The notes beneath the pieces are model-generated. The model was not told the DNA's origin. It did not search any database and saw nothing but the letters and a program-made list of their open reading frames with translations. A program made the translations under genes and the position numbers. Positions 1 through 64,000 of a stretch of DNA of 64,000 nt are shown here, one piece after another; within the stretch, counting starts at the first letter, position 1; every line of letters begins with the position of its first letter. Source of the stretch: Limnochorda sp. LNt (GTDB taxonomy: Bacteria > Bacillota > Limnochordia > Limnochordales > Geochordaceae). Where the stretch lies: assembly GCF_035593265.1 (NCBI RefSeq), contig NZ_CP141614.1, positions 372,001 to 436,000 of the forward strand. Direction: 5' to 3'.

Positions 1-1190
1 TCCAGCCATCCACCCCTGTCGAGGTCGGCAAGTAGCGTGCCACCTTCATGCTGTGTCACGCGGTAGTACCCCAACGGAGCTGCCAGATAGGCCCGGCCGC
101 TGCGCCTGAGGAAGCCGAAGCGCCAGAAGCCGGCTATGCCGCGGTCCACTCCTAAGCTGACGATAGCACGGACCACGTCGGCGCCGGTGCGTGCCTGTCG
201 CCCTGCCCAGGTGATGCGGCCCTCGGTGAGCAGTTGCGAGATCTCGCGGTAAGAGGCCGCCCGATGCCATACCGGTAGCCATATCTCCGCCCGCACCGCT
301 TCTTCCTCGTACTCTGCCGGGGATGAAGTGGGGTATCCTACCGGGGAGGTTTGCACAGTGAACGGAAAGGCGGGCCTGGGGTTGCCAGGATCCAGGTCAG
401 CGGTGTAGCGCCGTGCAGCCCCTCCGGCCAGCAGCAGCGTGCCCTCCAGTCCGAGCACGAGTTCCCACGGATTGACCAGCGACTCGCCCTCGACGCCTTG
501 GGTGGCGTTAGGCCCCCCGACCCCGCCGGGATGAAACTGGCCCACCGACGCCTCCAGCAGAGGTACTCCCGCCTGTGCAAAAAGAGCGGCTTCGAGCCAC
601 GCCTCTGACCGGCGGCGGTCCGCTCCGAGCTCCGGCAACACGTCGCACAGGCGCTGCATGAAGTTGTTGGTGAACTCCAGCCGCCCATCGATGGCACCAG
701 TCCCGAGCAGCGGAGGGTAGCGGGGAGCCTCCTCGGTCAGCACATACGCCGCATCGAGCCATTCGACAGCCTCGTCGGGCAAGGATGCGCGTAGGGCCGC
801 GAGGATCTCGGCCTTGCGACCTCGGTTAGGTTTGGCCTGCAATCCCAGGGCATCCAACGTTGCCCGTGCCAGCGCGATGACGCGCCGGTACAGGGCGAGA
901 CGCGGCGCTGTCGAGCTTTCGATGGCCTCGATGCCCGCTTTCGCGTCGCTCGGGAAGAAGCCGCTTCCCCCGTTCCAGCACCCGATGAGAGGGGTCGGGC
1001 GGTACTCGTCGATGAAGAAGCGCACGAGGTCTCGGCGGTCGAGCCGGGTGTCCAACACCAAGGTCCCTTGCAGCCATCTTGCACGCACATGGGGGTCCGC
1101 CTGCTCGGCCACCAGCCTCAACACACCTAGCGCCTTGAGGTAGCTCAGGAGCGGATCCGGGCGGCATCCAGCTAGCTCGACCTCGGCCAC
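1..1190 (-). CDS. csx17: Csx17 (Cas8-type large subunit of a type I-G/I-U Cascade), 3' end outside window
   Basis: Reading leftwards from a GTG at 1190 (ribosome site GGAGGAGGTG about 6 nt ahead) the frame stays open to the window edge, giving about 396 residues. The N-terminus carries the Csx17 hallmark GCRPDPLLSYLKALGVLRLV. Further on are CWNGGSGFF, NATQGVEGESLVNPWELVLG and SLGVDRGIAGFWRFGFL, all typical of the family. Csx17 is the large effector subunit (Cas8u2) of type I-G systems. It starts 25 nt after the cas3 stop in the same direction, so it is in one operon with cas3. The remaining subunits (csb1, csb2 and the adaptation genes) would lie to the left, outside the window. Family recognition is by remembered motifs, not a search. 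Confidence 0.85.
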   Translation of the reverse strand, partial: MAEVELAGCRPDPLLSYLKALGVLRLVAEQADPHVRARWLQGTLVLDTRLDRRDLVRFFIDEYRPTPLIGCWNGGSGFFPSDAKAGIEAIESSTAPRLALYRRVIALARATLDALGLQAKPNRGRKAEILAALRASLPDEAVEWLDAAYVLTEEAPRYPPLLGTGAIDGRLEFTNNFMQRLCDVLPELGADRRRSEAWLEAALFAQAGVPLLEASVGQFHPGGVGGPNATQGVEGESLVNPWELVLGLEGTLLLAGGAARRYTADLDPGNPRPAFPFTVQTSPVGYPTSSPAEYEEEAVRAEIWLPVWHRAASYREISQLLTEGRITWAGRQARTGADVVRAIVSLGVDRGIAGFWRFGFLRRSGRAYLAAPLGYYRVTQHEGGTLLADLDRGGWL

Positions 1191-1214
1191 GCCGATTCAC
1201 CTCCTCCGTTGCGG

Positions 1215-3722
1215 CTAGCTCTCCTTCTCGCGGAGACTGGCCCGCACGTCGGCGACGCGCAAGAGAGCCTCCAAGAACGCAAGACGAAACGGGCCCCACC
1301 GGGCTGAGTCCCTGAGGGCGACCATCCGGTCCGTCCACGAACGTCGGGAGGTGCCGTCAGCCCCGGAGAGCCCGATTTCCATGAGACTCAGGTCCAGGGT
1401 CAGCCTGTCGATGCTCACCGCGCCGGCGATATGCACAGGCCCCAGAGAATCGCCCTCGTAGATGCCCAGCGCGTGACGGCGACCATCGCTGGGGAGCTCC
1501 TCCGTGGGAAGGGAACGGATGACCAGCCGTACCTTGCCGTGATGAGCCGCAACCAGGAAGGCAGCCAGGTCGAGCAGCTCACCGTCAAGGTCAGGGGGCG
1601 GCGATTGCAGCAGTGCCAGGGCACTAGCCAGTTCGTGGCGGAAAGGCCGCCGGCGCCGTTGGCCCAGGCTCGGGGCTTTTGCCCACAGTTCGCGGGCTCG
1701 CATCTCGCGCTCGGCCTCCTGGGCGGCCTCGATGAGCGGTAGCTGGAACTGCTCGTGGGCCTTGCCTACGTCATGGTAGGCCGCGGCTACCCTTAAGACT
1801 CGGGCCTCATCCTGCCCGATGCCAGCCGCTCCGAGGCTGGCGAGCAGTGCTTCCGTCTCGTCGATGACGTCGCGCGTGTGGTCAACGAGCGTCACCCAGC
1901 GCTCCGGGGTCGTCACTCCCTCGTCGCTGTCTGCCGGCTCTTGAGGTGACCCGCTCAAGCTTGAAGGCGACGGCTTGCCGTCCACGGTGACGACCGGCAC
2001 CGGCTCCCTGCTCTCGGGGGTCCAACCGGTCTCGAGCTGGTAGCCGCCCTGCGACGTATGAAGCAAGAGCACTTGGCCCGGTCGAATGTCGGCAGGCCTT
2101 GCAACGACCCACCCCCCTTGACCTGACTCTGCCAGGGGGTCCCACAACCATGCTTGCCGATGGCCCTCTTGGAGCATCTTTCTGGCCTCGTACACGGGGA
2201 CGGGGCAGAGCTCCGACCGCACCGGTGACGGGAGCTGACGGGGCGGCTGCTGGCCGACCGGCCACTCCCGCCAATAGAGAAACACGTCTAGATCGGCGCC
2301 TTCCCGAATGAAGCGGGAGACATCCAGGTGCTGGCCGGTCAGGTCCGGGGTGGTATCGAAGAGCCCCACCAAATCGCGCCGGCGGAGCACGTGTCCCGTT
2401 ACGACCACAGGTGAACGTGCAGCGTGGGGCCGGATGCCCTCCAGCGCCTGAGGTGACGCGCTGGCCCCCTCCATCTCAGCCAACAGGTGTCGGGCTGCCT
2501 GCAGCGCTTCAGCCTCGTAGGGCGCGGCCTCCCGGTCGGAAACGTCGACCCAGAAGACCTGGGCCCCATCGACCACTTCACCGTAGCGGTTGCAACGACC
2601 CAGCCGTTGCACCACACTCTCCCAGGGCGCGACCTCGGTGAAGAGCGTGGCGGACGAGACGTCGACGCCGGCTTCCACCACTTGAGTCGTCACGAGGATC
2701 TGTCCTGGGCCGTCTTGCGGGACGTTACCGAGGAATTGCTGCTGCCGCGCGACCCTGTCCGCGGGACGAAAGCGGGAGTGCAGGAGTCCGACCTCCGGTG
2801 CAGCGGTGCCCTTGGTGATGGAGTGCAGTTCGGCATAGAGCCTTTGAGCGCGATCGACCGTGTTGACGACCACCAGGGTGCGGGTACCCGGTCGGTGGGC
2901 ATCCAGGATGGCTCGGGCCAGGGCTGTGTCGGAAGGGCGATCTGCCCTCCGCGAGCCACGTCCTAGCTGGAGCCTTCTCACCACCTTGCGGGCGCTCAGT
3001 CGGGGTTGAAGCACCGGGTGGCGCCGGTCCTCGGGGCCGAGGGTCAGGATGCGGTGAGGCTCCGGTGCCGGATGGTCGACCGTTTCCAGGGCGGCGAGGT
3101 CCACGGTCGCTGAACACCAGAGGGTGTGCGTCGGGCCGTAAGTACCGAGGAGGCGTCGTAGCCCCTGGAGCTGTAGGCTGGTATAGAGGCTGACGCCGAG
3201 CAGCTGCACCTCGTCGAAGACCCAGAGGACGTCGGAGTTGAGCAAGCCAAAATCGACCGGCCATCGGTATCGGCTGAGCGCGTAGCCGCGGTTGAGGGCC
3301 CGAGAGACCAGCATGTCCACGGTACCGACGAGGATCGCCTCTCGCTCGGGCTCGAGCCACCATGCCTCGTCCACGCGCCCTCCCATGAGGATGGCGACTC
3401 GTATGCCGGGCTTGGATGGGTCCGGGGGGCCTTCATAGAGCAAGCCGAGCCTTTGAAGCATCTCCCGCGCCGTTGCGGCCGTTTGTTCCACCAGGACGCG
3501 CATGGGTAGCGCGTAGACGAGCCGACGAGGGGTACTTTGCGGGTCCACGTGCCGTCGCCAAATCCATGCTGCGATGACCGCGGCGGTCTTGCCGGCTCCT
3601 GTCGGTACGTTGAGCACTATCGGCAAGGCTGGCTCGGTAGCCAGTTGCCTCTGATAGGGGAACGGATCTCTTGAGGTGCCAGCGGCGATAGAGAATAGAC
3701 TATCGAACCGTGCGCCGAGCAT
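1215..3722 (-). CDS. cas3: Type I-G CRISPR helicase-nuclease Cas3 with C-terminal HD domain
   Basis: An 835-residue protein from ATG 3722; a GTG at 3737 overlaps the AGGAGGTGG ribosome site and is less likely. Counted from 3737, it has a superfamily 2 helicase first: Walker A GAGKT near 47-51, DEVQ box at 175-178, SAT at 209-211 and QRLGRCNRYG near 377-386. The HD nuclease comes last: H620, HD 655-656, HE 701-702 and HH 732-733. A C-terminal rather than N-terminal HD domain is characteristic of type I-G/I-U Cas3. It unwinds and degrades the target DNA strand after Cascade recruitment. It is the first gene of the operon seen here and csx17 follows. Two nested IS elements begin 80 nt upstream and may have separated it from its original promoter. 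Confidence 0.92.
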   Translation of the reverse strand: MLGARFDSLFSIAAGTSRDPFPYQRQLATEPALPIVLNVPTGAGKTAAVIAAWIWRRHVDPQSTPRRLVYALPMRVLVEQTAATAREMLQRLGLLYEGPPDPSKPGIRVAILMGGRVDEAWWLEPEREAILVGTVDMLVSRALNRGYALSRYRWPVDFGLLNSDVLWVFDEVQLLGVSLYTSLQLQGLRRLLGTYGPTHTLWCSATVDLAALETVDHPAPEPHRILTLGPEDRRHPVLQPRLSARKVVRRLQLGRGSRRADRPSDTALARAILDAHRPGTRTLVVVNTVDRAQRLYAELHSITKGTAAPEVGLLHSRFRPADRVARQQQFLGNVPQDGPGQILVTTQVVEAGVDVSSATLFTEVAPWESVVQRLGRCNRYGEVVDGAQVFWVDVSDREAAPYEAEALQAARHLLAEMEGASASPQALEGIRPHAARSPVVVTGHVLRRRDLVGLFDTTPDLTGQHLDVSRFIREGADLDVFLYWREWPVGQQPPRQLPSPVRSELCPVPVYEARKMLQEGHRQAWLWDPLAESGQGGWVVARPADIRPGQVLLLHTSQGGYQLETGWTPESREPVPVVTVDGKPSPSSLSGSPQEPADSDEGVTTPERWVTLVDHTRDVIDETEALLASLGAAGIGQDEARVLRVAAAYHDVGKAHEQFQLPLIEAAQEAEREMRARELWAKAPSLGQRRRRPFRHELASALALLQSPPPDLDGELLDLAAFLVAAHHGKVRLVIRSLPTEELPSDGRRHALGIYEGDSLGPVHIAGAVSIDRLTLDLSLMEIGLSGADGTSRRSWTDRMVALRDSARWGPFRLAFLEALLRVADVRASLREKES

Positions 3723-3806
3723 GATGACGTTAGCCACCTCCTCGGCCCGGACCGCCTGACCGTGGGACGTCCGTTAGTAAGGGTTGCAAGGATGAGCCTA
3801 GTTAGG

Positions 3807-3818
3807 ATGAACGAGGCC
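3807..3818. repeat. Left subterminal inverted repeat of the IS1111-group element
   Basis: ATGAACGAGGCC, the exact reverse complement of 5275-5286. It lies about 5 nt inside the left junction, as expected for IS1111-group elements. Confidence 0.8.
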
Positions 3819-3892
3819 GGCCCCCGTTCACGACGAACGTAGGTTACGTCCCCAGAGGGACGCAGAGCTACAGCGTGAAGGAGGCCGGCGAC

Positions 3893-5014
3893 GTGGATCA
3901 TATCACGAAGTTCGTAAGCCTGGACGTCTCGAAGGAGACCATCGCTGTGGCCGTGGCCGAGCGGGGGACCGCCCCGCCCCAGTACCTGGGCAGCGTGGCG
4001 AACACGCCCGAGGCCGTGCGCAAGCTGGTGAGGCGGCTGGGCAAGCCGGAGCAGCTCTTGGCGTGCTACGAGGCGGGGCCCACCGGCTACGGGCTGTACC
4101 GGCTCTTGAGCCGGCTGGGGGTGCGATGCCTCGTGGTGGCGCCGTCGCTGACGCCCGTGCGGCCCGGCGACCAGGTGAAGACCGACCGGCGCGACGCCCT
4201 GCGGCTGGCCCAGTTGCTGCGAGCCGGCGAGCTGACGCCGGTCTGGGTACCCGGCGAGGAGGAAGAGGCGCTGCGAGACCTGGTGCGGGCCCGGGAAGGC
4301 GCCAAGCGGGACCTGAAGCGTGCCCGCCAGGAGCTGAGCAGCTTCCTGTTGCGTCACGGCATCGCTGCGCCGAAAGGCACGAAGCGGTGGTCCCGGATGT
4401 TCCTGCGCTGGCTCGATACGCTGAGCTTCCCCCACCGGGCCACCCAGGTGGCTTATCAGGAGTACGTGGAGGCCGTGCGGGCTCAGCAGGCCCGGGTGGA
4501 TCGGCTGGAGGCGGAGATCCATGCGCTGGCCACTGAAAGCCGCCAGGCGCCGGTCATCCAGGCGTTGCAGGCCCTCAAAGGGGTCGGGGAGGTGACGGCG
4601 GTGACGCTGGCAGCTGAGATCGGGGAGTTCTCCCGTTTTCGCAGCCCGGCCCAGTTGATGGCCTACGCGGGGCTGGTGCCCCGCGAGCACTCCAGCGGGG
4701 CTCAGACCCGGCGGGGCGGGATCACCAAGACCGGCAACGCCCATGTTCGGTTCGTGCTGGGGGAAGCGGCCTGGGCGTATCGCCACCGCCCCGCCGTGAA
4801 GGCTCCCTTGCGGAGCCGGCAACAAGGGGTCGACCCGGAAGTCTTGCGCATCTCGCTGAAGGCACAACAACGGCTGCATCGGAAGTACTGGCGCCTGCTC
4901 GGCCGGGGCAAGCCCGCCACGATCGCGGCCACCGCGGTGGCCCGTGAGTTGCTGGGGTTTGCCTGGGCTGTTGCATGCCACGTCGAGGCGCAGCAGGCTC
5001 GGAGGGCCGCCTGA
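3893..5014 (+). CDS. IS110-family (IS1111 group) DEDD/serine recombinase
   Basis: A 373-residue protein from GTG 3893, with AAGGAGG eight bases upstream; a GTG at 3875 would sit before that site. The N-terminal RuvC-like domain shows the DEDD residues: D11 in SLDVSK, E60 in CYEAGPTGYG, and D98 and D101 in KTDRRDALRLA. A coiled region follows (about 190-215). The C-terminal domain carries the helix-hairpin-helix-like LKGVGEVTAVTLAAEIG and the serine motif VPREHSSG (S267/S268), with GGITKTGNAHVR after it. IS110-family enzymes insert without an excised double-strand break intermediate, guided by a non-coding RNA encoded in the same element. Full length and apparently intact. Confidence 0.92.
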   Translation: MDHITKFVSLDVSKETIAVAVAERGTAPPQYLGSVANTPEAVRKLVRRLGKPEQLLACYEAGPTGYGLYRLLSRLGVRCLVVAPSLTPVRPGDQVKTDRRDALRLAQLLRAGELTPVWVPGEEEEALRDLVRAREGAKRDLKRARQELSSFLLRHGIAAPKGTKRWSRMFLRWLDTLSFPHRATQVAYQEYVEAVRAQQARVDRLEAEIHALATESRQAPVIQALQALKGVGEVTAVTLAAEIGEFSRFRSPAQLMAYAGLVPREHSSGAQTRRGGITKTGNAHVRFVLGEAAWAYRHRPAVKAPLRSRQQGVDPEVLRISLKAQQRLHRKYWRLLGRGKPATIAATAVARELLGFAWAVACHVEAQQARRAA

Positions 5015-5274
5015 CAGGAGGGCTGAGGTCGGAACCAGAAGGCTCTACAGGGATCCGGCCGACCGGGTGAGCCGGAACCAACCGGGGACCGGTGGGGGGA
5101 ATCCTCGAGTCTCCTATGCACACGGCGCCTGAAGCCGCACGTGCGTCCCTAGTTCGAGGCAGCTCCCCGACGGATGGCGTAAGATGCGGTAGCCAACCCG
5201 CGGATATCAGAGTGCCAACCGTCGACGACATCCCCGGCCCGGCTCCACCCCGGCGGATCACGATGGGGGTTGAC
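5015..5274 (+). ncRNA. Candidate seekRNA / bridge RNA region of the IS1111-group element
   Basis: About 260 nt of non-coding DNA separates the transposase stop from the right inverted repeat. In the IS1111 group the guide RNA is encoded there. Two 7-mers reproduce the element's junctions: CCTAGTT at 5148-5154 matches the left junction (3797-3803), and ATATCAG at 5204-5210 matches the right end (5285-5291). A third stretch, AGTCTCCTA at 5108-5116, differs at one base from the reverse complement of the IS1182-tip side of the target (AGTCACCTA). GC-rich arms such as CCGGGGACCGG near 5079 could form stems. Transcription, boundaries and folding are not demonstrated. Confidence 0.45.
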
Positions 5275-5286
5275 GGCCTCGTTCAT
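5275..5286. repeat. Right subterminal inverted repeat of the IS1111-group element
   Basis: GGCCTCGTTCAT, the exact reverse complement of 3807-3818. It is followed by ATCAG and then the IS1182 left tip. Confidence 0.8.
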
Positions 5287-5291
5287 ATCAG

Positions 5292-7241
5292 GTGACTGCT
5301 CGGAAACCATACCCCACCGGGTATAGGCTCATGAGGTTTGAAGAATGGACACCCGATGATAAGCGTTGACGGGCGTTCCTAGACAATGAGTGAGGACGTC
5401 GCTGCACAGCCTCAGTCTTGCTCTGTCTTGCTTCACAATCCTTGCGTTCACGCCTATTTCCGTGGTAGGATGCGATTGGAAACCACCTCCGGGCAGGGAG
5501 TGGAGCGGCGTGCTGGGCCGGCGCAACCGGCAGACCACCTTCGACGACGTCACCTGGCGACAGCGCATCCCCAAGGACTCCTACTGGTGGCGGCTCCACG
5601 ACTGGGCGGTGCAGAACCTGGACGAATCGATGTTTGCTCCGCTGTTTGACGCCCGCACCGGAAGGCCTTCGGTGAGCCCGGTCCACACGTTTCTGGCGCT
5701 GTTGATCCAGATGGAGAAGGGCTACTCGGACCGGGAGATGGAGCAGGAATCCCGCTTCGATGACCGGGTGAAGCTGGCGATTTTGGCGGGGCGGGACTTT
5801 GAGGGCATCGATGCGGTGACGCTGTGCGACCACCGCCGGCGCTTCTTGCAGCATGGCATCGCGGCGGCCATGCTGGAGAGGACCCTGGCCTCGGCCAAGC
5901 AGGCGGGGCTGTTTTCGCCGGAGCGCTCCCAGATCGTCGATTCCTTTCTCATCCACGGCGGGGCCGCCGTGCAGGACACCTACACCCTCATCCGCAAGGG
6001 TATCGTGCGGGTCCTGGCGGTGGCCCGGATGCACGAGCTGGACGGTCCGCTTTCGGCGGTACTGAAGCGCACCGATTACCACCAGCCGGGCAAGCCCCGG
6101 ATCGACTGGGACGACGCCGAGGCCCGCCGACAGCTGCTCCAGGCGCTGGTCGACGACGCGTCGGCCCTGGTGGCGGCGGCGCGGGCGCTTGCGAAGGTGC
6201 CCGAGGACTTGAAGGCCATGGTGGACCTGCTGGAGCGGGTGGCCACCCAGGACATCGAGCGGGACCCGGACGGGACGGTCCGCCTCAAGCAGGGGGTGGC
6301 CAAGGACCGGGTCATCTCGGTGGTCGACCCCGAGATGCGCCATGGCCACAAGACGGCCTCGAACCGGGCAGACGGCTACAAAGCCCATCTGATGACGGGC
6401 GGCGAGGGCCACCGGCTGGTCACCGCCGTCGCGGTGACGCCCGCCAACGCACCGGACGACGCGAGGCTGGAGGCGATGCTGGACGACCAGGAGCGGCACG
6501 GCCACCGCCCCGCGGAGGTGCTGGGCGATCAGGCGTACTTCGACGTCGAGCGCGCCCGGCGCCAGGCCGAGAAGGGGACCCTCATCGTGGCCAAGGCGCC
6601 CCCGGCGACGAACCGGGAGGGGTACTTCTCGAAGGAGGCCTTCGCCCTGGACGCCGACGCCGGCACGCTCACCTGCCCCGCAGGGCAGACGGTCCGCTTC
6701 GACCCGGGCCGACTGCAGCACCACAAGGGGTTCGTGGTGAGCTTTGCGGCCGAGGCCTGCGGGGCCTGTCCCCTCAAGGCCCGCTGCACGCCGGCGGCGG
6801 CCCGTCAGGTCACGATCCACCCCTACGAGGTCGAGCTGCGGCAGGCTCGGGCGTACCAGCGCACCCCGGCCTTTCGGGAGCGCTACCGGCTGCGGGCCCG
6901 CATCGAGCGCATCGTGCGGCAGCTCAAGACCCACGGGGCCCGCAAGGCGCGCTACTGGGGTCGCATCAAGGTGCGCTTCCAGCTCCTGCTGGCCGCCATC
7001 AACCACAACATCAAGGAGGTGATGGCCGCCGGGCCACCCGTGGGGGTGGTGGGCCCCGCATGAGTAAGAAGCTGGAAGACAAGGAAAAGAGAAGGGAAAC
7101 CGGGGGTTGGAAAGGCAGCACGACGCGCTCCGCCCTCCCGTCGAAGGCCGCGATTGGGTCGAGCTCGAACCCGCTGGCCGCATGCCTGACCTTTCAAACC
7201 CCCTACCAAAGGCCCGATTCAACAGGAAACCGAGCAGTCAC
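5292..7241 (+). mobile_element. IS1182-family insertion sequence, copy A
   Basis: A 1950-bp element with ends GTGACTGCTCGG (5292) and CCGAGCAGTCAC (to 7241), a 12-bp perfect inverted repeat. The right target duplication is CTAG at 7242-7245. The matching left CTAG lies at 3798-3801, now separated from the tip by the IS1111-group element. This is the only one of three copies here whose transposase frame is unbroken. Its leader (about 5320-5480) differs markedly from copies B and C, although the coding part is nearly identical. The combined insertion sits between type I-G cas3 and a 744-bp gene-free stretch. Confidence 0.9.
5510..7063 (+). CDS. IS1182-family transposase (intact copy)
   Basis: A 517-residue DDE transposase from GTG 5510, where homology to family starts (VLGRRNRQTTFDDVTWRQRIP-like beginning); an ATG at 5390 would add about 40 weakly plausible residues. 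The N-terminal DUF772-type region contains RPSVSPVHTFLALLIQMEKG. The core has an IS4/IS5-like DDE fold with VVDPEMRHGHKTASN and VLGDQAYFD, then a Cys-rich insert CGACPLKARCTPA, and the C-terminal RARIERIVRQLKTHGARKARY. It cuts and joins the GTGACTGCTCGG ends. It is probably the source of active enzyme for the damaged copies B and C. Confidence 0.9.
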   Translation: MLGRRNRQTTFDDVTWRQRIPKDSYWWRLHDWAVQNLDESMFAPLFDARTGRPSVSPVHTFLALLIQMEKGYSDREMEQESRFDDRVKLAILAGRDFEGIDAVTLCDHRRRFLQHGIAAAMLERTLASAKQAGLFSPERSQIVDSFLIHGGAAVQDTYTLIRKGIVRVLAVARMHELDGPLSAVLKRTDYHQPGKPRIDWDDAEARRQLLQALVDDASALVAAARALAKVPEDLKAMVDLLERVATQDIERDPDGTVRLKQGVAKDRVISVVDPEMRHGHKTASNRADGYKAHLMTGGEGHRLVTAVAVTPANAPDDARLEAMLDDQERHGHRPAEVLGDQAYFDVERARRQAEKGTLIVAKAPPATNREGYFSKEAFALDADAGTLTCPAGQTVRFDPGRLQHHKGFVVSFAAEACGACPLKARCTPAAARQVTIHPYEVELRQARAYQRTPAFRERYRLRARIERIVRQLKTHGARKARYWGRIKVRFQLLLAAINHNIKEVMAAGPPVGVVGPA

Positions 7242-7245
7242 CTAG

Positions 7246-7989
7246 ATACCTCCTGTCACAGGTACAAGGACAACTCTGGCCTGAAGTCGGTCTCACCCCC
7301 GGGACTGCGGGCCGGGACATTTGGCGGGGATCGACGCCGATGGGGACCCCGATTCAGCTCATCAACTCCCATGGTGTGATCTACCATACTGTCCCCGGGC
7401 CGTCAACACCCGTCCATGCCACCTGCCCCCGCCATCCGCATGCCACGTTGGAAGGGGGATTGCCGCAGAAGGGCCGCCTGGCAGGCCGGGGACCCCAGAT
7501 GAGCCCGAACCCCGTGCCGCGTCCACCGCTCTAGCTGCTGGCACCGTCACCCTAAGGCCGGTGGATCGCTCCCCGGGTGGCACCGCCGAAATGGTTGACC
7601 TGGAATCCTCCGCGGAGGACCCCGCCGCGACGCGTAGCGAGGGGAGCCGCACGTCCCAACGGGGGCCGGACACCTGCTTGGGACGAGAGGGCTTCCTTTG
7701 CCTGCAGAACTGACTTACAATCCTGGCGCGGGGTCGGTGCAGTAGCGGCGCTGTTCAGGCGTCCTTTCCCCTTGAGGGCTCCATTGAAGCATGAGATGCG
7801 TCGGGGTACCCGGACCGAGGATGGCTTCTACCGCGGCATCTCCGCGGCCCCACTAACGCCCTTCTGGTCAGCCAGCCTCGGGAGGGTTGGTCCTTTACCA
7901 GGCTACGTGCTGCCGGCCGGCCCCGCGCGCCGTCATCCTGCCCAGGTTGCCAGGCATTCCCTCAGGGCGTAGCGAACTTCCTGGGCGGG
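7246..7989. other. Gene-free stretch between copy A and the WYL gene
   Basis: No convincing coding frame, RNA gene or repeat array was seen in these 744 bases. Short open frames here lack ribosome sites and family-like composition. Before the two insertions this DNA directly adjoined the upstream side of type I-G cas3 (3723-3801), so it may hold remnants of that operon's promoter or leader region. Confidence 0.5.
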
Positions 7990-9045
7990 ATGGTGAGCGT
8001 GGCAATGGACGCCGTCGGCGAGCGCCTGGTAAGCCGGGTCGAGCGCCTGCGAGCCCTGGAGCAGGCGCTGCTCAAGGCGGGGGATCGGGGGGTGCGCCCG
8101 GCGGAGCTGGCCCAGCGCCTGGGAGTGCGCCGCCAGACCATCTACCGTGACCTGCAGGCGCTGGCCGACACCGACGTCCCTGTCTGGAACCCCGCCCGTG
8201 GCCGCTGGGCTGTGCGCCAGGAGCAGTACGTGGGTACGGTGCGCCTCTCCATCCATGAGGCGGTGGCCCTCTTCTTCGCGGCCCGCCTCCTGGCCCGCAT
8301 GGCAGACGAACACAACCCCCATGCTATCAGCGCTCTGGAGAAGCTGGCGCTGCGCTTCCCCGAGCCGGTGCGGGAGCAGGCCATGCGGGCCGCCCCCCTG
8401 CTGGAGCGCCGCCCGCGTAACCGAGAGTTCGTGCAGGCCCTGGAGTGCCTCACCCTGGGCTGGATCGAACGTCGAAAGGTGCGCGTCCTCTACCGCTCCG
8501 CCCGGGGCCGCCAGCGCCACCCGTACGTCTTGCACCCGTACTTCCTGGAGCCGACGGCGCCCGGGATGGCCGTCTACGTGCTGGCCTACGAGGAGTCCTA
8601 CTTCCGCCAGTTCGTCACGCTCAAGCTGGAGCGCATGAGTCAGGCCACGCTGCTGGACGAGCGCTTCCCCGAGCGCGACTTCGACCCCGTGGCGGCCCTT
8701 CAAAGCGCTTGGGGCATCATGTGGTCGTCGTCTCCGGTGACGGTGCGGCTGCGCTTCAGCCCGACGGTGAGCCGGCGGGTGCGGGAGAGCCAGTGGCACC
8801 TCTCCCAGCAGATGGAAGAGAAGCCCGACGGCTCCTGCATCCTGACCCTGCGCATCGGCCACACCCTGGAGGTCCTCCCCTGGATCCGCTCCTGGGGCCG
8901 TGACTGCGAGGTGCTGGAGCCGCCCGAGCTCCGCTCGCAACTGGCGGAGGAGTACGAGGCCGCCGCGCGTCTGTACCGCACGGCGGCCACAGCAGATTCC
9001 GTGTCCGGCCTGAGGCCCTCCTCAGGCCGTCACCCGCGCTTGTAG
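7990..9045 (+). CDS. HTH-WYL domain transcriptional regulator
   Basis: A 351-residue protein; ATG 7990 was chosen, but ATG 8005 with GGTGAG ahead is equally possible. The N-terminus is a DeoR-type winged helix (ALLKAGDRGVRPAELAQRLG, RRQTIYRDLQAL). A middle WYL-type sensor domain (about 150-230) contains YRSARGRQRHPYVLHPYFLE, and a WCX-like C-terminal extension follows. WYL proteins sense ligands or nucleic acid and often control DNA-damage or CRISPR loci. The closest CRISPR genes here lie beyond the IS pair, so a role in controlling the type I-G operon is speculation. It is convergent with fixX. Confidence 0.8.
   Translation: MVSVAMDAVGERLVSRVERLRALEQALLKAGDRGVRPAELAQRLGVRRQTIYRDLQALADTDVPVWNPARGRWAVRQEQYVGTVRLSIHEAVALFFAARLLARMADEHNPHAISALEKLALRFPEPVREQAMRAAPLLERRPRNREFVQALECLTLGWIERRKVRVLYRSARGRQRHPYVLHPYFLEPTAPGMAVYVLAYEESYFRQFVTLKLERMSQATLLDERFPERDFDPVAALQSAWGIMWSSSPVTVRLRFSPTVSRRVRESQWHLSQQMEEKPDGSCILTLRIGHTLEVLPWIRSWGRDCEVLEPPELRSQLAEEYEAAARLYRTAATADSVSGLRPSSGRHPRL
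9007..9028. terminator. Hairpin between convergent WYL and fix genes
   Basis: A perfect 9-bp stem GGCCTGAGG / CCTCAGGCC with a 4-nt loop lies inside the last codons of the WYL gene, just before the fixX stop. There is no clear T-run, so a bidirectional terminator role is only plausible. Confidence 0.4.
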
Positions 9046-9311
9046 GCGATACCCGTGCCTCCCGTGGGATAGCGCCAGACCACGTTGCCGCTGGGGCAGG
9101 CGATGCGGCACGTGCCGCACTCCAGGCAGTTCTCGTAGGCGATGCGCATGTGGTCGTCTTCCCACTGGTAGACGGCCGCCGGGCAGAAGAGAAGGCACGG
9201 CCGCTCGCAGCTCATGCAGCGAGCCGGGTCAGCCAGGGTGATGTGAGAGCCGCGATCGGCCCTGTAGCGAATGGTGAAGAGCTTCTTCTCGACCGCTGCC
9301 CGACTGCTCAT
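9030..9311 (-). CDS. fixX: FixX-like ferredoxin of the bifurcating ETF complex
   Basis: A 93-residue ferredoxin-like protein whose ATG (9311) overlaps the fixC stop (ATGA). Cysteines occur in CMSCERPCLLFCPAAVY and in CLECGTCRIACPSG, giving the iron-sulfur cluster ligands expected of FixX. It accepts electrons at FixC in the FixABCX complex, next to the membrane quinone-reducing branch. Last gene of the fixABCX operon. Confidence 0.92.
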   Translation of the reverse strand: MSSRAAVEKKLFTIRYRADRGSHITLADPARCMSCERPCLLFCPAAVYQWEDDHMRIAYENCLECGTCRIACPSGNVVWRYPTGGTGIAYKRG

Positions 9312-10624
9312 CCCCGCACCCCCCGCAGCGCATCCCAGGCCAGCCGCATGGTGCCCCGCCAGCCTCCGGCTGCCCTGACCACGTGACGCAGGGCCTCGGC
9401 CTCGGCCTGGCGCTTGGGCGTGCCGTCCACCAGGAAGTAGCGGTACGCCGCCTCGTTGATCGCGCCGACCAGGTGGTCGAAGAGACGCTCGCCGCCCCAC
9501 CGGTGCAGCATGGCCGGCAGGCGCCGGATCTTGCGCAGGTCCTGCCCGATGACCGAACGGCGCACCCGGCGGTCGTACGCCATGAGCCGCTGGGCGCTCA
9601 GGTCACCGGCCCGCCTCGCCTCCACGATCACTTCGCCGGCCATCTGGCCGGAGAGCATGGCCAGGTTGCTGCCCTCCCGATTGACGAAGTTGACCAGGCC
9701 GGCCGCGTCCCCGCACAGCACCCAGCCGTCACCGGCCAGCTGCGGCACGGCATGCCAGGCGCCCTCGGGGATCATGTGAGCCGAGTACTCCACCGTCTCG
9801 GCGCCGTGCAGGAGCTTGTGGAGCATGGGGTGCTGCTTGACCGACTCCAGCAGCTCGTACGGTGCGATGGGCCGTCGCAGCAGATCGTCGACCATGACCC
9901 CGATGCCCAGCGACAGGGTCTCCTTGTTGGTGTAGAGGAAGCCAAGGCCCGTCAGGCCCCGGGAGGTGGCGCCCAGGAACTCGATGGTGACGCCCTCGTT
10001 GCCCTCCAGGTTGAAGCGGTCCTCGATCTTCTCCCGGGGCAGCGCCAGCACTTCCTTGACGGCCAGGCTCACCTGATGGGGCTTCCACCGGGGGATGCCG
10101 AGCTTCTCCCGCAGCAGGGAGTTGACGCCGTCGGCGATGACCACCACGTCGGCGTAAAGCTCTCCCTCGTCCCGGTCCACCAGCACGCCCGTCACCCGCC
10201 CCGTCGCCGGATCCCGCAGCAGGTCGATGGCGGTGGTCTGGTAGACCGGCAGGGCGCCGGCGGCCTTGGCCTTGCCCGCCAGCCACGGGTCGAACCGCGC
10301 ACGGAAGGCCGTCCAGGCGTTGGGCGGATCCATGAAGCGGGCGTGGCGGTGCCCGATGCTGACCACCGACTCGGGCCCCAGCAGCCAGTAGCGCTGCTCC
10401 GTCACCACGCGCTCGACGGGCAAGCCGCTCTCCTTCCAGGCCTCGCCGATGAGGGCCTCCAGGGCGTGGCGGTACAGCACGCCGCCGAACATGTTCTTGG
10501 CGCCGGGGAACTCGCCCCGCTCCAGCATCACCACCGAGAGGCCCTGCGAAGCCATGGTGTAGGCTGCCGCGGCCCCGGCCGGGCCGGCGCCCACCACCAC
10601 CGCGTCGAAGCGCTCGCCGCTCAT
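9308..10624 (-). CDS. fixC: FixC, ETF-quinone oxidoreductase-like flavoprotein
   Basis: 438 residues from ATG 10624, overlapping the fixB stop by 4 nt. The N-terminal FAD-binding motif is DAVVVGAGPAGAAAAYTMAS, followed by GAKNMFGGVLYRHALE. The C-terminal part carries GDAAGLVNFVNREGSNLAM, a conserved FAD contact of the ETF-QO family. In FixABCX it receives the high-potential electron and passes it to quinone, while the low-potential electron reduces ferredoxin or flavodoxin. Full length for the family. Confidence 0.93.
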   Translation of the reverse strand: MSGERFDAVVVGAGPAGAAAAYTMASQGLSVVMLERGEFPGAKNMFGGVLYRHALEALIGEAWKESGLPVERVVTEQRYWLLGPESVVSIGHRHARFMDPPNAWTAFRARFDPWLAGKAKAAGALPVYQTTAIDLLRDPATGRVTGVLVDRDEGELYADVVVIADGVNSLLREKLGIPRWKPHQVSLAVKEVLALPREKIEDRFNLEGNEGVTIEFLGATSRGLTGLGFLYTNKETLSLGIGVMVDDLLRRPIAPYELLESVKQHPMLHKLLHGAETVEYSAHMIPEGAWHAVPQLAGDGWVLCGDAAGLVNFVNREGSNLAMLSGQMAGEVIVEARRAGDLSAQRLMAYDRRVRRSVIGQDLRKIRRLPAMLHRWGGERLFDHLVGAINEAAYRYFLVDGTPKRQAEAEALRHVVRAAGGWRGTMRLAWDALRGVRG

Positions 10625-11739
10625 CGCCTGCCGTCCTCCTTCGCCGCCGCCACCAGCGTGCCCCGTCCGGCCCGTGCCTCCTGGATGAGGGCGGGCACCA
10701 CCTCGTAGAGATCGCCCACGATGGCCACGTCGGCGGCCTGCAGGATGGGCGCCTGCGGATCTTTGTCGATGGCCACGATCACCTCGCTGCCGCTCATGCC
10801 CACCAGGTGCTGCACGGCGCCGCTGATGCCGCAGGCCACGTACAGCTTGGGCCGCACCGTCTGGCCCGTCTGGCCGATCTGGTGCTCGTGGCCGATCCAG
10901 CCTGCCTCCACCGCCGGCCGGCTGGCTCCCACCACGCCGCCCAGCGCCTCGGCCAGCTCGCCCAGCAGCCGAAAGCCGTGGGGGCCGCCCAGACCCCGCC
11001 CGCCGGCCACGATGACCCGGGCCTCGTCGAGCCGGACCGTCCTCGTCTGGCGCTCGATGCGCACCACCCGGGCGGCGACGCGGGACTCGTCGAGCGTCAC
11101 GGCGAGCTCCCGGATCTCGCCCGGCCGGGACGGGTCGGGCTCCAGCGCCTCGAAGACGCCGGGCCGGGCGGTGGCCATCTGGGGGCGGTGGCGCTTGCAG
11201 AGGATGGTGGCCATGAGCTTCTCGCTGAAGGCCGGCCGGCTGGCCTGGAGCAGCCGCGAAGGAGGCGGCTCCACGTCGAGCATGGTGCAGTCGGCCGTCA
11301 GCCCGGTCGGCACCCGCGTGGCGATGGCGCCCGCCAGGTCGCGCCCCGTGTACGTGGCGCCGATCAGCACGATCTCGGGCCGGTGGGTGCGGATGACGTG
11401 CAGGGTGACGTCGCTGTAAGGCTGCGTGCGGTAGACGCCCAGCGCGGGGTGGTCGGCCAGCAAGACGACGTCGGCGCCATAGGCGATGGCCTGCTGCGCC
11501 ACGTGCCGGACCTGGTGGCCCATCACCAGCGCCATGACGGGGCAGCCGGGCAGCCTGGCGGCCATGCGGCGGGCCTGGCCCAGCAGCTGCCAGCTGACCG
11601 GACGGGGCTCGCCGTCGTGCTGCTCGACGACGACCAGGATACCCTCCCATCGCTCGGCGCCGCTGGCGTCGCTGGAGGCCGTACCATCAGCGGGCCGGCC
11701 GTCGGGAGGCGTGGGGTGAGGTCGGGAGTCGGCGGTCAC
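10621..11739 (-). CDS. fixB: FixB, electron transfer flavoprotein alpha subunit
   Basis: 372 residues from GTG 11739, which overlaps the fixA TGA as GTGA; the longer upstream frame is unlikely. The start is extended by a low-complexity stretch before ERWEGILVVVEQ. The C-terminal ETF-alpha FAD domain is clear: GGRGLGGPHGFRLLGELAE, then GQTGQTVRPKLYVACGISGA and IVAIDKDPQAPI. It pairs with FixA to form the bifurcating ETF. Four-nucleotide overlaps throughout the operon imply tight translational coupling. Confidence 0.93.
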   Translation of the reverse strand: MTADSRPHPTPPDGRPADGTASSDASGAERWEGILVVVEQHDGEPRPVSWQLLGQARRMAARLPGCPVMALVMGHQVRHVAQQAIAYGADVVLLADHPALGVYRTQPYSDVTLHVIRTHRPEIVLIGATYTGRDLAGAIATRVPTGLTADCTMLDVEPPPSRLLQASRPAFSEKLMATILCKRHRPQMATARPGVFEALEPDPSRPGEIRELAVTLDESRVAARVVRIERQTRTVRLDEARVIVAGGRGLGGPHGFRLLGELAEALGGVVGASRPAVEAGWIGHEHQIGQTGQTVRPKLYVACGISGAVQHLVGMSGSEVIVAIDKDPQAPILQAADVAIVGDLYEVVPALIQEARAGRGTLVAAAKEDGRR

Positions 11740-12599
11740 GCGCGATGCACCTCCGTTTGGGCCCGAGCGACCCAGCCCAGCTTCTCGGGGAGACGCCGCT
11801 CCACCAGGGCCTCCCACGCCGCCCGAGCGGCCTCCTGGGGGCTCTTACCCTCGATGCGCAGGCCGGCGCGGCGGACGGGCTCGGGCACCCAGGCCTTGCC
11901 GACCACCGTCGGCGAGCCCTTGAGGCCGATCTGCGAGCGGTCGATGTCGGGGAAGTCCTGGACGGTCCAGACCACGGGCTTGTACCGCACCGCCCGCAGC
12001 ACCTGGGGCAGGGAGGCCCGGCGTACCTCGTTGAGGCTCTCCATCACGGTCAGGACCGCGGGCAGGCGGGTCTCGACCACCTGCAGCCCGTCCTCCAGCC
12101 GGCGGCGCACCCGGATGCGGCGGCCGACGGGGTCGACCTCCTCGATGGCCTCGACGTAGGTGAGCTGCTCGTAGCCCAACCGGGATGCCAGCCCCGGCCC
12201 CACCTGGCCGGTGTCGCCATCGATGGTCTGCTTGCCGCAGAGCACCAGGTCCACCTCGCCCCACTGCTGTCCGGCCTTGCGCACGGCCTGGCTCAGCACG
12301 TAGGAGGTGGCCAGCGTGTCGGCTCCGGCGAAGGCGCGATCGCTCACCAGCACGCCCTCGTCGGCGCCGAGCGCGACGCACTCCTCCAGCGCGCTGGCGG
12401 CCATCATGGGGCCCATGGTGATGGCGGTGACCCGGGTGCCGGGCAGGCGCTCCTTGAGTCGGACCGCCTCCTCGACGCCGTGCAGGTCGTACGGGTTGAC
12501 GATGGAGGGCACCCCTTCGCGGATGAGGGTGCCGGTCCTGGCGTCGATGCGGATCTCCCGGCTGTCGGGGACCTGCTTGATGCAGACGACGATGTGCAG
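11736..12599 (-). CDS. fixA: FixA, electron transfer flavoprotein beta subunit
   Basis: The homologous region begins at LHIVVCIKQVPDSREIRID. GGGAGGGG lies 7 nt before a CTG at 12599, which is the best-placed start, giving 287 residues. The frame is open to 12689, so a GTG at about 12665 is an alternative. Family motifs: NPYDLHGVEEAVRLKE, AITMGP, DLVLCGKQTIDGDTGQVGP and LPAVLTVMESLN. It holds the bifurcating FAD and oxidises NADH with FixB. First gene of fixABCX. The presence of the set fits an organism that needs reduced ferredoxin under (micro)aerobic conditions. Confidence 0.9.
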   Translation of the reverse strand: MHIVVCIKQVPDSREIRIDARTGTLIREGVPSIVNPYDLHGVEEAVRLKERLPGTRVTAITMGPMMAASALEECVALGADEGVLVSDRAFAGADTLATSYVLSQAVRKAGQQWGEVDLVLCGKQTIDGDTGQVGPGLASRLGYEQLTYVEAIEEVDPVGRRIRVRRRLEDGLQVVETRLPAVLTVMESLNEVRRASLPQVLRAVRYKPVVWTVQDFPDIDRSQIGLKGSPTVVGKAWVPEPVRRAGLRIEGKSPQEAARAAWEALVERRLPEKLGWVARAQTEVHRA

Positions 12600-12726
12600 C
12601 GTGTACCCCTCCCTGCCGGGGCGCGGCAGCCGGGGGCTCCATCCGGTGACCGTGCCCGCGTTCACAAGATCGACTCTACGATAGCACACCGGTCGGGCCG
12701 CGTCTCGGGAGAGCCTTCAGGGGCTT

Positions 12727-13584
12727 TCATAACGAATTGGCGGCGCGCTGGCCGTCTGCTTGCTCCCGGGCGGCGGCGATGCGGCGGCGGGCCAGGTCGC
12801 AGTAGGCGGGATCGATGTCGTAGCCCACCCAGTGGCGGCCGGTCTCGAGGGCGGCCACGCACGTGGTGCCCGAGCCACAGAAGGGGTCCAGCACCACGTC
12901 GCCCACGTAGCTGTAGAGTTGGATGACGCGCCGGGCCAGCGCCACGGGAAACGGCGCCGGGTGCCCCACGCGCCGGGCGGACTCGGCCGGGATCTCCCAG
13001 ACCGACAGCGTCGCGGCCATGAACTCCTCGCCCTCGATGTCGGACTGCCCCCGCTCGGGGCGGCCGTACGACTCCTTGGCGAAGACCAGCAGGTACTCGT
13101 GCACGTCGCGCAGGCGCGGAGCACGAGGTGACCGGTACGTGCCCCAGGCGCAGTTGCCGCTGGCGCCCGAGGCCTTGCGCCAGATGATCTCGCCCATGGG
13201 CAGGAAGCCCAGGGCCGTGTGGATGGCGTAGGCGTAGGCATGCAGGGGGATGTACGGCTTGCGCCCCAGGTTGGCCACGTTGAAGACGTAGCGGCCCCCG
13301 GGCTTGAGCACCCGGTAGACCTCCGCCCCCACCTGGGCCAGCAGGCGCAGGTACTGCTCCAGGCTCAGGTCCTCGTCGTACGCCTTGCCGGCGTTGTAGG
13401 GCGGTGAGGTGAAGGCCAGCGCCACGGTGCCGTCGGGGATCTCCTCCATGGCCTCGGCCGTGTGGCAGTAGATGCGATCCGCCCAGCTCTCCAGGGGGTG
13501 CGGCTCGACCGGCTGGGTCGTCACCCCCTCGGCCACGGAGACCGCCAGCGTGAAGGCAGAGGCCAGGTCCACCTGTTCGAACAT
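12727..13584 (-). CDS. Orphan beta-class DNA methyltransferase
   Basis: 285 residues from ATG 13584; the frame is open further upstream but that part has no family character. The catalytic motif IV TSPPYN comes first ([13 protein letters not shown]). The SAM motif I region comes later ([25 protein letters not shown]), the order of beta-class N4-cytosine/N6-adenine methyltransferases. Between them lie [17 protein letters not shown] and HEYLLVFAK. No restriction endonuclease gene is adjacent, so it looks solitary and may serve in regulation or protection. The base modified and the recognition sequence cannot be told from the sequence. Confidence 0.85.
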
Positions 13585-13900
13585 CCGTCGGGAGTAGAAG
13601 GCCCTGGCGTCATGCCTCTCTCGCCGCGACACGCCAAAGGACGACGTCCGGGTGCCCAATCGCTTGCCCCTTCCTCGTTGCGCCGGGCGTAGCATTCGCA
13701 GCCGACGGGGCCTCTCCTGCGGGGCGGCCGACGGTCCGTCACCGGGGCAGCGCTCGTCACGGGAGCCGGCGGCGTGGAGATCTGGCCGGCGTCGCCCTGC
13801 GAGGGCGTCGTGCAGCGCGGAGGCTGTTGAGCGGTCAGCGGCATGAGCCGCGCCGTGGTCACGTGTCGCTTGCGCGGGTCTGGTAAGCTCACGTCTGGAG
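13585..13900. other. Intergenic region between divergent methyltransferase and aldo/keto reductase genes
   Basis: About 315 bases with no supported gene. It should contain both divergent promoters, but no strong -35/-10 pair was recognised. The ribosome site of the right-hand gene (GGAGGT, about 13897) marks its end. Confidence 0.5.
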
Positions 13901-13909
13901 GTGGGGTGG

Positions 13910-14857
13910 ATGGAGTACACGCTGCTCGACGGCACGGGCATCCGCGTCAGCCGCGTCGCGCTGGGCACGTGGGCCATCGGGGGATGGCTGTGGGGCGGCA
14001 CCGACGTAGGCGATGCGATCCGGGCCATCCACGAGGCCCTCGATCTGGGCATCACCACCATCGACACGGCGCCCGTCTACGGCTTCGGGCTGTCGGAGGA
14101 GATCGTGGCCCGGGCCCTGCGCGAGAAGCGGGTGCCTCGCGACCAGGTCGTCATCGCCACCAAGTGCGGCATGGAGTGGGACGACAAGGAGAACGTCTGG
14201 CGCAACTCCCGCCCCGAGCGCATCCGCCAGGAGATCGAGGATAGCCTGCGCCGGCTCGAGACGGAGTACATCGACCTCTACCAGGTGCACTGGCCCGATC
14301 CCGAGACGCCCATCGCCGAGACGGCCGCGGTGCTGGCCGAGCTGTACCGGCAGGGCAAGATCCGTGCCATCGGTGTCAGCAACTACAGCGTGGAGCAGAT
14401 GGACCAGTGGCGGGCCGTGGCGCCGCTGCACTCCAGCCAGCCGCCGTACAATCTCCTGGACCGGCGCATCGAGGCCGACGTGCTGCCCTACTGCCGGGAG
14501 CACGGCATCGCCGTGCTGGCGTATAGCCCCCTGGCGCGGGGGTTGTTGACGGGCAAGTTCACCGAGGAGACGGCCAAGTTTCCGCCGGGCGACACCCGCG
14601 CCCGGGAGTCCCGCTTCACGGGAGAGGAGCTCCGCCGCAACCTGCGGCGCGTGGAGCACCTCAGGGCGCTGGCGCAGGAGCTCGGCAAGACGGTCGCCCA
14701 GCTGGCGGTGCGGTGGGTGCTGGACCAGCCCGGCGTCACCGTGGCGCTGTGGGGCGCCCGCCGGCCGGGGCAGATCGCCGAGGCCGCGGGCGTGGCAGGC
14801 TGGGTCATCACGCCCGCGGTGCGGGAACGCATCGAGGCCATCTTGCGCGAGGCCTGA
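13910..14857 (+). CDS. Aldo/keto reductase
   Basis: 315 residues from ATG 13910, with GGAGGT seven bases ahead; a GTG at 13901 overlaps that site. The AKR catalytic tetrad is visible: D and Y in [17 protein letters not shown] in VIATKCG and H in [10 protein letters not shown]. The NADPH-binding end reads [20 protein letters not shown]. It reduces aldehydes or ketones with NADPH in a TIM barrel; the substrate cannot be inferred. It stands alone and is followed by a hairpin terminator. Confidence 0.9.
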
Positions 14858-14875
14858 CGGCCTGCGCACCGGACG

Positions 14876-14905
14876 GCCCCGGGGCGGACGCCCCGGGGCT
14901 TTCGT
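14876..14905 (+). terminator. Rho-independent-type terminator after the aldo/keto reductase
   Basis: Stem CCCCGGGGC / GCCCCGGGG with a GGAC loop (14877-14899), followed by CTTTCGTC. The T-run is short, as is common in GC-rich genomes. Confidence 0.65.
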
Positions 14906-14953
14906 CTGATCGGCCTCGGGGCGTCTTCGCCGTTCGCGAAGGGCATCTGGCCC

Positions 14954-14983
14954 TTGGACATCCCCCCTCGCGGCGCCTATAAT
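14954..14983 (+). promoter_or_regulatory. Sigma-A-type promoter of the heme operon
   Basis: -35 TTGGAC (14954-14959) and a consensus -10 TATAAT (14978-14983), separated by 18 bp. They lie about 80 nt upstream of the hemE start. No other good promoter was seen before hemL, so the ten-gene run is probably one transcript. Confidence 0.75.
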
Positions 14984-15063
14984 CCCTCCGGTCGAGGTTT
15001 GCGCAGGTTTGGTGGCGATTGCCCAGGTTGGAGGGGCTTCGGCGCACCACGGGGGGGTCGCAC

Positions 15064-16137
15064 TTGGCGACGGCAGACGACCGCTTCCTGCGGGCCTGCA
15101 GGCGAGAGGCCGTGCGCCCGACGCCGGTCTGGTTCATGCGGCAGGCCGGGCGGTACATGCCCGAGTACCGCGCCTTGCGGGCCCGCTTCGGCCTGCTCGA
15201 CATCGTCCGCCGTCCCGATCTCTGCGTCGAGGTGACGCTGCAGCCCGTGCGCCGGCTGGGCGTCGACGCCGCCATCCTCTTCTCCGACATCTCGGTGCTC
15301 TTCGAGGGCCTCGGCGTCCCCTTCGAGCTGCAGGAGGGGGTCGGCCCCGTGGTGCCGCAGCCGGTGCGCGCCGGCGAGGCGGTGGAGCGGCTCGACCCGG
15401 CGGGGGTGGTCGAGCGCCTGCCGTTCGTGATGGAGAGCATACGGCTCCTGCGCCGCGAGCTCGAGGTCCCCCTCATCGGCTTCGCCGGGGCGCCCTTCAC
15501 CCTGGCCAGCTATTTGGTGGAGGGGGGGCCGTCCCGCACGTTCGCCGAGACCAAGCGCCTGATGCACGGCGACCCGGGCCTGTGGCACGCCTTGATGGAG
15601 CGCCTGGCCTCGGCGGTCGAGGCCTTCGCCCGGGCGCAGGTGGAGGCGGGGGCGCAGGCCATCCAGCTCTTCGACAGCTGGGTGGGGGCGCTGGCGCCGG
15701 CCGACTTCGACGAGCGGGTGGCGCCCCATTTGCGGCGGCTCGTGGCGGCGCTGCGCCGGACCGGCGTGCCCGTCATCTACTTCGGCGTCGACACGGGCGG
15801 TCTGTTGGAGCGCATGGCGGCGCTGGGGCCCACCGTGGTGGGCCTCGACTGGCGGGTGGATCTGGGCGAGGCGTGGCGGCGCGTCGGGTACGACCGGGCG
15901 GTGCAGGGCAATCTCGATCCCTCGGTGCTGCGGGCGCCGTGGCCGTTGGTGGAGCGGCGGGCGCGCCAGGTGCTGCACGGCGCGCGCGGTCGGCCGGGTC
16001 ACGTCTTCAACCTGGGTCACGGGGTCCTGCCCGACACGGACCCGGCCATGCTGGCGCGCCTGGTGGACTGGGTGCACGAGCAGACGGCAGGGGCGCCTAC
16101 GCCGGGCGCCGCGCCGCCGGCGGGAGGTGCGTCATGA
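15064..16137 (+). CDS. hemE: Uroporphyrinogen decarboxylase
   Basis: 357 residues from TTG 15064, preceded by a G-rich site; a TTG at 15019 is an alternative start. The N-terminal signature is PVWFMRQAGRYMPEYRALR. Downstream are AAILFSDIS (conserved Asp), PLIGFAGAPFTLASYLVEGG, IQLFDSWVGALAP and NLGHGVLPDTDP with the conserved His. It removes four carboxyl groups to give coproporphyrinogen III, the branch metabolite of the Gram-positive pathway. First gene of the heme operon; its stop overlaps the hemH start (ATGA). Confidence 0.95.
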   Translation: MATADDRFLRACRREAVRPTPVWFMRQAGRYMPEYRALRARFGLLDIVRRPDLCVEVTLQPVRRLGVDAAILFSDISVLFEGLGVPFELQEGVGPVVPQPVRAGEAVERLDPAGVVERLPFVMESIRLLRRELEVPLIGFAGAPFTLASYLVEGGPSRTFAETKRLMHGDPGLWHALMERLASAVEAFARAQVEAGAQAIQLFDSWVGALAPADFDERVAPHLRRLVAALRRTGVPVIYFGVDTGGLLERMAALGPTVVGLDWRVDLGEAWRRVGYDRAVQGNLDPSVLRAPWPLVERRARQVLHGARGRPGHVFNLGHGVLPDTDPAMLARLVDWVHEQTAGAPTPGAAPPAGGAS

Positions 16138-17132
16138 CCGATCAGGCGTCGAGGCCGACGTCGGGGCCGCAGCCCGACGGGACGTGGGGCGTGCTGTTGA
16201 TGGCGTACGGCAGCCCCAGCCGCCCCGAGGAGATCGCGGCCTACTACACCCACATCCGGGGCGGGCGGCCGCCGTCGACGGAGCTGCTGGAGGAGCTGAG
16301 GGAGCGCTACGCCGCCATCGGCGGGCGCTCGCCCTTGCCGGAGATCACCGAGCGCCAGGCGGCAGCCCTGGAGCGGCGGCTCAACGCCGGGGGCGGCTCG
16401 TGGCGCGTCTACGTCGGGATGCGCCACTGGCAGCCCTGGATCGCCGACGCCGTGCGGCGGATGGCCGACGACGGCATCCGCAGGGCCGTGGGGTTGGCGC
16501 TGGCGCCCCACGACTCGCGCATGAGCGCCGGTGCCTATGTCGAGTCCGCCCGGCAGGCTCTGGATGCGCTCGAGCCCGAGCGCAGGCCTGCGGTGCGCTT
16601 CGTGCGGAGCTGGGCCACCCATCCGCTCCTGGCCGACGCGCTGGCCCGGCGCCTGCAGGCGGTGCTGGAGCAGGCGGGCGGCGAGCCCGTCGCGCTCTTC
16701 ACGGCCCACAGCCTGCCGGAGCGCATCCTGAGCTGGGACGACCCCTACCCTCGAGAGGTCGAGGCGACCTGTCGGGCCGTGGTGCAACGGGTGGGGCTCG
16801 AGACCGGGCGATGGCGCATCGCCTACCAGAGCCAGGGACGCACCGCCGAGCCGTGGCTGGGGCCGACCCTGGAGTCGGCGCTGCAGGAGTGCGCGCAGTC
16901 CGGCGCCCGTCACGTGGTCGTCTGCCCGGTGGGCTTCGTGGCCGACCACCTCGAGGTGCTCTACGACATCGACATCGAGGCCAGGGCGCTGGCCGATCGG
17001 CTCGGCCTGCGCCTGGAGCGCACGCCCTCTCTCAACGACGCGCCGGACTTCATCGAGGTGCTGGCCGACGTCGTGACCAGCGCAGCCAGCGGGCGGGGGC
17101 AGGGGGCTGGCGAGGAGGCGCCCACGCGCTGA
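16134..17132 (+). CDS. hemH: Coproporphyrin ferrochelatase (CpfC/HemH)
   Basis: 332 residues from ATG 16134. Family motifs: GVLLMAYGSPSRPEEI at the start, FTAHSLPERI with the metal-site His, AYQSQGRTAEPWLGP, and VVVCPVGFVADHLEVLYDID with the conserved Glu/Asp. With hemQ in the same operon, its natural substrate is inferred to be coproporphyrin III, giving coproheme, rather than protoporphyrin IX. The ATG of hemY overlaps its stop. Confidence 0.94.
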   Translation: MTDQASRPTSGPQPDGTWGVLLMAYGSPSRPEEIAAYYTHIRGGRPPSTELLEELRERYAAIGGRSPLPEITERQAAALERRLNAGGGSWRVYVGMRHWQPWIADAVRRMADDGIRRAVGLALAPHDSRMSAGAYVESARQALDALEPERRPAVRFVRSWATHPLLADALARRLQAVLEQAGGEPVALFTAHSLPERILSWDDPYPREVEATCRAVVQRVGLETGRWRIAYQSQGRTAEPWLGPTLESALQECAQSGARHVVVCPVGFVADHLEVLYDIDIEARALADRLGLRLERTPSLNDAPDFIEVLADVVTSAASGRGQGAGEEAPTR

Positions 17133-18640
17133 TGCGAGTCGCCGTCGTGGGCGGCGGGATGACGGGGCTGGCCGCCGCCTGGCGGCTCGTGCGGGCCGCC
17201 CGGGCTCAGGGCCTGCCCGTCGAGCTCCACGTGCTCGAGGCTGACGTCCGGTGGGGCGGCAAGGTGCGCACGCTGCGCCTGGACGGGGGCGTCGACCCGT
17301 CGCTGGCGGGAGCCCTCGTCGAAGCCGGCCCCGACGCCATCTACACCCCCAAGCCGTGGGCGGTGGAGCTGGCGCGGGAGCTGGGCCTGGGCGACCGGAT
17401 CGTGCCGGCGCGCGCAGGCCTGCGGACCAGCGTGCTGCGGGGCGGGCGGCTCGTGACGCTGCCCGACGGCCTCTTCTCGCTGATGCCGTCGCGCCTCGGG
17501 CCCTTCGTGCGCAGCCCCCTCATCAGCTGGCCGGGCAAGGCCCGCATGGGGCTGGAGCTGCTGGTGCCCGGACGCCGGGACCAGGCCGACGAGTCGCTGG
17601 GGGCGTTCGTGCGGCGCAGGCTCGGGGCGGAGGCGGTGACCTACCTGGCCGAGCCGCTCCTGGCGGGCATCCATGCGGCCGATCCCTGGCGGTTGAGCCT
17701 GGCCGCCACGTATCCCTCCTTCCGCGAGGACGAGCGCCGGTACGGCAGCCTGGTGCGGGCCATGCTGGCGCGGCGTCGAGCCCGCGGTGGCCGGCGGGGC
17801 ACGCACGGTTCACCCTTCGTCAGCCTGGCGGGCGGGCTCGAGGAGCTGGTGGAGACGCTGGTGGCGCGCCTGCAGGAGCAGGCGGTGCTGCGGCTCCGGA
17901 CGCCCGTCACGAGGCTGTGGCCCGGCGAAAGGGGCTGGAGGATGGAGGCCGCGGCGGCGGGAGGGGCATCCGGCTCGCCGGACGGGGGCCGGTGGGATGC
18001 CGTGATCCTGGCGGTGCCCTCTCATCGGATGGCCGCGCTGGCCGAGCCCTGGGACGGCGAGCTGGCCGGCCTGCTGCGCCGGATCCCCTTCGCCTCGACG
18101 GCGGTGGTGACGCTGGCCTACCGCCCCCAGGACGTGCCCGAGACGTCGCCGGTGCGCCGCGGCTCCGGCGTGCTGGTGCCGTCGGTGGAGGGGCGGCGGG
18201 AGGGGCTCGTCGTGACGGCCTGCACGTGGTTTTCGTCCAAGTGGCCCCATGCCAGCCCCAGGGGCGCGATGCTGGTGCGCTGCTTCGTGGGCCGCTTCGG
18301 CGACGAGTCGGCGCTGGACATGGGTGACGAGGCCCTGGCGCGTGCGGCGGCGCTGGCCGTCGAGCGGCTGGGGGGCCTGGCGGGGCGGCCCTGCCACGTC
18401 GCGGTGCATCGGTGGCCCGCCTCCATGCCCCAGTACCAGGTGGGCCACCTCGAGACCGTGGCGGCCATCGAGCGCCGGCTGGGCCGGTGGCCGGGGCTCT
18501 TCGTCGCCGGTGCCTCGTTTAGGGGCATGAGCCTCTCCGATTGCGTGCGGCAGGGCGACCAGGCGGCCCAGGCTTGCGTGGCCTACCTGGCGGCGCGGGC
18601 CTCCGGTGCGCCCCGGCCCATCGAGGAAAGGGTGGGATAG
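17132..18640 (+). CDS. hemY: Coproporphyrinogen III oxidase (CgoX/HemY), FAD enzyme
   Basis: 502 residues from ATG 17132 (TGATG overlap with hemH). The N-terminal dinucleotide motif is VAVVGGGMTGLAAAWRL. Then come GGKVRTLRLDG, EAGPDAIYTPKPWA, PLLAGIHAADPWRLSL and, at the C-terminus, GLFVAGASFRGMSLSDCVRQG, the second FAD contact. It oxidises coproporphyrinogen III to coproporphyrin III with oxygen, which implies aerobic or microaerobic heme synthesis. Assignment as CgoX rather than protoporphyrinogen oxidase rests on the hemQ neighbour. Confidence 0.93.
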   Translation: MRVAVVGGGMTGLAAAWRLVRAARAQGLPVELHVLEADVRWGGKVRTLRLDGGVDPSLAGALVEAGPDAIYTPKPWAVELARELGLGDRIVPARAGLRTSVLRGGRLVTLPDGLFSLMPSRLGPFVRSPLISWPGKARMGLELLVPGRRDQADESLGAFVRRRLGAEAVTYLAEPLLAGIHAADPWRLSLAATYPSFREDERRYGSLVRAMLARRRARGGRRGTHGSPFVSLAGGLEELVETLVARLQEQAVLRLRTPVTRLWPGERGWRMEAAAAGGASGSPDGGRWDAVILAVPSHRMAALAEPWDGELAGLLRRIPFASTAVVTLAYRPQDVPETSPVRRGSGVLVPSVEGRREGLVVTACTWFSSKWPHASPRGAMLVRCFVGRFGDESALDMGDEALARAAALAVERLGGLAGRPCHVAVHRWPASMPQYQVGHLETVAAIERRLGRWPGLFVAGASFRGMSLSDCVRQGDQAAQACVAYLAARASGAPRPIEERVG

Positions 18641-18645
18641 AGTCC

Positions 18646-19320
18646 GTGGCCGACAAGTCGGACCTCTACGTCTACTTCCCCGTCTTCCAGCGGACCCGGC
18701 GCTGGGCGGAGCTGTCGCCCGAGCAGCGCGAGCAGACGGTAGCCGAGGCCCAGGGGCTGCTCGAGCAGGGCGGCGCCGTGCAGGTGCGGGGGGTCTACTC
18801 GACGGCGGGCTTTCGGGCCGACGCCGATCTGATGATGTGGTGGATCTCGCCGTCGCCGGACGAGCTGCAGGCACGGCTGGCCGCCTTCCGGCGGACGGCG
18901 CTGGGCGCCCGGCTACGGCTGACCCACGCCTTCATGGGGCTGCACCGACCCGCCGAGTTCAACCCGGAGCACGTGCCGGCCTTCGTGCAGGGCAAGGCGC
19001 CGCTGCGATACCTGTGCGTCTACCCGTTCGTGCGCACGCCCGAGTGGTATCTGCTGCCGCCCCAGGAGCGGGCGGCCATGCTGCGGGAGCATGGCGAGCT
19101 GGCGAGGCCCTACCCCGACGTGCTGGCCAACACCACGTCGGCCTTCGGGCTGGGCGACTACGAGTGGGTGCTGGCCTTCGAGACCGAGGACCTGGGCCGA
19201 CTGGTCGACATGATCCGGGCGCTGCGCTCGGCCAAGGCGCGCCGCTACGTCAGCCTGGAGACGCCCTTCGTGACGGGCATCCGCAAGAGCCTGGCGGAGG
19301 CCGTGGCCGACCTGGGGTGA
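18646..19320 (+). CDS. hemQ: Coproheme decarboxylase (HemQ/ChdC)
   Basis: 224 residues from GTG 18646, five bases after the hemY stop, with a GGAAAGGGTGGG ribosome site. A chlorite-dismutase-fold protein: YVYFPVFQRT at the start, and CVYPFVRTPEWYLLPP with the catalytic Tyr near 126. AAMLREHGELARPY holds the proximal heme His near 149, and GLGDYEWVLAFETED follows. It converts coproheme to heme b by two oxidative decarboxylations, the last step of the coproporphyrin-dependent pathway. Its place after hemE, H and Y defines that route here. Confidence 0.94.
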   Translation: MADKSDLYVYFPVFQRTRRWAELSPEQREQTVAEAQGLLEQGGAVQVRGVYSTAGFRADADLMMWWISPSPDELQARLAAFRRTALGARLRLTHAFMGLHRPAEFNPEHVPAFVQGKAPLRYLCVYPFVRTPEWYLLPPQERAAMLREHGELARPYPDVLANTTSAFGLGDYEWVLAFETEDLGRLVDMIRALRSAKARRYVSLETPFVTGIRKSLAEAVADLG

Positions 19321-19325
19321 CGGCG

Positions 19326-19979
19326 TTGAGCGAGTGGGTGGGGCTCAAGGAGGCGTGCCGGATCCTGGGGGTGCACGAGACCACCCTGCGGCGGTGGACG
19401 GACCAGGGGCTCATCGTCGCCTTCCGCACGCCAGGGGGCCACCGCCGCTACCTGCGCCAGGAGCTGCTGGCCTTCCTCGAGCGGGGCCGGGCCCTGGCCC
19501 TGCAGGCGCCGGCGGAGCCGCTGGAGCGGCTGCAGCAACGGGCGCTGGCCGAGGCCCACCAGATACTGGCCCACCGGCTGGTCGAGGAGCCGTGGACGCC
19601 CCGCTACGACTCCGTGCGGCCCTCCAAGCGTGCCAACGGGCGCCAGCTGCTGGGGCTGCTGATCCAGTACGCGGCGCGGGGCGACCAGGAGCAGGCCTAC
19701 CTGCAGGCGGCCCGGGCCATCATGCGCCAATACGGCCGTGAGGCGCTCCAGCTCGGGCTGTCCATCCCCGAGACGGCCCGGGCCGTGCTGACCTTCCGCC
19801 AGGTCATCATGGAGGCCGTCGCCCATTCGCTGGACCGTCCGCCGGCCCACGACCCCGAGGGGTGGCGGGTGATGGAGCGGGCCGGGATCTTCTTCGACGA
19901 GCTGCTGGTGGCGACGCTCGAGGGGTACCTGCAGGGCGACGGGAGCGGCGGGGCGCAGCCCGGGGAGGCGATGGCGTGA
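19326..19979 (+). CDS. MerR/excisionase-type HTH protein with unknown C-terminal domain, in the heme operon
   Basis: 217 residues from TTG 19326, six bases after hemQ. Residues 1-50 form a MerR-like helix-turn-helix (GLKEACRILGVHETTLRRW, then TPGGHRRYLRQELLAFLE). The remaining 165 residues are mostly helical (LLGLLIQYAARGDQEQAYLQ, ARAVLTFRQVIMEAVAHSL, ERAGIFFDELLVATLEGYL) and resemble sensor domains, but I do not recognise the family. The GTG of hemA overlaps its stop. Its position suggests a regulator of heme synthesis; it lacks obvious Cys or His ligand motifs for heme or metal. Confidence 0.75.
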   Translation: MSEWVGLKEACRILGVHETTLRRWTDQGLIVAFRTPGGHRRYLRQELLAFLERGRALALQAPAEPLERLQQRALAEAHQILAHRLVEEPWTPRYDSVRPSKRANGRQLLGLLIQYAARGDQEQAYLQAARAIMRQYGREALQLGLSIPETARAVLTFRQVIMEAVAHSLDRPPAHDPEGWRVMERAGIFFDELLVATLEGYLQGDGSGGAQPGEAMA

Positions 19980-21259
19980 GCGAGCCTCGGAGCGGGCCGT
20001 CCATGTGGGGCATGGACTGGCGGACGGCGCCGCTGGAGCTGCGGGAGCGCCTGGCACTGGGCGACGCGGCGGCGGTTTCGGGCCTGCTGGAGCAACTGGC
20101 GGGGCCGGCCGTCGTGCTGGCCACCTGCCACCGGATCGAGGTCTACGTGGAAGGTCCCGAGCAGCTCGGCCCGGCGCTCGAGGCCCTGGCGCGGCGCGGG
20201 GGCGTGAGCCCGTCGGCCCTGCACGCCCACGGCGCGGAGCGTCACGGGGAGGCGTGCGTGCGCCACCTCCTGGAGGTGGCCGCCGGGCTGCAGTCGGCGA
20301 TGGTCGGCGAGCCCCAGATCCTGGGTCAGGTGCGCGACGCCCTGGGCCTGGCGCGCCAGGTGCGGCCGCCGGGCCCGGTGCTGGGAGCCCTCTTCGAGCG
20401 GGCGGTGCACGCCGGCAAGCGGGTGCGGACCGAGACGGCCCTGGGGAGCGCGTCGCCCTCGCTGGCGCGCGAGGCGGTGCGCCGGGCCGTCGAGGGCGGG
20501 CTCGACCTGGCGAGGGGCACGGTGCTGGTGATCGGCAGCGGCGAGACCGCGATGCTGGCGGCCCGGGAGGCCGTGGGCGCGGGGGCGAGGCGGGTCCGCT
20601 TCTGCGCCCGGCGGCCGAGCAGGCCTGCAGGCGGCGCGGGCCGCGCTGCAGCGCCGGGGCGGCGCCGAGGTGGCGCTGGATGCGGCCCCCATGGCGGCGC
20701 TGCCGGAGCTGTTGGAGCAGGCGGACCTGGTCGTCTCCGCGACGTCGGCGCCCGGCACCGTCGTGGCGGCCGCATGGCTGGTGGCGGCGGTGCGGGCGAG
20801 GCCGCGGCCGGGGCGCCGGACCTGTGGGTCGTCGACCTGGCCGTGCCGAGGGACGTCGAGGTGCCCGCGCCCATGCCCGAGGGGCTGCGCCTGCTCGGCA
20901 TCGACGAGGTGGCGCGAGCGGCCGAGGCGGCGCCGCGAGCGCCGGAAGGGACGGGCGGCGAGGATCGGGCGGCGGCCATGGCCATCGTCGGGCAGGAGAC
21001 GGCGAGCTTCATGGAGTGGCTGCGCCAGCGTCAGGCGGCGCCGGCGGTGGTGGCCATGCGACGGCGCGCCGAGGCGGTCCGGGCGCAGGAGCTCGAGTGG
21101 GCGCTGAGGCGGCTCGACGGTCGGCTGGCGCCCCGGGACCGCGAGGTGCTGGAGGCCATGACCCGCCGGCTCACCAACAAGCTCATGCACCTGCCGACCC
21201 TCTACCTCAAGCGCATGGCTTGCGAGGCAGGGGACGAGCGCCAGGAGAGGGCGGGATGA
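19976..21259 (+). CDS. hemA: Glutamyl-tRNA reductase with two compensating frameshifts
   Basis: 427 residues from GTG 19976. The catalytic Cys is C51 in VLATCHRIEVY; GEPQILGQVRDALGLAR and ARGTVLVIGSGETAMLA (NADPH site) follow. Between about 20625 and 20795 the open frame reads as low-complexity GGAGRAAAPGRR-like sequence. The +1 frame over the same stretch encodes the expected LPELLEQADLVVSATSAPGT. The original frame resumes at PDLWVVDLAVPRDVEVP. An extra G near 20625 and a missing G near 20795 would explain this. About 57 residues of the Rossmann domain are therefore wrong in the sequence as given. It reduces glutamyl-tRNA to glutamate-1-semialdehyde, the first committed heme step. Confidence 0.88.
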   Translation: MSEPRSGPSMWGMDWRTAPLELRERLALGDAAAVSGLLEQLAGPAVVLATCHRIEVYVEGPEQLGPALEALARRGGVSPSALHAHGAERHGEACVRHLLEVAAGLQSAMVGEPQILGQVRDALGLARQVRPPGPVLGALFERAVHAGKRVRTETALGSASPSLAREAVRRAVEGGLDLARGTVLVIGSGETAMLAAREAVGAGARRVRFCARRPSRPAGGAGRAAAPGRRRGGAGCGPHGGAAGAVGAGGPGRLRDVGARHRRGGRMAGGGGAGEAAAGAPDLWVVDLAVPRDVEVPAPMPEGLRLLGIDEVARAAEAAPRAPEGTGGEDRAAAMAIVGQETASFMEWLRQRQAAPAVVAMRRRAEAVRAQELEWALRRLDGRLAPRDREVLEAMTRRLTNKLMHLPTLYLKRMACEAGDERQERAG

Positions 21260-21265
21260 CGGGGC

Positions 21266-22330
21266 ATGAGCGTGACGACCCGCCCGTTGCGGGTGGCCAC
21301 CCGGTCGAGCAGGCTGGCCCTGGCGCAGACGGAGGCGGTGGTGGAGCGGCTGCGGCGAAGCGTGCCGGGCGTCGCCGTGGAGATCGTGCCCATGACGACC
21401 CGGGGCGACCACGGTGCGTGGCAGGACGGCGCGCGGGGGGCCGAGAGGGTCGGCGCCTTCGTCAAGGAGCTGGAGGTGGCCCTCCAGGAGGGGCGGGCGG
21501 ACCTGGCCGTCCACAGCCTCAAGGACGTGCCGACCGACCTGCCCGAAGGCCTGGTGCTCGGGGCGTTTCCCGAGCGGGAAGACCCTCGCGACGTCCTGGT
21601 GCTGCCGCCGGCTGGGAGCGAGCCCGTCGAGAGGCACGGGCACGCCCCGACGGACGCCACCTCGGCGCTGGCGGTGCTGGGGACGGGGGCACGCCTCGGC
21701 ACGTCGTCGCAGCGCCGGGGTGTGCAGCTTCGCCTGTTGCGCCCGGACCTGGTGGCGGTGCCCGTGCGGGGCAACGTCGAGACCCGCCTGCGGCGTCTGG
21801 ATGAGGGGCAGGTCGATGCCCTGGTGCTGGCGGGCGCCGGCCTGAGGCGCCTGGGCCTGGCTCACCGTGCCACCGTGTGGTTGGGCCCCGAGGCGGTGGT
21901 GCCGGCGGCCGGGCAGGGGACGCTGGCCGTGGAGTGCCGCGCCGATGACGGGGAGGTGCGGGAGGCGCTGGCGCTGCTGGACCGGCCCGAGTTGCGGGCG
22001 GCCGCCGAGGCGGAGCGGGCCTTCCTCGCCCGCACAGGGGCGGGCTGCCGCTGGCCGGTGGGCGCCTGGGCCCGGATGGTGGAGGGGCAGGAGCTGGAGC
22101 TGGTGGGGTTCGTGGCCATCCCGGCGGGCGAAGTACGCGAGGGCACGGCGGGGTGGATGGCCGCGCGAGGGTGGCGGCGCGTGCCCCTGCCCCGGGCGGT
22201 GGAGGCGGACGCTCCGGCGTGGGTCGACGCCGCCCGGCAGCTGGGGGAGTCCCTGGCCGACGAGCTGCTCCAGCGGGTGCGCTCGGGGGAGGGGACCTTC
22301 CTTGAGTCCGGGGCCGCTGGCGGGGTGTAG
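21266..22330 (+). CDS. hemC: Porphobilinogen deaminase (hydroxymethylbilane synthase)
   Basis: 354 residues from ATG 21266, six bases after hemA. Family motifs: RVATRSSRLALAQTEAV, DLAVHSLKDVPTDLP with the catalytic Asp nearby, GTSSQRRGVQL, VPVRGNVETRL and VVPAAGQGTLAVECR. The dipyrromethane cofactor is attached at C261 in TGAGCRWPVGA. It joins four porphobilinogens into hydroxymethylbilane. An insertion of about 20 residues around 115-135 (SEPVERHGHAPTDATSA) is unusual but in frame. The end overlaps hemD by 29 nt. Confidence 0.94.
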   Translation: MSVTTRPLRVATRSSRLALAQTEAVVERLRRSVPGVAVEIVPMTTRGDHGAWQDGARGAERVGAFVKELEVALQEGRADLAVHSLKDVPTDLPEGLVLGAFPEREDPRDVLVLPPAGSEPVERHGHAPTDATSALAVLGTGARLGTSSQRRGVQLRLLRPDLVAVPVRGNVETRLRRLDEGQVDALVLAGAGLRRLGLAHRATVWLGPEAVVPAAGQGTLAVECRADDGEVREALALLDRPELRAAAEAERAFLARTGAGCRWPVGAWARMVEGQELELVGFVAIPAGEVREGTAGWMAARGWRRVPLPRAVEADAPAWVDAARQLGESLADELLQRVRSGEGTFLESGAAGGV

Positions 22331-23168
22331 GGTGCTGGTGACCCGCCCCGCCCACCAGGCGGCGCCGACGGTGGCCGCGCTGGAGGCGGCGGGGGCGGCC
22401 GTGGTCGTCGAGCCGCTGATTCGCATCGAGCCCCCGGCCGATCCCGGCCCGCTTCGCGAGGCGGCGGAGGGTCTGCTCGAGGGAGCTTACGACTGGGCGG
22501 TCGTGACGAGCCCCAATGGGGCGGCCGCGCTGGCCGATGTCCTGGAGCAGGCGGCCGGATGGCCGCCGGGGCGCGGGCCGTCGGGCGAGGACGGGGCAGG
22601 CACACGCCTGCGGGCGCGGCTTTGCGCCGTGGGGCCGGGTACCCGAAAGGCGCTGGAGAGCCGGGGGCTCGTGGTGCACTGCGTGCCCGAGCGCGCCGAG
22701 GGGGCCGCCATCCCGGATGCGCTGCAACGTCTCGAACCGCTGGCGGGCCGCCGCATCCTGCTAGCCCTGGGAGACCGGGCGGACGACCGGCTGGAGGCGG
22801 CCCTGAGGGCACGTGGCGCCAGGCCCGTGCGGGTCACCGCCTACCGGACCCTGGAGGACCCTAGCGCAGCGAGGCAGGCGGCGGAGCGGGTGCGTCTGGG
22901 GGCCGTCGACCTGGTGCTGGTCGCGTCGCCCAGCCAGGTGGCGGCGCTCTCCGGAGCCCTTGTGCAATCGGGCGCCGGTCGAGGGGACGGCGAGATCCGG
23001 GCGGTCGCCATCGGCCCCACCACGGCCCGGGCGGCCGTCCAGGCGGGATGGCGTGTGACGCAGGCCCGCTCGCCGGACCCGGCGGGTCTGGTGGCGGCTT
23101 GCGTGGAGGCGTGGTCCGCGACCAAGGGGAGCCCTCCCCGCCCGGCGGGGCCGGACGACGGCCGGTGA
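22302..23168 (+). CDS. hemD: Uroporphyrinogen III synthase
   Basis: 288 residues from TTG 22302, with GGGGGAGGGG about nine bases ahead, overlapping the hemC end. The family is weakly conserved, but the order is typical: CRVLVTRPAHQAAPTVAALE at the start, DWAVVTSPNGAAAL, RRILLALGDRADDRLEAAL, RVTAYRTLED, DLVLVASPSQVAAL and VAIGPTTARAAVQAGW. It inverts ring D and closes hydroxymethylbilane to uroporphyrinogen III. Identity is supported strongly by position between hemC and hemB. Confidence 0.92.
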   Translation: MSPGPLAGCRVLVTRPAHQAAPTVAALEAAGAAVVVEPLIRIEPPADPGPLREAAEGLLEGAYDWAVVTSPNGAAALADVLEQAAGWPPGRGPSGEDGAGTRLRARLCAVGPGTRKALESRGLVVHCVPERAEGAAIPDALQRLEPLAGRRILLALGDRADDRLEAALRARGARPVRVTAYRTLEDPSAARQAAERVRLGAVDLVLVASPSQVAALSGALVQSGAGRGDGEIRAVAIGPTTARAAVQAGWRVTQARSPDPAGLVAACVEAWSATKGSPPRPAGPDDGR

Positions 23169-23199
23169 GAGCAGAGGCGGCAGGCTCCCGGAAGGCAGG

Positions 23200-24261
23200 G
23201 TGAGCAGGGTGCAGGGCGTGCAGCGAGTCGAGCCGGCCCCCGGCAGGCGGGACATGGGGGGCGCGGTGGTCGGGCGGGAGACGGGGGTGCGCCCCCGGCG
23301 GCTGCGGCGCACTCCGGGTCTGCGTGCCATGGTGCGGGAGACCCGCCTTTCGAGCGAGCAGCTCATCTATCCCATCTTCGTGCAGCCGGCGGGCGTCGCC
23401 CTCCAGCCGGTGGAATCCATGCCCGGGGTGATGCGCTGGCCCGTCGACCGCGTGGACGAGCCGGCGGGGGAGGCGCTCGAGACAGGGGTGGGGGCGGTGC
23501 TCCTCTTCGGCATCCCGCCGGCCAAGGACGCTCGGGGTAGCGGCGCCGACGATCCCGAGGGCGTGGTGCAGCAGGCCGTGCGTCGCCTCAAGGCCCGGTG
23601 GCCCGAGCTGGTGGTGGTGACGGACGTGTGCCTGTGCGAGTACACGGAGCACGGCCACTGCGGGATCCTGCGGGAGCGGCGGGGGACGATGGAGGTCGAC
23701 AACGACAAGACCCTCGAGCGCCTGGCGGCCACGGCGGTCTCCCACGCCGAGGCAGGTGCCGACATCGTGGCTCCCAGCTCCATGATGGACGACCAGGTGC
23801 GGGCCATCCGCCAGGCCCTGGACGCAGCCGGCTGGGAGGACGTGGCCGTCATGGCCTACTCGGCCAAGTTCGCGTCGGCCTTCTACGGGCCGTTCCGCGA
23901 GGCGGCCGGGTCGGCGCCCGCCTTCGGGGACCGGCGGGCCTACCAGATGGACCCCGCCAACGCCCGGGAGGCCCTGCGGGAGGTGGCCCTCGACGTGGCC
24001 CAGGGCGCGGACATCGTCATGGTGAAGCCGGCCCTGGCCTACCTCGACGTGGTGCGGGCCGTCCGGGAGGCCATGGCGCTGCCGGTCGCCGCCTACAACG
24101 TCAGCGGGGAGTACGCCATGGTGGAGGCCGCCGCCCGCCAGGGCTGGATCGACCGGCGGGCCGTGGTGCTGGAGAGCCTCACGGCCATGGCGCGGGCAGG
24201 GGCCGATCTCATCATCACCTACCACGCCGTCGAGGCGGCCCGGTGGCTGCGTGAGGGATGA
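23200..24261 (+). CDS. hemB: Delta-aminolevulinic acid dehydratase (porphobilinogen synthase)
   Basis: 353 residues from GTG 23200; an ATG at 23254 would drop an unconserved N-terminus. Motifs: RRTPGLRAMVRET, LIYPIFVQ, VDRVDEPAGEAL, the zinc-site cysteines in DVCLCEYTEHGHCG, and the two active-site lysines in MAYSAKFASAFYGPF and MVKPALAYLDVV. The three-cysteine cluster points to a zinc-dependent enzyme. It condenses two aminolevulinates to porphobilinogen. Its stop overlaps the hemL start. Confidence 0.95.
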   Translation: MSRVQGVQRVEPAPGRRDMGGAVVGRETGVRPRRLRRTPGLRAMVRETRLSSEQLIYPIFVQPAGVALQPVESMPGVMRWPVDRVDEPAGEALETGVGAVLLFGIPPAKDARGSGADDPEGVVQQAVRRLKARWPELVVVTDVCLCEYTEHGHCGILRERRGTMEVDNDKTLERLAATAVSHAEAGADIVAPSSMMDDQVRAIRQALDAAGWEDVAVMAYSAKFASAFYGPFREAAGSAPAFGDRRAYQMDPANAREALREVALDVAQGADIVMVKPALAYLDVVRAVREAMALPVAAYNVSGEYAMVEAAARQGWIDRRAVVLESLTAMARAGADLIITYHAVEAARWLREG

Positions 24262-25580
24262 GACGCATGACCAGACACAGTGAAGCGACGCAGCAGTGGT
24301 GGGAGAGGGCGCGGCACGCCATCCCGGGCGGGGTCAACAGCCCCGTGCGGGCGTTCGGTGCGGTGGGAGGCACCCCGGTCTTCATCGTGCGGGGGCAGGG
24401 GCCTTACGTCTACGACCTGGAGGGCCGCCGCTACATCGACCTCGTGCAATCGTGGGGCGCGGTCATCCTGGGCCACGCCCACCCCGCCGTCACGGAGGCG
24501 GTCAAGCGCGCGGCGGCGGACGGCACCAGCTTCGGCATGCCCACCACGGCCGAGGTAGAGCTGGCCGAGACCATCGCGGGGGCCATCCCCTCCGTGGAGA
24601 TGGTACGCCTCGTCAACTCGGGCACCGAGGCGGTCATGAGCGCCGTGCGCCTGGCGAGGGCCGTGACGGGGCGGCCCTACGTCGTCAAGTTCGAAGGGTG
24701 CTACCACGGCCACTCGGACGGCATGCTAGTGCGGGCCGGCTCGGGGGCGGCCGTCTACGGGGCGCCGCAAGGAACTTCTTCGCCGGCGTCGCCCGGTGTC
24801 AGCCCGGGGGCGGCCGGCGAGACGCTGCTCGCCCGCTACAACCACCTGTCCGACGTCGAGGCCCTCTTCGATCGGTGGGGCGACCGGATCGCCGCCGTCG
24901 TGGTGGAGCCCGTCGCGGCCAACATGGGGGTGGTCCTGCCCGAGCCGGGCTTCCTCGAGGGGTTGCGGGAGCTGACGCGTCGCCACGGCAGCCTCCTCAT
25001 CTTCGACGAGGTGATCACGGGCTTCAGGGTCGGCTGGAGCGGCGCCCAGGGCCGGCTCGGCGTGACACCGGATCTGACGTGCCTGGGCAAGGTCATCGGC
25101 GGCGGGCTGCCCGTGGGGGCCTACGGCGGGCCGCGGGCCCTGATGGAGCAGGTGGCCCCGGCGGGCCCCGTCTACCAGGCCGGCACGCTGTCGGGCAACC
25201 CCATCACGGTGGCGGCGGGCCTGGCGGTGCTGCGGGAGCTGGCTCGCCCGGGCGTCTACGAGCGCCTCGAGGCGTTGGGGCAGCGCCTGGCCGAGGGGCT
25301 GCGGCAGTCGGCCCGTGAGGCCGGGGTGGCCCTGTCGGTCGTGCAGATGGGAGGCCTGGTCGGCATCGCGTTCGCCGAGGCGGCGCCGACGGACTTCGAC
25401 TCGGCAAGAGCGGCCGATGCCGGGCGCTACGCCCGCTTCTTCCATGCCATGCTCGAGCGGGGCGTCCACCTGGCACCCGCCATGCTGGAGGCCGTCTTCG
25501 TGGGGCTGGCCCACGACGAGGCGGTGGTGGACGCGGTCGTCGAGGCGGCCCAGGCGGCCCTCATCGAGTCGGCACGGTAG
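24258..25580 (+). CDS. hemL: Glutamate-1-semialdehyde 2,1-aminomutase
   Basis: 440 residues from ATG 24258 (ATGA overlap with hemB); an ATG at 24267 is also possible. Class III aminotransferase fold: IPGGVNSPVRAFGAVGG, VNSGTEAVMSAVRLAR, KFEGCYHGHSDGMLV, LIFDEVITGFRVG, the PLP lysine in TCLGKVIGGGLPVGAYGG and TLSGNPITVAAGLA. It converts glutamate-1-semialdehyde to aminolevulinate, completing the C5 route begun by HemA. Last gene of the heme operon. Confidence 0.95.
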   Translation: MRRMTRHSEATQQWWERARHAIPGGVNSPVRAFGAVGGTPVFIVRGQGPYVYDLEGRRYIDLVQSWGAVILGHAHPAVTEAVKRAAADGTSFGMPTTAEVELAETIAGAIPSVEMVRLVNSGTEAVMSAVRLARAVTGRPYVVKFEGCYHGHSDGMLVRAGSGAAVYGAPQGTSSPASPGVSPGAAGETLLARYNHLSDVEALFDRWGDRIAAVVVEPVAANMGVVLPEPGFLEGLRELTRRHGSLLIFDEVITGFRVGWSGAQGRLGVTPDLTCLGKVIGGGLPVGAYGGPRALMEQVAPAGPVYQAGTLSGNPITVAAGLAVLRELARPGVYERLEALGQRLAEGLRQSAREAGVALSVVQMGGLVGIAFAEAAPTDFDSARAADAGRYARFFHAMLERGVHLAPAMLEAVFVGLAHDEAVVDAVVEAAQAALIESAR

Positions 25581-25595
25581 GCAGCGGCCGGCCCT

Positions 25596-26198
25596 TCAGC
25601 CCCGGCGGGGCTCCCGGTGGCCGAGCAGGGCCAGTACGGCGGTGCGTTCGGCCGGGTCTCGCTCGTAGAGGCCCCGCACCGCCATCGTGACAGCCCGGGA
25701 GCCCTCGGCACGGGCGCCCCGCATGATCATGCAGAGGTGCTCCGCCTCGATCACCACGGCCACGCCCCGAGGGCGCAGCCGGGCCTCGACGGCGTCGGCG
25801 ATCTGGTTGGTGAGGCGCTCCTGGACCTGCGGGCGGCGGGCGTACCCCTGCACCAGGCGCGCCAGCTTGGAGAGCCCGGTCAGCCGCCCGCCGGCGGGGA
25901 GGTAGGCGATGTGGACCCTCCCCATGAAGGGGAGCAGGTGGTGCTCGCACATGGAGTGGAGGGGGATGTCGCGCACCACCACCAGGTCCTCGGCTCCCTC
26001 CTCGTAGGTGAGGGTCAGCTCGTCGGCGGGCTCTTCGTGCACGCCTGCGAAGATCTCGACCAGCATCCGTGCCGCCCGGTCGGGCGTCTCCCGCAACCCC
26101 GGGCGGTCCGGATCCTCGCCGACGGCCTCCAGGATCTCCCGGACGGCGCGGCGGATCCGCTCGAGCCGCTGCGGATCGACGTCGGGTGCCTCGTCCAT
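25596..26198 (-). CDS. folE: GTP cyclohydrolase I
   Basis: 200 residues from ATG 26198. Motifs: [33 protein letters not shown], the zinc and catalytic site [37 protein letters not shown] with the catalytic His position, and [17 protein letters not shown]. It makes dihydroneopterin triphosphate from GTP, the entry to folate synthesis. Convergent with hemL, 15 bp apart. An extended -10 element lies about 65 nt upstream. Confidence 0.95.
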
Positions 26199-26260
26199 GG
26201 CAAGCCCCGCTTTCGAGGCCCGAAGGCCCGGTCTCGGGCCGGCGCCGCGCCGGCCAACGC

Positions 26261-26269
26261 ATTGTAGCA
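26261..26269 (-). promoter_or_regulatory. Extended -10 element upstream of folE
   Basis: On the minus strand TGCTACAAT matches TGn plus a near-consensus -10. It lies about 63 nt upstream of the folE ATG and just past the stop of the next gene. No good -35 was seen. Confidence 0.45.
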
Positions 26270-26271
26270 CA

Positions 26272-27390
26272 TCACTGCCAGTGGACGTGGACGCCCCGCT
26301 GCAGCAGCTCGGCGAAGAAGGGCTCGGGCTCCGGCCCCCCTTCGGCCTCGGGGGCGAAGACGCCGCGACGGGTGATGCGACCCCGCGCCATCCACAGTGC
26401 GCCCAGCGCCACGGGCACCGCCGTCAGGTCGGCCATGTGGCCGACCCCCGAGTAGAGCCGCTCGGCGGGTTGGCCGTCCTTGCGCCCCCGCACTCGCACC
26501 ACGAAGCCCGACGCCGCCGGGCGTCTGGGCCCCAGACGCTCGAAGACCGGCAAGAGCGGCTTGAGGATGGCGGCGAGCCGCCGGCGCCGGCCATGGGTGG
26601 CCGTCAGCCCCATCCGCCCGAAGGCGACGGCCAGGGCGTTGAGGCTGGGCTCGCTGAGGCCGCCCTTGAGGCGCACCTCCTGCAGGCCCGGCACGAAGCG
26701 CGGCACCGTCACCGGCTCGGGGTGCCCCACGTGGTAGACGGTGACCGTGCCGATGGGGTCGGGGAAGGTGACCCGCTCCGGCTCCGTGCCCGCCGGCACC
26801 TCGAGCCAGCGGCCGCCCGCGAAGGTGCTGACGCGGCGGCTGAAGATGTGCATGGTGTGCAGCACCACGGCCGTGCCCTCGGAGTCGGCGCTGCTGCCGG
26901 CCCAGGCCAGGTGGGCGGACTCGACGGCGTCGAGGGTCGCGGCGGCGTGGCGCACGCAGAGGTTGGTGAGGCCGGGCGTCCAGCCCAGGCCCGTCAGGAT
27001 GGCGACGTCGGCCGAGCGCGCCGCCTCGTCGAGCGCCAGCACCCGGCTGGCCGCGTCGTGGTCGTCGCAGAGGCTGACGTAGGGTCGCCGGGCCTCGATG
27101 GCGGCTTGGACCAGGGGCTCCTCCAGCAGGTAGAACGGGCCGGCCGCCCCCACCGCAACGTCGTGCTCCCGCATGAGGGCCACGACGGCCGGTCGATCCA
27201 GCGCGTCGACGGCGACGGCCTCCACCCGGGCCCGCACCGACGGGTCCCGTGCCAGGAGATCCCGCACCGCCTGCGCCTTGCGCTCGTTGCGATCGGCGAG
27301 GGTGACCTGCTCGACGCCGGGCGTCACGGCCAGCTCCAGGGCCGCGCGCCGCCCCATGTCGCCTGCGCCTCCCAAGACGACGAACCGCAA
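26272..27390 (-). CDS. Saccharopine dehydrogenase-like NAD(P)-binding protein
   Basis: 372 residues from TTG 27390, with GGGAGGGG ahead; the longer frame upstream is not family-like. The Rossmann start is [20 protein letters not shown], then [34 protein letters not shown] and [17 protein letters not shown]. This is the saccharopine dehydrogenase NADP-binding fold (PF03435-like). Members act in lysine catabolism or other oxidoreductions; the substrate here is unknown. Divergent from the P450 gene, 190 bp apart, so the two may be co-regulated. Confidence 0.85.
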
Positions 27391-27580
27391 ATCCCACCCC
27401 TCCCACCTGGCGCTTCGCCGTGGCGCGGCCGCGCTCCTCGCCCCCAGCGTCGCACCGTTGCCCCGGTGCGGGCAGGAGCAAGTCGAAGCCCGGCGTATCC
27501 CTGCGCAGGCACCCCCATCCATACGCCTCCCCTCGTGCGCCGCCGGGGGCGCCCAGGGCCCATGGGAGAGGATGAGGCCC

Positions 27581-28792
27581 ATGTCCACGTCCCCGGTCGT
27601 CTTCGATCCGACCAGCGAAGCGCTGCTGCAGGAGCGCTACGCCGTCTACCGCGCCATGCGCGAGCTGGCGCCGGTCTACCTCGTGGCCGATTCGCCCTTT
27701 CCGATCCGAGTGCTCTTTCGCTACCGCGACGTGGTGGCGGTGCTCAAGAGCCCCGCCTTCGTGCGCGAGGCCCGAAACGCCGGCCACGAGCTGCCCGTGC
27801 GCGAGGAGACCGTCCGCATCCGACAATTGTTGTCGACGTGGATGCTGTTGCGGGATCCGCCCGATCACACGCGGTTGCGGGGCCTGGTGAGCAAGGCCTT
27901 CACGCCCCGGGCGGTGGCGGCGATGGAGGGCTTCATCCGCCAGACCGCCGAGGCGCTGCTGGATCGCATCCAGAGGCAGGGGCAGGCCGACCTCCTGCAG
28001 GACTTCGCGGAGCCCTTGCCGGTCATCGTCATCACCCGGCTGCTGGGAGCCCCGGACGAGGACAGGGAGCGCTTCCGGCGGTGGGCCCGGATCATCGCGG
28101 CCTACCTCGGCGCCTGGTCGCCCGAGGACGTGCCGCCTCAGGTCTCGGCCGCCGCGGTGGAGATGGCCGAGTACATGGGGACGCTGCTGGACCGCCGCCG
28201 GCGGGAGCCCGGGGACGACCTGATCAGCGCCCTGCTGGCCGCCGAGCAGGACGGCCAGCGGCTCTCGCACGACGAGGTCATCGGCACCGTCGTCATGCTC
28301 CTGACGGCGGGCCATGAGACCACGGTCAACCTCATCGCCAATGGCACGTACGCCCTGCTGCGCCACCCCCACGAGCTGGAGCGGCTGCGGCGCTCACCCG
28401 AGCTCGTGCCACTGGCCGTCGAGGAACTGCTGCGCTACGACTCGCCGGTGCAGATGACCGCCCGCCACTGCGCCACGCCCGTCGAGATCGGCGGGGCGCG
28501 CTGGCAGCGAGGCGATGCCGTCTTGCTGATGCTGGGGTCGGCCAACCGGGACCCCGAGGCCTTCCCCGACGCCGACCGGCTGGACGTGGGGCGGCAGCCC
28601 AACGAACACCTGGCCTTCGGACACGGCGCCCACTACTGCGTGGGGGCGGGGCTGGCACGGCTCGAGGGGCGGGTAGCCTTCACCATGATGCTCGAGCGGC
28701 TCCGGGGGCTGCGGCTGGTGCGGGAGCCCCGGTACGTGCCCAACGTCGCCTTCCGGGCGCTGGAGTCGCTGCCGGTGGCCTGGGAGAGCTGA
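27581..28792 (+). CDS. Cytochrome P450
   Basis: 403 residues from ATG 27581, with GGGAGAGG nine bases ahead; an ATG at 27572 is too close to that site. Motifs: WMLLRDPPDHTRLRGLVSKA, I-helix LTAGHETTVNLI, the ExxR in VEELLRYDSPVQM, and the heme loop FGHGAHYCVGAGLARLEGR with the thiolate Cys. A soluble bacterial class I P450 that would need ferredoxin and a reductase; the substrate is unknown. It is followed by a methyltransferase 7 bp downstream, which hints at a small tailoring or hydrocarbon-modifying operon. Confidence 0.93.
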   Translation: MSTSPVVFDPTSEALLQERYAVYRAMRELAPVYLVADSPFPIRVLFRYRDVVAVLKSPAFVREARNAGHELPVREETVRIRQLLSTWMLLRDPPDHTRLRGLVSKAFTPRAVAAMEGFIRQTAEALLDRIQRQGQADLLQDFAEPLPVIVITRLLGAPDEDRERFRRWARIIAAYLGAWSPEDVPPQVSAAAVEMAEYMGTLLDRRRREPGDDLISALLAAEQDGQRLSHDEVIGTVVMLLTAGHETTVNLIANGTYALLRHPHELERLRRSPELVPLAVEELLRYDSPVQMTARHCATPVEIGGARWQRGDAVLLMLGSANRDPEAFPDADRLDVGRQPNEHLAFGHGAHYCVGAGLARLEGRVAFTMMLERLRGLRLVREPRYVPNVAFRALESLPVAWES

Positions 28793-28799
28793 GCCACGC

Positions 28800-29447
28800 A
28801 TGGCAGGACGCTGGAACCGGTGGGACCACCGCCTCTTCGCGGCCCTCTACGACCTGCTCGCACCGGCGGCCGAGGAGGCCTACTACGCGGCGCGACGGGC
28901 TGAGATCGCCGGCGGGGCGACGGGACGGGTGCTGGAGATCGGGGCCGGCACGGGGGCCAACTTGCCCCACTACCCGGCCGAGACCGTGCTCGTGGCGGTC
29001 GAGCCCAACGCCCACATGCTCCGCCGCGCCCGGCGCAAAGCCGCCCGGCACGGCCGGTCGGTAAGGTGGGTGGAGGCAGCGGCCGAGGCGCTGCCGTTCG
29101 AAGACCGAAGCTTCGACACGGTGGTCTCGACGCTGGTGCTCTGCTCGGTGACGGATCCCGGGGCGGCTGCCCGGGATCTGTGGCGGGTCCTGCGGCCCGG
29201 TGGGACGCTGCGGATCGTGGAGCACGTGCGGGCCGAGGATCCGGCCCTGGCACGATGGCAGGACCGGGTGACGCCGGTGTGGCGGCGGCTCGGGGCAGGG
29301 TGTCACCCCAACCGCCCGACCCTGGCCATCCTGGAGCGGGCCGGCTTCGAGACGGTGCAGGTGCGGCTGGAGTCCTTCGGGCCGGCGCCCGTGCGGCCGC
29401 ACGTGGTGGCCGTGCTGCACAAGGCGGGGCGCGACGACGGGCGCTGA
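28800..29447 (+). CDS. Class I SAM-dependent methyltransferase
   Basis: 215 residues from ATG 28800, seven bases after the P450 stop. SAM motif I is GRVLEIGAGTGANLPHYP; VAVEPNAHMLRRAR, AAEALPFEDRSFDTVVSTLV and LWRVLRPGGTLRIVEHVR follow the UbiE/Methyltransf_11 pattern. The substrate is not inferable. Same operon as the P450. Confidence 0.88.
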   Translation: MAGRWNRWDHRLFAALYDLLAPAAEEAYYAARRAEIAGGATGRVLEIGAGTGANLPHYPAETVLVAVEPNAHMLRRARRKAARHGRSVRWVEAAAEALPFEDRSFDTVVSTLVLCSVTDPGAAARDLWRVLRPGGTLRIVEHVRAEDPALARWQDRVTPVWRRLGAGCHPNRPTLAILERAGFETVQVRLESFGPAPVRPHVVAVLHKAGRDDGR

Positions 29448-29483
29448 GAGGATGGGCCTCGCCTGCGGGCGAAAGAGCCCGCC

Positions 29484-30410
29484 GTGGAGACGACCGCTTC
29501 GACCTGGCTGCAACAACCCGGCGCGTGGCTGGATGTGCTCGGGCAGGTGCTGTGGCGGGTGGCGCTGGCCGTCGTCATCGCGGCAGGCGCCAAGATCGCC
29601 TCGGATCTGGCCATCCGCCTCTTCGACCGGCTGGGGGCGAGGCCCCTGCGCTCCCGCCAGCGGGAGGTGCTCGGGCCGCTCTTCCGCGGCTTCATCCGCT
29701 ACGCCATCTACACCCTGGCCGCCCTGCTGATCCTCAACAAGTCGCTGGGTCTCAGCACCGCCAGCCTCATCACGGCGACGGGGATCCTGGGGCTGGCGGT
29801 CAGCTTCGGGCTGCAGGGGTTCGTGCGGGACGTGGTGACGGGCATCTCGCTGTTGATGGAGGACGCCCTCGCCCCGGGGGACCTGGTGGAGATCGCCGGT
29901 CAGACGGGCGTGGTCGAGGAGATCGGGCTGCGCTCCACACGCCTGCGGGACGCCCAGGGCGAGCTGCGGGTCATCCCCAACGGCAACATTGGCCCCGTCG
30001 TCAACTACTCCCGGCGACGCGTCGCCGCCATCACGTTCTTCACGCCGGCGGGCGGCGGGGCGGCGGCGAGCGGCGAGGCGACCGCGGGCGGCGGCGAGGC
30101 GACGCCGGGCGGCAGGGAGCCGGCTGAGCTCGTGCGGGCCCTGGAGGAGGCCCTGCGGGGTCTGCTGGAGGAGCTATGGCGAGCGAGGGCGCTGGCCGCG
30201 AGGCTCGTTGGCGTGCAGTGGGCACCGCTGACGGGCGCCGGCCTGGCCCTGGTGACGCTGAGGGTGTCGCTGGAGGATCTCCACCAGCGGGTGCTGGTGG
30301 AGCCGGTGCTGCTGCCGGCCGTCCGCTCGGTGCTGGCCCGCCTGGGCCTCGAGGCGCACGAGGGGCGGCTCACCGTACGCTTCGAGGGCGACGGGGCGGC
30401 CAACGGGTAA
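29484..30410 (+). CDS. mscS: MscS-family mechanosensitive channel
   Basis: 308 residues from GTG 29484. Membrane segments at about 22-45 and 70-92, then the pore helix TM3: GLAVSFGLQGFVRDVVTGIS. The beta domain reads ALAPGDLVEIAGQTGVVEEIGLRSTRLRD and VIPNGNIGPVVNYSR. An unusual Gly/Ala-rich linker (AGGGAAASGEATAGGGEATPGG, about 193-215) precedes the C-terminal alpha/beta domain. It opens on membrane tension to release solutes during osmotic downshock. Confidence 0.9.
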   Translation: METTASTWLQQPGAWLDVLGQVLWRVALAVVIAAGAKIASDLAIRLFDRLGARPLRSRQREVLGPLFRGFIRYAIYTLAALLILNKSLGLSTASLITATGILGLAVSFGLQGFVRDVVTGISLLMEDALAPGDLVEIAGQTGVVEEIGLRSTRLRDAQGELRVIPNGNIGPVVNYSRRRVAAITFFTPAGGGAAASGEATAGGGEATPGGREPAELVRALEEALRGLLEELWRARALAARLVGVQWAPLTGAGLALVTLRVSLEDLHQRVLVEPVLLPAVRSVLARLGLEAHEGRLTVRFEGDGAANG

Positions 30411-30449
30411 GGCGGGTCGAGGGAGACCTACGGTGAGGTTCGAGGCTAC

Positions 30450-30590
30450 GTGAGGCCGCCCTCCACGCTAAACGACGACATCACGTACGAGATCGCCTTT
30501 TTGCACGCGCTGGACCGGCATGGCCCCACCCTCACATCGGAGCAACTGGCGCTCTACTGGCTCGCGTTGATCCCCATGGGCTGGAGCGCC
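30450..30590 (+). pseudogene. Fragment of an ADP-ribosylglycohydrolase-like gene
   Basis: From GTG 30450 the frame reads RPPSTLNDDITYEIAFLHAL, then DRHGPTLTSEQLALYWLALI. NDD-x-T-Y and the following helix match the ADP-ribosylglycohydrolase family motif (NDDTDYT...). Homology stops near 30590, where the next gene remnant begins on the other strand. Only about 45 residues remain, so this is a relic. Identification is by remembered motif only. Confidence 0.45.
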
Positions 30591-31046
30591 GGGCCGTGCC
30601 CCGCAGCGCCGCCGCCAGCAAGGCGTAGGCGCTCAGTTCGTAGGGCCCCGATCTCATCAGCACGGACAGGGTCGGCGGCATCTTGCCCCCTAGCAGGGGC
30701 AGGCTGAAGGAGTCCGTGCCCAGCAAGAGCCCGTACAGCCCCGCCCATCCCATCACCACTATGTAGCTCAAGGGGTGTCCCCGCTCGTCGAGGATCAGCC
30801 CGACGCCTGCGATGCTGACGGTCGCCAGCAGCAGTTGAGCCCGAAGATGCGTGCCCACTCCGCCAGGGGCGTGGGAAGGGACTCCGCGCCCCCGGCGAGG
30901 GCCTGAGTCGGGATGCGTCCTCTCAGTACCCCTTCGGGAAGCACGGCGTAGCCCAGGCTCCAGGCCACGAGGCAGACGGCCGCTGCCAGCACCCACAGGG
31001 CGCCGAAACGGACCCAGACGCTGCGGTGTGTGAGCAGGGCGTGCAA
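30591..31046 (-). pseudogene. Frameshifted and truncated membrane protein, SpoIIM (DUF95)-like
   Basis: From TTG 31046 the frame gives a membrane segment ALWVLAAAVCLVAWSLGYAV, then LAEWARIFGLN. A one-base loss near 30839 (AACTGCTG for AACCTGCTG) shifts the frame. The next frame continues LLLATVSIAGVGLI, YIVVMGWAGLYGLLLGTDSF and RSGPYELSAYALLAAALRG, resembling the DUF95/SpoIIM pattern. The 3' end is lost at the junction with the ADP-ribosylglycohydrolase relic. Family call is tentative. Confidence 0.4.
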
Positions 31047-31181
31047 GCGCGGTCACGACTCCTTTCCACGAGCCTATCCCAGAGAAGCGGTCATGCCGAC
31101 GAAGACCGGGAAGCATTCCTAACAGGGAGCCGTTGGTCAGCGTACCCATTCGAGTGGCGTGGGTCAAGGCCGCAATCGGGC

Positions 31182-31211
31182 TTGACACCGCCCTCAAAGA
31201 CGATGTAGCGT
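31182..31211 (+). promoter_or_regulatory. Promoter of the lacI-family gene
   Basis: Consensus -35 TTGACA (31182-31187) and -10-like TAGCGT (31206-31211) with 18 bp between. The operator at 31241-31253 lies just downstream of the predicted start of transcription, so the regulator probably represses itself. Confidence 0.6.
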
Positions 31212-31240
31212 GAAAGCAAGAATTGAGTTGGAACATCGCA

Positions 31241-31253
31241 CTTAACCGGTTCA
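31241..31253. promoter_or_regulatory. LacI-family operator, site 1
   Basis: CTTAACCGGTTCA, centred on the AACCGGTT palindrome typical of LacI-family operators. It is the exact reverse complement of site 2 (32357-32369) in front of the GH144 gene. Confidence 0.75.
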
Positions 31254-31273
31254 GTCGCGTAGAGAGGCCTGGG

Positions 31274-32281
31274 ATGATGGGGCCTACGATTCGAGACGTG
31301 GCAGCCAGGGCCAGGGTCTCCAAGGCTACGGTCTCCTATGTCCTCAACGGTCGCCCGGGCGTGAGCGCCAGGACCCGCCAGCGCGTGCTGGAGGTCATGG
31401 AGGAGCTCGGGTACCGCCCCAACACCGTGGCTCGCAGTCTCGCCAGCCGCAAGACGCAAACCCTCGGCCTCGTCATCCCCGACATCTCCGACATGTTCTA
31501 CGCCCATATCATCCGGGGCGTCGAGAGCGCCGCCAATGAGCGCGACTACATCCTCAACCTCTGCACGACACGCTCGGATCCCCGTCGTGAGCGAGAGGTC
31601 GTCGACTCCCTCATGAGTGGCCGGGTCGACGGCGTCATCTTGATGACGTACTCCCTGGACCACGCCTATCTTGAGAAGCTGCGCGCCACGGGGCGTCCGT
31701 TCGTCCTCCTGGACGACCCGGACGCCGGGCCCTCATTGCACGCAGTCAGCGTCGACAACTCGGAGGCCGGCTTCAAGGCGGCCGAGTATCTCATCAGCCT
31801 GGGCCATCGCAAGATCGCGTTCATTCACGGGTCGCCCCGGTCTCGGGATACCTGGTATCGATTCTCCGGATTCCGGCGGGCCCTCCAAGCCTCCGGCGTC
31901 GCGTTGAGGGAAGAGTACGTCCGGGTCGGCGACTTCACCCGGGATGGAGGGTTCAAGGCCGCCAGCGAGCTGATGAGTCTTCCCGATCCGCCGACGGCCA
32001 TCCTGGCTGCCAACGACCAGATGGCAATCGGCGCGTTGGAGGCGATTACCCGTAGTGGGCGCAGGGTTCCGGAGGACGTCTCGCTCATGGGGGTCGACGA
32101 CATCGAGGCGGCGTCCATGATCCGGCCTCCCCTGACGACGATCCGGCAGCCGACTTACGAGATGGGCCGGCAGGCGGTGGACCTCCTGGTTCGACTCATC
32201 GGTGGCGAAGAGCTCGAGCCTCGGCATATCCTCTTGCCTGTCACTTTGGTGGTGCGGGAATCGTGCCGATCCGCGACCTGA
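31274..32281 (+). CDS. LacI-family transcriptional repressor of the carbohydrate locus
   Basis: 335 residues from ATG 31274. The DNA-binding head reads TIRDVAARARVSKATVSYVL, and the hinge has GYRPNTVARSLASRKTQTLG. The periplasmic-binding-like core includes VIPDISDMFYAHIIRGVE, AEYLISLGHRKIAFIHG and LAANDQMAIGALEA, ending LPVTLVVRESC. The two matching AACCGGTT operators flank this gene (its own promoter and that of the GH144 gene). It therefore very likely represses both and is released by a sugar, perhaps a glucan or xylan oligosaccharide. Confidence 0.92.
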   Translation: MMGPTIRDVAARARVSKATVSYVLNGRPGVSARTRQRVLEVMEELGYRPNTVARSLASRKTQTLGLVIPDISDMFYAHIIRGVESAANERDYILNLCTTRSDPRREREVVDSLMSGRVDGVILMTYSLDHAYLEKLRATGRPFVLLDDPDAGPSLHAVSVDNSEAGFKAAEYLISLGHRKIAFIHGSPRSRDTWYRFSGFRRALQASGVALREEYVRVGDFTRDGGFKAASELMSLPDPPTAILAANDQMAIGALEAITRSGRRVPEDVSLMGVDDIEAASMIRPPLTTIRQPTYEMGRQAVDLLVRLIGGEELEPRHILLPVTLVVRESCRSAT

Positions 32282-32356
32282 GACCGAAGGCTGGTGGGTG
32301 CCCGGCCTGGTAGGCGGTCTGGTAGCGATTTCGGAAGGGTCCGTGTGGGTGGCAAT

Positions 32357-32369
32357 TGAACCGGTTAAG
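32357..32369. promoter_or_regulatory. LacI-family operator, site 2, before the GH144 gene
   Basis: TGAACCGGTTAAG, the exact reverse complement of site 1. It lies 24 nt before the GH144 start codon, so the repressor would block transcription of the catabolic operon. Confidence 0.75.
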
Positions 32370-32392
32370 GCCCCCCGAAGGGAGGGCACGAG

Positions 32393-34933
32393 ATGGCCGC
32401 CTGTGTGTCCTGGCGGCACTGCCTGGCCGCGATCGGCCTGACGCTCCTGCTGGCGCTCGATGCCGGCCCGGCAACGGCTGCTACCACGCTGCTGTGGTCG
32501 ATGGAGAGTCCCGACGACCTCGCCGGCATCGGCAACGACAACACCGGGGCGCGCTTCGAGCTGGCGGGCGACGTCGCGTATGAGGGTGACCGATCCCTCA
32601 AGGTCATCCCCAGCGGCAACGCCATCGAGACGAAGGTAGCGCTGCCTCTCGACGGGAGTCGCGTCGAGAAGTGGGCCGGCAGCGGCGAGTTGGTCTTGCA
32701 CGTCTACGTTCCGGAGGGCACCCGGCTCCAGCCTGGGATGTTCTTCCTGGGCATGGCGGACGTGACCTCCGGGTGGCAATGGGTCGGCGGTGTCTTTTCA
32801 GAGGCCGAGGTCGAGGTCGGGACCGGCTGGAACGAGGTGCGTTACCGGCTCGCCGGGTCGATGCGCAACGTCGATCCCGGCCGCCGTTACATGATCTACC
32901 TGGCTTTCGCCGGGTTCGACGAGAAGGGACAGAAGGTGCCGCTGACGGAGCCCTTTTACCTCGACGCCATGGGAGTCACGCGGGGGATGTCTCGTCTCGA
33001 GCTAATGGACCGCGTCTCGCCCGCCATCAAGAAGGAAGTCGAGACGCTGCTTCAGCTCAGCGACGAAGAATTGCTCACCGCGATCCAGCGAAAGACCTTC
33101 GCCTACTTCTGGGAGCTCGCGAATCCGCTCAACGGACTGATCCCTGACCGCACCCGAGAGGGAGCGCCGTCCAGCATCGCAGCCGTGGGATTCGGCCTGA
33201 GTGCCATCCCTGTGGGCATCGAACGGGGTTGGATCACCCGGGGGGAGGGGTACCATCGGGCGCTGACCACGCTGCGAACGTTCGCCAACGGCGGTGTCGA
33301 AGGCGGGAGAGGGTTCTTCTATCACTTCGTGGACATGCAGACAGGCCGGCGGTGGTCCGGCAGCGAGCTGTCGTCCATCGACACCGCCCTCTTCCTGGCA
33401 GGGGCGCTCACGGTCGGCAAGTACTTCGCCGGCACCGAGGTGGAGGCGCTGGCCAATCGGCTGTATGAGGCCGTCGACTGGCGGTGGATGATGAACGAGG
33501 GCACCACACCGTCCATGGGGTGGACCCCAGAAGGCGGCTTCATCCAGGCCCGGTGGAACACCTTCAATGAAGGCCTGCTCCTGCACATCCTGGCCATCGG
33601 CTCTCCCAGCCATCCCATCCCGCCCTCGGCCTGGGACGAGATCCACCGGCCCATCCAGGGCGATCACATCGCCCTGCCAAGCGAGGTGCTCTTCGTCTAC
33701 CAGTACCCGCTCATCTGGCTCGACCTGCGGGACATGGAGGACGCGTACGCCAACTACTTCAACAACGCGGTGGCCGCGACGCTTCACAACCGCCGCTTCA
33801 GCCTGCGCCAGCGCGACCGGTACAAGACGTACGAACCGGACATCTGGGGATTGAGCGCCTCCGACGGTCCCGCCGGCTACCGGGCCTACGGGGCTGCCGA
33901 GGGCCATCACGACGGGACCATCGCGCCCTATGCGTCGATCGCCTCCATTCCCTTCACGCCGGAGCACTCGCTCAGGGCGATTCGTGCCATGCTGGAGCGA
34001 TACGGTCCCCTCATCTGGGGAGAGTACGGCTTCGTCAGCGCCTTCAACGCGGACGAAGAGTGGTACTCGACCGAACACATCGGCATCGACCAGGGCGCCA
34101 TCCTGCTCATGATCGAGAACTACCGCACCGGTCTCATCTGGCGCTACTTCATGCAGAACAAGCCGGTGCGCGCAGCGCTGGAGAAGGTGGGGTTCGTCGA
34201 GCGTCGCTCGGACTACGCCGTCACCCCGGCCTATCGGGCCAAGTGGGAGCAGATGCAGTTGGGTGTGGAGCAGCGCCACGCGGTCGCCGTGCGCCGCAGC
34301 GCCCCCATCGAGATCGACGGCGACCTCGCGGAGTGGACGGCTGTGCCGTTCAACGTGGTCGACGAGACGATGAACGTGCCGGATCCGGGCCTGCAGAAGG
34401 TAGACCCCTCTCAGATGGTGTTGCGCGGGCGGTTCGCGGCCCAATGGGACGAGCGGTTCTTGTACCTGGCCGCCGAGGTGACGGACCCCGTCGTGGTGAG
34501 CAACATTACCCCGGACGATCTCAAGGCGTTCTACCGCACCGACTCGATCGAGTTTTACATCGACCCGGCACGGGCGGGATCCGATGCAGGCCTCATGAAG
34601 CTGGCCATTCTGCCTTTTGACACGCAGGGCCACGTCCAGGCTGTCCGGCATGAGGACGCGCGCCCGGGCCCCATCGACAAGACGGCCCCGGGCGTCCGGG
34701 TCGCCTCCGGCCGCTCGGCTGACGGTTATGTCGTGGAGGTGGCCATTCCGCTGCAGCTCCTCGGCATCGAGGGCAAGGCCGGTGTCTCACTAGGGTTCTC
34801 GTTCACCATTCACAACACCAACAACCGGGACGCAGGCCTCGGTGAGTACGCGAGGACGCACATGCTGGCCTGGAACAACGTGCCGGCCGTTTGGGCCAAT
34901 CCCGACCTCTGGGGCACGCTCACCCTCGAGTGA
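32393..34933 (+). CDS. Secreted GH144-like (glucoamylase-domain) glucanase with carbohydrate-binding modules
   Basis: 846 residues from ATG 32393 (GGGAGGG ahead). A signal peptide covers about 1-29 (AAIGLTLLLALDAGPATA). A beta-rich carbohydrate-binding-like domain spans about 30-200. The catalytic region (about 205-640) matches the PF10091/GH144 pattern: KTFAYFWELANP, SSIAAVGFGLSAIPVGIERG, GGFIQARWNTFNEGLLLHIL and AIGSPSHPIPPSAW. A CBM9-type domain (about 650-846) closes the protein: IEIDGDLAEWTAVPFNVVDE, then DERFLYLAAEVTDPV and DSIEFYIDPA. GH144 enzymes cleave beta-1,2-glucans; that substrate is inferred from family only. First gene of the regulated operon. Confidence 0.82.
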   Translation: MAACVSWRHCLAAIGLTLLLALDAGPATAATTLLWSMESPDDLAGIGNDNTGARFELAGDVAYEGDRSLKVIPSGNAIETKVALPLDGSRVEKWAGSGELVLHVYVPEGTRLQPGMFFLGMADVTSGWQWVGGVFSEAEVEVGTGWNEVRYRLAGSMRNVDPGRRYMIYLAFAGFDEKGQKVPLTEPFYLDAMGVTRGMSRLELMDRVSPAIKKEVETLLQLSDEELLTAIQRKTFAYFWELANPLNGLIPDRTREGAPSSIAAVGFGLSAIPVGIERGWITRGEGYHRALTTLRTFANGGVEGGRGFFYHFVDMQTGRRWSGSELSSIDTALFLAGALTVGKYFAGTEVEALANRLYEAVDWRWMMNEGTTPSMGWTPEGGFIQARWNTFNEGLLLHILAIGSPSHPIPPSAWDEIHRPIQGDHIALPSEVLFVYQYPLIWLDLRDMEDAYANYFNNAVAATLHNRRFSLRQRDRYKTYEPDIWGLSASDGPAGYRAYGAAEGHHDGTIAPYASIASIPFTPEHSLRAIRAMLERYGPLIWGEYGFVSAFNADEEWYSTEHIGIDQGAILLMIENYRTGLIWRYFMQNKPVRAALEKVGFVERRSDYAVTPAYRAKWEQMQLGVEQRHAVAVRRSAPIEIDGDLAEWTAVPFNVVDETMNVPDPGLQKVDPSQMVLRGRFAAQWDERFLYLAAEVTDPVVVSNITPDDLKAFYRTDSIEFYIDPARAGSDAGLMKLAILPFDTQGHVQAVRHEDARPGPIDKTAPGVRVASGRSADGYVVEVAIPLQLLGIEGKAGVSLGFSFTIHNTNNRDAGLGEYARTHMLAWNNVPAVWANPDLWGTLTLE

Positions 34934-34962
34934 GCGAACCAAGGAAAGGTTGGGAGGACGAA

Positions 34963-36261
34963 GTGACGAGGCTCTGGCATGACCTGTGGGGCAGGAGTGT
35001 GGGCGCGGCGTTCGTGGTGTTGGTGCTGGTGGCGACGTTGGCAGCGGCGGACGCCATGGCGAAGACCCGCATCACGGTCTTCGCCTGGGGTAACGCCCAG
35101 GAGATGCAAAATCGCAGGGCCCAGACCGAGGCTTTCATGAAGGCCAACCCGGACGTGGAAGTGCAGCTCGAGGTCTCCCCGCCCGGGCCTGACTGGGAGC
35201 GCAAGCTCGACACCATGCTGGCCGCCGGGACGGCCGCGGACGTCATCATGATGTCGGCCGACTGGCACGGCAATCGCGGGCGGCGGGGTATCTTCACGGA
35301 CCTCCGGCCGTTCGTCGAGCGGGACGGCCTCAACCTGGAGGCGGTCCTCCTCCCCGGCATCGACAACGGCTACGTCTGGCCCAACGGCTTCCGGGAGGGC
35401 ATGCCGATCACCGGCGCGTCCCTGGTGGTGGCCTTCAACAAGGACATGTTCGATGATGCCGGGCTCGCGTACCCGACGAGAGGGTGGACGTGGGACGACT
35501 TCCTCGCGTACGCCCGCAAGCTGACCCGCGGAGAGGGCCTGCAGAAGATCTACGGAGCGGCCGATCACTGGGGGATCGCCACGCTGGCTCCGCACATCTT
35601 CGGTGGCCGCATCTTCAACGACGACCACAGCCAGATCCTGGCCGACGATCCCAAGGTGGCAAAGGGCATCCAGTTCTTCCTCGACATGATGAAGGTCGAC
35701 CGGGTCATGCCTGACGCCGCGGCAAGCCAGGGGATGCCGTCCGACCAGCGGTTCTACGCCGGCAGGGCCGGCATGATCTTCATGGCCACCTGGGACATCC
35801 CGACTTTCCAGCAGCGGATCGGCAAGCGGTTCGCCTGGGACATCGTGCCGATGCCGGCGGACCCCGCGACCGCCCGCCCCGTGACGCTCATCTGGACGAC
35901 CGGGTACGCCGTCAACGCGAAGGCCAAGGACAAGGATGCGGCGTGGCGCTACGTCAAGTTCATGAGCACCGACCCGAGAGCATCGGAGATCGCGGCGCAG
36001 ATCGCCATCCCGTCGGTGAAGGACGTCGCCTACTCGACGTTCGTCAAGCAGTCCCAGCCGGGTTGGGTCCCCATCGATCTGACAGCGTTCGTGGATTCGT
36101 TCGCCTTCGGGATCCTCAACCCGATGGGGGGCTATTACGCGAAGATCAATGACGAGTACAACCGCGCGTGGGAGGCCATCTACCTGGGCAAGGTCGACCC
36201 CGTCAGCGGGATGCAGGAGTTCGCCAAGAAGGCTCGCGAGATCCTGGCCACCCTCCAGTAA
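34963..36261 (+). CDS. Sugar ABC transporter substrate-binding protein
   Basis: 432 residues from GTG 34963, with GGGAGGACGAA ahead, 29 nt after the GH144 stop. An N-terminal hydrophobic segment (GAAFVVLVLVATLAAADAMA) acts as a signal; no lipobox Cys is evident. The family-1 binding fold shows ITVFAWGNAQEMQNR, DVIMMSADWHG, GASLVVAFNKDMFDDAGL and RGWTWDDFLAYARKL. It delivers an oligosaccharide to the permeases downstream. IS1182 copy B lies directly after its stop, splitting it from its permeases. Confidence 0.9.
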   Translation: MTRLWHDLWGRSVGAAFVVLVLVATLAAADAMAKTRITVFAWGNAQEMQNRRAQTEAFMKANPDVEVQLEVSPPGPDWERKLDTMLAAGTAADVIMMSADWHGNRGRRGIFTDLRPFVERDGLNLEAVLLPGIDNGYVWPNGFREGMPITGASLVVAFNKDMFDDAGLAYPTRGWTWDDFLAYARKLTRGEGLQKIYGAADHWGIATLAPHIFGGRIFNDDHSQILADDPKVAKGIQFFLDMMKVDRVMPDAAASQGMPSDQRFYAGRAGMIFMATWDIPTFQQRIGKRFAWDIVPMPADPATARPVTLIWTTGYAVNAKAKDKDAAWRYVKFMSTDPRASEIAAQIAIPSVKDVAYSTFVKQSQPGWVPIDLTAFVDSFAFGILNPMGGYYAKINDEYNRAWEAIYLGKVDPVSGMQEFAKKAREILATLQ

Positions 36262-36271
36262 GGGAGCCTAG

Positions 36272-38218
36272 GTGACTGCTCGGTTTCCTGTTGAATCGGG
36301 CCTTTGGTAGGGGGTTTGAAAGGTCAGGCATGCGGCCAGCGGGTTCGAGCTCGACCCAATCGCGGCCTTCGACGGGAGGGCGGAGCGCGTCGTGCTGCCT
36401 TTCCAACCCCCGGTTTCCCTTCTCTTTTCCTTGTCTTCCAGCTTCTTACTCATGCGGGGCCCACCACCCCCACGGGTGGCCCGGCGGCCATCACCTCCTT
36501 GATGTTGTGGTTGATGGCGGCCAGCAGGAGCTGGAAGCGCACCTTGATGCGACCCCAGTAGCGCGCCTTGCGGGCCCCGTGGGTCTTGAGCTGCCGCACG
36601 ATGCGCTCGATGCGGGCCCGCAGCCGGTAGCGCTCCCGAAAGGCCGGGGTGCGCTGGTACGCCCGAGCCTGCCGCAGCTCGACCTCGTAGGGGTGGATCG
36701 TGACCTGACGGGCCGCCGCCGGCGTGCAGCGGGCCTTGAGGGGACAGGCCCCGCAGGCCTCGGCCGCAAAGCTCACCACGAACCCCTTGTGGTGCTGCAG
36801 TCGGCCCGGGTCGAAGCGGACGCTCTGCCCTGCGGGGCAGGTGAGCGTGCCGGCGTCGGCGTCCAGGGCGAAGGCCTCCTTCGAGAAGTACCCTCCCGGT
36901 TCGTCGCCGGGGCGCCTTGGCCACGATGAGGGTCCCCTTCTCGGCCTGGCGCCGGGCGCGCTCGACGTCGAAGTACGCCTGATCGCCCAGCACCTCCGCG
37001 GGGCGGTGGCCGTGCCGCTCCTGGTCGTCCAGCATCGCCTCCAGCCTCGCGTCGTCCGGTGCGTTGGCGGGCGTCACCGCGACGGCGGTGACCAGCCGGT
37101 GGCCCTCGCCGCCCGTCATCAGATGGGCTTTGTAGCCGTCTGCCCGGTTCGAGGCCGTCTTGTGGCCATGGCGCATCTCGGGGTCGACCACCGAGATGAC
37201 CCGGTCCTTGGCCACCCCCTGCTTGAGGCGGACCGTCCCGTCCGGGTCCCGCTCGATGTCCTGGGTGGCCACCCGCTCCAGCAGGTCCACCATGGCCTTC
37301 AAGTCCTCGGGCACCTTCGCAAGCGCCCGCGCCGCCGCCACCAGGGCCGACGCGTCGTCGACCAGCGCCTGGAGCAGCTGTCGGCGGGCCTCGGCGTCGT
37401 CCCAGTCGATCCGGGGCTTGCCCGGCTGGTGGTAATCGGTGCGCTTCAGTACCGCCGAAAGCGGACCGTCCAGCTCGTGCATCCGGGCCACCGCCAGGAC
37501 CCGCACGATACCCTTGCGGATGAGGGTGTCGGTGTCCTGCACGGCGGCCCCGCCGTGGATGAGAAAGGAATCGACGATCTGGGAGCGCTCCGGCGAAAAC
37601 AGCCCCGCCTGCTTGGCCGAGGCCAGGGTCCTCTCCAGCATGGCCGCCGCGATGCCATGCTGCAAGAAGCGCCGGCGGTGGTCGCACAGCGTCACCGCAT
37701 CGATGCCCTCAAAGTCCCGCCCGCCAAAATCGCCAGCTTCACCCGGTCATCGAAGCGGGATTCCTGCTCCATCTCCCGGTCCGAGTAGCCCTTCTCCATC
37801 TGGATCAACAGCGCCAGAAACGTGCGGACCGGGCTCACCGAAGGCCTTCCGGTGCGGGCGTCAAACAGCGGAGCAAACATCGATTCGTCCAGGTTCTGCA
37901 CCGCCCAGTCGTGGAGCCGCCACCAGTAGGAGTCCTTGGGGATGCGCTGTCGCCAGGTGACGTCGTCGAAGGTGGTCTGCCGGTTGCGCCGGCCCAGCAC
38001 GCCGCTCCACTCCCTGCCCGGAGGTGGTTTCCAGCCGCATCGTACCACGAAAACGGGCGTGAACGCAAGAGCGGTGCAGCAATACAAAGCTACAGAAAGC
38101 TCATAGAGGTGTATCAATGGTTACTGTCCAAGAAAGCCCTCCGGCGTTCATCATCGACTTTCTATTCTTCAAACCCCATCAGCTCATACCCCGTGGGGTA
38201 CGGTTTCCGAGCGGTCAC
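36272..38218 (-). mobile_element. IS1182-family insertion sequence, copy B
   Basis: A 1947-bp element in reverse orientation with CTAG target duplications at 36268-36271 and 38219-38222, and inverted repeats GTGACTGCTCGG / CCGAGCGGTCAC. Removing it restores AAGGGAGCCTAGGCAGG followed by ATG. The insertion therefore split the ribosome site of the first permease from its start codon. It shares its leader variant and two one-base deletions with copy C, so B and C are sister copies. Confidence 0.92.
36450..38000 (-). pseudogene. IS1182 transposase, frameshifted (copy B)
   Basis: Nearly identical to the copy A transposase, but with three single-base losses. One is in GGGG near 37725 (GCGGGCGGG for GCGGGGCGGG), one C is lost near 36912 and one G near 36898. 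No intact frame remains. Whether these are mutations or sequencing errors cannot be told here. The last two are shared with copy C. Confidence 0.85.
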
Positions 38219-38227
38219 CTAGGCAGG

Positions 38228-39178
38228 ATGTCTGACCTGGCCTCGCTTCCCACACAGCGAGCTCAACCGAGCCGGGGGCGGGCCAGGGGCCGATTGCAGC
38301 AGCGGGAGGCCGTAGAGTTTCACCTCTACGTCCTCCCGTGGCTGATCGGCTTCCTCGGCCTGACGCTGGGGCCGCTGCTGTACTCGCTCGTGCTGGCCTT
38401 CACCGACGCCGAGCTGTTCCAACAGTGGCGATTCATCGGTCTGGCCAATTTCCGCGAGATGTTCCTGGAGGATCCGCTCTTCTGGAAGGCCCTGGCCAAC
38501 ACGGCGTACTACGCGTTCGTCAGTGTCCCTCTCAGCCTCGCCATCGCGTTCGGGTTGGCCGCCTTGCTCAACATGAAACTCCGAGGCATGCCGCTCTTCC
38601 GAACCATCTTCTACCTTCCATCTGTCACGTCCGGTGTGGCGGTGGTGTTGCTGTGGGGGTGGATCTTCAATCCGAGCTTCGGGCTGCTCAACTACGTGCT
38701 GTCGTGGGTAGACATCCAGGGACCTCAGTGGCTGGGTGACCCCAACTGGGCCATGCCCGCCATCATCATGATGAATCTCTGGAACGTAGGCGCCCCCATG
38801 ATCATCTTCCTTGCGGCACTCCAGGATGTCCCACAGGAGCTCTACGAGAGCGCCGACATCGATGGAGCGGGTTGGTGGGCCAAAGTCACCCGGATCACGT
38901 TGCCGATGGTCTCGCCGGTGGTCTTCTTCAATCTCGTCCTCGGGCTCATCGGGGCCTTTCAGGTCTTCATGCAAGCGTACGTCCTCACGGGAGGCGGCCC
39001 CCTCGATGCGACCTACGTCTACCTGCTGCACCTGTACAACAACGCGTTCCGATACGGCCGGATGGGGTACGCATCGGCGTTGGCATGGGTGCTGTTCGTG
39101 GTCATCCTGGCGCTCACGTCGGTCATCTGGGCCACCTCTCGCCGCTGGGTCTTCTACGCGGGGGAGGGGAGAAGGTGA
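38228..39178 (+). CDS. Sugar ABC transporter permease, MalF/UgpA type
   Basis: 316 residues from ATG 38228, just outside IS1182 copy B. Six membrane segments are evident, beginning YVLPWLIGFLGLTLGPLLYS. The ATPase-coupling EAA loop reads LYESADIDGAGWWAKVTRIT. An open frame starting inside the IS (38117) runs in phase into this gene, so it could also be made as a fusion with a 36-residue leader. Its natural ribosome site now lies on the other side of the IS. Confidence 0.9.
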   Translation: MSDLASLPTQRAQPSRGRARGRLQQREAVEFHLYVLPWLIGFLGLTLGPLLYSLVLAFTDAELFQQWRFIGLANFREMFLEDPLFWKALANTAYYAFVSVPLSLAIAFGLAALLNMKLRGMPLFRTIFYLPSVTSGVAVVLLWGWIFNPSFGLLNYVLSWVDIQGPQWLGDPNWAMPAIIMMNLWNVGAPMIIFLAALQDVPQELYESADIDGAGWWAKVTRITLPMVSPVVFFNLVLGLIGAFQVFMQAYVLTGGGPLDATYVYLLHLYNNAFRYGRMGYASALAWVLFVVILALTSVIWATSRRWVFYAGEGRR

Positions 39179-40089
39179 GGACGGTGGCTGAGGTCGGCGA
39201 TGGCCGCCGGGGCCTGGCACCGGAGCGGCGGATCCGTACCCGCAAAGGGGCGGCGAGAAGGCGGCGGGTCCTCAAGGCCGCAGCCGGCTACCTCTCCCTG
39301 ACGGTGCTGGGTGTCGCCTTCGCCCTGCCGTTTCTGTGGATGGTGTCGACGGCCTTCAAGGAACCCTGGCAGACCTTTCAGATCCCTCCCGTATGGATCC
39401 CGTCTCCGGTGACGCTCGACAACTTCATCGTGGGATGGACTGCCGTACCGTTCAATCGGTACATCCTCAATACGGTCATCATCACGGCAGGTGCGACCCT
39501 GGGGACGGTGCTGTCGGCCACCTTGGTGGCCTATGGGTTCTCCCGGTTCAGGGCGCCGGGGCGCGAATTGCTCTTCGGCGTGGTCGTCAGCACGATGATG
39601 CTCCCTCCGCAAGTCACCATCGTGCCGACGTACATGCTGTTCAACTGGCTCGGCTGGGTGGACACCTTCAAACCACTCATCGTGCCGTCGTACCTGGGAG
39701 GTGGTGCCTTCAACATCTTCTTGCTGCGCCAGTTCTTTCGCACGATACCGATGGAGCTGGACGAGGCTGCCCGGATAGACGGTTGCGGATCGTGGGGCAT
39801 CCTGTGGCGAATCATCGTGCCGTTGTCCAAGCCTGCACTGACCACGGTGGGGGTGTTCTCGATCGTCTATCATTGGAACGACTTCTTCAATCCCCTGATC
39901 TACCTCAACTCCGAATCCAGGTACACCCTCTCCATTGGACTGAAGTACTTCCAGAACGCCTACGGGGCCACGGAGATCAACCTGCTGATGGCGGTCTCCC
40001 TCATCGCGTTGGTCCCCATCCTGATCATCTTCTTCGTGGCCCAGAAGTACTTCGTCCAGGGCATCACCATGACAGGACTGAAGGGCTAG
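39175..40089 (+). CDS. Sugar ABC transporter permease, MalG/UgpE type
   Basis: 304 residues from GTG 39175, overlapping the previous stop (GTGA). Membrane segments include TVLGVAFALPFLWMVSTAFK and LATAVAYGF-like SATLVAYGFSRFR. The EAA loop is MELDEAARIDGCGSWGILWR, and the end QKYFVQGITMTGLKG is typical of the subfamily. It forms the channel with the upstream permease. No ATPase gene is present, so a shared MsiK-type ATPase elsewhere is likely. Confidence 0.92.
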   Translation: MRTVAEVGDGRRGLAPERRIRTRKGAARRRRVLKAAAGYLSLTVLGVAFALPFLWMVSTAFKEPWQTFQIPPVWIPSPVTLDNFIVGWTAVPFNRYILNTVIITAGATLGTVLSATLVAYGFSRFRAPGRELLFGVVVSTMMLPPQVTIVPTYMLFNWLGWVDTFKPLIVPSYLGGGAFNIFLLRQFFRTIPMELDEAARIDGCGSWGILWRIIVPLSKPALTTVGVFSIVYHWNDFFNPLIYLNSESRYTLSIGLKYFQNAYGATEINLLMAVSLIALVPILIIFFVAQKYFVQGITMTGLKG

Positions 40090-40105
40090 AGGTGGAGGGC
40101 GCTCG

Positions 40106-41626
40106 ATGGCGGCAAGGATTGTGGTAGACGTCCACGAGGTCGTCGGGCCGTTCCCGCACTTCTGGGAGTTCGGGTTCGGGTCGGAGCGGCCGTTCATGGT
40201 GTTGCGAGAGGCCGTCCTCGACCACTACCGGTTGGGGCGAGAGGAGCTCGGCTTCCGCTACGTGCGGGCGCACGGCATCTTCCATGACGAGATGGGGGTG
40301 TACCGGCTGATCGACGGCAAGCCCGTCTACGGATGGCGGGCCGTCGACGCCGTGTACGATCGCCTCCTCTCGATCGGGCTGCGCCCCTTCGTCGAGCTGA
40401 GCTTCATGCCATCGGCGCTTGCGTCTGGGTCGCAGACGTGCTTCTACTACCAGGGCAACGTGACACCCCCCCGGGACTGGCCCCAGTGGGGCGCGCTCGT
40501 CGAGGCCTTCGTGCGGCACCTGGTCGAGCGGTACGGGCTGGAAGAGGTGCGCCAGTGGTACTTCGAGGTCTGGAACGAACCCAATCTGCGGTACTTCTGG
40601 GCAGGGACTCAGGACGACTACTGGCGCCTGTACGACTGGGCCGCTGATGCGGTCAAGAGAGTCGATGAGAGGATGCGGGTAGGCGGGCCAGCTACGGCAG
40701 CAGGGGCGTGGGTCGACGCGTTCATCCGGCACTGTCTGGAGGGGCACAACGCCTGTACTGGACGGGTGGGCGCTCCCCTGGATTTCGTCAGTTACCACGG
40801 GTACCCCACCGATGCGGGACAGGTACTCGACGGTGAGCATGTGCCGTTCACGAGAGAGACCTACTGGCGCGAGATGGCGCGGCGCAATGCCCGTTTCGTC
40901 AGGGAGCTCGCTGCGAAGGACCGCTTGGGTCACGACGTCGAGATTCACGTGACGGAATGGAACTCGACGGCGCACCTGCACGATCCCGAGCTGGACGACT
41001 CCAACCAGGCGGCCTTCATCTGCCGGACCATCAAGGACGTGGCCGGCCACTTGGACTCGTTCAGCTTCTGGACGCTGTCCGACATCTTCGAAGAGGGCGG
41101 GTGGCCCGAAGCGGAGTTCCACGGCGGCTTCGGCCTCGTGACCATCCATGGGGTGTGCAAGCCCTCGTTCAACGCCTTTCGGATGCTGCACATGCTGGGT
41201 GATCGGCAGCTACAAACGGCCGTCGAGGGCGCGTCGCCAGGTGTCGATGCGCTCGTGACGACCTCGTCGGACACTGGAGCGATCCAGGTGCTCGTGTGGA
41301 ACTACGTGGTTCCCGGGGCCCAGGCGAGGGGGGAGTCGGCTGAGAAGATCGCCATCCAGCTGGAACGGCCCGGCGGGAGGCGATTCACGTTACGTCAGTA
41401 CCTGGTCGATCGCCATCACAGCAATGCCTATACGGCATGGAAGGAGATGGGGGCCCCGCCCCGGCCCGATGGTCGGCAACTGGCCGAGCTGAAGCGTCGG
41501 GGAGAGCTGGAACTCGTGAGGCTGCGGCGCGGAGTCGCGGCCTCCGGTCAAGAGCCGCTGAGCTTGCACATCGAGCTGAGCCCCGCCAGCGCCACGCTGA
41601 TACTCCTCGAGCCCGATAGGGCTTGA
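40106..41626 (+). CDS. GH39-family glycoside hydrolase (beta-xylosidase-like)
   Basis: 506 residues from ATG 40106, 16 nt after the permease; no signal peptide, so cytoplasmic. A TIM barrel with the acid/base E158 in WYFEVWNEPNLRYFW and the nucleophile E284 in EIHVTEWNSTAH, the GH39 pattern. PFVELSFMPSALASG and LDFVSYHGYPTD are further family motifs. GH39 members release xylose or related sugars from short oligosaccharides. It would finish degradation of the sugar imported by the ABC transporter. Confidence 0.88.
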   Translation: MAARIVVDVHEVVGPFPHFWEFGFGSERPFMVLREAVLDHYRLGREELGFRYVRAHGIFHDEMGVYRLIDGKPVYGWRAVDAVYDRLLSIGLRPFVELSFMPSALASGSQTCFYYQGNVTPPRDWPQWGALVEAFVRHLVERYGLEEVRQWYFEVWNEPNLRYFWAGTQDDYWRLYDWAADAVKRVDERMRVGGPATAAGAWVDAFIRHCLEGHNACTGRVGAPLDFVSYHGYPTDAGQVLDGEHVPFTRETYWREMARRNARFVRELAAKDRLGHDVEIHVTEWNSTAHLHDPELDDSNQAAFICRTIKDVAGHLDSFSFWTLSDIFEEGGWPEAEFHGGFGLVTIHGVCKPSFNAFRMLHMLGDRQLQTAVEGASPGVDALVTTSSDTGAIQVLVWNYVVPGAQARGESAEKIAIQLERPGGRRFTLRQYLVDRHHSNAYTAWKEMGAPPRPDGRQLAELKRRGELELVRLRRGVAASGQEPLSLHIELSPASATLILLEPDRA

Positions 41627-41929
41627 GCTGAGCGTCCTCGGGGCGAGCCAGGCCCTGCATGCCGGGCGATGTCAGTCTGAAGACGAGGGCGCGTCGTCGG
41701 TGGCAGGGCCTGAGTCTTGTTCCATTGGGGGCGTACGCCTACACCCGGGCAGCTTCCGAAGGAAGGGGGAGAGGGTGCTCGGGTCTTGCTTGTCACCGAG
41801 AGCAGACCAACGTACGAGGATGGTAATCTCTGCCTGGTAAACGCTGGGACGCGTTCCGGATGTCACCTGCCAAACCTTGACATGGCCTCCGCACTCTATG
41901 GACGATCCCGGTGAGACGGAGAGGATGCA
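41627..41929. other. Intergenic region downstream of the carbohydrate operon
   Basis: 303 bases without a supported gene. A TTGACA at 41877-41882 could be a -35 for the VOC gene, but no matching -10 at 16-18 bp was found. Confidence 0.4.
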
Positions 41930-42271
41930 ATGCCACGGGTCTGTACCGTCATCTATCCCGTCAGGGACTTGACCGCCGCGAAGAAGGTGTTCGGCCAGCT
42001 CCTAGGCGTCGCGCCGTACGCGGACCAGCCCTACTACGTCGGCTTTCGGCTCGGCGACCAGGAAGTAGGTCTGGATCCCAACGGCCACGGGAAGGGCATG
42101 ACCGGTCCGGTCCCCTACTGGGACGTGACCGACATCAAGGCGACGCTCGCGCGGCTCGTCGACGCAGGGGCCGAAGTGCACCAGAACATCACCGATGTCG
42201 GAGGCGGTAAGCTGATCGCGTTGGTGAAGGACCCGGACGGTAACCTCATCGGCCTGATCCAGAACCCGTGA
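41930..42271 (+). CDS. VOC-superfamily (glyoxalase/bleomycin-resistance-like) protein
   Basis: 113 residues from ATG 41930 (GGAGAGGATGC ahead). One beta-alpha-beta-beta-beta module pair: VCTVIYPVRDLTAAKKVFGQ, YYVGFRLGDQEVGLDPN and ALVKDPDGNLIGLIQNP, as in small VOC proteins. Members bind metals and act in glyoxal, antibiotic or organoarsenical detoxification. Its place just before arsR-arsM raises the last option, but nothing in the sequence proves it. Confidence 0.8.
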   Translation: MPRVCTVIYPVRDLTAAKKVFGQLLGVAPYADQPYYVGFRLGDQEVGLDPNGHGKGMTGPVPYWDVTDIKATLARLVDAGAEVHQNITDVGGGKLIALVKDPDGNLIGLIQNP

Positions 42272-42478
42272 TCCACCCTTCCCGCGCCAGGGGCATGCGG
42301 CCTTGCGTTCGGCATTCCGCCTTTGCTGGCCATAGGCGGCACGGCCCCTTCTGGTGATTGCTTCCGAGGCCCTGCTGCTCCTTCTCGTGCTCAAGTGGCT
42401 CTTCGACGAGGCGGTCATCGTCCAGGACTTCCGACGCTGCGCTGGGGCTGGCGAGCCTGCCCACCGCACCACAGTGCA

Positions 42479-42508
42479 TTGACAGATATCGATATATCAG
42501 CCTATACT
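42479..42508 (+). promoter_or_regulatory. ars promoter with ArsR-type operator in the spacer
   Basis: Consensus -35 TTGACA (42479-42484) and -10 TATACT (42503-42508), 18 bp apart. The AT-rich imperfect palindrome GATATCGATATATC (42485-42498) fills the spacer. ArsR/SmtB repressors bind such AT-rich dyads, so self-repression is expected. A related CATATCGATG occurs at 43004-43013, before arsM. Confidence 0.7.
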
Positions 42509-42531
42509 GTCCCCGACCGACGGAGCCACGG

Positions 42532-42945
42532 ATGCGGGGGGGGGGGAGCCGAGTGGCGCTTCAGCGCACCGACGAGGCAAGAGCTGATAGCCATCTGCAC
42601 CGAGGTCCGGGCCGGGGACAGTCCACCCGTCCCTGCTGCGCGCCCGTCATACCGGCTCGGACGCCCCCGGCAGAACTCGCACGATGGGCGCGCATCTTCC
42701 GAGCCCTTGCCGACCCGACCAGGCTCGGCATCCTCGCGCTGCTGCAAGCTCAGCAGGAGCCCCTGTGCGTGTGTGACATCGTGGCGCAGTTTCCCCGGGG
42801 GCAGCCGACGATCTCCCACCACCTCAAGGTCTTGCGAGACGCGGGGCTCGTGACGGCCGAGCGCCGTGGCCCTTGGGTCTACTACGCGCCAGCGGCACCG
42901 GGGCTGGTGGAGGCCTGGCGTGCCATCGGACGGCTGATGCCGTAG
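42532..42945 (+). CDS. arsR: ArsR-family metalloregulator
   Basis: 137 residues from ATG 42532, or from GTG 42553. An 11-base G run follows the ATG (42536-42546). The winged helix reads FRALADPTRLGILALLQ, QEPLCVCDIVAQFP and GQPTISHHLKVLRDAGLV. The CxC pair (CVC) in the recognition helix region is the classical As(III) site. An N-terminal Cys-Cys pair (TRPCCAPV) could add ligands. It represses the operon until arsenite binds. Followed by arsM. Confidence 0.88.
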   Translation: MRGGGSRVALQRTDEARADSHLHRGPGRGQSTRPCCAPVIPARTPPAELARWARIFRALADPTRLGILALLQAQQEPLCVCDIVAQFPRGQPTISHHLKVLRDAGLVTAERRGPWVYYAPAAPGLVEAWRAIGRLMP

Positions 42946-43050
42946 GACGGGGGTGAGGGGGGCCGCCCATCGGCGCCCGTGTGAGCGGGGACTGGCTCGC
43001 CCGGCATATCGATGAAGGTCGATGCATCTGTGAGCGAAGGAGTGAGAGGC

Positions 43051-44340
43051 ATGCGGGAGCAGGACGCGATCGTCGAGGCGGTGCGGGAGCACTACGCGGA
43101 GGTGGCCCGGCGAGCGGCTCGGGCCAGCGAGGGGCGGACGTCGTCAGGCTGCGGGTGCTCTTCCGACGGCGGATGCTGCACGGGAGCCTCGGGCTACTAC
43201 GCACCCGACGAGAGGACGCTGGTGCCCGCGGAGGCGCTGGCCGCGTCGGCGGGTTGCGGCAACCCCGTCGCCCTGGCCGACCTGCACCCCGGCGAGGCGG
43301 TGCTGGACCTCGGCTCGGGTGGGGGCATCGATGTCCTCCTGTCAGCCCGTCGCGTCGGGCCTGGCGGCTACGCCTGGGGCGTGGACATGACCCGGGAGAT
43401 GCTGGAGCTGGCCGAGGAGAACCGCCGGCGCAGCGGCCTGGACAACGTCGGCTTCCTCGAGGGACGGATCGAGGCGGTCCCGCTGCCCGACGCCAGCGTG
43501 GACGTGGTCATCTCCAACTGCGTCATCAACCTGTCGGTCGACAAGGCGGCGGTGCTTCGGGAGGCGTTCCGGGTGCTGAGGCCCGGGGGACGCCTGGCGG
43601 TCTACGACATCGTGGCGCAGGAGCCCCTCAGCGCCGAGGCGCGGCGTGACCTGCGGGCGTGGTCCCAGTGCGTGTCGGGCGCGCTGGACCGGGAGACCTA
43701 CGTGCACCTCCTCCGGGAGGCGGGGTTCGTCGATGTCGAGGTGCAACCCGTGCTCGCCCTGCAAGCCGGCGGGTGCTGCGGGGGCGACGAGGGGCCGCTA
43801 CCCGTCGGCAGCGCCTTCGTCCGGGCTCGCAAGCCCGGCTCCCCCGACCTCGGCGACGGCCGGCTCACGGTGGAGGCGGCGTCCCGGGATGACCTCCCTG
43901 CCATCCTGCATCTGCTCGAGAGGTTGGGACTTCCGACGGAAGGCGTCGCCGAAAACCTCGAGGGCTTTGTCGTCGCCCGCCGCCGGATGCCGGCGCCGGG
44001 AGGCCCGGCCGAGGGGAGCTTGCAGACCGTCGCCACCGTCGTGGGCTGCGCAGGCGTTGAGCTCTACGGCCTGCAGGCGCTGCTGCGCTCCGTCGCGGTC
44101 AGCCCTCCGTTCCGGGGTGCCGGCATCGGCCAGCGTCTGGTCGCCGCGGCACTGGAGCGGGCACGCCGCCTTGGCGCCAGCGAGGCTTACCTGCTGACGA
44201 CGACGGCCTCGGAGTACTTCGCCCGGCTGGGCTTCGAACAGGTGGAGCGGCAGGCCGTGGTTGGCCCCGTCACCTCCTCCTCCGAGTTCGCCCGCGTCTG
44301 CCCCGACACGGCCGTCGTGATGCGTCGGGAGCTGCACTGA
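43051..44340 (+). CDS. arsM: ArsM arsenite methyltransferase fused to an ArsN2-like GNAT domain
   Basis: 429 residues from ATG 43051, with AAGGAG nine bases ahead; an ATG at 43012 lacks a ribosome site. Residues 1-260 are ArsM: N-terminal Cys cluster SSGCGCSSDGGCC, SAM motif AVLDLGSGGGIDVLLSARRV, and the arsenic-binding cysteines C69 (SAGCGNP), C157 (VISNCVINLS) and C207 (AWSQCVSGAL), plus GGCCGG near 241. Residues 271-429 form a GNAT fold: LTVEAASRDDLPAILHLLE, VGCAGVELYG, VSPPFRGAGIGQRLVAAALE (acetyl-CoA loop) and ASEYFARLGFEQV. ArsM methylates As(III); ArsN-type enzymes acetylate organoarsenical compounds. The fusion suggests consecutive steps. Confidence 0.9.
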   Translation: MREQDAIVEAVREHYAEVARRAARASEGRTSSGCGCSSDGGCCTGASGYYAPDERTLVPAEALAASAGCGNPVALADLHPGEAVLDLGSGGGIDVLLSARRVGPGGYAWGVDMTREMLELAEENRRRSGLDNVGFLEGRIEAVPLPDASVDVVISNCVINLSVDKAAVLREAFRVLRPGGRLAVYDIVAQEPLSAEARRDLRAWSQCVSGALDRETYVHLLREAGFVDVEVQPVLALQAGGCCGGDEGPLPVGSAFVRARKPGSPDLGDGRLTVEAASRDDLPAILHLLERLGLPTEGVAENLEGFVVARRRMPAPGGPAEGSLQTVATVVGCAGVELYGLQALLRSVAVSPPFRGAGIGQRLVAAALERARRLGASEAYLLTTTASEYFARLGFEQVERQAVVGPVTSSSEFARVCPDTAVVMRRELH

Positions 44341-44600
44341 GGGAAGGCCGGTGGGGAGGATGGGGGCACTCGCCGCCACGGCCGGGAACGGCTGCATCAT
44401 GCGAGTCCCCCCGGTCGCTATGTGAGCCTACCCCGACGAGGCGAGGCTGAGCACGGCGCGGGAGAGAGTTCCCGGACCGCCCATGGGCCGGGACGACCCC
44501 GTGGGCAGCTCCGTCCTCGTGCAGGCGGCCTGGCCCACCCCCGCGTGGGCGGGGACGGCTCGCGGGTGTTACGGCCGGCGCTAAAGTAGCTCTCCCGCAA
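44341..44600. other. Intergenic region after arsM
   Basis: No supported gene in these 260 bases. The right part adjoins the decayed IS3 element, whose exact end was not found. Confidence 0.4.
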
Positions 44601-45204
44601 ATGCGGTGATGGAGTTGATCCGATTCTGTGGACAACCGGTGGGTAGGCAGCCGTAGCGGGCACTTCGTGGTGTAGGCGCCACTGCTTTCGAACGCCTCCG
44701 GGCTCAGAATGGCGCCGGCAGCGGTTGTAGAAGGCCTCGATGTGCTCGAAGATGGCAGTCTGTGTACTGGGCACCGTGGTCGGCGTGATGCACCAGCCCA
44801 CCGGCAGGCCGGCCGTTCCAGAAGGCCATGTTCAAGGCGTCGGTGGGCAGCTCGGTCGTCGGCCGCTCCCCCATGGCCCAGCCCACCACCCGGCGGGAGA
44901 AGGCATCGATGACCGTCGCCAGGTGGAGCCAGTCTTCCCCGGTCGGGTGCTGGGTCAGATCGGCTACCCACCACCGGTCCGGAGCGTCGGCGGCAAAGAC
45001 CCGCTGCACCCGGTTGGGGACGATGGGCCGGCGGGGCCCCGGCAGGTGATGCTCCGGGTCTTGCGCCGATGGCCCCCTGCAGGCCCAGCTGGTGCATCAG
45101 CCGGGCCACTTGTTTGCTGGAGCAGCGGATGCCGTCGCTCCTCCGAAGCTCTCGGCCCAGACCCGTGGCGCTCCGTAGGTGCCCCGGCTGGCCGCGTGGT
45201 TAGC

Positions 45205-47042
45205 CGGAAGTTCAGCAACCCCGATATCCCTCAAATCACGGCAATGACGCCAACGGAGTGGGATTCAAGCGTTCAGGCTTCTGGCTACGCCAGGGGAACC
45301 CCCAGCAACTGGAAGAGCCGCTGGTGCAGCGGCTCAGGCTCGCCGAGCATCTGGATTTCCTGACCGGCCACCTCGACCGTGTGGCGCTGCAGCGTCTCCA
45401 GCTGCATCATCAGCCCCTCGAAGGACCGCCGGGGGTCCTCCGCCAGCAGGGGCTCAAGCGCCCGCTCCATGTGCCAGCGCACATACAACGCCAGCATGCA
45501 CAAAAAGGCGTGGGCCCGCACCCGGTCCTCCAGCCGGTGGTAGACCGGACGCAGGTCCAGGGCGCTTTTCATCGTGCGGAAGTTTTGCTCCAGGGCCCGC
45601 AACGATTTGTACGTGGCCTGCACCTTGGCCGGCTCCATCCGGTCGGCCGGCACGTTGGTGCGCAGCACGTAAAACCCGTCCAGCTCCGCCTCCCGGGCGA
45701 TGGAGGCCTCCTTGCGCCGGAAGGCGAAGTGGCCGTCGCGGATCTCCAGGCTGGAAGTGCTTGCCACCTTCCAGCGGCCCAGGACCTTGCCCACGGCCAC
45801 CCCGATTTCGTCGGCCGTCAGGGGCTTGCGGCGGCGACGGCGCACCCGGGCTTCGATTTTGGCCAGCTCCCGCTCCGTGGCCGAAAGCAGCGCCTCGCGC
45901 TTTTGCCGGCGCTCCTCGGTCACCAGCGGATTGTAGCAGACCACCAGCCGCTCCCCGGGCCGCTCGGGGTCGGCGATCTCCGCCAGGTCCCGCCGGTCGA
46001 ACAGGCCCGGCTGAAAGAACCCTTCATCCCGCAGCTTCTGGATCTCCGGCGCCCGTAGGGCCGTGATCCACCCGAAGCCCACCGCCTCCAAATCGCTCAA
46101 TCGGGCCTTGACGATCATGCCCCGGTCGCCGACGAACACGACGTACTCAATGCCGAACCGAGCCCGGACCCGGGCAATCTGGGCTGCAGCGTCTCGGGAT
46201 CCCCCACGTCGCCGGGAACACCTCCACGGCCACGGGACACCCCTCGTCGTTGGTGAGCAGCCCCACGCAGAACTGCTTCTCGCCCGCTTCTTGTCCCGGT
46301 TGTACCCGAAGCGGGCCAACGGGCAGGTCTTGCCCTCCAGATAGACGCTCGTCAGGTCGTACAAGACGAGGGCGTTGGCCGTCAGGTGCCGGCGCGCCAG
46401 CTTCGCCTCGATAGCGGCCTGACGGGCCAGCAGCTCGTCCATGGCCCGGTAGACGTCGTTGACGTCCTCGCCATCGTGCGGCAACCGCAGAAGCTGCGGC
46501 AACGTGGTGGTCGTCCACCACAAAGTCCCGCCCAGCTTGGAGGAGGGCCGCAGGATGCGCATGACGACGACGGCCAGGGCCAAGCGCACCCAGTCGGCCG
46601 AGCGGGAGTAGAGCACCTGGTCCAGGCCCAGCTGGCGGATCATGCCCACGACGGCGGCGACGGCCCCGTGCTGGCGGGACTGGCGAATCTTTACCGTCTG
46701 CGGCACCGGCGCCACCGGCTCGCCCCGCAGGGCTCGCCGGACCAGCTCCAGGACGGCTTCCGGCAGGTGGGAGAGGTTGGCCAGGGTCCGGTGCTTCACC
46801 TTGCCGCCTTCCCGGTAGGTCTGGCGCAGCAGGTGGTAGGTGTAGACCTTGTCGCCCTGCCGGCGGCGGATGGTCTCGATGTGCATGGCACTGGATACGC
46901 ACCTCATGGCTCAATGGTAGCACATGACAACTGTCAAGGCAATACCTTAGGGCCATACTCTTGGCTACATTGGCACGCGTTCAACCGGTTTGAATGCCCA
47001 CCGCTATGCGGGTCCTGCCCGCTACCAGCCCCTGAACTTCCG
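45205..47042 (-). mobile_element. IS1634-family insertion sequence with clean ends
   Basis: A 1838-bp element with 11-bp perfect inverted repeats (CGGAAGTTCAG at 45205-45215, CTGAACTTCCG at 47032-47042) and a 6-bp target duplication GTTAGC (45199-45204 and 47043-47048). Joining the flanks restores the IS3 orfB frame MERIRAN-HAASRGTYG. It therefore inserted after the IS3 element was in place. Confidence 0.9.
45285..46907 (-). CDS. IS1634-family transposase, with an internal out-of-frame stretch
   Basis: An open frame of 540 residues; ATG 46886 is an alternative start. Motifs: HIETIRRRQGDKVYTYHLLR, LVLYDLTSVYLEGKTCPLA, YVVFVGDRGMIVKARL, FYVLRTNVPADRMEPAKV and MKSALDLRPVYHRLEDRVRA. Around 46190-46300 the open frame is wrong (ARSSSAWGCSPTTRGVPWPW), while another frame reads EKQFCVGLLTNDEGCPVAVE as expected. 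Three one-base losses in short G or C runs would explain it. It may be inactive, or the indels may be sequencing errors. Confidence 0.85.
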   Translation of the reverse strand: MRCVSSAMHIETIRRRQGDKVYTYHLLRQTYREGGKVKHRTLANLSHLPEAVLELVRRALRGEPVAPVPQTVKIRQSRQHGAVAAVVGMIRQLGLDQVLYSRSADWVRLALAVVVMRILRPSSKLGGTLWWTTTTLPQLLRLPHDGEDVNDVYRAMDELLARQAAIEAKLARRHLTANALVLYDLTSVYLEGKTCPLARFGYNRDKKRARSSSAWGCSPTTRGVPWPWRCSRRRGGSRDAAAQIARVRARFGIEYVVFVGDRGMIVKARLSDLEAVGFGWITALRAPEIQKLRDEGFFQPGLFDRRDLAEIADPERPGERLVVCYNPLVTEERRQKREALLSATERELAKIEARVRRRRRKPLTADEIGVAVGKVLGRWKVASTSSLEIRDGHFAFRRKEASIAREAELDGFYVLRTNVPADRMEPAKVQATYKSLRALEQNFRTMKSALDLRPVYHRLEDRVRAHAFLCMLALYVRWHMERALEPLLAEDPRRSFEGLMMQLETLQRHTVEVAGQEIQMLGEPEPLHQRLFQLLGVPLA

Positions 47043-47162
47043 GTTAGCCCGGATGCGCTCCATGAGCTGCAGGTCCTCCTGCGCCCGAGGCGACGGGGAC
47101 CGGGTGCGCCGTGCGAAGTGCCCGCTGGTGGAGACGCCCAGCAACGGCCGGTACGGGGAGAT

Positions 47163-47474
47163 TCATTCGCCTGCGCCTGGCGGGGGGCGACGCGCCAGCA
47201 TCATGCCGTCATGCTCGACCAGGTCGACAGGAGGGCTACCCAGCACCTTGACGGCTTGCTCGCCAGGTACGCTTGGCTCCCGCCACAACATGGCGATGCT
47301 TGCGTCGACTTCCACGGCAAACCACTCTTCCAGCACGCCCCAGATGCGCTCTCGGACGGCGGGCGACAAGCGAAAGCCACAATAGACCCCAGGCGCAAGC
47401 TCCAGCATCGAGGAAGCCAGGAACCCCCTGATGCGATCTGATACGTTACGCGTCACGATGATCGTCGTCGACAT
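47163..47474 (-). CDS. cas2: Type I-E CRISPR-associated endoribonuclease-like Cas2e
   Basis: 103 residues from ATG 47474, overlapping cas1 by 29 nt. Typical Cas2e start TTIIVTRNVSDRIRGFLASS, then MLELAPGVYCGFRLSPAVRE and WGVLEEWF. It forms the Cas1-Cas2 integrase that inserts new spacers at the array leader. Last gene of the operon. The IS3 relic begins at its stop codon. Confidence 0.93.
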   Translation of the reverse strand: MSTTIIVTRNVSDRIRGFLASSMLELAPGVYCGFRLSPAVRERIWGVLEEWFAVEVDASIAMLWREPSVPGEQAVKVLGSPPVDLVEHDGMMLARRPPPGAGE

Positions 47475-48342
47475 CGAGTAGCTCCTTGATCTTCCCGATC
47501 ATGGCGGGGATGACTCGCTTGGTCCGAAACCACTTGGCTGCCTCGTATCGAACTTCTCTCTCCAAGGGGAGCTCGGGATCGCGCAGAACGCGCGCCGCCA
47601 CGGAGAAGGCCAGCGGCAACGTCACCTCTGCCCGCCACAGGTCAGCGATGTCCAGGGTGAAGGCGTTGCTCGACTCTTCATGGATGAAGCCCAAGGGCGG
47701 GAGTGCTCCGACTGCTGCAACGGCGATGTCGGCCGCCGCCTCGACGAAGGTGGCCGCATGGTTGACGGCTTGGTTGGGGATATCTGCGGCCTCCGGATTG
47801 TCACGGTCATACCGGCGGCCCTTCCACTCGATGCCGTACTTCCTGGCGATGATGCGGTACGTCTCCCGGACCCGAGCCCCTTCCATCCCTCGTAGGATGC
47901 TGATGTCCCGATGGGGCAGGACCTCACCGAAGCGAACCGCGTACATGCGGCGTGCGACCCGGAGGCGGGACTCCTCGTCTGCCCAGAGCCGGGCATGGGC
48001 CCTAGCCACATCCGATCGGCCCTGCCCCATGGGCGGTGCGGTATAGAGCTTCACCCCACCCTCCCCGACCGCCGCGAGGAGGGTCCCGTGACGAGCTAGG
48101 ATACGCAACACGTCGTGGGTGACGCTTGTCCCGGGGCCCATCAGAATCATGGAGACGCCCTGATACGGAATGGCGTAGACACCTGGGGGCAGATCATCGC
48201 TACCGGCCGCCCGAAAGCAGAGCGTCCCATCCTCTACGTACAGATTCCCTCGGGATAACCACAGAAGCCCGTGGCGGTCCGCATGGGGGATGCTCGACCC
48301 TGCCAGGCCGAGGCGTCCTGGAAACAGGAAAGACGAACTCAT
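47446..48342 (-). CDS. cas1: Type I-E spacer integrase Cas1e
   Basis: 298 residues from ATG 48342, which overlaps the cas6e stop (ATGA). The N-terminal beta domain includes LLWLSRGNLYVEDGTLCF. The alpha-helical catalytic domain includes RGMEGARVRETYRIIARKYG with a metal-binding Glu, then LPPLGFIHEESSNAFTLDIA with the conserved His and Asp. Full length for Cas1e and apparently intact, so adaptation could still work although interference is probably lost. Confidence 0.94.
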   Translation of the reverse strand: MSSSFLFPGRLGLAGSSIPHADRHGLLWLSRGNLYVEDGTLCFRAAGSDDLPPGVYAIPYQGVSMILMGPGTSVTHDVLRILARHGTLLAAVGEGGVKLYTAPPMGQGRSDVARAHARLWADEESRLRVARRMYAVRFGEVLPHRDISILRGMEGARVRETYRIIARKYGIEWKGRRYDRDNPEAADIPNQAVNHAATFVEAAADIAVAAVGALPPLGFIHEESSNAFTLDIADLWRAEVTLPLAFSVAARVLRDPELPLEREVRYEAAKWFRTKRVIPAMIGKIKELLDVDDDHRDA

Positions 48343-49070
48343 GACGGAGGCCTCAGGAGGACCATGCCATAGCCGAAGGCCCTGTGCCGACCGATCCCTT
48401 TGCACAACAGGCTCGCAAACGCTTCAGGGTCTCCCACCATCAGCTCACCTCGCAGGAGGGCCTGGGGCCTGGTTATATGCCTCTGCCCCCGGCCGTGGCG
48501 TGACCCCTGCACGCGGCGGGTCTGCCTGACCAGCCGGAAACCCTCCAAGCGGATGCTGGTCACCGTGCAGGCACCCTGTCGCTCCAGGCGCTCGCGGACC
48601 CAATCGGAGTACACCCTGTCACGAGTCAGAGCTCCTGGGGGCGCCGAGTCTGCGCGGATGAGGAACAAGTCCTTCTCAATGCCCCCCTCAGCCTTGCGCC
48701 CCACGGGACAACATAGCACCTCGAAGCCCAACCGGCGCCCATGCCGCCACGAAGGCATCGCCTTCCCGGCGATCATCGTCTCCGGATCCGGACAAACGGC
48801 TGCAGAAGCAGGCTCGGCCAACTCTCGCAGACGTCGTCGCAACTGCTCGGCATCAGCGCGACCATATCCCAGGATCCGTGGCGGCCTGCCGCGCCCTACA
48901 AATAGGCGCCACGGCTTGGGTGCCAGCGGGCCGAAGGTGGCGGCCAACCAGGCATGGATGCCGTAACCGAGATCCTCGTCGCCATCCCGAATGTCCAGTC
49001 CCTGTCCCTGCAAGAACCGCAGGAGAAGGGGCAGGTCGATGCGCAACTCCAGCATGTAAAGCGTGGTCAC
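48339..49070 (-). CDS. cas6e: Type I-E crRNA endonuclease Cas6e
   Basis: 243 residues from GTG 49070, which overlaps the cas5e stop (GTGA). Starts TTLYMLELRIDLPLLLRFLQ and includes GYGIHAWLAATFGPLAPKPW with a His in the usual catalytic zone. It ends with the glycine-rich RNA-binding loop GIGRHRAFGYGMVLL. It cuts the array transcript within each repeat hairpin and stays bound to the crRNA 3' end in Cascade. Confidence 0.93.
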   Translation of the reverse strand: MTTLYMLELRIDLPLLLRFLQGQGLDIRDGDEDLGYGIHAWLAATFGPLAPKPWRLFVGRGRPPRILGYGRADAEQLRRRLRELAEPASAAVCPDPETMIAGKAMPSWRHGRRLGFEVLCCPVGRKAEGGIEKDLFLIRADSAPPGALTRDRVYSDWVRERLERQGACTVTSIRLEGFRLVRQTRRVQGSRHGRGQRHITRPQALLRGELMVGDPEAFASLLCKGIGRHRAFGYGMVLLRPPS

Positions 49071-49681
49071 GGTGCCTTCCCCTCGATGATGCCCTCGACC
49101 CGCCAACGGCTACCCGCCGGGATTTGATTGGACCAATCGCGCAGGTCGAAGACCCGCCGGAGTTCGCCGCGGCCGGCCGTCCCGAGGCTGGCTGGCCAAC
49201 ACGCCAGTAGACGGTCGGCGGCTTTGACCGGGAGCCCGGCTCGGTCCCAGACCGGTATCCCGCGCAGGATTGACAGAAGGTCGTCGCCGTCAGCGACCGG
49301 CGTCACCGGATCCAGTAGGGGCCGCGCCGGGAGACAGGCCTTGCGTCCAAGGAACAGGGGCCTGGCGGGGTGTCGTAGGGCCTCTACGACCCTTTCGAGC
49401 GTCGGCTCAGCGTCACCGTGGAGCGTCAACACCACCGTCAAGAGGCCGTCAACCCAGTAGTGACGATAGCGCTCGTGTGTGCCGAGCCTGGCCGATGGCC
49501 CGCCCGCCCTGTGCTCGGCCACGCCGCGACGCGTCCATCCCGGTCGGGACATCTTCGGTTGGCCGAGGTCGACCGTGTGGTAATCGACCATCCGTTGTGG
49601 CAGCACATCCCAACGGGCCGCGTACTCCAAGCGACGTTGGAGCGCATCCAACTGCTCGAAGTCTCCATGGCTCCATCCTAG

Positions 49682-51627
49682 GTGACCGCTCGGAAACCGT
49701 ACCCCACGGGGTATGAGCTGATGGGGTTTGAAGAATAGAAAGTCGATGATGAACGCCGGAGGGCTTTCTTGGACAGTAACCATTGATACACCTCTATGAG
49801 CTTTCTGTAGCTTTGTATTGCTGCACCGCTCTTGCGTTCACGCCCGTTTTCGTGGTACGATGCGGCTGGAAACCACCTCCGGGCAGGGAGTGGAGCGGCG
49901 TGCTGGGCCGGCGCAACCGGCAGACCACCTTCGACGACGTCACCTGGCGACAGCGCATCCCCAAGGACTCCTACTGGTGGCGGCTCCACGACTGGGCGGT
50001 GCAGAACCTGGACGAATCGATGTTTGCTCCGCTGTTTGACGCCCGCACCGGAAGGCCTTCGGTGAGCCCGGTCCACACGTTTCTGGCGCTGTTGATCCAG
50101 ATGGAGAAGGGCTACTCGGACCGGGAGATGGAGCAGGAATCCCGCTTCGATGACCGGGTGAAGCTGGCGATTTTGGCGGGGCGGGACTTTGAGGGCATCG
50201 ATGCGGTGACGCTGTGCGACCACCGCCGGCGCTTCTTGCAGCATGGCATCGCGGCGGCCATGCTGGAGAGGACCCTGGCCTCGGCCAAGCAGGCGGGGCT
50301 GTTTTCGCCGGAGCGCTCCCAGATCGTCGATTCCTTTCTCATCCACGGCGGGGCCGCCGTGCAGGACACCTACACCCTCATCCGCAAGGGTATCGTGCGG
50401 GTCCTGGCGGTGGCCCGGATGCACGAGCTGGACGGTCCGCTTTCGGCGGTACTGAAGCGCACCGATTACCACCAGCCGGGCAAGCCCCGGATCGACTGGG
50501 ACGACGCCGAGGCCCGCCGACAGCTGCTCCAGGCGCTGGTCGACGACGCGTTGGCCCTGGTGGCGGCGGCGCGGGCGCTTGCGAAGGTGCCCGAGGACTT
50601 GAAGGCCATGGTGGACCTGCTGGAGCGGGTGGCCACCCAGGACATCGAGCGGGACCCGGACGGGACGGTCCGCCTCAAGCAGGGGGTGGCCAAGGACCGG
50701 GTCATCTCGGTGGTCGACCCCGAGATGCGCCATGGCCACAAGACGGCCTCGAACCGGGCAGACGGCTACAAAGCCCATCTGATGACGGGCGGCGAGGGCC
50801 ACCGGCTGGTCACCGCCGTCGCGGTGACGCCCGCCAACGCACCGGACGACGCGAGGCTGGAGGCGATGCTGGACGACCAGGAGCGGCACGGCCACCGCCC
50901 CGCGGAGGTGCTGGGCGATCAGGCGTACTTCGACGTCGAGCGCGCCCGGCGCCAGGCCGAGAAGGGGACCCTCATCGTGGCCAAGGCGCCCCGGCGACGA
51001 ACCGGGAGGGTACTCTCGAAGGAGGCCTTCGCCCTGGACGCCGACGCCGGCACGCTCACCTGCCCCGCAGGCAGACGGTCCGCTTCGACCCGGGCCGACT
51101 GCAGCACCACAAGGGGTTCGTGGTGAGCTTTGCGGCCGAGGCCTGCGGGGCCTGTCCCCTCAAGGCCCGCTGCACGCCGGCGGCGGCCCGTCAGGTCACG
51201 ATCCACCCCTACGAGGTCGAGCTGCGGCAGGCTCGGGCGTACCAGCGCACCCCGGCCTTTCGGGAGCGCTACCGGCTGCGGGCCCGCATCGAGCGCATCG
51301 TGCGGCAGCTCAAGACCCACGGGGCCCGCAAGGCGCGCTACTGGGGTCGCATCAAGGTGCGCTTCCAGCTCCTGCTGGCCGCCATCAACCACAACATCAA
51401 GGAGGTGATGGCCGCCGGGCCACCCGTGGGGGTGGTGGGCCCCGCATGAGTAAGAAGCTGGAAGACAAGGAAAAGAGAAGGGAAACCGGGGGTTGGAAAG
51501 GCAGCACGACGCGCTCCGCCCTCCCGTCGAAGGCCGCGATTGGGTCGAGCTCGAACCCGCTGGCCGCATGCCTGACCTTTCAAACCCCCTACCAAAGGCC
51601 CGATTCAACAGGAAACCGAGCAGTCAC
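49682..51627 (+). mobile_element. IS1182-family insertion sequence, copy C, inside cas5e
   Basis: A 1946-bp element with CTAG duplications at 49678-49681 and 51628-51631, and inverted repeats GTGACCGCTCGG / CCGAGCAGTCAC. Its leader is like copy B and unlike copy A. It lies antiparallel to the cas operon, so its transposase transcript opposes cas transcription. Confidence 0.95.
49900..51449 (+). pseudogene. IS1182 transposase, frameshifted (copy C)
   Basis: Collinear with the copy A transposase but missing four single bases: a C near 50991, a G near 51010, a T near 51013 and a G near 51070. The frame breaks twice in the middle; the C-terminal part is open again to 51449. One substitution (Ser to Leu) distinguishes it around 50550. 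Not expected to give active enzyme unless the indels are sequencing errors. Confidence 0.85.
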
Positions 51628-51753
51628 CTAGGGCATTGGCGACGAGACCCGTGAGCATGGACGTCCCGGGGAAGAGATCGATGAAACCATGTTGGTCGAC
51701 GAGCACCGAGCCAAAACTGACCAGTGGCGCGTCGAACCGCATGACCAGCGCCC

Positions 51754-52938
51754 TCATGGCGCATCACCCAGAGCGTGGTCGAGGCTTTGCCTGATCGCTT
51801 CACGCAGGGGGACCACAGGTTCGCGGTCCCGCGGCCAGGGATGCGCGCAGGAGACGAAACGCCGCTCCTCGGAGTCACCGTACATGGACTCGAGGGCGTT
51901 GAGGTACTTGGCCATCGCTTCCACGGACTGGGCCATTGGATGGCCGTCGTGGTGTCCCAGGCTCACGGGCTTCAGGAAGGCATTGGCGAGGCTTCGAGGC
52001 TGCGTGGTCCCCACCTCGAGCACCACGCACTCCGCGCGGGCGTATGGAGCCGTTGCGCCCAGCTTGGCCCCAGGCGTCACCTGGGCTATGGCCTGAATGA
52101 GCAAGTCGAGGAGAGCTCGGGCGTCCCCGCGGTCCTGAGCCTGCCATTCGTGACGCCTGCAGCCGGTCAGGTTGGATACCAAGAGGGGGATGTCCACGAC
52201 CACGTACCCGTAGAAGATGCCTGCACCTATCTCCATGTCGCCCGCATGAGCAGCCCCCGTCTCCTCGTCGGCCGCCAGGTCATCGACCGCCGTGAAGAAG
52301 TCCACCTCGGTCTCCAGGGCGTGCGTCGTGAAGGCGTGGCCTACGTGCACGGGCGCGTCAACGCGAGCCAGCACGTCCGATGTGACGAAGCGCCCGAACA
52401 AAGCGCCCTCGAAGCCGGCCACGGGGTTACGGATGCCAGCCTGGTCGAGAAGGGCCTTGAAGTTGTTCTTCTCCGCTTTGATTCTCGCATCGAGATAGGC
52501 CTTGGCCTTCTCCACGCTACCCTCACGGGCCGCCTCCTGGATGAGGGTGACGAAGTAGTCCGCCTCCGGCTGTCCAAACAGGACAGGCTGCTTCATCTCC
52601 AAGCGATCCCGGTCCACGGCTTCCTTCTCGCCTGCTGCCTTGAGGACCCCCTGGGCCAGGTGGAACGTCAAGGCATGGGCGACGTCCTCCTGCATCCCTT
52701 GCTCGATCAGACGACCTTTGACGATCCTGGCGAAGAAGTGCCGGGACCGGATACCCGCAGGTAGTCGGGTGTGCTCCATCATCCATTGGCGCCAATGGCG
52801 CTTCTGACACTGGCTCGAGACGCGGAGCCGGGGGTAACCTCCAAAGATGATCCGCTTGGCCAACCCCGCATCGTCTCGATTGAGCAGGCTCGCATGGTAA
52901 CTGGTGAGAAAGTGAATCTGCAGAAACACGCCCTTCAT
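51754..52938 (-). CDS. cas7e: Type I-E Cascade backbone subunit Cas7e (Cse4)
   Basis: 394 residues from ATG 52938, overlapping cas11 by 4 nt. Starts FLQIHFLTSYHASLLNRDDA, then IIFGGYPRLRVSSQCQKRHW. Middle motifs are GALFGRFVTSDVLARVDAPV, VGHAFTTHALETEVDFFTAV and AGIFYGYVVVDIPLLVSNL. Six copies form the crRNA-binding backbone of Cascade. Apparently intact. Confidence 0.94.
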   Translation of the reverse strand: MKGVFLQIHFLTSYHASLLNRDDAGLAKRIIFGGYPRLRVSSQCQKRHWRQWMMEHTRLPAGIRSRHFFARIVKGRLIEQGMQEDVAHALTFHLAQGVLKAAGEKEAVDRDRLEMKQPVLFGQPEADYFVTLIQEAAREGSVEKAKAYLDARIKAEKNNFKALLDQAGIRNPVAGFEGALFGRFVTSDVLARVDAPVHVGHAFTTHALETEVDFFTAVDDLAADEETGAAHAGDMEIGAGIFYGYVVVDIPLLVSNLTGCRRHEWQAQDRGDARALLDLLIQAIAQVTPGAKLGATAPYARAECVVLEVGTTQPRSLANAFLKPVSLGHHDGHPMAQSVEAMAKYLNALESMYGDSEERRFVSCAHPWPRDREPVVPLREAIRQSLDHALGDAP

Positions 52939-53459
52939 CCTGCCTTTCTGTCTTGCGTCGTGAACTGGTAGTAGAAGTCTCGAGCGATCTTGTCCTGGAC
53001 CGCTTCACGCTTCTCGGGATCCTGGGTGAGCAAGAGCAGGGCCGCATCCACCCAGTTACACGAGCTGGACTTGGCTGCAAGAAAGCGCGCCGCTCGCAAT
53101 AGCAAGACCCGGCGCGTATCTCCCTCGGCGGTGAGGAGCCTCTCCAACCGGGCCTCCGAATACCGAGCCTCAGCCAGGGCCCGTCCCAGGCCCTTGTCGG
53201 GGTTGTGCGCGGCAGGGCTCATGAGCGCGATGCCTGCCACCAAGGTAATCCAGTCCCGCCGTGACTGCGGCGTGCGATCCCACCATTCCGGAAGGTAGAG
53301 CGCTGCGAAACGATAGAACACGACCGGCGGCAGTTGGGTAGGGTGCATTCGTCGAAGGGCCGCGCGTTCCCCTGTTGGAAAGCGTTCGCTTGCGATCACA
53401 CGAGCGATCTGCCCGATATGATGATGAAGCGTCGCCTCAGGCGACACCAACGTCCTCAC
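52935..53459 (-). CDS. cas11: Type I-E Cascade small subunit Cas11 (Cse2)
   Basis: 174 residues from GTG 53459, overlapping the end of cas8e by 23 nt. A helical protein: LRRMHPTQLPPVVFYRFAAL, WITLVAGIALMSPAAHNPDK, LGRALAEARYSEARLERLLT and NWVDAALLLLTQDPEKREAV, as in Cse2. Two copies form the belly of Cascade and stabilise the displaced strand. Position between cas8e and cas7e is canonical. Confidence 0.93.
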   Translation of the reverse strand: MRTLVSPEATLHHHIGQIARVIASERFPTGERAALRRMHPTQLPPVVFYRFAALYLPEWWDRTPQSRRDWITLVAGIALMSPAAHNPDKGLGRALAEARYSEARLERLLTAEGDTRRVLLLRAARFLAAKSSSCNWVDAALLLLTQDPEKREAVQDKIARDFYYQFTTQDRKAG

Positions 53460-55008
53460 GTGCTTCCTCCCTCAAGAACGGGAAATTGCCGTTGGCGTAC
53501 AGCCCTGTCCAGAAGCGCCGCTCTGCCGCCACTCGGGCCTGGAAACGACGCCCTATGTGCGTGGGCAAGAATCTCTCTGCCTCGCGGAGGATCTCCAGTG
53601 CGAAGTCTCGCAACTGCAGGGCCCATTGCCTCGAGACGAGCTGCTCGTCGAACGGTTCAGGTACGGACCACAGCCACGTAAAGAAGGCATCCGTCCATCG
53701 CGCCTGAAACCTCCCTGCAACCCCCCTCCACCATGCCTCGTAGGATTCTCGGTCTGCCGCCGATGTAGCCGTGGCCAGGTATGTCAGCACCGCTGGCCGG
53801 AGTACGCGGTTTTGCATCCGGCCCGCGTATTCGACGCCCGTCTTGCTCAACTCCGCCAATGGTTGACGTCGCTCTGGAGGGCCAAAGACACGGAGTCGGG
53901 CCGCTGCCGGGATGGCAACCCGCCGCTCGTGGAATCCATCTGTGGTGCCCTGGCCGCGTACCAGGACGGACGCAGACAGCCAAACATCTCCCTGCCATCG
54001 GGCGTCCGGCCGTTGCAAGGGAGTCAGCTTGAGCTCATCTGCGAAGATCAGCCGTCGGATGAGGTCGGCGTCCCAACCCCTCGGGCCCACAGTGAGCGCC
54101 TTGATCCCGCCGTCTCCTCGGCTGCTCGACTCGCGCAGGTCGATGGGCAACCACGCGTCTCCCACGGCCCCACGGAGTTCGCTGGCTGCGATGCGGTCAG
54201 CCACTGAGGCGACGGCTTCAGCGTGAGTGGGTCGACCATCCCCCTTGAGCCGGACCCTGCGGCAAACCTCGACATAGAAGGGGTCCAGCAGCGTCAGGGG
54301 CAAGGCCGTCTTGCCGTCCCACGGCTCGGTCCAGACCAGGACGATCCCTCTGGGATCGTAGCCATAGGCAGATCCAAGGACTTCCCGGCGATGGTCGAGC
54401 AGGCGCGACACGGCATCGCGCCACCTGACACCAGGACGGAAGCTCCGCACGATCTCGACGACGGGCCGGTTGCCAAAGCCCCCGTTCATGCGGGATATCC
54501 CCCGGTTGCCCACGCCGTAAAACCCGCTCATGGTCTGGAGGCTGACCAGAGCGTAGACCCACGCGTCGGGGTCGGCCCGGACTGCCCGGGTCTGCTTCAA
54601 GTCGTGATTCTTGGCTGTAGGTAGAAGGTCGAGGGCATCGGGCGTGTCAGCGATAGGTCGGAGTCGGTCGTGATCCTCTGGGGGCAGGGGTGGCTGCATG
54701 AAAGCGGGCCGAGAGAGGTCCGGGACGACCAGGGTCCACGCGTCATCACCCGCTTCCCCCGCCAGGCCCCTGAGCCCGTCTCGCCAGTACTGGGCGTCAT
54801 GGATCACGTCCGTATCGCCACGACGAGCCAACACGGCCCCGGCAAGATAGCACAGGAATACGTGAAAAGCATCCTCCTGGTGCCGTTGAAGCCCTGGCAG
54901 GTGCTCTACCTGATCCCGTCCCAGGGCAGCCATCAACTCGGGCAGGCTCAGGCGACGGAACCCCTCAGAGGTCTCCGTCCGCAGCAGCGGGTCCGTGAGC
55001 AGGTTCAC
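53437..55008 (-). CDS. cas8e: Type I-E Cascade large subunit Cas8e (Cse1)
   Basis: 523 residues from GTG 55008, with GGAGGAGCTCC ahead; the frame is open to 55026. Starts NLLTDPLLRTETSEGFRRLS; includes RPAFMQPPLPPEDHDRLRPI, LDLLPTAKNHDLKQTRAV, LVSLQTMSGFYGVGNRGISR and GNRPVVEIV, the Cse1 core. It recognises the PAM and recruits Cas3. Its start overlaps the end of cas3 by 44 nt. Confidence 0.94.
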   Translation of the reverse strand: MNLLTDPLLRTETSEGFRRLSLPELMAALGRDQVEHLPGLQRHQEDAFHVFLCYLAGAVLARRGDTDVIHDAQYWRDGLRGLAGEAGDDAWTLVVPDLSRPAFMQPPLPPEDHDRLRPIADTPDALDLLPTAKNHDLKQTRAVRADPDAWVYALVSLQTMSGFYGVGNRGISRMNGGFGNRPVVEIVRSFRPGVRWRDAVSRLLDHRREVLGSAYGYDPRGIVLVWTEPWDGKTALPLTLLDPFYVEVCRRVRLKGDGRPTHAEAVASVADRIAASELRGAVGDAWLPIDLRESSSRGDGGIKALTVGPRGWDADLIRRLIFADELKLTPLQRPDARWQGDVWLSASVLVRGQGTTDGFHERRVAIPAAARLRVFGPPERRQPLAELSKTGVEYAGRMQNRVLRPAVLTYLATATSAADRESYEAWWRGVAGRFQARWTDAFFTWLWSVPEPFDEQLVSRQWALQLRDFALEILREAERFLPTHIGRRFQARVAAERRFWTGLYANGNFPFLREEAREDVGVA

Positions 55009-57637
55009 GGAGCTCCTCCAATCCAAACCGGCTGTAACGGTATCGGCGGGCGCCGCAGCGAAGGATGGCGACGCCGTCGCCCTGCTGCTCGACCGCGATG
55101 TGGTCCACCGGTTCCACGGGACTCATGTGGCCGGGGATGACCATCTCTTGTAGCGTCTGGCCGAACGGGCTGATGACAGGACGGTCCAGCGGAAGTTGGA
55201 GGTTGCGCACACCGAGCCGGACGCTCACGCTGCCCCCAGACTCATTGAACTCGAAGGTGCCGAAGTACTTGTCGAAGATGGCGGCCACATGCCCTGCTGC
55301 GACGGCTCGGGCCAGGTCACCTCCCTCGACGTGCTCGGCATGACGTTGCCACCGACTTCCCTGCAAGCCCGCCAGGTGCTGAGGGTGTGTCACGGCTTCG
55401 ACAAGTCGGCGGTTGTCACGAGGGATGCTGACCTCAGGGTGCTCCTCCAAGACCCGGCGAGTCAGCTCGAGTGTCCTCACGTCCTCGTAGACGCTTCCGT
55501 AACCGAGGCGTTTGTAGCTATCGACCACGCGGCCTTGGTCATCGAGTGCTTGGGTCAGGTCTCCCGCCGGTACCAGGACGATGCACCGGGCGGGAGGGCC
55601 GTAGCCGGGTGGCCGCTCCTTGTTGTGCCGGTGCAGACGGCCCACGCGCTGCAGGAGCACGTCGGCTGGGGCCAGGTCTGAGATCATCAAGTCGGCGTCG
55701 ATGTCCAGGCTCTGCTCCAGCGTCTGGGTCCCGACGAGGAGAAGAGGCCCTCCCGCAGAGCCAGGCCCCAGCAGTTCGCTCACGCGACCGTCGAGGAGAG
55801 AGCGGTCCTCCGGCGCGAAGCGGCCATGATGGGGACAGACCACCCCAGCACAGGTGAACAACCAGGCCGGGTCAACGCGGTCGCATCGTTCGAATGCACG
55901 CAGAAGCGCGTTGGCCCGGTCCACCGTATTCATCACGACCACGATCCGGGCTCTGCCGGCCAGCGCTTCTGCAACGCCTTCGACGACGGCCTCGGGCGTG
56001 AAGGCCACGGGCATCAGCTCGAATCGAACACGCTTCTCCCCCCTGGATGTCACCTGAACGGCTCTTGGGACCCCATCTGCCAGCGTAATCGCCGGATAGG
56101 GTGCCTGTTCGGTGACCCGGGCTTCCGCTAGGGGAGGTTGGTTGCCGGCTATCGAGACATAGCGATACCGCGCTCGCGCGCCGAGCGTGGCCGACAGCAG
56201 CATGGCGTAGCCACCGACACGCAGGTGGTGCTCGAGCAGTCGTTCGAGCAACCGCGACATGTACACGTCGGAGGCATGGACCTCGTCCACCACCAGCAGA
56301 CTTCGGTCGAGGCACACGGAGCGTAAGTGAGCATGGGCTGTCTGGACCGCGGACAGCAGCGCCTGGTCGATGGTGCCGACGGCCACTGTTGCGGCGAGGA
56401 AGCGCTTGGGACGCTCGCCCGCCCACTGGCGCTGCTGCTTCAGGAGCACCTCATCGTCCTGCCAGATATTGGCCGATTCCTCCGCGGGGAGTGTCTGCTC
56501 GGGAGAGAGGCCATCTACCTGGACATAACCGGGCACGGCGAGGAGTGTAACCGGGCGGGTGGACGAATCGGGGAACCACCGTCGCATGACGCGCCAGACA
56601 CGCCCGTAGATCTCGCGCGCCGCCACTCGGGTGGGGAGCGCAAAGAATAGCCCGTCGACTTTGCCGGCACGGAAGAGCTTGAACCACCAATTCAACGCTG
56701 CCTCGGTCTTGCCCGAGCCAGTCTCCGATTCGGCGATGACGAGGCGTGCGTCGGGCAACTCGGGGTCAAGGGCGTCGATAGCCTCTTGCAGGGGCCGTGG
56801 AGCAAATCCGAACCGTTGGTGGAAGTGATGGGGCGCTCGCGACAGGACTTGGCGGAGGTCGCTCACGTCCAACCCTACGGCTCGCAGGAGCCTTGGCGCC
56901 ACCTGCCGGGCATGGTGCAGACGTCGTCCCGCATCGACCTTCTCGACCGGGAACCACGCCGGGTGAGACCCGAGCCAGTCTGCCAGCATGAGAAGGCCGG
57001 CGAAACGGTGATGGAACCTGGGTTCTGAAGGCAACGTCGGTCCGCTCGGCTCGAACGCGCCGGGGAACGCAATCTGAGCCCACTTCGAGATCTCAGCGAT
57101 GGCAGCCATCGGGTCCCACATGCCATCGCGCCGCCACCATCGGTCGCGTGCATCCCAATAGGCAGCGCTGCGTTCGCCCTTGAACTGGAGGGGCGTACCA
57201 TGGTGCGAGAAGGCGGCGACGAAGTAGCTGTATGCCACCTGGTCGTCGTCGAACCAGGTGTGCATACCGGGTGGCAGCGCCTCGAGAAAGGCCATGTGGA
57301 GTTGCTCATCCAGGGCATACGGATCGAGCAAGGGTGCCAGTTCTCGGATATGGCCGGCCCTTGGCATCTTGCTGCCATAGACCTTCAATTGGAAGCCGAG
57401 GTTGGCCTTGCCGATGTCATGAAGCATGGCCAGCACTGCGAGCCGGTCCATCTGTTGACCTGTGACGGGCGCCCCCGCGGCGCATTGCAGCGAGCGCCTG
57501 ATCCCATCGAGCTCGCACAGCGCTCTAAACACGACGGCGACGTCGAGGCAGTGGGCCACAAGTGGCAAGCAGCGGGAGTCCTCGGGGCGGAACTTGCCCC
57601 AGAAGATGCATGCCTCTGCGCTCCCGGTGCGGAGCAT
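54965..57637 (-). CDS. cas3: Type I-E helicase-nuclease Cas3
   Basis: 890 residues from ATG 57637. N-terminal HD nuclease: H29 (LVAHCLDVA), H73-D74 (AMLHDIGKANLGFQ) and H145-H146 (AFSHHGTPL). Helicase: Walker A GSGKT 307-311, DEVH 451-454, SAT near 483, and LLQRVGRLHRHNKERP in the second RecA domain. This HD-first order is that of standard Cas3, unlike the type I-G Cas3 at the other end of the window. First gene of the cas operon, divergent from the DnaQ-like gene with about 100 bp between. Confidence 0.95.
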   Translation of the reverse strand: MLRTGSAEACIFWGKFRPEDSRCLPLVAHCLDVAVVFRALCELDGIRRSLQCAAGAPVTGQQMDRLAVLAMLHDIGKANLGFQLKVYGSKMPRAGHIRELAPLLDPYALDEQLHMAFLEALPPGMHTWFDDDQVAYSYFVAAFSHHGTPLQFKGERSAAYWDARDRWWRRDGMWDPMAAIAEISKWAQIAFPGAFEPSGPTLPSEPRFHHRFAGLLMLADWLGSHPAWFPVEKVDAGRRLHHARQVAPRLLRAVGLDVSDLRQVLSRAPHHFHQRFGFAPRPLQEAIDALDPELPDARLVIAESETGSGKTEAALNWWFKLFRAGKVDGLFFALPTRVAAREIYGRVWRVMRRWFPDSSTRPVTLLAVPGYVQVDGLSPEQTLPAEESANIWQDDEVLLKQQRQWAGERPKRFLAATVAVGTIDQALLSAVQTAHAHLRSVCLDRSLLVVDEVHASDVYMSRLLERLLEHHLRVGGYAMLLSATLGARARYRYVSIAGNQPPLAEARVTEQAPYPAITLADGVPRAVQVTSRGEKRVRFELMPVAFTPEAVVEGVAEALAGRARIVVVMNTVDRANALLRAFERCDRVDPAWLFTCAGVVCPHHGRFAPEDRSLLDGRVSELLGPGSAGGPLLLVGTQTLEQSLDIDADLMISDLAPADVLLQRVGRLHRHNKERPPGYGPPARCIVLVPAGDLTQALDDQGRVVDSYKRLGYGSVYEDVRTLELTRRVLEEHPEVSIPRDNRRLVEAVTHPQHLAGLQGSRWQRHAEHVEGGDLARAVAAGHVAAIFDKYFGTFEFNESGGSVSVRLGVRNLQLPLDRPVISPFGQTLQEMVIPGHMSPVEPVDHIAVEQQGDGVAILRCGARRYRYSRFGLEELREPAHGPAAADGDL

Positions 57638-57736
57638 GTCGCGTCATGCTTCCCTTCCCGACGCCGATACCCTGAAGGATGGAAGGACGCTCAAGGGGAA
57701 CCAGCACTTAACGACACATGGATGAAGGGAGACCCG

Positions 57737-58399
57737 ATGCGCCGGACACCCCATCTCGGTAGCGCGACCCTTGACTCATCAGGGGTAGGAGCGATCGTTG
57801 ACGTCGAGACAACGGGCTTGCAGCCCGATCGGGACGAGGTCATCGAGCTCGGCATTCTCCTCTTCGCTTATGAACGTAGCTCCGCTCGAATCCTCGCGGT
57901 CGTCGACGAATACGTCGGCCAGCGACAACCGTCACGACCCATCCCAGCCGCGGCCACTCGCGTACATGGAATGAGCGAGGAGCATGTCCGCGGACAAACG
58001 CTGGATCATCAAAGAGTCAGAGCCTTGCTCCAAAGAGCTGAGTTCCTGGTCTCCCATCACGCAGCCTTCGACCGACGGTTCGTCTTGCAGCTCTACCCCG
58101 ACCTCGCCAGCCGAAGATGGCTGTGCTCCCTGGAAGGTATCGATTGGCGCGGGCATGGATTCAAGTCTCGGAGCTTGCAGGCCCTGCTCGAGGCACACGC
58201 CATCCGCTCCGATGTCCGACACCGGGCGCAAGCTGACTGCCGGGCCTTGCTCGCTCTGCTCGAACGCCCCAGTGCGAACGGTAACACGTATTTGTACGAG
58301 CTCCTCAACCACTATGACATGCTGGGCGCCTCACACCCCCACGTAGATCAGCCGTTGCTTCGGGTCGGTCCCGAAGCGTCTGACTGGGCGATATCCTAA
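57737..58399 (+). CDS. DnaQ-family DEDDh 3'-5' exonuclease next to the type I-E locus
   Basis: 220 residues from ATG 57737, with AAGGGAG ahead; an ATG at 57722 would add five residues. ExoI motif GAIVDVETTGL (D22, E24), then TRVHGMSEEHV. ExoII is FLVSHHAAFDRRFV (D112), and ExoIII is RHRAQADCRALLALL (H162, D167). All five DEDDh residues are present. It has no polymerase domain and no Cas2 domain. It sits alone between cas3 and the trailer end of the array. DnaQ-type exonucleases trim prespacer ends in other type I-E systems, and DnaQ-Cas2 fusions exist, so a role in spacer trimming is a reasonable inference. Confidence 0.88.
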   Translation: MRRTPHLGSATLDSSGVGAIVDVETTGLQPDRDEVIELGILLFAYERSSARILAVVDEYVGQRQPSRPIPAAATRVHGMSEEHVRGQTLDHQRVRALLQRAEFLVSHHAAFDRRFVLQLYPDLASRRWLCSLEGIDWRGHGFKSRSLQALLEAHAIRSDVRHRAQADCRALLALLERPSANGNTYLYELLNHYDMLGASHPHVDQPLLRVGPEASDWAIS

Positions 58400-58477
58400 T
58401 CGGCTCAAGTCATGGTTCGACATCTAGCCAGGCCATTCCTGCCTCTTCTGTCATGGCAGGCAGGGGTTGGCTCTGGA

Positions 58478-61400
58478 GTGGAGTGAAAGCGCACGCGGGG
58501 GAGCCGTACTGGGAGTCGGCGACGGCTCCACCACGCAGGGTCGATCCCCGCGCACGCGGGGGAGCCCCCGATGGCAGCCCTGCCGAGCGCAACGGCCACG
58601 GTCGATCCCCGCGCACGCGGGGGAGCCTCTTCGACCTGAATGGCAACGTGTGGGAATGGGGGTCGATCCCCGCGCACGCGGGGGAGCCCGAAACAGGACG
58701 CCGGAGATCCGATGAGGCAGCGGTCGATCCCCGCGCACGCGGGGGAGCCATATCTACCCGCGCCCGCGCGTTCTCTCGCGCGGGTCGATCCCCGCGCACG
58801 CGGGGGAGCCGAACTCCACGGCGACGTGTACGGCTGGGAGGACGGTCGATCCCCGCGCACGCGGGGGAGCCACTCACCGCTGTCGCTTTCGCGGCCGGGT
58901 CGAGGGTCGATCCCCGCGCACGCGGGGGAGCCGAATGTAATGCACCACAGACGGCTCATCAAGGGGGTCGATCCCCGCGCACGCGGGGGAGCCAACGTCA
59001 CCGTGGCGCCGGGGCCGTCGGCCAGGGGTCGATCCCCGCGCACGCGGGGGAGCCGGCGATCGGCTGGTATCTGTCCCAGACGCCGCGGGTCGATCCCCGC
59101 GCACGCGGGGGAGCCCGCCGCCACCCATCGGTGCCGACGCTCGGCGCGGGTCGATCCCCGCGCACGCGGGGGAGCCGCTCGCGGCGGGTCGGGCACACGG
59201 GCGGCCGGGGGTCGATCCCCGCGCACGCGGGGTAGCCTTGCAGCAGCGCCAGGACGGTGTCGGGGCGGATGGTCGATCCCCGCGCACGCGGGGTAGCCGG
59301 TACCCACGCAGATCCACCACTGGCCTGCGGGGGTCGATCCCCGCGCACGCGGGGGAGCCCCGTCAGTGGTGCGGATACGGTCAAGCAGCGCAGGTCGATC
59401 CCCGCGCACGCGGGGGAGCCTGGTAGCAGGTGCGTCCTGCCAGCTCGATGAGAGGTCGATCCCCGCGCACGCGGGGGAGCCATCTCCTCGCCCTCCCCCA
59501 CATCCGCGGTGGCGGGTCGATCCCCGCGCACGCGAGGGAGCCAGCTCCTCCTCGAGCCGCCAGGTCGCCTCGTAAGGTCGATCCCCGCGCACGCGGGGGA
59601 GCCTGCGCCGCCGTACACTTGAATGCAGAGCAGCCGGGTCGATCCCCGCGCACGCGGGGGAGCCGCAGAGTACAGGGTACGGGATCCGTGGGATCAAGGT
59701 CGATCCCCGCGCACGCGGGGGAGCCCGTCGCCCGCCTCCTGGACGGCCTGCGGAGCCAGGTCGATCCCCGCGCACGCGGGGGAGCCTGGTGACGCAGCGG
59801 GCCCAATTCTCCTGCTGGCGGTCGATCCCCGCGCACGCGGGGGAGCCGAAAAACGCCGCAAGCCCATCACGCCGGCGCAAGGTCGATCCCCGCGCACGCG
59901 GGGGAGCCACGAAGAGACCCACGTAAAGCATGGCGGGGGCGGGTCGATCCCCGCGCACGCGGGGGAGCCGCCGCGATGGCCTCCTCGGCGTTGTGCGGGT
60001 CAGGTCGATCCCCGCGCACGCGGGGGAGCCATGCAGTTTCGCACCAGGATGGCACCCCGTCGAGGTCGATCCCCGCGCACGCGGGGGAGCCACGGCATCA
60101 GCCGAGTGCACGGCTGGTATGACGGGTCGATCCCCGCGCACGCGGGGGAGCCCACGGGTGGCCCAAAGGGATTGCGCTTGATGGCGGTCGATCCCCGCGC
60201 ACGCGGGGGAGCCCCGCCGTCCATCACCGGCACGCCGCGCGTCTCAGGTCGATCCCCGCGCACGCGGGGGAGCCGGCGATACGCGCCAATGGGAAGGCGC
60301 TCGGGCAGGTCGATCCCCGCGCACGCGGGGGAGCCAGGACCTGGCGCGTCGGCGACGAAAGCGCAGGAGGTCGATCCCCGCGCACGCGGGGGAGCCCAGA
60401 CTGGCTCGCCATTCGGATCACGGCGCGGGGGTCGATCCCCGCGCACGCGGGGGAGCCGCCCACCGCGCCTGGAGCCGTGAGGCCGCCAGGGGTCGATCCC
60501 CGCGCACGCGGGGGAGCCCTCGCCGGTGTGCCACGCCATCTCACGCCCGCAGGTCGATCCCCGCGCACGCGGGGGAGCCACTTCCGCGCGCCTTGAAAGA
60601 GGCGAAGCGGCGGGTCGATCCCCGCGCACGCGGGGGAGCCCGGGTCGATGCGGCTGCCTGACAGCATGGCCCAGGTCGATCCCCGCGCACGCGGGGGAGC
60701 CCGTCGTCTCCACGTGCGGGTAGGCGTGCTGCAGGGTCGATCCCCGCGCACGCGGGGGAGCCTTTTTCGCCCGCGTGACGGCGTGGGCTCGGACGGGTCG
60801 ATCCCCGCGCACGCGGGGGAGCCCCGCACATTCTCCCGCTCAATGATGCGCTGAAGGGTCGATCCCCGCGCACGCGGGGGAGCCACCTCCTGGCAGCTCT
60901 CGACGGCCTCCCACGGGGGTCGATCCCCGCGCACGCGGGGGAGCCGCGGCCCGCAAGCTCAACTACTTCATCCGGGCAGGTCGATCCCCGCGCACGCGGG
61001 GGAGCCCGTGGCGGCCTGTGCCCGTTCGGTCTCGGTGAGGGTCGATCCCCGCGCACGCGGGGGAGCCATATACGCCTGGCAAGGGGGTGAATGTTACGGT
61101 GGTCGATCCCCGCGCACGCGGGGGAGCCCTATTCCGCAGGTCCTTTCCGCCGAACGCGGCGGGTCGATCCCCGCGCACGCGGGGGAGCCCCTGTAGGACG
61201 TCGGACAGCGTGATCATGCGGCGGTCGATCCCCGCGCACGCGGGGGAGCCATGTTCTCGTTCTTATCCACGTCTACTGCCAGGGGTCGATCCCCGCGCAC
61301 GCGGGGGAGCCTGGTCGGTATGCATGGCTCTCGCTCCCCTAGCGGGTCGATCCCCGCGCACGCGGGGGAGCCACCTCCACCTCAACGCGGGGAGGCTCGT

Positions 61401-64000
61401 CCGCGGGTCGATCCCCGCGCACGCGGGGGAGCCGGCTGCTGGGGCGCGATCGCGGGTATGGTAGTGGGTCGATCCCCGCGCACGCGGGGGAGCCCCGCCC
61501 CTCCCAAAGCCAGGATGAGCCCACCAAGGTCGATCCCCGCGCACGCGGGGGAGCCGCGCGGGAGTCAATCTTCGTCACGGTTTGGGCAGGTCGATCCCCG
61601 CGCACGCGGGGGAGCCGCCAAGCGCTCCGCCGAAATCTTCCTGCCTACCGGTCGATCCCCGCGCACGCGGGGGAGCCCTCGATGAGCGCCTGCGCCGGGT
61701 TGTCGGTGTCGGTCGATCCCCGCGCACGCGGGGGAGCCACGCCTGAACCAACCTTGGGCCGCCACCGGAACGGTCGATCCCCGCGCACGCGGGGGAGCCG
61801 TCGCAATCCCTGGCAAGTCAAAGGGGGAGAAGGGTCGATCCCCGCGCACGCGGGGGAGCCTCCGCCCGCGCTGAGGGAGGGAGACGGGAGGGGGGTCGAT
61901 CCCCGCGCACGCGGGGGAGCCGGCCGCCCCAAAGAGGTCGGCCACGTCAAGGAGGGTCGATCCCCGCGCACGCGGGGGAGCCCGGATCTCGCCGATGGTC
62001 GGCGGCGTCGGGTACGGTCGATCCCCGCGCACGCGGGGGAGCCCTTCTCGCCATCCACGTACTCGGTAATCCTCAAGGTCGATCCCCGCGCACGCGGGGG
62101 AGCCTTGACCAGCAGGGGCCTGGAGAGTACCTGGTAGGGTCGATCCCCGCGCACGCGGGGGAGCCTATTGGTGGCGCACAGCTAAAGTCGGCGAGGAGGG
62201 TCGATCCCCGCGCACGCGGGGGAGCCTATTGGTGGCGCACAGCTAAAGTCGGCGAGGAGGGTCGATCCCCGCGCACGCGGGGGAGCCGCTCTCGACGGCC
62301 TCCCAGGGGTAGCCGCCGAAGGTCGATCCCCGCGCACGCGGGGGAGCCCCAATCCACTCCGCCACCGGCACGGCTACAGCAGGTCGATCCCCGCGCACGC
62401 GGGGGAGCCACCCTGCGGTTCCGCCGGTCGGACGTCCCGGGGTGGTCGATCCCCGCGCACGCGGGGGAGCCAGCCTGGCTCATGCGGACTGGCTGCGGAC
62501 GGGGGGTCGATCCCCGCGCACGCGGGGGAGCCCTCGGCCCAGTCCTCCTCCCAGTCCGGCCCGGCGGTCGATCCCCGCGCACGCGGGGGAGCCGGCTAGC
62601 GGAGCACAAGGGCGAAGCCGGTCATGGGTCGATCCCCGCGCACGCGGGGGAGCCTGGGCGAACTCACTCGGGTACAGGGCCTACGGGGGTCGATCCCCGC
62701 GCACGCGGGGGAGCCTCGGCCACCGACTGGCTGAGGGGGTCGGCGAGCGGTCGATCCCCGCGCACGCGGGGGAGCCTCTCATTCAGCACCAGCGCCTTCT
62801 CCCGCCGCGGGTCGATCCCCGCGCACGCGGGGGAGCCGCAGTAGACTTGCAAGACCTGCTTGAGCATGGCGGTCGATCCCCGCGCACGCGGGGGAGCCTA
62901 CGAGTATGCCGCAGCCCAAAGGCGCGACGAGGGTCGATCCCCGCGCACGCGGGGGAGCCGCGCTCAGATCAGCTCCATCAGCCGCCGCATCAGGTCGATC
63001 CCCGCGCACGCGGGGGAGCCGTCTGCGCCGGGTCAGGGAAGACCAGTTGGAAGGGTCGATCCCCGCGCACGCGGGGGAGCCTGACTATTCCGGATGTCCT
63101 GCGGTATTTGGCGGGGTCGATCCCCGCGCACGCGGGGGAGCCGTCATGGTCCCGTCATCGAAGCGCACCAGTCTGGGTCGATCCCCGCGCACGCGGGGGA
63201 GCCTCGTGATCCGTGAGCCACGCAATGCGCTCATCGGGTCGATCCCCGCGCACGCGGGGGAGCCTCTGGTACCCGTCGGGCCGCCTCTGACGGCTCGGGT
63301 CGATCCCCGCGCACGCGGGGGAGCCTGTGGAGCATGGGGCGCAGGCCACTGGAGAAGAGGTCGATCCCCGCGCACGCGGGGGAGCCGATCCGGGCTCAGA
63401 GCATCAGGATTCGTCCGGGGGTCGATCCCCGCGCACGCGGGGGAGCCTACGACGAGCCGCGGGCGCTTACGCCCGATGAGGGTCGATCCCCGCGCACGCG
63501 GGGGAGCCCTCACGTACAGGTTCTCGCTTGAGCCCTTACGCGGGTCGATCCCCGCGCACGCGGGGGAGCCTCTTGTTCGACGATCTGCTCGATCACGACT
63601 ACGGGTCGATCCCCGCGCACGCGGGGGAGCCGCCGTCGCCAGCACCTGGCAACCCTTCGCGCAAGGTCGATCCCCGCGCACGCGGGGGAGCCTTGGCTGG
63701 CCATGTCCAACTGGAGGAAGCTAAGGGTCGATCCCCGCGCACGCGGGGGAGCCTCCTGGATGAGGGCGTACTCGTTGGCGGCGAAGGGTCGATCCCCGCG
63801 CACGCGGGGGAGCCATGCAAGGTCGTGGTCAGACGGAAATCACACCGGGTCGATCCCCGCGCACGCGGGGGAGCCATCACGAGCCCCGGCAGGGTCTCGG
63901 TGTCCACGGGTCGATCCCCGCGCACGCGGGGGAGCCCGCCCCGCCGACGATTCTTTCACTTGATACTGAGGTCGATCCCCGCGCACGCGGGGGAGCCGCG
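58478..64000 (-). CRISPR. Type I-E CRISPR array, 90 full repeats plus one degenerate terminal repeat, continues beyond window
   Basis: A 28-bp repeat recurs every 61 bp (33-nt spacers; sampled starts 58539, 60979, 62199, 63359 and 63970 fit, with about two 34-nt spacers). Read on the minus strand the repeat begins GGCTCCCCCGCG and ends GGGGATCGACC, as in type I-E repeats, with an 8-9 bp hairpin. The repeat at 58478-58505 keeps only the 17 bases from 58489 on, the sign of a leader-distal end. Transcription therefore runs leftwards and the leader lies right of 64000. Variant repeats occur at 59210, 59271 (G to T) and 59515 (G to A). One spacer is present twice in tandem (62166-62198, 62227-62259). 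Confidence 0.97.

Follow-up and report, generated by a model that had tools for sequence, protein, structure and literature searches.

An arsM-arsN2 fusion gene behind arsR in Limnochorda sp. LNt, probably encoding a two-domain arsenic detoxification enzyme

In the stretch of 64,000 nucleotides of Limnochorda sp. LNt DNA analysed here (the window), one continuous and conserved protein is encoded behind an arsR gene and its promoter, and it combines an intact ArsM with an intact GNAT acetyltransferase of the ArsN2 type. The protein is probably an arsenite-induced, two-headed arsenic detoxification enzyme. Recurrent fusion to ArsM in both domain orders, along with fusions to ArsC, ArsR and ArsN1, ties ArsN2, which is annotated in many ars operons, to the arsenic response. 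Such two-domain proteins provide a direct handle on the role of ArsN2, as its activity can be assayed beside a known one.

The fused gene and its locus

The fused gene occupies a single frame on the + strand, from ATG 43051 to the stop codon at 44340 (429 aa), and no stop codon interrupts this frame over 43012-44340. At ATG 43051, AAGGAG lies 8 nt upstream and constitutes a strong Shine-Dalgarno sequence. An alternative, earlier ATG at 43012, giving 442 aa, is not preceded by a Shine-Dalgarno sequence, and 43051-44340 is thus the better gene model. Residue numbers of the fusion protein (C82, aa 294-439 and so on) count from ATG 43012. The features of the locus are the following.

41930..42271, + strand: VOC/glyoxalase-fold gene, 113 aa (PF00903, 38.4 bits)
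42479..42508, + strand: sigma-70-like promoter TTGACA-18 nt-TATACT before arsR (11/12 consensus positions)
42532..42945 (probable start), + strand: arsR-like metalloregulator, 137 aa from ATG 42532 (NF033788, 93.9 bits, cut-off 55)
43051..44340, + strand: arsM-arsN2 fusion gene (open frame; AAGGAG; NF008823 and NF040501 above cut-off; same fusion in G001)
43054..43752, + strand: ArsM half, aa 15-247 (SAM-binding VLDLGSGGG, aa 97-105; C82, C170, C220; NF008823; CmArsM alignment; structure match)
43753..43890, + strand: ArsM C-terminal strand region and junction to the GNAT half, aa 248-293 (Cys pair C255-C256; alignments)
43891..44328, + strand: ArsN2 GNAT half, aa 294-439 (LLRSVAV, acetyl-CoA loop RGAGIG, conserved C430; NF040501; structure model; fold match; 62 domains)

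A first-pass annotation of this DNA had described a 429-residue fusion of ArsM to an ArsN2-like acetyltransferase, encoded behind arsR. This description was borne out: both family models score above cut-off in one frame, the fusion is alike in another genome of the genus (G001, 67-68% identity to the window protein), and the ArsR-family gene ends 105 nt upstream of the fusion. The same fusion in a second genome argues against an assembly or frameshift artefact in the window. Pfam methyltransferase and GNAT domains were found at positions matching the NCBIfam placement.

The product of the arsR-like gene carries a CVC in its DNA-binding region (by eye). The promoter before it has no sigma-70-like counterpart elsewhere in the 3 kb searched, where 0.1 sites would be expected from shuffled sequences, and its spacer contains short AT-rich palindromes (42485-42498) that could be the ArsR operator. 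In G005 and G187, too, the fusion is immediately preceded by an arsR gene; none was seen in the pieces read around the fusions of G001, G008 and G343. The VOC gene upstream had been proposed to belong to the same pathway, a proposal that gained no support, as, when examined as a candidate ArsI C-As lyase, it matched general VOC families alone at E <=0.01, with no specific family above cut-off, and no VOC gene was seen beside the other fusions read.

Directly 3' of the fusion (44270-46907, - strand), two transposase-like stretches were observed by eye, the first apparently split over two frames; with these adjoining it, the arsM-arsN2 locus may be mobile. At 3-5 kb downstream (47163-49106, - strand), genes resembling cas2, cas1 and a cas6e/casE of a type I-E CRISPR-Cas system were noted by eye.

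No match to the Acr3 pump was obtained in the window's genome, G001, G005 or G008, so that methylation could weigh more in these four genomes. In the window's genome no pI258-type ArsC scored above cut-off, and an ArsB-like match was far below it (181.5 of 415 bits). Arsenate-reductase-like pieces at G000:C1:1116238-1116509 and G000:C1:2689136-2689358 match only piecewise and in different frames, which would fit a broken arsC.

The ArsM and ArsN2 halves

The ArsM half (aa 15-247) scored 284.8 bits with the NCBIfam arsenite methyltransferase model NF008823, the cut-off being 263. In an alignment to ArsM of the PDB, C82, C170 and C220 fall on the catalytic cysteines of CmArsM, presumably Cys72, Cys174 and Cys224, in agreement with the earlier statement that all catalytic ArsM cysteines are present. 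Among 31 aligned ArsM halves (10 fused), C170 and C220 were invariant, and C82 was found in at least 90%, including 10/10 of the fused ones. CrArsM and CmArsM were the closest solved relatives, and the structure predicted for the whole protein matched both (CrArsM, Z 24.1, rmsd 2.5, 212 aligned; CmArsM 4fr0, Z 23.6, rmsd 2.9, 212 aligned). Assignment to the ArsM of arsinothricin biosynthesis was rejected, with 125.9 of 500 bits for NF040538 and 77.1 of 240 for NF040539. NF040542, a family tried as a marker of ArsL, the arsinothricin synthase, proved to describe a different group of radical-SAM proteins.

The GNAT half (aa 294-439) scored 137.3 bits with the ArsN2 model NF040501 in the whole protein and 141.6 when analysed alone (cut-off 125). 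Its location is that of an ArsN2 of an ars operon, with arsR upstream and arsM fused to it. Predicted alone, with 7 aligned sequences, it gave a GNAT fold with a mean pLDDT of 89.6 and a pTM of 0.83, and the full GNAT fold read earlier from the sequence was thereby confirmed. For the whole protein the mean pLDDT was 76.0 and the pTM 0.57, the inter-domain arrangement being poorly predicted, and confidence was low at aa 253-259 and 277-283.

The four top solved folds matching the GNAT half were all N-acetylglutamate synthases: 2r8v (Z 17.9, rmsd 2.1, 141 aligned), 3d2p and 5yge (both Z 17.1) and 5yo2 (Z 16.9). Other GNATs follow at Z <=16.6, so that the lead of the synthases is small. With a profile of 62 ArsN2 domains, N-acetylglutamate synthases likewise came first (E 1e-13). 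These results agree with the sorting of arsN genes in the available part of PMC6465285, a paper focused on arsN1, where arsN1 is related to phosphinothricin acetyltransferases and arsN2 to glutamate acetyltransferases. Membership of the synthase families themselves was rejected (36.5 of 202.85 bits for TIGR01890, 35.5 of 344 for NF003641), as was that of ArsN1, since neither NF040503 nor NF040504 was one of the 13 listed families that matched the GNAT half at E <=0.01. Across the 62 ArsN2 domains, S360 was conserved in 62, R359 in 60, and E350 and C430 in 58 each. In an alignment with E. coli ArgA, the segment around C430 (EFxxxCPxSA) comes to lie close to the C-terminal part of that protein but is separated from it by a gap, so any equivalence is tentative.

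Selection on the two halves was estimated by the Nei-Gojobori method from one pair, the window protein and that of G001, for which synonymous differences are high and the values accordingly rough: dN/dS was 0.16 for ArsM aa 64-247, 0.31 for ArsN2 aa 294-439 (0.22 for aa 343-439) and 0.54 for the junction. A value of about 1 was obtained for a GNAT loop, aa 324-342 (window 43981-44037), that is present in the window and G001 and absent from the other ArsN2 rows displayed beside them. The values suggest that the GNAT half is maintained by purifying selection. Degeneration of this half, one of two findings that could have overturned the fusion, is thus contradicted by its dN/dS as well as by its pLDDT. 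The other, separate translation of the GNAT half, was also rejected: a search for an internal start codon that is both conserved and preceded by a ribosome site yielded none. Near the beginning of the half, GTG 43750 is the sole in-frame candidate with a ribosome-like site of six bases, and the corresponding codon of G001 is GTC.

Occurrence and origin of ArsN2 fusions

A survey for the same fusion revealed that it is not unique to the window. In the window's class, ArsN2 matches (E <=1e-10) were obtained in 7/72 genomes; four of these were strong (110-138 bits), and all four were fused to ArsM, the remaining three being weak GNAT matches of 47-59 bits. In the phylum sample, 27/398 genomes had a match at E <=1e-22. 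Open frames of 111-190 aa, too short for an ArsM, kept 16 of the 27 out of ORF reading, and eight were fused to ArsM (G000, G005, G119, G157, G187, G191, G343 and G442). With G001 and G008 added, the fusion was found in 10 genomes of the window's phylum, in five genera. The order is ArsM-ArsN2 in eight of them and ArsN2-ArsM in two, G005 and G008, which belong to one genus. The ArsN2 halves exceed the family cut-off in 7/10 and are just below it in G005 (121.6), G187 (114.2) and G008 (110.7).

When 25 of these genomes were searched with the ArsM half, ArsM was detected in 14 (E <=1e-15). In six of the 14 it was fused; in the other eight, where ArsN2 is unfused, it was on a different contig or at a distance of over 250 kb. 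The arsM/arsN2 pair is therefore not obligate, as genomes of the phylum sample with an unfused ArsN2 lack arsM beside it.

Trees were constructed for 31 ArsM and 62 ArsN2 domains. The fused rows cluster more than in shuffles, and the hypothesis that all fused copies share one origin was not rejected (p-AU 0.283 for ArsM, 0.427 for ArsN2). The ArsM half of G187 groups with unfused ArsM (87/91). The two domain orders require at least two events, either a fusion and a rearrangement or two fusions.

Other partners of ArsN2 were also encountered. In the window's phylum, ArsN2-ArsN1 fusions, two acetyltransferases in one protein, were found at L057:1465-2394 (above both cut-offs) and L073:1465-2394 (slightly short of both), and at L060 ArsN2 is fused to a dehydrogenase. 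In Pseudomonadota, ArsN2 matches at E <=1e-25 were present in 25/398 genomes (28 matches), and all 11 matches with frames longer than 280 aa were read. None of the 11 was fused to ArsM; six were fused to ArsC in either order (L083, L093 and L096 by profile; L085, L094 and L097 by eye), one to ArsR and one to an ArsN1-like domain (both by profile), and three had no clear partner. At L086:1441-2295 (- strand), an ArsR repressor domain is joined to ArsN2.

At L046, an ArsC-ArsN2 fusion is followed by arsM. This locus comes from a MAG, in whose phylum 25/377 genomes had an ArsN2 match, and five of the 27 matches were read besides L046/L130: two ArsC-ArsN2 fusions (by eye), one of them beside arsM, one GNAT joined to a protein that by eye resembles an Mpl-type ligase, and two with no partner. 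The fusion beside arsM, L131:599-2352 (- strand), stands in the row acr3, ArsC-ArsN2 fusion and arsM, the last two overlapping by ATGA. The GNAT with the Mpl-like partner, which would be a murein peptide ligase, is at L141:79-1899 and scores below the ArsN2 cut-off. A genome-contig search with the GNAT half returned seven loci (Cupriavidus, Burkholderiaceae, Aquabacterium, Pararhizobium and a Proteobacteria MAG). At L045:5992-8061 of Aquabacterium humicola, the fusion partner of ArsN2 resembles a flavin monooxygenase and has a tail rich in cysteine.

Viral contigs searched with ArsN2 queries gave no relative. A tblastn search of plasmids with the whole protein matched 491 records, and one single place covered at least 80% of the query. 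There, on a plasmid of the haloarchaeon Haladaptatus caseinilyticus, arsM and arsN2 share a reading frame without being fused, as a stop codon and 24 nt lie between them. The same order was observed on the haloarchaeal plasmids of H. pallidirubidus and Natrinema, and an Adhaeribacter plasmid (Bacteroidota) carries arsR-arsN2-arsM-metallophosphoesterase-acr3. Both fused gene orders thus exist as unfused neighbours too. Recurrent fusion and adjacency link ArsN2 to ArsM, and its fusions with other partners link it to the arsenic response in general.

Proposed function and relation to known systems

From the families of its parts, the protein would act as follows. As(III) would release ArsR, and the fusion protein would be made. 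The ArsM half would bind As(III) through C82, C170 and C220 and methylate it with SAM, its substrate being either As(III) or organoarsenicals. The ArsN2 half would transfer an acetyl group from acetyl-CoA to the amino group of a small molecule resembling an amino acid; its kinship with N-acetylglutamate synthase makes a glutamate-like molecule the likeliest candidate. Fusion would mainly fix the co-expression and equal amounts of two detoxification enzymes, and would not serve as a one-way channel; that ArsN2 is also fused to ArsR, ArsC and ArsN1 is better explained by fixed co-expression than by a dedicated channel. By analogy, the most attractive specific substrate of ArsN2 would be a glutamate-like organoarsenical, because ArsM of an arsinothricin producer methylates trivalent hydroxyarsinothricin (PMC8552651, available part) and ArsN1 acetylates arsinothricin (PMC6465285, available part). 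If ArsN2 does act on an organoarsenical, natural arsenic-containing amino acids beyond arsinothricin would be indicated.

A narrower role, in which the protein confers resistance to arsinothricin, hydroxyarsinothricin or a similar glutamate-like arsenical, with ArsN2 acetylating the amino group and ArsM handling the arsenic atom, is unlikely. The nearness of the GNAT half to glutamate acetyltransferases, the ArsM activity on trivalent hydroxyarsinothricin in the producer and the ArsN2-ArsN1 fusions (that of L057 above both cut-offs), ArsN1 families being known for arsinothricin acetylation, are in its favour. It is opposed by the scores of the window ArsM, far below both arsinothricin-pathway models, and the literature, as far as its text was available, reports no action of ArsN2 on compounds of this kind. 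Protection from an arsenic-containing antibiotic, as suggested at first pass, was likewise not borne out, the GNAT half being ArsN2 and not the arsinothricin-acetylating ArsN1.

It is also doubtful that the fusion arose by chance and has no functional meaning, neighbouring ars genes having been joined by loss of a stop codon while each half acts alone. The gene pair of Haladaptatus caseinilyticus could pass for the starting point of such an event, and the many fusion partners of ArsN2 would fit as well, as would one common origin of the fused copies, which the trees did not reject. The fused state nevertheless extends over five genera, no fewer than two events are needed to account for its two domain orders, and both halves are under selection in the one pair tested.

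More speculatively, and with little probability, ArsN2 might acetylate trivalent organoarsenical glutamate analogues, with C430 holding the arsenic near the glutamate side-chain site of the synthases. In that case a single molecule would receive both its methyl and its N-acetyl group from the fusion protein, which would either disarm or build N-acetylated arsenical amino acids of undescribed kinds.

Direct passage of an ArsM-made organoarsenical to ArsN2 for acetylation, the channelling put forward in the first-pass annotation, is improbable: both fused orders and the side-by-side separate genes of other lineages are compatible with it, but ArsN2 is equally fused to ArsC, ArsN1 and ArsR, the last of which is unable to channel a substrate, the inter-domain arrangement is poorly predicted, and mono- and dimethylarsenicals, the usual ArsM products, are not known to have an amino group that could be acetylated.

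The reading as a two-headed detoxification enzyme, co-expressed under ArsR, can be set beside the systems already described. A literature search that took in few subscription papers returned no published description of an ArsM-ArsN2 fusion. ArsRM of Brevundimonas sp. M20, as described in the available part of PMC10190100, is likewise a natural fusion of an arsenite methyltransferase to another ars protein; its partner is the ArsR repressor, whereas that in the window is an acetyltransferase. ArsM_AhpD_UU (NF041537) and ArsM_DUF2284_UU (NF041536) also combine ArsM with a second domain, and the window's ArsM half matches theirs, but they are selenoproteins with other partners, and the window protein falls well short of both cut-offs (185.4 of 510 and 159.4 of 575). 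With ArsM proper (CmArsM, CrArsM; NF008823) the window protein shares a score above cut-off, the catalytic cysteines and the SAM fold, and it differs in its C-terminal GNAT domain. N-acetylglutamate synthase (ArgA; 2r8v, 5yge) is closest to the GNAT half in solved fold and sequence profile, although the half remains far below the synthase family cut-offs. ArsN2 (NF040501, clade 2 arsN of ars operons) shares with it the score above cut-off, the GNAT fold and the ars context. ArsN2 is usually a free protein, whereas in the window it is fused behind ArsM and, among four sequences compared, the extra loop at aa 324-342 is found only in the window and G001.

Follow-up and report, generated by a model that had tools for sequence, protein, structure and literature searches.

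The window, that is, the whole 64,000-nucleotide stretch of the Limnochorda sp. LNt genome (G000) analysed here, contains a type I-E CRISPR-Cas locus with the gene order cas3-cas8e-cse2-cas7-cas5-cas6-cas1-cas2 (positions 57637 to 47163), encoded on the minus strand. Profile matches identify cas3, encoding the helicase-nuclease (54965-57637), cas8e/cse1 (53437-55026), cse2/cas11e (52935-53459), cas7e (51754-52938), cas6e (48339-49106), cas1e (47446-48405) and cas2e (47163-47474). The cas5e gene is split by an insertion sequence (49677-51632) that is bounded by 17-nucleotide terminal inverted repeats (49677-49693 and 51616-51632) and carries a plus-strand DDE_Tnp_1/DUF772 transposase gene (49783-51126). 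The 3' remainder of cas5e (49067-49681) was recognized by profile and tblastn matches, and its 5' fragment, codons 1 to 44 (51626-51757), by tblastn with the Cas5 N-termini of sister loci (64-77% identity). With its eight cas genes, cas5 being split, and an array of 28-29-nucleotide repeats, the locus is of type I-E. Between cas3 and the array, on the opposite strand from the operon and divergent from cas3, lies a gene for a stand-alone DEDDh (DnaQ-like, RNase_T) 3'-5' exonuclease (57737-58399, plus strand).

The array (repeat GGCTCCCCCGCGTGCGCGGGGATCGACC, minus strand, 61-bp period) begins at position 58478 and continues past the end of the window (64000) to about 71195, comprising 178 units in a consensus walk. 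The repeat and the cas genes share one direction, here as well as in the sister loci. The end next to the exonuclease gene holds the most degenerate repeat (58478-58505) along with three single-base variant repeats, which identifies it as the trailer; at the far, leader end, the last repeat is degenerate. An array on the plus strand, with the exonuclease at the leader, was ruled out by the common direction of repeats and cas genes in the sister loci and by these variant repeats. The location of the exonuclease gene in the gap between cas3 and the array trailer, proposed previously in a sequence-only reading, is thus confirmed, with the correction that the gene diverges from cas3 and does not belong to the operon.

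The genome carries several further copies of the cas5 insertion sequence, one of which (440095-441435 of G000) interrupts the CRISPR array. Given that cas5 is split and the array is broken, the I-E system is probably decaying in this genome; judging from these lesions, interference is probably impaired in the isolate, and the exonuclease may now serve mainly in general DNA-end processing. A second CRISPR locus is located just before the window (L042 11727-17792; G000:C1 363.7-369.8 kb), with an array of 31 repeats at a 72-bp period and a 610-amino-acid open reading frame that has a Cas4 match and looks like a Cas4-Cas1 fusion. On account of such fusions, we take this locus to be, probably, of subtype I-G.

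The exonuclease gene is complete, from an ATG at 57737, preceded by AAGGGAG, to the stop codon at 58397-58399, and encodes a single-domain protein of 220 amino acids; this ATG is probably the start, with a second in-frame ATG at 57722 as a possible alternative. A promoter scan of the gap beside the gene found none. The Pfam RNase_T profile is matched over its entire length by residues 20-175 (53.1 bits, E 7e-14), the PADLOC profile 'DEDDh, CAS-associated' (PDLC01247) gives 88.5 bits, and the catalytic residues D22, E24, D112, H162 and D167 are all present and invariant across eight aligned homologs. An AlphaFold model (pLDDT about 95 over the domain) has its best PDB matches among DEDDh exonucleases, namely 8h2f/8h18 (the DnaQ domain of Streptococcus thermophilus DGCC 7710), E. 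coli epsilon, ExoX and TREX1/2, and 8h18 is found among the sequence-profile matches as well. Thus, the protein is a member of the DEDDh/RNase_T superfamily, with a predicted exonuclease activity, and the sequence-only reading was correct in describing a complete enzyme that lacks other domains. One feature sets this copy apart in the alignment: the Exo II position that is normally Asn is occupied by His108 in the window protein only. The genome, a single contig of 3.02 Mb, encodes no second full-length RNase_T domain; the other RNase_T match is an exonuclease remnant within a UvrD-like open reading frame. The Cas2 protein of the locus (103 amino acids) contains no exonuclease domain and, accordingly, the exonuclease is unfused, as previously stated.

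PRK09182 (NF006615) is the NCBIfam family matched best by the window protein, as by each of the eight aligned homologs, although the score of the window protein, 170.7 bits, is below the curated cut-off of 207, so that we classify it as PRK09182-like only. In a tree of 92 domains, 70 of them from the family of the window protein and the rest including 12 Cas2-fused DEDDh domains, the 70 and the 12 fall on opposite sides of a branch with 100/100 support; the window protein accordingly lies outside the Cas2-DEDDh fusion group, both in being unfused and in its tree position. Two homologs deserve separate mention. The one from G004 is fused to a C-terminal BRCT domain (L034 10013-11197), which suggests that some members of the family act in DNA repair, and in the one from G027 (L033 1674-2273, G027:C336) a TAG codon lies in frame within the exonuclease domain; the I-E genes of G027 are among the closest relatives of those in the window.

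To describe the genomic context of the family, we searched genome contigs for homologs (a single-protein query matched none, an alignment-based query did) and examined 71 neighborhoods, 41 from genomes of the same class or phylum and 30 from named genomes, several of them shortened by contig ends. Components of type I-E systems adjoin the homolog in four (the window, G132, G010 and G013), and the remaining 67 contain neither an array nor I-E cas genes. Contig ends hiding arrays were ruled out as an explanation by a search for repeat-like hairpins within 4 kb of the gene in 38 loci, where I-E-like ones were detected in G132 only and single isolated matches in two others, at distances of about 2 and 3.8 kb. 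Among the non-CRISPR neighbors are the EPSP synthase gene (G004, G005), a TetR-family regulator (G015, G020) and carB-arg operons (G007, G013). Homologs at 42-45% identity are encoded on viral contigs (L191, L192), with no cas genes or CRISPR arrays nearby. The sequence-only reading, which had called the gene a dedicated copy, had itself proposed such a survey and had named homologs located mostly away from CRISPR loci as the result that would speak against it; this is the distribution observed, and the gene is missing from most I-E loci of the window's own clade: of the seven in which the region upstream of cas3 can be read clearly, two have it (G000 and G132). The window gene thus resembles stand-alone CRISPR-ancillary DEDDh genes in its profile match and in its position within a cas/array locus, but does not belong to a mostly CRISPR-linked family.

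At the level of whole genomes, the homolog and Cas1e are not significantly enriched for co-occurrence (one-sided Fisher p = 0.08 in the class and 0.36 in the phylum): in the class survey, 9 of 72 genomes encode a close homolog, 15 encode Cas1e and 4 encode both, and in the phylum sample of 398 genomes the respective numbers are 40, 30 and 4, that is, a homolog in 4 of the 30 Cas1e genomes vs 36 of the 368 others. Adjacency of the two is a different matter. Seven genomes hold both a homolog and an I-E signature (the G013 array counted), and in four of these the two are side by side; by a rough binomial estimate, which assumes about 3 I-E-bordering gene positions in 2500 and ignores genome islands, the chance of finding adjacency in three of the six other genomes is near 3e-8. 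The adjacency is therefore above chance, and the recurring position beside I-E components is upheld by three genomes in addition to the window. In the complete genome G005, the homolog and cas1 are 1.2 Mb apart.

The four linked cases differ in their organization. In G132 (L151), a genome unrelated to that of the window, the I-E system belongs to the same clade (77% identity in Cas1) and the exonuclease gene occupies the same slot between trailer and cas3: a degenerate mini-array of two repeats is followed by the exonuclease gene, cas3 through cas2 and the array, all in one direction, with the exonuclease gene inverted in the window. In G010, the exonuclease gene and an A/T-rich leader precede an I-E array. 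The repeat of this array is confined to two contigs, at the ends where these abut, and cas1 and cas3 lie on one of the two; we infer that the contigs join across the array. In G013, the gene, a leader and four I-E-like repeats stand in this order at the end of a contig; Cas1e and Cas7e were searched for in this genome and not found. The gene is therefore on the trailer/cas3 side in G000 and G132 and on the leader side in G010 and G013, and these opposite orientations and different locus ends make the linkage unlike that of a fixed functional unit. In the tree, the four linked proteins are scattered (four changes), and a single CRISPR-dedicated clade of all four is rejected (p-AU 0.0007), so that recruitment of this stand-alone lineage next to I-E systems, as read from the phylogeny, probably occurred repeatedly. 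A clade of the G000 and G132 proteins is not rejected (p-AU 0.127), and these two may share one recruitment.

We give about an even chance to the following explanation: a general-purpose PRK09182-like exonuclease, of a family that is usually chromosomal and unrelated to CRISPR, was placed beside I-E systems more than once and, where linked, is likely to act as a prespacer trimmer in trans. By analogy, the linked enzyme would trim the single-stranded 3' overhangs of Cas1-Cas2-bound prespacers, in trans rather than in cis as for the fused DEDDh domain, and Cas1-Cas2 would supply the ruler for spacer length. In the Cas1-Cas2/DEDDh system, the exonuclease trims the 3' overhangs exposed past the integrase, which defines the length (PMC10284694), and by analogy with this trimming a stand-alone enzyme could act in trans. 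Several observations count against this explanation, namely the finding that E. coli can do without DnaQ and ExoT in vivo, with prespacer structure unchanged (PMC9699676), the 1.2-Mb separation in G005, the Asn to His replacement in Exo II, and the lack of a fixed orientation or side. The earlier proposal that the exonuclease trims prespacers is plausible as far as trimming by analogy with Cas1-Cas2/DEDDh (PMC10284694) is concerned, but not in its length-setting part.

Nearly as likely, if somewhat short of even, is that the protein serves in repair or end processing as a housekeeping exonuclease, has no part in CRISPR function and was brought next to arrays by hitchhiking or by a shared insertion-prone island. 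The predominance of homologs outside CRISPR neighborhoods, their stable non-CRISPR neighbors (EPSP synthase, TetR-family regulator, carB-arg operons), the BRCT fusion in G004, the sister I-E loci that manage without the gene and its status as the only full RNase_T domain of the genome all speak for such a bystander. What this reading accommodates poorly is adjacency in four of the seven genomes that hold both, far above random placement, and the identical trailer-cas3 slot in G132 and the window. Returning to the trimmer in trans, this reading can be broadened to a scheme in which I-E systems obtain a trimming exonuclease by two routes, one DEDDh lineage being fused to Cas2 and a separate PRK09182-like lineage being repeatedly recruited to fusion-less loci as a functional substitute; in this general form, we consider it unlikely.

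A role in interference or crRNA maturation, such as degradation of Cas3 products or trimming of crRNA 3' ends, is improbable. In the window and in G132 alike, the exonuclease gene adjoins cas3, and some DEDDh enzymes, for example RNase T, act on RNA; however, in G010 and G013 the gene adjoins the leader and not cas3, type I-E crRNAs normally retain the 3' hairpin, and an RNA-specific signature was looked for in the exonuclease and not found.

Comparison of array periods bears directly on the claim that the exonuclease sets the 33-nucleotide spacer length. In loci with the stand-alone DEDDh gene, the period is exactly 61 bp in 198 of 202 cases (for the window alone, 170 of 174), and in the sister loci of the same clade that lack DEDDh in 64 of 64. 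The 61-bp period being equal with and without the gene, the stand-alone exonuclease is not the source of the uniform spacers and does not set their length; published work locates the ruler in Cas1-Cas2 (PMC10284694, PMC9699676). Loci with a Cas2-DEDDh fusion are similarly uniform (331 of 339). Six more distant I-E loci without the fusion are looser, with 165 of 223 periods at 61 bp, in a comparison that is confounded with clade; one of the six, L124 (16 of 16 at 61 bp), comes from G005, which holds the gene elsewhere. Off-length periods number 8 of 339 with the fusion vs 58 of 223 without it (per-locus Mann-Whitney p = 0.004), which, with the same confounding by clade, is consistent with the fused domain acting in precision. 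That the gene encodes an adaptation protein dedicated to setting the spacer length, for which one could cite the position of the gene inside the locus, the unfused Cas2 and this tighter period of distant fusion loci, is thus very improbable in view of the uniform sister loci, the absence of the gene from most of the clade and the placement of the ruler in Cas1-Cas2. Among individual loci, L125, L174 and L180 have I-E arrays without the fusion and with periods of 59-63 bp, looser than the fusion arrays, again confounded by clade; Cas2-DEDDh fusions (open reading frames of 296-366 amino acids) directly precede the array in many I-E loci of the phylum and in one Coriobacteriales locus (L126, L127, L178, L179, L181-L187, L189, L121).

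The recruited trimmer, the reading we prefer, bears on the question of what enzymes process the 3' ends of prespacers where a type I-E system has neither Cas4 nor a Cas2-DEDDh fusion; according to the E. coli study (PMC9699676), the set of 3'-end enzymes has yet to be established. G132 and similar genomes, in which the operon looks intact and a stand-alone DEDDh gene is linked to it, pair naturally with the sister loci that lack this gene, which makes the choice between recruited trimmer and bystander directly testable. The original suggestion of a distinct arrangement is not supported: PMC10284694, citing Makarova 2020, describes stand-alone DEDDh genes as ancillary components that are widespread in all CRISPR types, and a PADLOC model exists. 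What is added here is an exonuclease lineage that is distinct from the fused domain and was placed beside I-E systems more than once.

Among known systems, the PRK09182-like exonucleases (NF006615), common in Alphaproteobacteria, provide the best family match, share the same side of the tree (100/100) and show the same generality, CRISPR linkage having been found in none of the 30 further homologs from named genomes, but the homologs from the phylum of the window mostly cluster apart from the proteobacterial ones, and the window protein scores below the cut-off. The E. coli DnaQ and ExoT enzymes acting on Cas1-Cas2-bound prespacers belong to the same superfamily and are host 3'-5' exonucleases supplied in trans, but are encoded away from CRISPR, in addition to being dispensable (PMC9699676). 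The stand-alone ancillary DEDDh genes likewise lie within CRISPR-cas loci and share the PDLC01247 match, although that category is defined by a profile match and not by a proven system, and the lineage in the window is CRISPR-linked only occasionally. Finally, the Cas1-Cas2/DEDDh systems of type I-E (Megasphaera; Cas2-DnaQ of S. thermophilus) have the same fold, catalytic residues, locus type and spacer period, and the chemistry of the window enzyme is likely to be the same; the difference is that the exonuclease in the window is unfused and belongs to a separate lineage of the tree, with a separate Cas2 encoded 10 kb away.
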